Source: a virus
Virus record (IMG/VR): IMGVR_UViG_3300025674_000518
Coordinates: 1-20,108 of that record
Length of the DNA stretch: 20,108 nucleotides
Strand: one strand, 5' to 3'
A program made the translations under genes and the position numbers. Below the pieces are notes generated by a model. The model was not told the DNA's origin and ran no database searches. It saw only the letters and a list, made by a program, of their open reading frames with translations. Positions 1 through 20,108 of the stretch are shown piece after piece (the first letter of the stretch is position 1; the number at the start of each line of letters is the position of its first letter).

Positions 1-35
1 TCCGCACGTTTTTTTCCGCAAAATGAAAGTGACCT

Positions 36-503
36 ATGGCAGGGCGACCGCGAAAACCAACGGCACTGAAGATCCGCGATGGCGACTTCCAGAAAGATCC
101 GCAGCGGCAGAACCACAATGAACCGACACCGGAAACGGGTATTCCGGGGTGTCCGGATCACCTTCCTGAGTTGGCTCAGGAGGAATGGAACCGGGTGTGC
201 CATGAGTTGAATTCGATGGGTGTGTTGACGCTGATCGAGCGTGGGGCACTGGAGCAGTATTGCCGGACGTATGCGGAATGGAGGATGGCCGCAGCGGATC
301 TGGACGCGAACGGGCGGTACACGTTCAACGCATCGGGCAGTCGGGTTGAGAATCCGGCGGGCAAGTCGCTTCGGTCGTTATCGGCATTGTGTCATAAGTT
401 TCTTTGTGAATTCGGGATGACTCCGGCAAGTAGGACACGGCTGCACATCGAAAAGGAAACGCAGCGTGACGAGGCTGAAGAACAGATATTCGGAGTCGCC
501 TAA
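36..503 (+). CDS. terS: Phage terminase small subunit, P27 family
   Basis: This 155-residue protein is the likely DNA-recognition subunit of the packaging motor. It binds the phage packaging site and hands DNA to the large subunit. The N-terminus MAGRPRKPTALKI, followed by a spaced P/EP-rich segment and an L..EEW..V...L...G.L region at about residues 43-65, is the pattern I associate with P27-family small terminases. A helical C-terminal part ends in a FGMTPASRTRL segment (about residues 126-136), also typical of the family. The length is normal for the family. The ATG at 36 gives this conserved N-terminus, but its ribosome binding site is weak. It overlaps the large-subunit gene by 38 bases, and that adjacency supports the call. 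The first 35 bases of the window contain only a T-run and no gene. Confidence 0.9.
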   Translation: MAGRPRKPTALKIRDGDFQKDPQRQNHNEPTPETGIPGCPDHLPELAQEEWNRVCHELNSMGVLTLIERGALEQYCRTYAEWRMAAADLDANGRYTFNASGSRVENPAGKSLRSLSALCHKFLCEFGMTPASRTRLHIEKETQRDEAEEQIFGVA

Positions 504-2052
504 GTGGGAATTCGATCCGGACGAAGCAGCTCGGGCGGTTAAGTTCTTTCCGCTGTGCCTGAATCACGTCAAGGGAATGTCGGGCAAGTTCGAATTGCAA
601 CCTTGGCAGGAGGATATTGTCTCGACGCTATTCGGCTGGAAGTCAAAGGAAACGGGACTGCGACGGTTCACACGATGTTATTGCGAAGTGCCACGGAAGA
701 ACGGAAAGACGACGTTGGCAGCGGGGATCATGCTTTATATGTTGCTGGTCGATCGGGAACCAGGAGCGGAAGTCTATGCTGCGGCGACGACTCGGGAGCA
801 GGCTGGTCTGATTTATGAGATCGCGGCGGATATGGTTTCAGCTTCGCCAGCATTGTCGAAACGGTGTAAGAGATTGGACAGCCGGAAACGGTTGGTGACG
901 GATAACGGGTATTTTCAGGCATGTTCGTCTCAGGCGGGACCGATTCACGGAACGAATCCACATTGCGTGATCTTCGATGAGCTGCATGAGCAGAAAGACG
1001 GAAAGCTCTGGGAGGCGTTTCAGACTGGATTCGGGGCACGTTCTCAGCCTTTGTTTTTCAGTATTACGACGGCTGGTTTCGATCGGTCGTCGATCTGCTG
1101 GCGTCAGCATCAATATGCAAAAGCGGTGGAGGAAAATCCGGAACTGGATGAACAATTCCTGCCTGCGTTGTTTCATGCTGACGAGGAAGATGACTGGACA
1201 GCGGAATCGACATGGGAAAAGGCGAATCCATGCCTTGATGTATCGTTGAAGCGTGAATTCCTGCGGAGCGAATGTGCGAGGGCACAGGAGATTCCGGGGA
1301 CGGAGAACAGTTTTCGCAGGCTGCATCTGAATCAGTGGACGGAGCAGGACACACGAATCATTCCGATGCACGCGTGGGACGAATGCGAAACGGAGATGAC
1401 AATTGATGACTTCGAAGGGGAGGAATGTTTCGCCGGATTGGACTTGGCATCGACGCGAGACGTGACTGCGTTGGTATTGTCGTTTCCGACTGATGGCGGT
1501 GGTGCTGCTGTGTTTCCATATTTCTGGATTCCAGAGTATAATATTGACCAGCGATCAGGACAGGATCAGCGACTGGTGAGGCAGTTTGCGGATATGGGTC
1601 ATATCCGCACAACGCCGGGAAATGTGATTGACGATCAATGGCTGGTGAATGATATTTACGAGATCATGGATCGTTTCAGCGTCCGGTATTTAGGGTTCGA
1701 TGGATGGCGGGCGGACACGCCGATTCAACTGCTGCACAAGGAAGGTATTCCGCTTGAGGTGATGCGGAAAATGCCTCAGACGTTTTCAACGTACAACGAA
1801 CCGTTTCAGAAGTTGTTGTCGTGGTTGATTGATGGGAGTTTCAAGCACGACGGAAACAAGGTGCTGCGGTGGATGGCGTCGAATGTAGCTCATAAGGAAG
1901 ATCCATCGGGAAACATTAGGCCAGACAAGGGACGATCTGCGGAGAAGATCGACGGGATCAGTGCGATGCTCATGGCAATGGGTTTGCAATTGCACTACGG
2001 TAGCGATGAGGGTGCTTACACGTCCGGCAATTCGGGCGTGATTCTGATCTGA
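466..2052 (+). CDS. terL: Phage terminase large subunit (ATPase and nuclease)
   Basis: This 528-residue protein is the motor that drives DNA into the prohead and cuts the concatemer. The N-terminal ATPase shows a Walker A-like PRKNGKTT at residues 76-83. Walker B is CVIFDELHE at 167-175, with D171 and E172. The coupling motif TTAG is at 201-204. The C-terminal RNase H-like nuclease shows GLDLASTRD (D326, D332), GFDGW (D412) and EKIDGISA (D496), a plausible metal-binding acidic set. Length and motif order fit the Terminase_1 family. The start is a GTG at 466 inside the small-subunit gene, with AAGGAAA about 7 bases upstream, so translation is probably coupled. The N-terminus is slightly short for the family, but the ATPase core is complete. 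It is followed after 10 bases by the portal gene. Confidence 0.95.
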   Translation: MTRLKNRYSESPKWEFDPDEAARAVKFFPLCLNHVKGMSGKFELQPWQEDIVSTLFGWKSKETGLRRFTRCYCEVPRKNGKTTLAAGIMLYMLLVDREPGAEVYAAATTREQAGLIYEIAADMVSASPALSKRCKRLDSRKRLVTDNGYFQACSSQAGPIHGTNPHCVIFDELHEQKDGKLWEAFQTGFGARSQPLFFSITTAGFDRSSICWRQHQYAKAVEENPELDEQFLPALFHADEEDDWTAESTWEKANPCLDVSLKREFLRSECARAQEIPGTENSFRRLHLNQWTEQDTRIIPMHAWDECETEMTIDDFEGEECFAGLDLASTRDVTALVLSFPTDGGGAAVFPYFWIPEYNIDQRSGQDQRLVRQFADMGHIRTTPGNVIDDQWLVNDIYEIMDRFSVRYLGFDGWRADTPIQLLHKEGIPLEVMRKMPQTFSTYNEPFQKLLSWLIDGSFKHDGNKVLRWMASNVAHKEDPSGNIRPDKGRSAEKIDGISAMLMAMGLQLHYGSDEGAYTSGNSGVILI

Positions 2053-2062
2053 GTGACAGCAG

Positions 2063-3691
2063 ATGTCTGAAATCAGCACCTATGGCGTGACGGTATTCGC
2101 CAATCCGTCACCGGCACAGCCTGAAAATTTGAACCTTCGCGACGCGGATCAGTGGAATGAGATATTCCATACTGAATCGCGTACTGCTGCGGGTGTCCGC
2201 ATCAACACAAAGTCGGTATTGGGATATCCGCCGTTTTGGCGTGGCGTGAATATCCTGTCAGATGACTGTGCGGGACTGCCTTTCGATGTGTACCGTAGGA
2301 ACGGTGACGATCGCGAAGTGGACTGGGAGCATCCGGCTCAACGTCTGCTGAACGATGATGCCTCGCCAGTGATGTCTGCTTACAAATTCCGTCAGACGAT
2401 GGAATCGCACGCTCTGACCTATGGCAACGGGTACGCATACATTGAGCGGGACATGCGGACGTTTGATCCGCTGGCGTTTTGGATTCTTGATCCACAGCAG
2501 ACGGTGATTCGGTACGTCGATGGTGATCTGTGGTACGCGACGACGATTGATGGCCGGCAGCACAAGTACCCTGCACGAGAGATATTCCATATTTCAGGGC
2601 TAACCAGCAACGGAATCGCGGGGTATTCGGCGTTGGATCTGTTCGCGGAGGCACTGGGATTGCCTATCGCGGCACAGCGATTCGGTGGGAAATTCTTCGA
2701 GCAGGGGTCCAATATGAGCGGGATTCTCATGGTCCCGCACGGATTCAAGGAAGAAAAGATCCGAAACACGCTCGCAGCGTGGGATCAGATGGCGACGGGC
2801 ATCAGCAAGGCACATAAAGTCGCATTGCTTCAGGACGGTGTGAAGTGGCAACCGACGACGATCACACCGAATGAGGGTCAATTTATCGAGACACGCGAAT
2901 CCGAGGTGCGGATGACGGCTGCGAACATTCTCGGGCTACCTGCTCACCTGCTCGGAGACAACTCAAAGAGCAGCCACAACAGCCTCGAGCAGGAATCAAT
3001 GAGCTATCTGGATCACAGTCTCGATCCGCGATTGCGAACGTGGGAGGCGGAAGCCAGTCGGAAGCTGTTGGCAGCACAGCAGCGATTCGAGCGTACTCAT
3101 TTCTGCGAGTACAACCGAGAAGCAAAGGTCCGCATGCAGTTCAGCCAGAAGATTGACGGAATCTTCAAGGAGATGAGCATGGGGATTCTGACGGTCAACG
3201 AATCACGTAAGTTGCTGAACATGCCACAGATCGGAGATGATGGCGATCAGCGATTCAGGCCAGCGAACTGGATGAAGCTGGACGAGGAAACGCCAGAACC
3301 AATCGAGATGCCACCAGTGGACGATGACGGCGAAACGGCAAACGAGCCAACGGAAGCAGATGACACGCTCGAGGCGTTTATTCGCGGGGCAGCACAGGCA
3401 GCGATTGACTTTGAATGTCGAAAGATGGTGTCAATCGCGGCGAATGCGAATCAGTTTCTGGATCGCGTGGCAGCGTTTTATGAGAAATGGACACAGACAG
3501 CAGTCTCGACGATTGGCAACGCGAAAGCAGATCAGATCCGAGCGAAACATGCAGCGGACAGCCAGCGTCAGATCATCGAGGTAGCGGGAAGCTGTTCGGC
3601 TGCGAATCTTCAGGACAATGTGCGTGAATTGGTCGCCACATGGGGTAATCGGGCAGAATCACTGTTCAAAGAGCTAAGGGGAACGATATGA
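2063..3691 (+). CDS. Phage portal protein, HK97 family, with C-terminal extension
   Basis: The protein forms the dodecameric ring at the head vertex through which DNA enters and to which the tail is attached. Residues 43-80 (GVRINTKSVLGYPPFWRGVN, then ILS...AGLPFDVYRR) are the characteristic N-terminal signature of HK97-type portals. NGYAYIERD at 122-130, the EIFHISGL strand at 173-180, GFKEEK..NTLAAWDQM at 227-243 and the clip-region EVRMTAANILGLPAHLLGD (281-299) follow in the expected order. The core ends at about residue 405. An acidic linker follows (about 407-435), then roughly 105 helical residues not found in the shortest family members, making 542 residues in total. Its stop overlaps the protease start (ATGA at 3688). 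Confidence 0.93.
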   Translation: MSEISTYGVTVFANPSPAQPENLNLRDADQWNEIFHTESRTAAGVRINTKSVLGYPPFWRGVNILSDDCAGLPFDVYRRNGDDREVDWEHPAQRLLNDDASPVMSAYKFRQTMESHALTYGNGYAYIERDMRTFDPLAFWILDPQQTVIRYVDGDLWYATTIDGRQHKYPAREIFHISGLTSNGIAGYSALDLFAEALGLPIAAQRFGGKFFEQGSNMSGILMVPHGFKEEKIRNTLAAWDQMATGISKAHKVALLQDGVKWQPTTITPNEGQFIETRESEVRMTAANILGLPAHLLGDNSKSSHNSLEQESMSYLDHSLDPRLRTWEAEASRKLLAAQQRFERTHFCEYNREAKVRMQFSQKIDGIFKEMSMGILTVNESRKLLNMPQIGDDGDQRFRPANWMKLDEETPEPIEMPPVDDDGETANEPTEADDTLEAFIRGAAQAAIDFECRKMVSIAANANQFLDRVAAFYEKWTQTAVSTIGNAKADQIRAKHAADSQRQIIEVAGSCSAANLQDNVRELVATWGNRAESLFKELRGTI

Positions 3692-4383
3692 GACCGAAAA
3701 TCACGCTGAAAATGCCACTGAATGACGCGGGAATCGACGCAAATACGGACGATAAGCTGCGGATCAGCTATCTGAAAACAGATGAAACGCTCGATGTGTG
3801 GCTGCATGGGGCAGTCGGTGATGAGTTCACGGAGACGGATTCTGGTTCGATTGGTCGCATTTTGCGTCAGAATAGTCGGATGCCGGTCAATTTCCGGGTC
3901 AATTCGCCCGGTGGATTGGCGTATGACGGGGTTGCGATGTTCAACGCACTTCAGTCTCACGACGGAAAGACCACCGGCATCATCGAGGGCATGGCTGGAT
4001 CTGCTGCATCACTGGCAGTTCTGGGATGTGATGAGGTCCACATGCACGCGGGGGCGGTATTTCATCCGCACTACAGTCTCATTGTGGCATTCGGGCATCA
4101 GGCACAGATTCGCGATGCGTTGGCAGTCCAGGAACAACTGGACAATGATCTGGAGCAGTTGTATTCGTCGGTCAGCGGTCGCACGATTACTCAGGTCAAA
4201 GATGATCTGGAAGGTCCGAACGGTGACGGGACGCGATTCGGGGCACAGTCGGCATTGGACGCTGGTTATGTGTCGCGGATCATCAAGACGACTGGACCGA
4301 AGGCGAGTGCAGACGACGAATTGAAGCGGCGACAGGTCGCGAAAGCAAAGCTGGCAGTGTTGCAGTTGATGCCTCAAAATTAA
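3688..4383 (+). CDS. ClpP-like prohead maturation protease
   Basis: This 231-residue serine protease of the ClpP-like phage head maturation group is expected to cleave the capsid delta domain during prohead maturation. The signatures visible are RVNSPGGLAYDGVAMFNAL at 70-88 (the oxyanion-hole strand), GMAGSAASLA at 101-110 with S105 as probable nucleophile, and GAVFHPHYS at 122-130 with H128 as probable catalytic histidine. A later GDGTRFGAQSALDAGYV segment is where the third residue normally lies. The start ATG at 3688 has a strong AAGGGG ribosome binding site and overlaps the portal stop in ATGA, which suggests coupling. It lies between portal and capsid, the classical position. No separate scaffold gene is seen, consistent with HK97-type assembly in which the capsid delta domain does the scaffolding. 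Confidence 0.9.
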   Translation: MRPKITLKMPLNDAGIDANTDDKLRISYLKTDETLDVWLHGAVGDEFTETDSGSIGRILRQNSRMPVNFRVNSPGGLAYDGVAMFNALQSHDGKTTGIIEGMAGSAASLAVLGCDEVHMHAGAVFHPHYSLIVAFGHQAQIRDALAVQEQLDNDLEQLYSSVSGRTITQVKDDLEGPNGDGTRFGAQSALDAGYVSRIIKTTGPKASADDELKRRQVAKAKLAVLQLMPQN

Positions 4384-4554
4384 ACTAGACACAACTATCT
4401 GATTTGATAGTATTCGTGAGCTGGCCACTGTCGCATAAGACATGCCCGCACACTATCGCCCGACTCCGCATAAGGTGTCAGCGAAATTGGTACCCTCATC
4501 CAATTTACGCTGGCACCTTTTTTCGTGTCAGCAACCTGATAAGGAACTGACACA
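4384..4554 (+). promoter_or_regulatory. Capsid leader with mutually exclusive hairpins
   Basis: This 171-base gap is the longest in the virion operon and it is rich in inverted repeats. Four segments stand out. A is GTGTCAGC (4475-4482), B is GCTGGCAC (4509-4516), C is a second GTGTCAGC (4525-4532) and D is CTGACAC (4547-4553). A:B is the core of a long terminator-like stem. B:C can form an 8-bp hairpin around the T-run, and C:D forms a 7-bp hairpin whose loop carries the AAGGA ribosome binding site (4541-4545) of the capsid gene. A:B and C:D can coexist, while B:C excludes both. A separate small palindrome ACTATC/GATAGT lies at 4394-4411. The pairings are seen directly; regulation is inferred. 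Confidence 0.55.
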
Positions 4555-4558
4555 ATGA
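4442..4558 (+). CDS. Possible 38-residue leader ORF overlapping the capsid start
   Basis: An ATG at 4442 opens a 38-codon frame that runs through the whole terminator and anti-structure region. It stops with the TGA of an ATGA overlap at the capsid start, the same junction style used by several neighbours (for example 3688 and 16188). The peptide is rich in Pro, His, Ser and Lys and resembles nothing I know. No good ribosome binding site precedes it, and a frame of this length can stay open by chance. If translated, ribosomes would melt the terminator arms and deliver translation to the capsid start. It is listed as a low-confidence candidate because of the junction and its position. Confidence 0.22.
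   Translation: MPAHYRPTPHKVSAKLVPSSNLRWHLFSCQQPDKELTQ
4472..4523 (+). terminator. Strong Rho-independent-type terminator before the capsid gene
   Basis: The left arm at 4472-4490 pairs with the right arm at 4500-4519. Nearly 19 bp form, with one G-U pair and one bulged base, around a 9-base loop. The stem runs straight into a T6 tract (4518-4523). This is a very strong hairpin by eye. It sits between the protease stop (4383) and the capsid start (4555). It may lower read-through from the packaging genes, or it may be conditional as part of the leader switch. Confidence 0.7.
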
Positions 4559-5997
4559 GCATCAAAGCACAGCTAGAAAAGCTGTCAAAGGAGCGGAACA
4601 CGCTTCTGGACAAAGCGAAGGAACTGCTGGCATCAGCACAGGACGCCGGTCTGAGCGATGAGCAGGAAGCGGAAGTCGATCAGATGACGGCATCTGCGGA
4701 AGAACTGGACGGACAGATCAAAGAGCTGCTTGAAAAAGAGCAGAAGATGAAGTCCCGTCTCGATGCAATCAATGGATTCGATGACCATTCGGACGCGATC
4801 AATGCGGCTCGAGGGATTCACATCGAAAGCCCGCCTGCTCGGCAGGAAACGTCAAACAGCATCCCGGCACGATGTCGCCGGCATGGCAAGTTGACGAACT
4901 TCACTGGCGATGAAAACGGCATGTCTGCTGAAGAGCGGGCATTCCGATTCGGTCAGTGGGCACTGGCAAAGATCACGATGGATATGCCTGGTCAATTCGG
5001 CGGGCGTTTCCAGTATTCGCGGCAATTTGCACATGACCAGTTCGGCCTGCCGACGATGGTTCATGGCGAAGGCAGCAGCGATACCAGTGGTGCTCACGTA
5101 TTCGTGCCCGATGAATTCGGCACGGACCTGATCAAGCTCCGTGAGATTTACGGGGTGGCTCGTGGCGTGTTCAAGTATCGCACGATGAGCAGCGATACAC
5201 GGACTGATCCGCGTCGAACGGGTGGTCTGACTGCGTATTTCGTTGGCGAAAATGCTGCGGGTACGGAATCAGATGCTGCCTATGATCAGGTGACACTGAC
5301 AGCGAAAAAGCTGATGGCTATCACTCGCATGTCGTCGGAACTGAATGAAGATTCGGTGATCGACTTCGGTAACGAGTTGGCTGGTGAAATCAGCTACGCA
5401 TTCGCCAACAAGGAAGATGAGTGTGCCTTCAACGGTGACGGAACATCGACCTATGGCGGAATCGTTGGTCTGCGGACGCAACTGGACACACTGACAGCGG
5501 GCACTGCTCCCGGTCTGATTCAGGGTGCTGGTGCAACGTGGGCGAGCCTGACGCTTCAGAACTTCGAAGATGCTGTGGGTGCTCTGCCTCAGTATGCGGA
5601 TGTTCCTGGTCAGGTCTACTGGATCTGTCACAAGACGTTTTTCCACAGTGTTATGCACTCGCTGATGAATGCTGCTGGCGGAAACACATCGTCAGAATTG
5701 GCAGCGGGCGGTATCCGTTCGTACCTGGGCTATCCGGTTCGATTCTCGCAGGTGTGGCCATCTGCCACGGCATCCGGTCACATTCCAGTTGTCATTGGCA
5801 ACTATATGCAGGTTGGTTGCTTCGGTGATCGTCGCATGGAAACGATCTCATTCAGTGATCAGGCCACCGTTGGCGGTCAGTCACTCTGGGAACGTGACCA
5901 GATGGCAGTCAAGGGCACTCAGCGGTTCGACATCAACATTCACGACTTCGGCAGCAACACTGTCGCTGGTCCTGTTGTTGGTATCGAAACTCAGTAG
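4555..5997 (+). CDS. Major capsid protein, HK97 fold
   Basis: This 480-residue precursor builds the icosahedral shell. Residues 1-75 are a charged coiled coil (LEKLSKERNTLLDKAKELL and a later EELDGQIKELLEKEQKMKSR) that corresponds to the HK97 delta/scaffold domain, which the upstream protease should remove. The shell fold begins around residue 160-190. VPDEFGTDLIKLREIYGVAR (184-203), GGLTAYFVGENAA (223-235) and the KKLMAITRMSSELNEDS strand are the N-arm, E-loop-like and spine-type segments of the Phage_capsid family. A GYPVRFSQVWP segment and the C-terminal FDINIHDFGS finish the domain. The ATG has AAGGA at 4541-4545, nine bases upstream. The gene is bracketed by a terminator-like hairpin on each side, so its mRNA could be controlled separately from that of its neighbours. 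Confidence 0.93.
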   Translation: MSIKAQLEKLSKERNTLLDKAKELLASAQDAGLSDEQEAEVDQMTASAEELDGQIKELLEKEQKMKSRLDAINGFDDHSDAINAARGIHIESPPARQETSNSIPARCRRHGKLTNFTGDENGMSAEERAFRFGQWALAKITMDMPGQFGGRFQYSRQFAHDQFGLPTMVHGEGSSDTSGAHVFVPDEFGTDLIKLREIYGVARGVFKYRTMSSDTRTDPRRTGGLTAYFVGENAAGTESDAAYDQVTLTAKKLMAITRMSSELNEDSVIDFGNELAGEISYAFANKEDECAFNGDGTSTYGGIVGLRTQLDTLTAGTAPGLIQGAGATWASLTLQNFEDAVGALPQYADVPGQVYWICHKTFFHSVMHSLMNAAGGNTSSELAAGGIRSYLGYPVRFSQVWPSATASGHIPVVIGNYMQVGCFGDRRMETISFSDQATVGGQSLWERDQMAVKGTQRFDINIHDFGSNTVAGPVVGIETQ

Positions 5998-6011
5998 TCA
6001 GGATGAACCGT

Positions 6012-6038
6012 AGGCGGGTGCATGGGTGCCCGCCTTTT
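6012..6038 (+). terminator. Terminator-like hairpin after the capsid gene
   Basis: AGGCGGG (6012-6018) pairs with CCCGCCT (6029-6035) around a 10-base loop, and the stem is followed by TTTT. It lies 14 bases after the capsid stop and before the ribosome binding site of the next gene. It could be a partial terminator or a 3' stability element that lets the capsid transcript accumulate above downstream messages. Confidence 0.65.
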
Positions 6039-6073
6039 CCTTACACGATCATGCTTTTAAGGAGCAATCAATA

Positions 6074-6484
6074 ATGTTGGAATCACGTCTCGACGGTTCA
6101 ACTGTACTGATCTCGCCACAGGCGATGACAAACAGTGCCACCGTCACAGCAAACCTGGACACGCAGGGAGCGGCACACGCCACTATCCGCATCGCATTCG
6201 CAGCCGAAGTCAACACCAATGCCATCGGGCCTACCATTAGCCTGCTGGAATCGGATGACACGGTTGTGACGAACTTCGCCACCGTGACCGCAGATCGAAC
6301 AGCGGAAGACATCACATCGGCAAAGGTCGTTCAGTACGATGTGGACTTGCGTGGACGCAAAAAATACCTACGTCTTTCGGTCACCACAGAAACCACGACG
6401 AACGATAACGTCACGCTGTCAGCAGTGGCGACGAAATCACGTCAGGGTGAATCTGGCGGCACAGACGTTCTGGTGAATGTCTGA
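6074..6484 (+). CDS. Small beta-rich protein after capsid, putative head decoration protein
   Basis: I do not recognise this 136-residue protein by family. It is rich in Thr, Val, Ala and Ser, has few aromatic residues and no membrane segment, and alternates polar and hydrophobic residues as in a beta-sandwich. Examples are TNSATVTANLDTQGAAHATI, KKYLRLSVTTETT and NVTLSAVATK. The ATG at 6074 is chosen because AAGGAG (6059-6064) sits nine bases upstream. A GTG in the same frame at 6026 lies inside the capsid terminator and has no such site. Its place directly after the major capsid gene is where many siphoviruses encode head decoration or stabilisation proteins, which is the basis for the suggestion. 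It shares the TGATG junction with the next gene. Confidence 0.6.
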   Translation: MLESRLDGSTVLISPQAMTNSATVTANLDTQGAAHATIRIAFAAEVNTNAIGPTISLLESDDTVVTNFATVTADRTAEDITSAKVVQYDVDLRGRKKYLRLSVTTETTTNDNVTLSAVATKSRQGESGGTDVLVNV

Positions 6485-7086
6485 TGGGCGGTGGCTCAAT
6501 CAATTATCATCCTCTGGTGCCGTGGTTGATCGGAAAAGCCAGAAACGTCTACACGCAATTTGGTGAGGACGGATTGATTGAGGCCACATTCGAAACGATT
6601 GGAACAACGAACAGACACTGCTTTGAAATCGGGGCAGCGGATGGGTTGTTTTATTCGAATACGCTACGCCTTCGGGAGTCCGGTTGGATGGCCGTTCTCC
6701 TGGAGGCAGACGCGAATCAGTTCTCGAAGTTGCAACGCGATTACGGTGACACGGCAGTCTGCATCGAAGGCAGGGTGACGGATCTCGACGCGGAACTGGC
6801 AAAGACTGGAATCAGTCAGAATCCCGACTTCGGTGTGATCGACATCGACGGGCAAGACTATTGGATGTGGTTAGATTTGGAGGAGTACCGGCCTCGCGTG
6901 ATGCTGGTTGAGATTTATCCACCTGACAGGAAGCAACCGTTTCCTAAGCGTGGAGCGAATGGAGGTCAGGCAGGACTGGACGCAATCGAGTCGCTAGGCA
7001 TATCGAAGGATTATGTTTTGGTGGCGACGACGTATTGCAACGCTCTGTTTGTCGCAAAAGAGGAATTGATGGATGTCCGTTACTGA
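6484..7086 (+). CDS. FkbM-like SAM-dependent methyltransferase
   Basis: The protein has 200 residues and a class I methyltransferase fold. QFGEDGLIEATFETIG (25-40) leads into the SAM-binding loop CFEIGAADG at 46-54. The acidic end of strand 2 is VLLEAD (71-76). FGVIDIDGQDYWMW (116-129) and RVMLVEIYPP (138-147) complete the core. This combination is typical of the FkbM-like proteins found in sugar and surface-polysaccharide gene clusters, where they O-methylate glycans. The substrate here is unknown. The start overlaps the previous stop by one base and the end overlaps the next gene by 14 bases. With the downstream methyltransferase-glycosyltransferase it forms a cassette between capsid and connector genes, so I infer a role in virion or host glycan modification rather than assembly. 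Confidence 0.78.
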   Translation: MGGGSINYHPLVPWLIGKARNVYTQFGEDGLIEATFETIGTTNRHCFEIGAADGLFYSNTLRLRESGWMAVLLEADANQFSKLQRDYGDTAVCIEGRVTDLDAELAKTGISQNPDFGVIDIDGQDYWMWLDLEEYRPRVMLVEIYPPDRKQPFPKRGANGGQAGLDAIESLGISKDYVLVATTYCNALFVAKEELMDVRY

Positions 7087-8242
7087 GGTTGAACAGTCAC
7101 TGAAGCTGAACATCGGAAGCGGTGAGACAGAGCTGCCGGGATTCACGAACATCGACCGGCGGGACGGGAAAGAAGCGTATCCGCTGGAATACGAGACAGA
7201 CAGCGTTGATGAAATTCGAGCGTCACACATTCTGGAGCATTTCAGCTTTCGTGAAGCGATTAGCGTTCTGGAAGAATGGGTCCGTGTGCTGAAACCGGGC
7301 GGACTGATTCGGATCGCGGTCCCTGATGTGGACAAATGCCTCAAGTCAAATCACAAGAATCGTCTGTTCTATTTGATGGGCGGTCAGACGGATGAGAACG
7401 ACTTCCACAAGTCCGCATGGGATGAGAATCGGCTGCGAAGCTACATGGAACTGGCTGGACTTGGTTCGATTGAATCGTGGGAATCGGACGGACTGGATAC
7501 ATCGGCACATGAGGTATCACTAAATCTGCAAGGTCGCAAGCTGGCAGAAGATGAGGTCACGGAGCAAAAGCATCTGGACGTGAAAATCGGTGCTTATATG
7601 ACGTTGCCACGGTACGAGGCAGTGGCGGCACGTTCCACCATTGAATCAAGTTGTCGGGAACTGGGGATTGGTCTGGCGACATCGCAGGGCGTGTTCTGGG
7701 GGCAGTGCATGCAGCGGATGTTCAACGATGCAATTGAGCAGGGCGTTGAATGGATTCTGAGCATTGATTCCGACTCAATGTTCAACACCGGACACCTTGA
7801 AAAGCTGTTGCAGCAATTCGCACAGACGCCTGAAGCGGATGCAATGGCGGCGTTGCAGTGTAGACGCGGGAAAGGGTTTCCGTTGATGACGATCGAGGGG
7901 CAGACATCGCAAACGATCTCAGACAAAAAACCATTTCGGGTGACAACAGCACACTTCGGACTGACATTGATTCGGGTATCGGCGTTGAAGGAAGTGGCGA
8001 AGCCGTGGTTTTTCAGTCGGCCTGATTCGGATGGTGAATACGGCGATGACAGATTGGATGATGACATCTGGTTCTGGCATCAGTGGAAAGAGGCGGGCAA
8101 AAGTATCTACGTGGCACCAGATGTATCGATCGGCCATCTGGAAGAAACGGTTGCCGTATTTGATGACGATCTGAATCCGCGAATTGAGTACCTGAACGAA
8201 TGGCGGGAAAAGAATCTCAACCGAAGGCAGTACAGTTTCTAG
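7073..8242 (+). CDS. Methyltransferase-glycosyltransferase fusion protein
   Basis: Residues 9-85 are a methyltransferase-type domain: LKLNIGSGETELPGFTNIDR at 10-29, then SVDEIRASHILEHF (44-57), VLKPGGLIRIAVPDVDK (72-88). Residues 168-360 are a GT-A-like glycosyltransferase domain that opens with DVKIGAYMTLPRYEA. WILSIDSDSMF contains a DxD metal/nucleotide-sugar motif (D232, D234). DDDIWFWHQWKEAGKSIYVA (329-348) and a terminal histidine H355 in GHLEE follow, as in family 2-type enzymes. The two activities in one chain suggest transfer of a sugar that is then methylated, or a methyltransferase-like domain that positions the acceptor. The acceptor is unknown. The ATG has an AGAGGAA site and overlaps the previous gene by 14 bases. 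The N-terminal domain is paralogous in style to the methyltransferase at 17432. Confidence 0.8.
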   Translation: MSVTEVEQSLKLNIGSGETELPGFTNIDRRDGKEAYPLEYETDSVDEIRASHILEHFSFREAISVLEEWVRVLKPGGLIRIAVPDVDKCLKSNHKNRLFYLMGGQTDENDFHKSAWDENRLRSYMELAGLGSIESWESDGLDTSAHEVSLNLQGRKLAEDEVTEQKHLDVKIGAYMTLPRYEAVAARSTIESSCRELGIGLATSQGVFWGQCMQRMFNDAIEQGVEWILSIDSDSMFNTGHLEKLLQQFAQTPEADAMAALQCRRGKGFPLMTIEGQTSQTISDKKPFRVTTAHFGLTLIRVSALKEVAKPWFFSRPDSDGEYGDDRLDDDIWFWHQWKEAGKSIYVAPDVSIGHLEETVAVFDDDLNPRIEYLNEWREKNLNRRQYSF

Positions 8243-8385
8243 TCCCGTGGATGGGGTTCGATGCTGGATCTGTCACAAGTACGCTGTCACCAGGCGTCAT
8301 GTCAACGCTTGTCACGCTTGGCAAGGCGGAGGCATATCGGGAGCCACGTAAGCGGAAGACACGTAAGAATGAAAAACCTGAATAG
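8200..8385 (+). CDS. Small phage protein of unknown function upstream of the connector
   Basis: This 61-residue protein has a short hydrophobic start (VQFLVPWMGFDAGSV), then SPGVMSTLVTLGKAEAY, and a very basic tail (REPRKRKTRKNEK). The pattern 'strand, W-x-G-hydrophobic-x-AGxV, then L...G.A' is one I associate with small proteins that precede head-tail connectors in siphoviruses. That is why I treat it as real despite its length. The only in-frame ATG before the conserved part is at 8200, which makes it overlap the glycosyltransferase gene by 43 bases. It overlaps the connector start by 17 bases. Its function is unknown and its start is uncertain. Confidence 0.55.
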   Translation: MAGKESQPKAVQFLVPWMGFDAGSVTSTLSPGVMSTLVTLGKAEAYREPRKRKTRKNEKPE

Positions 8386-8950
8386 CACATACCGGGTTTC
8401 CGTCGAACCGACTGTCGAACCGCTCGACCTGAGCGAGTTGAAGGAACGGTTGCGTATTCTGACTTGTGATTTCGATGTCGAGTTGACTGATCTGATGGTC
8501 GCAGCTCGGAAACAGGTCGAATACGACACAAAGCGAAAGCTGATCACTCAGACGATGATTCTGACAATGGATGCGTTTCCTTCTGGAAATGCCATCGAGT
8601 TGAGACAGATTCCAGTGCAGTCAGTCACGTCTGTGCAATACCTGGATGAGGACAGGGCAACGCAGACGTTCAGTTCCGCATTGTATGACACGGACCTGAA
8701 CAGCGAGCCGGCTCGGATTGTGCTGCTGGAGGATGAATCGTGGGAGGACACGGAGCCACAATATCCTGCGGCAGTCACCGTGACATTTGTTGCGGGATAT
8801 GGCGACGACGCAACGTCAGTTCCTGTCGAAGCAAAGCTGGCGATTGTGGAATGGTGCAGAATGCACTGGGGAAGCTGCGACGGGGATCACCTGAAGTATC
8901 AGAACCTGGTGAATCATCTGGCGTGGACGGGCATCGGAGCACCGATCTAA
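8369..8950 (+). CDS. Head-tail connector protein, HK97 gp6-like
   Basis: A 193-residue protein expected to form the adaptor ring that docks under the portal. PLDLSELKERLRI (18-30), followed by ELTDLMVAARKQVEYDTKRKL (38-58), is the helical start seen in the phage connector families related to HK97 gp6 and phiE125 gp8. A central beta region contains IELRQIPVQSVTSVQYLDED (76-95). AVTVTFVAGYGDDATSVPVE (135-154), then AKLAIVEWCRMHW, forms the family's characteristic C-terminal strand and helix. The ATG at 8369 is chosen because the conserved domain begins right after it. An upstream extension to 8261 would add 36 Arg- and Cys-rich residues overlapping the previous gene in another frame. The stop shares a base with the next start (TAATG). 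Confidence 0.88.
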   Translation: MKNLNSTYRVSVEPTVEPLDLSELKERLRILTCDFDVELTDLMVAARKQVEYDTKRKLITQTMILTMDAFPSGNAIELRQIPVQSVTSVQYLDEDRATQTFSSALYDTDLNSEPARIVLLEDESWEDTEPQYPAAVTVTFVAGYGDDATSVPVEAKLAIVEWCRMHWGSCDGDHLKYQNLVNHLAWTGIGAPI

Positions 8951-9294
8951 TGAGATGTGCGAGCGAATACAATAAGCGGGTTGTGATTCAGCAACTGACG
9001 GGGACTGCGGATGATCACGGACACATTGACATCACGTCTGCTTCGAATTGGACGACGTATGCAAATGCGTATGCCACTGTTAAGAGCAAGGGAGGCAGGG
9101 AATTCTGGAAAGTCGATCAAGTCAATGCGGACGTTGACCACGTCTGGCGGGTGCAGTGGACGAAAACGCTAGCGGCTGCGACACCTGATATGCAATTGGT
9201 CAGCGAGGATGTGACGTATGAGATTCTCGCTGTGATTGATGTCGATCTGGCTCATGAGGTCATCGAGATTCAGACGAAACGGCGAGTCCAATGA
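8950..9294 (+). CDS. Head closure / head-tail adaptor protein, SPP1 gp16-like
   Basis: The 114-residue protein probably forms the ring that closes the DNA channel and offers the tail-docking surface. It is almost all beta. RVVIQQLTGTADDHGHIDIT (10-29) is the strand-turn-strand opening. WTTYANAYATVKSKGGREFW (34-53) matches the W...A.V....GRE element of the family. HVWRVQWTK (64-72), then MQLVSEDVTYEILAVIDVD (81-99) and a short terminal strand EVIEIQTKR, follow. Length and strand pattern fit the Phage_H_T_join group. The ATG at 8950 overlaps the connector stop, and the gene ends four bases into the next one. Confidence 0.85.
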   Translation: MRCASEYNKRVVIQQLTGTADDHGHIDITSASNWTTYANAYATVKSKGGREFWKVDQVNADVDHVWRVQWTKTLAAATPDMQLVSEDVTYEILAVIDVDLAHEVIEIQTKRRVQ

Positions 9295-9785
9295 CGGTTT
9301 ACGTGACGGGAATAAAAGAGCTGGATCGGAACATTGAAAAGCTGACAGAAAAGGTGCAGAAGAAAGTTGCCACGGCAGCGGTGCGTAAGGGATTGCAGGC
9401 TGCGGTGAAAGGGATCAAGGCAGAGATTCCATCCAAGTACAAAGAGGCACGGAAGGCGATTGGATGGAGTTTTAAGGTAGACCGATCACGTAAATCGGAC
9501 ACCTACGGCCAGAAGGTTGGCAAGGTTGGCTCAAAAGTAGGCAAGAAACGAGCCAAGCTCAAAGAGTGGGGCATCAAGCAGAAAGAGAAGCGAAGGTCGG
9601 CAGGGAAGCGTGGTACAGGTATTGCTCCGAACAATCTGCACTGGTTTATCACGGGGACAAGGCGGATGAAACCGAAATGGCCGGGCTTGGCGAAACGAGG
9701 AATGAATTCGTCGAAGTCAGAAATTAGACAAGCGGTCACAAAGGCATTCGCTGACGGTATCAGAAAAGAGGCATTCAAACTGTGA
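9291..9785 (+). CDS. Neck/tail-terminator-type protein, HK97 gp10-like
   Basis: The protein has 164 residues and is strongly basic. It begins with VTGIKELDRNIEKLTEKVQK (5-24), a helix typical of the HK97 gp10-like family. A long Lys/Arg-rich central part follows (about 45-112). NNLHWFITGTRRMKPKWPG then gives the family's conserved H-W/Y-x-x-x-GT-R-x-M-x-P element, and a final helix reads EIRQAVTKAFADGIRKEA. The family sits at the head-tail neck and is needed for joining. The basic central stretch is longer and more repetitive than I expect, with KVGKVGSKVGKKRAKLKEW in the middle, and may touch DNA or the acidic neighbour proteins. It overlaps the genes on both sides by 4 bases. Confidence 0.82.
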   Translation: MTVYVTGIKELDRNIEKLTEKVQKKVATAAVRKGLQAAVKGIKAEIPSKYKEARKAIGWSFKVDRSRKSDTYGQKVGKVGSKVGKKRAKLKEWGIKQKEKRRSAGKRGTGIAPNNLHWFITGTRRMKPKWPGLAKRGMNSSKSEIRQAVTKAFADGIRKEAFKL

Positions 9786-10183
9786 GAGGCGGACTTGTTT
9801 CAGTTCTGAAGAATGAAGGCACGATTTCAACGTACGTTGGATCGCGTGTTTACATCGGCAAAGCTCCGCAGAAAGCGGCATTGCCTTACATCGTGATAAC
9901 GCAAATGGGATCGGATGAGTTTCTGTCACTGGATGGCACTGGTTCACTGAGGGCGGTTGATTTCGACATCGATTGCAAAGCTGCATTAAGTACAACGGCG
10001 GAGGATATCGGAAACGCGGTGCGGGTGTTTCTGGATGATTACACGGGGGCAGCAGGCAGCCAGACGATTAAGGCTGTTCTGATGAACGACGAAAGCACTG
10101 ATTACGAGCCACCGGCAGACGGTTCTGACGGTGGAATCCATACGACGTTGCTGGATGTGACAATCCAGTACGAACCAGCATAG
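9782..10183 (+). CDS. Tail completion protein, DUF3168-like
   Basis: This 133-residue protein starts at a GTG (9782) that overlaps the previous stop. GLVSVLKNEGTISTYVGSRV (4-23), followed by APQKAALPYIVITQMG (28-43), matches the opening of the DUF3168/SPP1 gp17-like tail completion family (L...L......VG.RVY....P.....PYI). The middle DFDIDCKAALSTTAEDIGNA and the C-terminal HTTLLDVTIQYEP strand fit the same alpha/beta fold. Members form the ring at the head-proximal end of the tail tube. Its place between the gp10-like gene and the tail tube gene agrees with that. Confidence 0.82.
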   Translation: MRGGLVSVLKNEGTISTYVGSRVYIGKAPQKAALPYIVITQMGSDEFLSLDGTGSLRAVDFDIDCKAALSTTAEDIGNAVRVFLDDYTGAAGSQTIKAVLMNDESTDYEPPADGSDGGIHTTLLDVTIQYEPA

Positions 10184-10193
10184 GAGTGAATCG

Positions 10194-10610
10194 ATGGCAA
10201 AGGTCATTACAAAGGGAACGGTGATCAACCAGACGATCACCACAACACTGACACCAGTGGCACAGATCATTGAATTCAGCCAGTCGGGTGCGGAGTCGGA
10301 AACATACGACGCGACGACACTGGACACGACTGGAGCGGGGAAGGAATACGCACCGACTGGATACAGTGAAGGCGGCACGTTTGACTTCTCGCTTTTTTAC
10401 GATCCGAATCTCGCTGGTCATCAGGCGATCACTGATCTGATCACGACTCCCGCGACGTGTGCCTGGTCGATTGTGTTCGTGGATGCTGGAACAACAACAT
10501 CAACATTCGATTCGGCAGGTGTCGGAATGGACATCACCGGGGCCATGAATAACGGGCTGACAGCGGATGTGTCTCTGAAACTGAATCAACTTCTGGAATA
10601 CTCGACATAA
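10194..10610 (+). CDS. Major tail tube protein
   Basis: A 138-residue beta-rich protein expected to polymerise into the tail tube. Features consistent with the lambda gpV/Phage_tube type are an N-terminal strand pair, a long loop SGAESETYDATTLDTTGAGK (about 31-50), and GYSEGGTFDFSLFYDPNLAG (56-75), in which a strand is followed by the 'D.....H..L' helix start. IVFVDAGTTTSTFDSAGVG and the final GLTADVSLKLNQLLEY strand complete it. The ATG has a good GGAGTG site seven bases upstream (after CATA), which suits high expression. It is followed by a 1-base overlap (TAATG) with the next gene. Confidence 0.85.
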   Translation: MAKVITKGTVINQTITTTLTPVAQIIEFSQSGAESETYDATTLDTTGAGKEYAPTGYSEGGTFDFSLFYDPNLAGHQAITDLITTPATCAWSIVFVDAGTTTSTFDSAGVGMDITGAMNNGLTADVSLKLNQLLEYST

Positions 10611-10981
10611 TGAAAGCTGAGTATCTATTCGACGTTCACGAGCCACGAGATTGGATCGAGGACGAGCGTCTAATCGAGCGGGATGGAAATCGGTACTGGC
10701 CAGCAGGCACGATTGAGGAACATCCGAAAGCCTACATGCTCGTGAGGATGGGAACAGCGAAGCCAGCGGACGATGAATGTGTGCTGGCGGCTGGAATGTC
10801 ATCCCGCGAGCAGACGGCGGCTCAACGATCGAATGAAGCGGTCAGGCACGGAATCCATCCAGATGACTATCAGTTGTTTTTCGATGAGAAAATCAAGGGA
10901 TACAACGAGGATGGATCGTACATCAAGGGTCCGAACTGGGACGAATCACTGGAAGATGACACGGAGGAAGACAACGAATGA
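10610..10981 (+). CDS. Conserved-looking small tail-module protein of unknown function
   Basis: This 123-residue acidic protein belongs to no family I can name. WPAGTIEEHPKAYMLVRMGTA (residues 30-50) is a compact motif with the 'W..G..I.HP.A..LV.MG.A' look of small phage proteins placed between tail tube and chaperone genes. A helix with SSREQTAAQRSNEA and GIHPDDYQLFFDEKIKGY follows, then an acidic end (DESLEDDTEEDNE). There is no signal peptide or membrane segment. Start and stop both overlap the neighbouring genes, so it is very likely co-translated with the tail tube and chaperone. A role in tail assembly is inferred from position only. Confidence 0.6.
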   Translation: MKAEYLFDVHEPRDWIEDERLIERDGNRYWPAGTIEEHPKAYMLVRMGTAKPADDECVLAAGMSSREQTAAQRSNEAVRHGIHPDDYQLFFDEKIKGYNEDGSYIKGPNWDESLEDDTEEDNE

Positions 10982-11364
10982 CGATCGCAAGTGCGGAGCT
11001 GTTGCGGAGCGGTGTGACGCTGAAACGTCAGGAGGTGCCATTGCCTGAATTCGGTGATGGCGTTTCCGTTTATGTCAGGCAGTTGACCGCGAAGGAATGG
11101 TCTGAATTTCGAATGTCTATGCTCAACTCGAAATTCGAGAAGGACGCAGGCAAGCTCGGAGAACTGAAAGAGCGGTACATCATATTTTGCATGGTCGATG
11201 AATCAGGGCAGCCGATTTTCAGCCTGGATGATTTGGAGACTGTGAAACAGTGGCCTGCAATCGTCGTGAATCGGTTGAATGACGCGGCAGATGCACTCAA
11301 CGAGGGTGATCTGAATTCGAAGTCGTTGGGAAACGACTCAGAAACAACAGGCGGAGATTCTTAG
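10978..11364 (+). CDS. Tail assembly chaperone, lambda gpG-like (zero-frame product)
   Basis: 128 residues. VYVRQLTAKEWSEFRMSMLN (about 31-50), CMVDESGQPIFSLDDLETVK (about 71-90) and AIVVNRLNDAADALNEGD (about 94-111) follow the layout of gpG-type chaperones (V.VR.LTA.E, DE.G.P.F...D, A.VV..L...A..LN). These proteins coat the tape measure during tail assembly and are not part of the virion. The C-terminus after residue 117 lies beyond a slippery sequence at 11328-11334, so only ribosomes that do not slip make this short form. It sits directly before the T-like frame and the tape measure gene, the conserved arrangement in long-tailed phages. Confidence 0.85.
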   Translation: MTIASAELLRSGVTLKRQEVPLPEFGDGVSVYVRQLTAKEWSEFRMSMLNSKFEKDAGKLGELKERYIIFCMVDESGQPIFSLDDLETVKQWPAIVVNRLNDAADALNEGDLNSKSLGNDSETTGGDS

Positions 11365-11648
11365 CGTACAAGCTGGCACATCACGTGGAGGGAACGGTTG
11401 ATGTTGACGGGATGCTGGAACGGATGACGGTTCAGCAATTCGACGAATGGGAGCAATACGATGAGATCCAACCGATTGACCATCAAACGGACATGCTCGG
11501 GCTGATGGCGTGGTTGTTGTCGAATTACATGGCTCAGGATCAGTTGGATGTTGATTCGTTTATGCCGTGGATGAAGAAAAAGAAGCAGAAGGTCGGTACG
11601 AGTGCTGGCAAGGCGTATATCAAGCAACGTGGCCTGAAACTGAAATGA
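10978..11648 (+). CDS. Tail assembly chaperone, GT-type -1 frameshift fusion
   Basis: The second frame is open from 11310 to 11648 and has no convincing start or ribosome binding site of its own. The nearest start is a GTG at 11385 that would cut off the conserved LAYKLAHHVEGTV segment. A -1 slip at 11328-11334 joins it to the gpG-like frame, giving a fusion of about 223 residues (119 zero-frame codons plus 104 in the -1 frame). The junction encodes a basic patch (GKRLRNNRRR), then FLAYKLAHHVEGTVDVDGML and ERMTVQQFDEWEQYDEI, which resembles the T domain of other phages (R..A...G.T...L...M...EF.EW..Y). The T part is thought to bind tail tube subunits while the G part holds the tape measure. 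Confidence 0.85.
11328..11334 (+). other. Programmed -1 ribosomal frameshift site GGGAAAC
   Basis: The heptamer G GGA AAC is in the correct register relative to the gpG-like frame (codons GGA at 11329 and AAC at 11332). It fits the X XXY YYZ rule for tandem -1 slippage. The zero frame ends 30 bases later at 11364, and the -1 frame stays open to 11648. It lies in the overlap between the two chaperone frames just before the tape measure gene, where lambda has GGGAAAG. Confidence 0.85.
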
Positions 11649-11652
11649 ACCA

Positions 11653-12981
11653 ATGCCCAGTATCGGTGATTTAGTAGTCCACCTGAATGCAGACACTCGC
11701 AAATTCAAGGCGGGTATGAAGGATGGCAAGCGTGAAATGGCCGTCTTTTCGGAGGCTGCGACTAAGCTGCTGAAAATCGGCGTAGCTGCGGGCATTGCTG
11801 CGATCGGTGCGGCTGCGTACAAGACTGCACAGCAGTTCGGTGAACTGGACAAGATCGCCAAAATGTCGGACAGGCTCGGCATCGCGACGGAAAAGCTGGC
11901 AGGTCTGAATCTGGCATTTGAGCAAAGCGGATTGAGCATCGAATCCGGTGCAACGGCTTTGCGAATGATGACGCGAAACATCGGTGAGGCACTCACTGGA
12001 GTCGGTCCGGGGAAAGACGCACTGGATGAACTCGGATTAAGTGCCGAGGAACTTTCGCGAATGTCACCTGACTTGGCATTGGCGGAGATCGCGGAGGCGT
12101 TTAAGGGTGTCGAGCGTCCTGCGGAACGTGTCAGAATTGCGATGGATCTATTCGGACGATCCGGGGCTGACATCATTAGCATGCTGGATGATGGGAAGGA
12201 TGGTCTGGCAGCATTTCAGGCGGAAGCAGAACGGCTGAATCTGACGCACACACGCGAAGAATTAGCCAGAGTTGAAGCTGCAAATGATGCCATGAATCGA
12301 CTGTCGAAAGTGTTTGTTGGTCTATGGCAAGAATTCGCAATCCAAACGGCACCCGCAATTGAGTCAATTGCAATTGCCATGCAGGATTGGCTGCTTCCGG
12401 CGATCACTAAGGTGGCAGATGTGACAGAAAGAGCAATTGCATTGATGCAGGAGTTCACAGGTGAAGCTGGAAAGATCGATCCGAAGCTGTTGAAGCAATG
12501 GGAAGATGAAGCAAGAAAGGGAGATTTGCAGAGACGTAAGCAGCGTCAATTGGATGTAGCAGATATTGGCATAGAGATTAAACGTGGGGACGGTGGATTT
12601 GCTGCAACATTGGAAGAGATGGAGGACCGCCTCAAGATACTGCGAGGCGAAGCTACTGAAACGAGTCTGAAACTCCAGAAGATGCTTGACGCGGGAGTTG
12701 ATCCGCTGGACGTTGAGCAATTGCGTCAGATATTCGCGGAGGTGGAACGATTGCAAAAAGAAAAGGGAGATGACGGAAAACAGATAAGAAAAGAGCAGCG
12801 ATTCACCTCAGCACAGCAACAGGGATCTGCTGAAGCATTTGAGACAATTATCAGAGCAATGCAGCGGGAAAAGTCGCCTGAATTAGCAGAGGCTAAAGCA
12901 CAGACAAAGATTCAGAAAGAGATCAAAGAGGCGATTCAGGCAGCACCAGTCCGAATTGAAGTATTTGGAGCGGCAACGTAA
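11653..12981 (+). CDS. Tape measure protein (short)
   Basis: 442 residues, mostly helical. The start SIGDLVVHLNADTRKFKAGM (3-22), followed by ATKLLKIGVAAGIAAIGAAA (35-54), is the 'beta strand, then F..GM, then hydrophobic helix' opening common in tape measure proteins. A repeated helical region covers SDRLGIATEKLAGLNLAFEQ and later GPGKDALDELGLSAEELSRM, typical of phage tail tape measure domains of the TP901 type. A second hydrophobic helix lies near residues 220-255. The C-terminal third is charged coiled coil. The position right after the chaperone pair supports the call. No strong ribosome binding site is seen before the ATG, so coupling to the upstream T frame (stop 11646-11648) is likely. 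At about 0.15 nm per residue the length predicts a tail near 65 nm. Confidence 0.85.
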   Translation: MPSIGDLVVHLNADTRKFKAGMKDGKREMAVFSEAATKLLKIGVAAGIAAIGAAAYKTAQQFGELDKIAKMSDRLGIATEKLAGLNLAFEQSGLSIESGATALRMMTRNIGEALTGVGPGKDALDELGLSAEELSRMSPDLALAEIAEAFKGVERPAERVRIAMDLFGRSGADIISMLDDGKDGLAAFQAEAERLNLTHTREELARVEAANDAMNRLSKVFVGLWQEFAIQTAPAIESIAIAMQDWLLPAITKVADVTERAIALMQEFTGEAGKIDPKLLKQWEDEARKGDLQRRKQRQLDVADIGIEIKRGDGGFAATLEEMEDRLKILRGEATETSLKLQKMLDAGVDPLDVEQLRQIFAEVERLQKEKGDDGKQIRKEQRFTSAQQQGSAEAFETIIRAMQREKSPELAEAKAQTKIQKEIKEAIQAAPVRIEVFGAAT

Positions 12982-13841
12982 TGGCAGTTGTGGGAAGTGC
13001 AAAAGAAGTATGGGAAAGGCGATCCGCTCGATACAACGGCGGTGAATGGACCTATACGCGGGGCTGGCTGGTAGAAACGGACAGCAAGACTGATCGCGAA
13101 GGGACCGTTTCAGGTGCAACTGGACTGCCTGCCTATGGTGCTGCACATCCGGATCCGATTGGGTCGAATGCCTACGCGACAGATATCAGCTACACGCAGA
13201 AAAGTAGCACGCCGTTTGCGTGGGATGTGGTCGTGACGTATTCATCGAAACGGACGCTGGACAGCAGCAATCCGGCGAGCGATGAGGTGTTGGTGTCATG
13301 GTCGTCAGAGATTTACGACGAAGCGATCTTTGCTGACACCAGTGGCAACGCGATCCTGAATAGTGCGGGTGATTATTTCATCGATCCGACACCAACGAGG
13401 GATGCAGCACACCTGATAGCTAAGATTCGATCAAATCAGACATCGGTTCCGTCGTGGGTGCTTAGTTATCAGAATTCAATCAACAATGGAGCAATTACGA
13501 TTGGCGGGCTGGCGATCGCGGCAGGACTTGCGAAGTTTCAGCGGTTGGAAATTGGCGAACGTGAAGACCGGAACGGGACCGCGTTTTATCCTGTGTCCTT
13601 CGAGATTCACATCCACAAGGACGGATGGGCATTGAAACCGCTTGACGCTGGATTCCGTGAAATATCACGAGGCAATTTGATACAGATACTGAATCCAGAA
13701 GATGGCGAGGAAGTGACGACGCCAGCGTTGTTGGACGGTAGCGGGGCACAATTACTGAATCCGTCACCTGCAACGGCGGTGTTCGGCAACTTTACGATCT
13801 ATCCTCAACTGGATTTCACAACGCTACCGGGGATCACGTAA
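12981..13841 (+). CDS. Distal tail protein of unknown family
   Basis: 286 residues, beta-rich, with no signal peptide or membrane segment. Visible elements are TDISYTQKSSTPFAWDVVVT (about 67-86), SDEVLVSWSSEIYDEAIF then ADTSGNAILNSAGDYFIDP (about 99-135), and a SYQNSINNGAITIGGLAIA segment (161-179). FYPVSFEIHIHKDGWALKPL then precedes DAGFREI. A second copy-like element LLDGSGAQLLNPSPA occurs near the C-terminus. The combination resembles tail proteins I remember from planctomycete phages and prophages, but I cannot confirm that here. Its position directly after the tape measure suggests the distal tail/baseplate role that Dit proteins have elsewhere. It overlaps the tape measure stop by one base and touches the next start. 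Confidence 0.6.
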   Translation: MAVVGSAKEVWERRSARYNGGEWTYTRGWLVETDSKTDREGTVSGATGLPAYGAAHPDPIGSNAYATDISYTQKSSTPFAWDVVVTYSSKRTLDSSNPASDEVLVSWSSEIYDEAIFADTSGNAILNSAGDYFIDPTPTRDAAHLIAKIRSNQTSVPSWVLSYQNSINNGAITIGGLAIAAGLAKFQRLEIGEREDRNGTAFYPVSFEIHIHKDGWALKPLDAGFREISRGNLIQILNPEDGEEVTTPALLDGSGAQLLNPSPATAVFGNFTIYPQLDFTTLPGIT

Positions 13842-14275
13842 TGTCAGGCGGACTGATAAGCCGCGAGCTGTACGATCAGATTGCCCGTGTGATTCGTGAG
13901 ACGATTCGACGCGAACGGAATCCGAGGCAGACGCGGAACCGATGGCACAAGAAGGGCAGCGGGGCCACAAATGCCATTATCGGGCATGGTGTCATTGTCG
14001 AAGCGGTCTGTGAAGATTGGTACGTGAAGGTTGATCCAGATGCCGCCACAACATGGGTCAACGGATGCCAAACGCTGCCGGATCAAGACTACGAAGGCGA
14101 GATCCTGATCTACGATCCATGCCCAGACACGAACGGCAAAATGGCAGGCTATACCGAAGCGGAGTTGCTGGGGGCTGTGGTGCAGTTCTATCGTGCGTGC
14201 AATCCGTATACGAACGAATCGAAGTATTTCATCATTGACATCTGCATCAATGTGACCTGCGATGAGGTGGCATGA
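13841..14275 (+). CDS. Small tail-tip region protein of unknown function
   Basis: 144 residues, not recognised. The N-terminus is helical and basic (ELYDQIARVIRETIRRERNP, then RQTRNRWHKKG). After that comes a beta-rich part containing GHGVIVEAVCEDWYVKVDPD and GEILIYDPCPDTNGKMAGY. There are six cysteines, all in the C-terminal 90 residues. The last strand YFIIDICINVTCDEVA ends in the ATGATG junction with the large cysteine-rich protein. The cysteines link it in character to that protein, and it may be its partner or chaperone; that is inference from position and composition. The start ATG shares a base with the previous stop. Confidence 0.55.
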   Translation: MSGGLISRELYDQIARVIRETIRRERNPRQTRNRWHKKGSGATNAIIGHGVIVEAVCEDWYVKVDPDAATTWVNGCQTLPDQDYEGEILIYDPCPDTNGKMAGYTEAELLGAVVQFYRACNPYTNESKYFIIDICINVTCDEVA

Positions 14276-16191
14276 TGGGGCGAATTCGCAGCCCGATCAG
14301 TAATATCTGCCATGAGCGGATTGTAGACGATTGCCCGGAACAGGCACTGGTGCCGGCGGAAACGACGTGTGACAAGCTGGATGTCATGTTTGTCGTGGGT
14401 CGCAATGATCCGTCATTGTATACCGGCCTGAAAAACGGAATGAAGCTGTTTGCTGATGACATTGCAGACAGCACGACGGACTACCAACTTGGCCTGATCG
14501 TGGTCGATTATCTGGGAGTGGTTACCGAAGAACAGTCATTCAGCCTGAACAATGCCACCGCGTTCAAAACGACGATTGACGGGTTATCTGACGGGACCAA
14601 CACCGGGACAGCACGCGACATCAATGGCGGTTTAGAGGATGCGGTTGCAGCGAGCGGATGGCGGTCAGATCCGACTGTGCGGAAGTATATTTTCTTCGTC
14701 GATGACTTTTTGCCTGGCGGAAACAATGACACATATTCGACGACTGACGAAAACGAATTCCTAACAGCTGCCACGAATGGGGCTGCGTCGGACATCATCA
14801 CCAGTACGATCTATCTCGGGTCTGGTTTCCGCTCAGACAGTCACACAACTGAAGCTCGCAGGATCTACGGTCAGGCTGCCACGAATGGCGGTGGAGTGTT
14901 CCGGGACTTCATCGGGACGCTGGACTTCGGGGCGATCTTTCGCGAAGTGCTGGACGCCCTGTGTAATTCGGACGGTGGCACAGATGGCGACGGATACACG
15001 TCAACAAGTCACCTGCACTGCTGCAAAACGGCGGTGTGTCGCCTGTGTCTACTGCATGAGTGTTACGAAACGGACCATAGCTCATTCGCGTTGTGGAGTG
15101 ATGCGGAAGGGGCGTACACGGGCACGATCAACGGCTCGACGTTTCGCGGGTACTGGGCGGTCAGGACTAATTGCTATTTTTTCGTTGAGATCGATGGCGT
15201 CATTGTCGGAGTCTGGCCTCAGTGTCCGGCCTACGGTGAAACGGGGCAGGATTGCAAGGATCTCGAAGGCACCATTGAAGATGTGGTGACCGGAACGTAT
15301 GACGACGAATGTTCTGGCACGTTTACGTTCTGGACGTACAAGCCACAGCGGTTGCGGCGTCGGAATCCTGAGTACGATGGGTGCTCCGAATACTACTGCG
15401 GGACCGTGGATTGTACCTGCCGTCAGTTGTGTGCCACGATCGCGAGAAATTCGCAGGGTGCCATCTGGGATGATTGCCTTGTGCAAGGAATCATGGACTG
15501 GGACGGTGAGGGTCCGTGTGATCTCGGGTGGGCGTTGGCTCGCTGGTCTGGCTCGTTTCAATGCAGCGATGACACCTATGATATCACAGCGACATTGACG
15601 CATCAGGAAAACCAGTACACGGGCGAATCGGAATGCCTGCTGACGATCAACGCGACGGAATACGGTGGCGGAGAATACGAGTGCAGCGAAGTCATAACAG
15701 ACGCACATTCCGGGCTATTCGTGACGTGTGAAATTGATCTGGGTGATTACACGACACTGACGATCACGCTGCAATGTCTGATTTGCGGCACATGCCAGAC
15801 ACCACCGGGACAGCTTGAGTGCTGCGACTTTGCATCCATCGGGAAAAACTGCCCGGATAATTCGACGGTCCTATTGTGTGGCGGTAGCGTCGATGTGCTG
15901 ATTGCGGGTGATGCGTGTGCAGAATGGCAGGGATCTGGTTCAGTCGGTGCGGCGAATCTGGACATCAGCATCAACTGTCAGCCAGCACTCGGACAGGCGA
16001 ACGGACTGGGCGATTATGAGCTGAGTCTAAACTGCAACAATACCGGGCCATTCCCAGTGTACGCTTATGCAGACTTCATATCCTGTGATCCATTCGTGGT
16101 GATTTGGACACTTGATTTCGACTGTGTTGGAGTCTGCGAAGGCGAGATTCAAGTGGTAATGACAGGCGACGGGGGGGATCTGCCACCATGA
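14272..16191 (+). CDS. Cysteine-rich tail protein with degenerate von Willebrand A-like domain
   Basis: 639 residues. Residues 34-230 look like a vWA domain. KLDVMFVVGRND (35-46) sits where strand 1 and the metal site would be, TARDINGGLEDAVAAS (113-128) where the second metal loop would be, and KYIFFVDD (138-145) is strand 4. The DxSxS metal motif reads G43-x-N45-x-P47, so metal-dependent binding is probably lost. From 231 to the end there are 34 cysteines (37 in all) spread over beta-rich modules such as FALWSDAEGAYTGTINGSTF and DITATLTHQENQYTGESECL. Cysteine pairs and CxC/CxxC clusters occur at 248-262, 366-383 and 506-527. Position after the tail proteins and this architecture suggest a tail fibre or receptor-binding protein. 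GAGGTGG (14264-14270) favours either ATG 14272 or the adjacent ATG 14275. Confidence 0.62.
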   Translation: MMGRIRSPISNICHERIVDDCPEQALVPAETTCDKLDVMFVVGRNDPSLYTGLKNGMKLFADDIADSTTDYQLGLIVVDYLGVVTEEQSFSLNNATAFKTTIDGLSDGTNTGTARDINGGLEDAVAASGWRSDPTVRKYIFFVDDFLPGGNNDTYSTTDENEFLTAATNGAASDIITSTIYLGSGFRSDSHTTEARRIYGQAATNGGGVFRDFIGTLDFGAIFREVLDALCNSDGGTDGDGYTSTSHLHCCKTAVCRLCLLHECYETDHSSFALWSDAEGAYTGTINGSTFRGYWAVRTNCYFFVEIDGVIVGVWPQCPAYGETGQDCKDLEGTIEDVVTGTYDDECSGTFTFWTYKPQRLRRRNPEYDGCSEYYCGTVDCTCRQLCATIARNSQGAIWDDCLVQGIMDWDGEGPCDLGWALARWSGSFQCSDDTYDITATLTHQENQYTGESECLLTINATEYGGGEYECSEVITDAHSGLFVTCEIDLGDYTTLTITLQCLICGTCQTPPGQLECCDFASIGKNCPDNSTVLLCGGSVDVLIAGDACAEWQGSGSVGAANLDISINCQPALGQANGLGDYELSLNCNNTGPFPVYAYADFISCDPFVVIWTLDFDCVGVCEGEIQVVMTGDGGDLPP

Positions 16192-17435
16192 AGCTATGCA
16201 AGTGTGAACATCACAGCGAATGTCCTGCTGCGATCGTCAAGAGTGCGGAAACGATGCACCTATGCCAGACGAATCCGAAACTGCGGGAGGCATTCATGCA
16301 GAACCGCAACAGCACGCGACCGTCACAGCCTGCACACAATGAGCAACCGGGAACGGTACTGGCTCGAAAGATCGCGTGGATCACTGGCTTGAAAGGCACC
16401 GGCAGTTGCGGATGTAAGAATCTGAAAGCACAGATGGACCGCGAAGGATGCGACTGGTGTGAAGCAAGTCGGGAATTGATCGTCAGCAAGATGATGAAGA
16501 ATGCTGCCCAGCTCGTTACGTTCGCGAATATCGGTGAAGCGGTCGTGAATTCAGCGGTCGGGCGTGCAGCGTGCAAGATGGCGGCGAATGCGTTGCTGAC
16601 ATCAGCGATTGAAACAGCGAGAGCGGAAGCGAATCAGAAACGGAAAGCACGACCGCCACGAGAATTGACGCAGCGTGCGAGACGATATCCGCCATTGTCA
16701 CACAGCCCGACGATTCCGAAAGAACCGCTGCCGTTTACCGGGGAGCCGGAACTGACGCTGATGTTCCACGTCTATCCTCGTGGCGAGGGTTGGCGGTCAC
16801 ATCTGGCAAAAATGGAACCGCAACTGCATCGATTCAAGCGGAAGATTCTTGGTGTGGCGTATGATCGCGATACCTATTCCGTGGATGATACGGTGGCAGC
16901 GTTTGGCGATGGATGGGAAGTATTCACAGCGGAAAACGGAGCAAAGGGAAAGCATCAGAAGGGATTGCGTGAGGTTGCCACGTATCAGCAGATGCTGCCA
17001 ACACTGGACACGGGACCGAATGACGTGACGTTCTGTCTGCACGGGAAGGGATCACAGACTGGCTATGACAAGTCAGATCCGATTCAGTGGTGGATTGATG
17101 CGATGTATTCGACGGTGTACCACAACATCGATGGCGTGATTGATGAGATGCGTAACGGTGCGGCGATCGTTGGTAGCTTTCGGAAACACTCGAAGGATCT
17201 CGGCACGCGACACCGCTGGCATTATTCCGGGACGTATTACGCATTCCGGAACGCGATCACATGCAGCAATGGGTGGCCGAACTTCCGCCAGAAATGGTGG
17301 GGAACAGAAAGCTGGCCGGGGGATCATTTCCCGTTATCGGCGTCTGCCTGCATCTTCGGTGATCGGTGCGGCAATTTGTATCACGTAAATGAACAACCAC
17401 GACAACAACTCGAAAAATGGAAGAAACGAACATGA
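16188..17435 (+). CDS. Glycosyltransferase-like protein with cysteine-rich N-terminus
   Basis: 415 residues in two parts. Residues 1-100 carry CKC and C12 at the start, then GSCGCKNLKAQMDREGCDWC (72-91), a spacing that could bind a metal and that recurs in N-terminal parts of phage tail-linked proteins I know. A basic, Pro-rich linker spans about 148-185. Residues 188-392 resemble the sugar-transferase-like family with YCH-K-G type motifs. They hold LMFHVYPRGEGW (191-202), FCLHGKGS (282-289), IQWWIDAMYSTVYHNIDGVI (299-318), WHYSGTYYAFRNA (344-356) and ESWPGDHFP (374-382). The family is tied to polysaccharide synthesis, but the donor and acceptor are unknown. The start overlaps the tail-protein stop in ATGA, so it is made with the tail genes. 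Confidence 0.6.
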   Translation: MKLCKCEHHSECPAAIVKSAETMHLCQTNPKLREAFMQNRNSTRPSQPAHNEQPGTVLARKIAWITGLKGTGSCGCKNLKAQMDREGCDWCEASRELIVSKMMKNAAQLVTFANIGEAVVNSAVGRAACKMAANALLTSAIETARAEANQKRKARPPRELTQRARRYPPLSHSPTIPKEPLPFTGEPELTLMFHVYPRGEGWRSHLAKMEPQLHRFKRKILGVAYDRDTYSVDDTVAAFGDGWEVFTAENGAKGKHQKGLREVATYQQMLPTLDTGPNDVTFCLHGKGSQTGYDKSDPIQWWIDAMYSTVYHNIDGVIDEMRNGAAIVGSFRKHSKDLGTRHRWHYSGTYYAFRNAITCSNGWPNFRQKWWGTESWPGDHFPLSASACIFGDRCGNLYHVNEQPRQQLEKWKKRT

Positions 17436-17953
17436 AGATCGAACTCGGCGGTGGCCCATTCCCTAAAGGCGACGGGTTTCTGAATGTGGATATGGATGAC
17501 TCATGCGACATCCAGCACAATCTCGACGTGTTTCCGTATCCGTTCGATGATGAATCAGTTGAGGCAGTATACAGTAGTCACTGCCTCGAACATCTAAACG
17601 ATCCGATGCCCGTGTTGATCGAGATTGCACGCATCTGCAAAGTCGGGGCATCAGTGGAGATCAGGGTGCCCGCAATGGGGTCGCCTGTGATGTGGACGTT
17701 TCAGCACAAGCACTGTTTCAGTGCATTGATGGCGGTAGATGCTGATGGTGTATTCGCTGATAGATTTTGGCACGGTCCTCGACGGTTGAAGCTGATACGC
17801 TATCACTTGCAGCCGTCGTGGCACATTCACGAATTCAAGCGTGATTGCCCGCGAGTTGCCAATTTGTTTCCAGATGATCAGCAGATAATGAAATGGATAC
17901 CTGCAACAGCACATGAGACAGTCTTTCATTATGAGGTGCAGGCCAATGTTTGA
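17432..17953 (+). CDS. SAM-dependent methyltransferase-like protein (predicted, sugar-cluster type)
   Basis: 173 residues. IELGGGPFPKGDGFLNVDMD (residues 3-22) is the SAM-binding loop and the following acidic strand. FPYPFDDESVEAVYSSHCLE, then HLNDP, and KVGASVEIRVPA follow in the order seen in Methyltransf_11-like proteins from glycan clusters. The same order occurs in the N-terminal domain of the fusion protein at 7073, so the two are probably related. The ATG at 17432 is preferred over 17417 because it gives an ATGA overlap with the upstream stop and begins exactly at the conserved strand. It overlaps the oxygenase gene by 8 bases. The domain is small, and some proteins of this type lack activity, so catalysis is not certain. 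Confidence 0.72.
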   Translation: MKIELGGGPFPKGDGFLNVDMDDSCDIQHNLDVFPYPFDDESVEAVYSSHCLEHLNDPMPVLIEIARICKVGASVEIRVPAMGSPVMWTFQHKHCFSALMAVDADGVFADRFWHGPRRLKLIRYHLQPSWHIHEFKRDCPRVANLFPDDQQIMKWIPATAHETVFHYEVQANV

Positions 17954-18464
17954 ACAATTCCATGACGTACTACCGGACCACATCCGACAGGCAGCTTTGG
18001 CCACGTTCCCGGATGAATCGTGGGAACATTGGCACCGATACGAAAACGGGAAGTTGGCGACGAAAGATCGCAGCAGGTTTCCGCCAGCGTGTCAGATGGC
18101 AATTGACCTGATTGCAATACGCTGCCCGCCTGCGGATGGATTCTATGATCCGGAGTGCGTGGGGGCAGGTTTGCATTTTATGCCGAGCGGCTGCGAATTA
18201 GGCGAACATCAGGACGCAGCATTTGCGGGTCATCGGGAATGGAGACGTACGGGGAGTCTGGTATACTTCTTAGAGGGTTGTGTCGGCGGTGAATTGATCG
18301 TGGCAGGTGATGTGATTGAACCAGTGGCGAATATGGCGGTGATGTTTTCAGGCAGTCAGTTGCACAGTGTCAACAAAACGCATTCGCCACGTCGTACATT
18401 GAGCCTGTTCAGTTACGTTGAATCGGCAGCAGAGAAAACAACGACAAGAGCACAATTCACCTGA
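17946..18464 (+). CDS. 2-oxoglutarate/Fe(II)-dependent oxygenase
   Basis: 172 residues with a double-stranded beta-helix pattern. LGEHQDAAF supplies the iron-binding HxD (H88, D90). GSLVYFLEG and GGELIVAGDVIEP (114-126) are core strands. FSGSQLHSVNKTHSPRRTLS (134-153) supplies the distal histidine H140 and an arginine (R149/R150) about ten residues later that would bind 2-oxoglutarate. These enzymes hydroxylate proteins, sugars or nucleic acids. Start 17946 has GAGGTG (17933-17938) seven bases upstream; an earlier in-frame ATG at 17913 lacks this. It is the last gene of the second modification cassette. The substrate is unknown; glycan or virion-protein hydroxylation is inferred from context, and phage DNA or host-protein targets remain possible. 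Confidence 0.8.
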   Translation: MFEQFHDVLPDHIRQAALATFPDESWEHWHRYENGKLATKDRSRFPPACQMAIDLIAIRCPPADGFYDPECVGAGLHFMPSGCELGEHQDAAFAGHREWRRTGSLVYFLEGCVGGELIVAGDVIEPVANMAVMFSGSQLHSVNKTHSPRRTLSLFSYVESAAEKTTTRAQFT

Positions 18465-18516
18465 TGGCAATTTGTTACAATAAAAAAACGGTTTACATCT
18501 CTGGTCAACTGTGAAA

Positions 18517-18545
18517 CGCACTCACTGAATAAATCGCACTCAGTG
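18517..18545 (+). repeat. Direct repeat CGCACTCA and overlapping small inverted repeat
   Basis: CGCACTCA occurs at 18517-18524 and 18535-18542. Within it CACTGA (18523-18528) pairs with TCAGTG (18540-18545). The pair lies just upstream of the GGGAG ribosome binding site (18546-18550) of the next gene, so it might bind a regulator or form a weak hairpin. The gap 18465-18559 contains no gene and no convincing promoter. Confidence 0.35.
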
Positions 18546-18559
18546 GGGAGAAATAGGAC

Positions 18560-18832
18560 ATGGAAAATATGGACGGTGCAACAATAGGTGTGATAACCAC
18601 CGTTGCGGGATCGTTAGGAGGGGCGATTGCGGCGTTGTGGAAGCAGTCAACGAAACGGCAGGAATCACTGGAAATTCAGATGACTGCTGAAATTGCAGAC
18701 TGCAAACGGCATCACGCGGAATGCGAAAAGGCCAAGGAAGAAATTCAGGCCGAATTGCGGACGGTAGATGGTCGTTTACAGCGGCTGGAAGGGTTCCTCG
18801 AGGGATCGACGAAAGAATCAGGACCGTCGTAG
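18560..18832 (+). CDS. Small membrane-anchored coiled-coil protein (holin- or spanin-like)
   Basis: 90 residues. One hydrophobic segment at about residues 7-27 (ATIGVITTVAGSLGGAIAAL) is followed by a charged helical region (KQSTKRQESLEIQMTAEIAD to RLQRLEGFLEG) with heptad-like spacing and two cysteines. One N-terminal membrane span plus a coiled coil is the layout of phage i-spanins and of some holin-like proteins, and the end of the tail module is a usual place for lysis genes. No endolysin is visible in the window, so the lysis role is only inferred. The ATG has GGGAG nine bases upstream. It is the last gene before a strong terminator. Confidence 0.6.
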   Translation: MENMDGATIGVITTVAGSLGGAIAALWKQSTKRQESLEIQMTAEIADCKRHHAECEKAKEEIQAELRTVDGRLQRLEGFLEGSTKESGPS

Positions 18833-18888
18833 CTAGGCGTGCGACACGGGACGCCGTAACCTGTTTGGAGGGGAGGTGGTCGCTGCTG

Positions 18889-18925
18889 ACCGTTCGGGCT
18901 GTTAAAGGCTCGGGCGGTTTTTTTT
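18889..18925 (+). terminator. Strong Rho-independent terminator closing the virion operon
   Basis: The 12-base arm 18889-18900 can pair fully (with G-U pairs) to 18907-18918 around a GTTAAA loop, and a run of eight T follows (18918-18925). It lies 57 bases after the last cassette gene and just before a new promoter, so it is the best-supported transcription boundary in the window. Confidence 0.85.
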
Positions 18926-18935
18926 ATTTGCGGGG

Positions 18936-18965
18936 TTGACATTCGCGTGCGGTTTCGCCAATACT
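18936..18965 (+). promoter_or_regulatory. Predicted sigma70-type promoter for the ParB-like gene
   Basis: A perfect TTGACA -35 box (18936-18941) is followed after 18 bases by AATACT (18960-18965), a 4-of-6 match to the -10 consensus. It comes 10 bases after the terminator T-run and reads toward the gene at 19082. That would give a leader of about 110 bases. Confidence 0.6.
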
Positions 18966-19014
18966 GTCCGCGTTGGGACTGCTGCACAATAAGTCTCACA
19001 GTTGAACAACCTCC

Positions 19015-19066
19015 AGCCCCTGACAATGACGCGAAGTGCAGCTCGCTGATTTGCCAGGGGTTTTTT
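19015..19066 (+). terminator. Terminator-like hairpin in the leader of the ParB-like gene
   Basis: CCCCTGACA (19017-19025) pairs with TGCCAGGGG (19052-19060) with one mismatch. The stem is extended by A-U/G-U pairs and followed by TTTTTT (19061-19066). A nested GCGA/TCGC stem lies in the loop. It stands between the promoter and the ribosome binding site GGAG (19070-19073), so it could act as an attenuator rather than an end-of-gene terminator. Confidence 0.55.
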
Positions 19067-19081
19067 CGTGGAGAAAACATT

Positions 19082-19954
19082 GTGAACATGGAAGCAATTA
19101 GCGTACTGCCAATGTCTGTTGATCAGTGGATTTTAGTTCCTGACAATCCACGGCAGCGAGACACAGAGTCACATGCGAAATCAGCAGTGAAAAAGCATCT
19201 TTCGGAATTAAGCCCGGTGCATCGCGTGGTTCACGCAGCGACGATTGATGGTGAGACACCGGCATGCAAGCTGGATGGTCACACGAGGGCGTGGCTGTGG
19301 AAAGTCGACAAGCTGGAGCGTCCAAAGTCAAACACGATGATGGTAATGCTTTACAAGGTAAACGATCTCCGTGAAGCCGGTGAATTGTATACTCATTTTG
19401 ATAATTCGCAGGCAGCGGAAACATCATCAGATAAGTTTTTTGGTGGATGCCGTGAGCAAAACATCCGACTTGAATCAGCTCTACTGAATCGGCTTCAGAT
19501 CAGTAACGCATTGAAATTTGCCACGTCCAAGTGGGGCGGACATAATTTCAGCCATTACGAACTGATCAGTATTTGGAAAAATGAACTGCTTGAGTTGGAT
19601 AGCTGGAACATTTCAAAAGGGAAGCTCAGTAACGCACTGATAAGCGTGGCGTTGCTTTGTATTCATGACAAGCGATATGAGACGAGCATCGTGCGTGAGT
19701 TTTTCCATAACTTCGTGACTGATGCCGGGGTGAAGGAAGGCAAACTTAGGGATGGGGTGCAGGCATTGTCAGAACTGGTTGAACGTAAGAAAAACCAAAG
19801 CTCGCCTAATGGGTGGAAGAATATAACCGACTTGGCAGAACGGGCACTCACCTGCGTCAATATGTATGTTCAAGGTAAAAGGATTAGAAGTGTCCGGCGA
19901 ACGTCTATTGAACCGCTACGGGTTGCAAAAATGGAGTCAATCAACAATGAATGA
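19082..19954 (+). CDS. ParB/sulfiredoxin-like DGHTR domain protein
   Basis: 290 residues if started at the GTG 19082, which has GGAG at 19070-19073 eight bases upstream; ATG 19088 is the alternative. A frame extension back to 18947 starts before the promoter -10 and is rejected. The N-terminal half carries ACKLDGHTRAWLW, with the DGHTR motif in the position of the G-x-HR motif of ParB-like N-terminal domains, after a region containing WILVPDNPRQRD. GELYTHFDNSQAAETSSDKF follows, a stretch I associate with phage and plasmid proteins of this kind. The C-terminal half is helical and unrecognised. Its role is unknown; possibilities are nucleotide- or DNA-dependent regulation of replication or a nuclease-like activity. 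It has its own promoter and terminator-like leader, so it belongs to another transcription unit. Confidence 0.6.
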   Translation: MNMEAISVLPMSVDQWILVPDNPRQRDTESHAKSAVKKHLSELSPVHRVVHAATIDGETPACKLDGHTRAWLWKVDKLERPKSNTMMVMLYKVNDLREAGELYTHFDNSQAAETSSDKFFGGCREQNIRLESALLNRLQISNALKFATSKWGGHNFSHYELISIWKNELLELDSWNISKGKLSNALISVALLCIHDKRYETSIVREFFHNFVTDAGVKEGKLRDGVQALSELVERKKNQSSPNGWKNITDLAERALTCVNMYVQGKRIRSVRRTSIEPLRVAKMESINNE

Positions 19955-20030
19955 ATTACTCATCGACGCGATTCTGGCACTGACAGCCATATACGTTTTA
20001 AGCCTCGGAGCGAAGGAGCGGAAATGCTGA
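19947..20030 (+). CDS. Very small hydrophobic peptide (27 residues)
   Basis: An ATG at 19947 gives MNELLIDAILALTAIYVLSL followed by a basic end GAKERKC. This is a single membrane-helix peptide that overlaps the ParB-like stop by 8 bases. GGAG lies ten bases upstream. The frame ends within the start of the next gene (ATG 20024). The hydrophobic helix and the overlaps at both ends support a real small gene, but the length leaves doubt. Function unknown. Confidence 0.4.
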   Translation: MNELLIDAILALTAIYVLSLGAKERKC

Positions 20031-20108
20031 AAGAAGACTGGCGACCGGACCCGATTCAACGGGCCGAATCAATCATGGCAGACATTGAGCAACTGATTGA
20101 TGAACACG
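20024..20108 (+). CDS. Start of a gene cut by the window edge
   Basis: The ATG at 20024 has a strong AAGGAG (20013-20018) five bases upstream and opens a frame that runs to the end of the window. The 28 visible residues are charged and helical (MLKEDWRPDPIQRAESIMAD, then IEQLIDEH). Too little is present to assign a family. It overlaps the small hydrophobic peptide by 7 bases and belongs to the transcription unit of the ParB-like gene. Confidence 0.6.
   Translation, partial: MLKEDWRPDPIQRAESIMADIEQLIDEH

Follow-up and report, generated by a model that had tools for sequence, protein, structure and literature searches.

A putative attenuator-like RNA switch in the leader of the major capsid gene in an uncultured group of tailed phages

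Is the production of the major capsid protein in uncultured HK97-type phages gated by a switch in the RNA that precedes the gene? The question is raised by the DNA between the head maturation protease and major capsid genes of a 20,108-base IMG/VR record, here called the window, which represents an HK97-type phage with terminase, portal, protease, capsid, and tail genes. In phages without a late polymerase or a late sigma factor, the delay and scaling of this most abundant protein is mostly explained by promoters and antiterminators. The original prediction, made from the letters of the window, placed four segments (A, B, C, and D) in front of the capsid gene as a chain of competing pairs, with A:B forming a terminator stem, C:D closing over the capsid ribosome binding site, and B:C excluding both. 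Judging from comparative sequence analysis, the conserved four-segment arrangement very probably serves as a genuine control switch, in a form undescribed for such genes. If real, it would represent an extra layer of control over the most abundant protein of these phages. The group is distant from cultured phages: among the matches listed, the nearest cultured capsids share only ~23-28% identity with the window capsid, and no match to the intergenic DNA of the window, or to that of the relative L092, was detected in phage records.

Segments, folds, and transcript of the capsid leader

The gap between the protease and capsid genes spans 171 nt, and the putative switch occupies its 3' half (Table 1). 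Direct inspection of the sequence, folding, and repeat finding bore out the four segments and their three pairings where they had been proposed. In the window, A and C form an exact direct repeat, while A/D and C/D form perfect 7-bp inverted repeats. The minimum free energy (MFE) fold of positions 4384-4600 reached -81.2 kcal/mol (z = -7.1), a value matched by 0 of 200 shuffled sequences. Present in this fold is the proposed terminator stem of ~19 bp running into T6: the two arms of A:B pair over 19 bp with one bulged A and a 9-nt loop. A simple terminator scan missed this hairpin because its loop limit was 8 nt. The same fold contains C:D as a 7-bp hairpin around AAGGAA whose base lies one nucleotide before the ATG, in agreement with the proposal that this helix encloses the ribosome binding site and ends beside the start codon. 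The tail score of the U-tract was -5.2 in the window and ranged from -3.8 to -5.9 in relatives.

When A was masked, the MFE fold of the window became an 8-bp B:C hairpin around the T-run with D open, as expected of a helix claimed to exclude both A:B and C:D. Within the window alone, B:C was better than ~99.5% of pairings with shuffled C, and C:D was better than 99.8% of its shuffles. Folding of growing prefixes indicated that A:B forms once B leaves the polymerase and that C:D forms later. The combination of A:B and C:D was far more stable than B:C, which upholds the further claim that A must be blocked for B:C to win.

Table 1. Coordinates of features in the window and of pre-capsid terminators in other phages.
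Feature	Locus	Position	Strand	Remarks
Head maturation protease gene	Window	3688-4383	+	phrog_94, E 2e-31; stop codon 4381-4383; upstream neighbor
Sigma70-type promoter, TAGACA, 16 nt, TAGTAT	Window	4386-4413	+	9/12 consensus matches; predicted transcription start ~4420
5' leader part P	Window	4420-4471	+	no conserved pairing to A, B, or C (duplex test versus shuffles)
5' arm of terminator hairpin	Window	4472-4490	+	holds segment A, GTGTCAGC, 4475-4482; sequence, fold, repeats
A:B hairpin loop	Window	4491-4499	+	TACCCTCAT; MFE fold
3' arm of terminator hairpin	Window	4500-4519	+	holds segment B, GCTGGCAC, 4509-4516; sequence, fold
U-tract T6	Window	4518-4523	+	tail of A:B terminator, loop of B:C hairpin; sequence
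Segment C, GTGTCAGC	Window	4525-4532	+	partner of B or of D; sequence, repeats, duplex test
Shine-Dalgarno AAGGAA	Window	4541-4546	+	within C:D hairpin
Segment D, CTGACAC	Window	4547-4553	+	partner of C; ends one base 5' of the ATG at 4555
Major capsid protein gene, HK97 type	Window	4555-5997	+	phrog_10, E 4e-49
Intrinsic terminator directly 3' of capsid gene	Window	6012-6035	+	predicted end of capsid transcript
Plain-terminator site	L268	1142-1164		
Gap with plain terminator	L267	1122-1170		
Gap with plain terminator	L272	1152-1224		
Gap with plain terminator	L273	951-1035		

A promoter dedicated to the capsid gene is new to this analysis and was absent from the original prediction. It adjoins the protease stop codon ~150 nt 5' of the capsid ATG, and in many relatives that stop codon is itself the TGA of the -35 element. 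The motif TTGACA followed after 16-19 nt by a -10 element with at least 3 of 6 matches was present at 35 of 46 loci, compared to 4% of random windows. When scored by position, the only enriched interval was -175 to -140 (p<0.05 in 17 of 19 clades, Fisher 7e-17), with the window itself at p=0.066. No promoter enrichment was observed at -90 to -55 or at -55 to -20, and a promoter inside the hairpin, which would give transcripts without A, was therefore rejected. With the promoter beside the protease stop codon, the switch would lie in the leader of a transcript dedicated to the capsid gene. In the window, this mRNA probably starts ~135 nt 5' of the ATG, includes A, and ends at the terminator at 6012-6035, to which similar hairpins were found in L018, L034, L061, L090, and L095. 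On the minus strand of the window, weak sigma70-like matches at 4531-4502 and 4481-4452, a potential source of RNA antisense to the switch, were at chance level.

Conservation and covariation of the helices among relatives

Relatives were fetched from IMG/VR by capsid homology searches and yielded 47 distinct regions upstream of homologous capsid genes in ~20 sequence clades, which are related to one another and were bordered by a simple identity cut; capsid start codons were hand-picked from the Shine-Dalgarno sequence and homology. Despite differing letters, a common plan was observed within a protease-capsid gap of usually ~140-240 nt, in which a long hairpin and a U-tract are followed, usually after CGTT or GCGTT, by a hairpin holding the ribosome binding site. 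The A:B hairpin, the U-tract, and the hairpin over the ribosome binding site were found at the same place in nearly all relatives. In most relatives A:B is an imperfect hairpin of roughly 16-30 bp, and the sequence of its apical part is not conserved between clades. Because the pattern used to find the U-tract required at least three T, T at positions 1-3 is by construction; in several relatives the tract is short (3-4 U, then GCG), and termination there may be weak.

A covariance model of the element gave essentially a single hit per locus, located at the capsid start, barring self-complementary matches on the minus strand; the window's own copy scored below the model threshold, and its assignment rests on position and folding. 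No such element was seen by eye in the upstream DNA of the outer relatives L045/L047, L051, L052, L054, and L242. A search for prophage relatives with A1 returned none in the genome collection, and with A4 it returned four outer relatives in metagenome-assembled genomes of Acidobacteriota, Coriobacteriia, and Hyphomicrobiales. In L241, L242, and L243 no such element was apparent in the DNA upstream of candidate starts, and L244 had no start candidate.

To compare pairings without an alignment, five segments (P, A, B, C, and D) were matched all-against-all in a duplex test of ten possible pairings across 24 regions. Only three pairings exceeded shuffled sequences: A:B in 24 of 24 regions, B:C in 23 of 24, and C:D in 13 of 22. 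Combined by Fisher's method these gave p = 6e-30, 3e-22, and 3e-11, respectively, values that are only indicative because the clades are related and the combined p-values overstate independence. No signal above shuffles was obtained for A:D, B:D, or any pairing of P. The case for a switch turns on B:C, as a terminator and a subsequent hairpin covering a ribosome binding site could both exist without this helix. Against shuffled C, 17 of 19 clades had a B:C pairing at p<=0.05; in 18 of 19, the clade's own C paired better than foreign Cs did on average. Furthermore, B, U-tract, and C folded alone into a hairpin with the U-tract in or beside the loop in all clades. B:C is kept by different letters in nearly all of the 19 clades, and C:D in most. 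Examples include GCTGGCAC with GTGTCAGC in the window, GTCGGAGCC with GGTTCCGAC in L004, GCCGGC..TCAGCG with CGTTGA..GCCGGC in L014, GCCAG.GGTTGACGC with GCGTTGACT.CTGGC in L034, and GCCGGTGAC with GTCACCGGC in L106.

Covariation was counted on a 15-row alignment built from sequence alone; a model-based alignment (A5) was left out of the pair counts because it had been fitted to the structure. RNAalifold detected no structure on a 35-row MAFFT alignment, since sequence alone does not allow the deep clades to be aligned, and the 15-row alignment and alignment-free tests replaced it. Double changes were observed at 10 of 14 pairs in A:B and 4 of 8 in C:D, with 91% of cells paired compared to 30-43% with slid partners. 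For B:C the corresponding values were 4 of 14 pairs and 90% compared to 28-46%. G-U pairs were more frequent in B:C than in the other two helices, which we read as fitting a weaker state able to form only if A is unavailable. Since C matches both B and D, and B matches both A and C, the helices constrain each other and free covariation in B:C is limited. The original prediction held that B:C and C:D should be conserved and covary in related phages, and the comparison came out for the switch. With compensatory changes in its helices and a fixed genomic context, the arrangement has the properties of a conserved cis-acting RNA element of a new family, and the covariation makes each helix directly testable.

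The effect of A on the start region was estimated with partition-function calculations in which the first 14 nt of A were masked. Across 24 leaders, the mean cost of opening the Shine-Dalgarno sequence and ATG fell from 10.0 to 5.9 kcal/mol (Wilcoxon p 2e-5), while it stayed at 9.6 kcal/mol when the upstream RNA (P) was masked instead. Opening of the ribosome binding site was cheapened in most clades; in L014, L056, L057, and L065 the start region was not opened in the calculation. In L014, L048, L056, L057, and L065 the C:D helix is missing or substituted by a 5' segment. In L018/L038, L048, and L056/L057/L059/L065 the start region pairs instead, or also, with a segment 5' of A, enclosing A:B, and the start region may thus stay hidden in a different manner in these clades. 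The calculations suggest that both transcription and translation can be gated by the element, with off as the default.

Proposed mechanism and alternative explanations

The explanation we favor, with a probability of roughly 0.6, holds that the ~140-nt leader of the capsid mRNA contains a cis-acting RNA attenuator, in which occupation of A by a trigger would give rise to B:C as the on state. By default, A would pair with B once B is made, and the hairpin and U-tract would act as an intrinsic terminator. Polymerases that pass the terminator would make C and D, and C:D would bury the ribosome binding site. If A were occupied, B would pair with C, the terminator would be broken, the U-tract would lie in a loop, and D would be free; transcription would go on and the translation start would be open. 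We infer that the trigger is a late phage factor, either protein or RNA, acting on A, and a promoter read by the host enzyme would in that case give no shell protein too early. It is an even bet that the element amounts to a new class of cis-regulatory RNA, found only before the major capsid gene in a large uncultured group of tailed phages, in which termination and start masking are coupled through one shared segment, a yet undiscovered phage or host signal acts on A, and shell production is timed to follow a promoter that has long been active. A switch of this kind would give a defined RNA with which to find the trigger, as well as a compact element for controlling transcription and translation jointly.

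Candidate triggers were sought within the leader and the window. Pairing of P with A, suggested by GATTGA/TCAATC in some clades, was above shuffles in 0 of 24 regions and was rejected. A trans-acting RNA complementary to A within the window was likewise rejected, as nothing beyond the level of shuffled A was found. A lineage-specific fold or binding site in P is possible. An extra lineage-specific hairpin, GTCAGGA...TCCTGAC or a near form, was observed between the promoter and A in L034, L206, L211, L212, L218, L220, L223, and L226.

The best-surviving alternative, although improbable, is that the elements are static, with the A:B terminator ending or damping upstream transcripts, C:D lowering capsid translation, and B:C a functionless by-product. 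This is consistent with the far greater stability of A:B plus C:D and with the plain intrinsic terminators that immediately precede the capsid gene of distant cultured phages, N15-like and other HK97-type, namely phiKO2 (NC_005857; annotated as putative), Yersinia P840, Marinobacter AS1, and Komagataeibacter phiKM1. These phages share with the window an intrinsic terminator between the protease and capsid genes, but theirs is a short GC-rich tetraloop hairpin, with a B:C partner in 0 of 4 and C:D lacking in 3 of 4; in phiKM1 the ribosome binding site is possibly covered by a hairpin. The absence of B:C from these phages argues against a by-product, as does its retention with other letters in nearly every region tested, better than that of C:D, when the non-selected pairs A:D, B:D, and those of P carry no such signal. 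The presence of a plain terminator without B:C in distant cultured phages suggests that the pre-capsid terminator either predates the switch or has arisen repeatedly, and the switch appears to elaborate on it in this uncultured group.

It is less probable still that RNase III cuts A:B, releasing A and leaving the remaining B to pair with C and open the ribosome binding site. Processing-dependent translation is known from lambda N and T7 early mRNAs, a precedent for such a route, and the imperfect A:B hairpin of most relatives is of a size that suits the enzyme. However, B:C covers both halves of B (GCCAG and the 3' half), which a cut in the duplex would sever, and the U-tract would be left unexplained. 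Autogenous control, in which the capsid or another phage protein binds A:B and locks the off state when shell protein suffices, with B:C as the on state, appears slightly less probable again. It would involve the same RNA anatomy as the attenuator, and the capsid gene lies directly behind the element, which the covariance model finds essentially only there; yet the unconserved apical part of A:B leaves no common protein site visible, and an off state that is the default needs no repressor. Leader-peptide attenuation as in trp, erm, and cat, with a ribosome on a short open reading frame covering A, is very improbable and already largely refuted: in the window a 38-codon frame does run from an ATG at 4442 to 4558, spanning the whole hairpin with its TGA overlapping the capsid ATG, but it has no Shine-Dalgarno sequence by the energy cut used and is not conserved, no leader frame with its own Shine-Dalgarno sequence is conserved in relatives, and frames between the promoter and A vary among close relatives.

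Known systems and other features of the window

The original prediction knew of no described attenuator of this form for HK97-type capsid genes, and that statement holds for the sources searched. With Rfam 15, nothing in window positions 4300-4700 came near the gathering score and six relatives had no match; no capsid attenuator of such a kind was found in the open-access literature. The capsid element works like an attenuator of the ermC or trp type but is not filed as a member of either, because the leader peptide that defines them was tested for and is absent.

In ermC-type attenuators, four segments form a chain of the pairings 1:2, 2:3, and 3:4. The capsid element shares this scheme, with either 1:2 and 3:4 or 2:3 formed and the ribosome binding site closed only in the first state, although not in every clade. 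Unlike ermC, it has no leader peptide or stalled ribosome, its first hairpin ends in a U-tract, and the gene encodes a phage capsid rather than resistance. The lambda cIII leader differs from the capsid element, we presume, in having no terminator, in serving a regulatory gene, and in the lack of homology. What they share is a phage mRNA able to adopt two folds, with translation blocked in one of them, and the cIII leader is described as temperature-dependent (PMC8346122). Also common to ermC-type attenuators and the capsid element is a default fold that hides the ribosome binding site of the main gene and an alternative that exposes this site once the leader's first part is occupied (PMC5418344, PMC5118997). 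Both erm types, the translational ermC and the transcriptional ermK, are described in PMC5418344. With attenuators of the trp/ermK type (ermK: PMC5418344) the capsid element shares an intrinsic terminator opposed by an antiterminator that uses one terminator arm; at sequence level, the two are mutually exclusive and lie in an mRNA leader with its own promoter. Unlike that type, the capsid terminator is formed by the first two segments and not the last two, the antiterminator partner C lies 3' of the U-tract and also controls the ribosome binding site, and no leader peptide senses an inducer.

A second promoter-leader unit was noted at window positions 18936-19091. Here, TTGACA-18-AATACT precedes a hairpin formed by CCCCTG and CAGGGG, with TTTTTTCG, as well as a CUCC segment able to pair with GGAG, the ribosome binding site of the following gene (phrog_2615, function unknown). 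In clades with a 5' anti-Shine-Dalgarno segment, the capsid leader has a similar layout; the fold at 18936-19091 shows no gain in stability over shuffled sequences (z -0.25), and the layout may be due to chance. Elsewhere in the window, sugar- or methyl-modifying genes lie within the structural operon: a single frame (7073-8242) matches a methyltransferase and, weakly, glycosyltransferase 2, while 17417-17953 encodes a second methyltransferase and 17913-18464 a 2OG-Fe(II) oxygenase.
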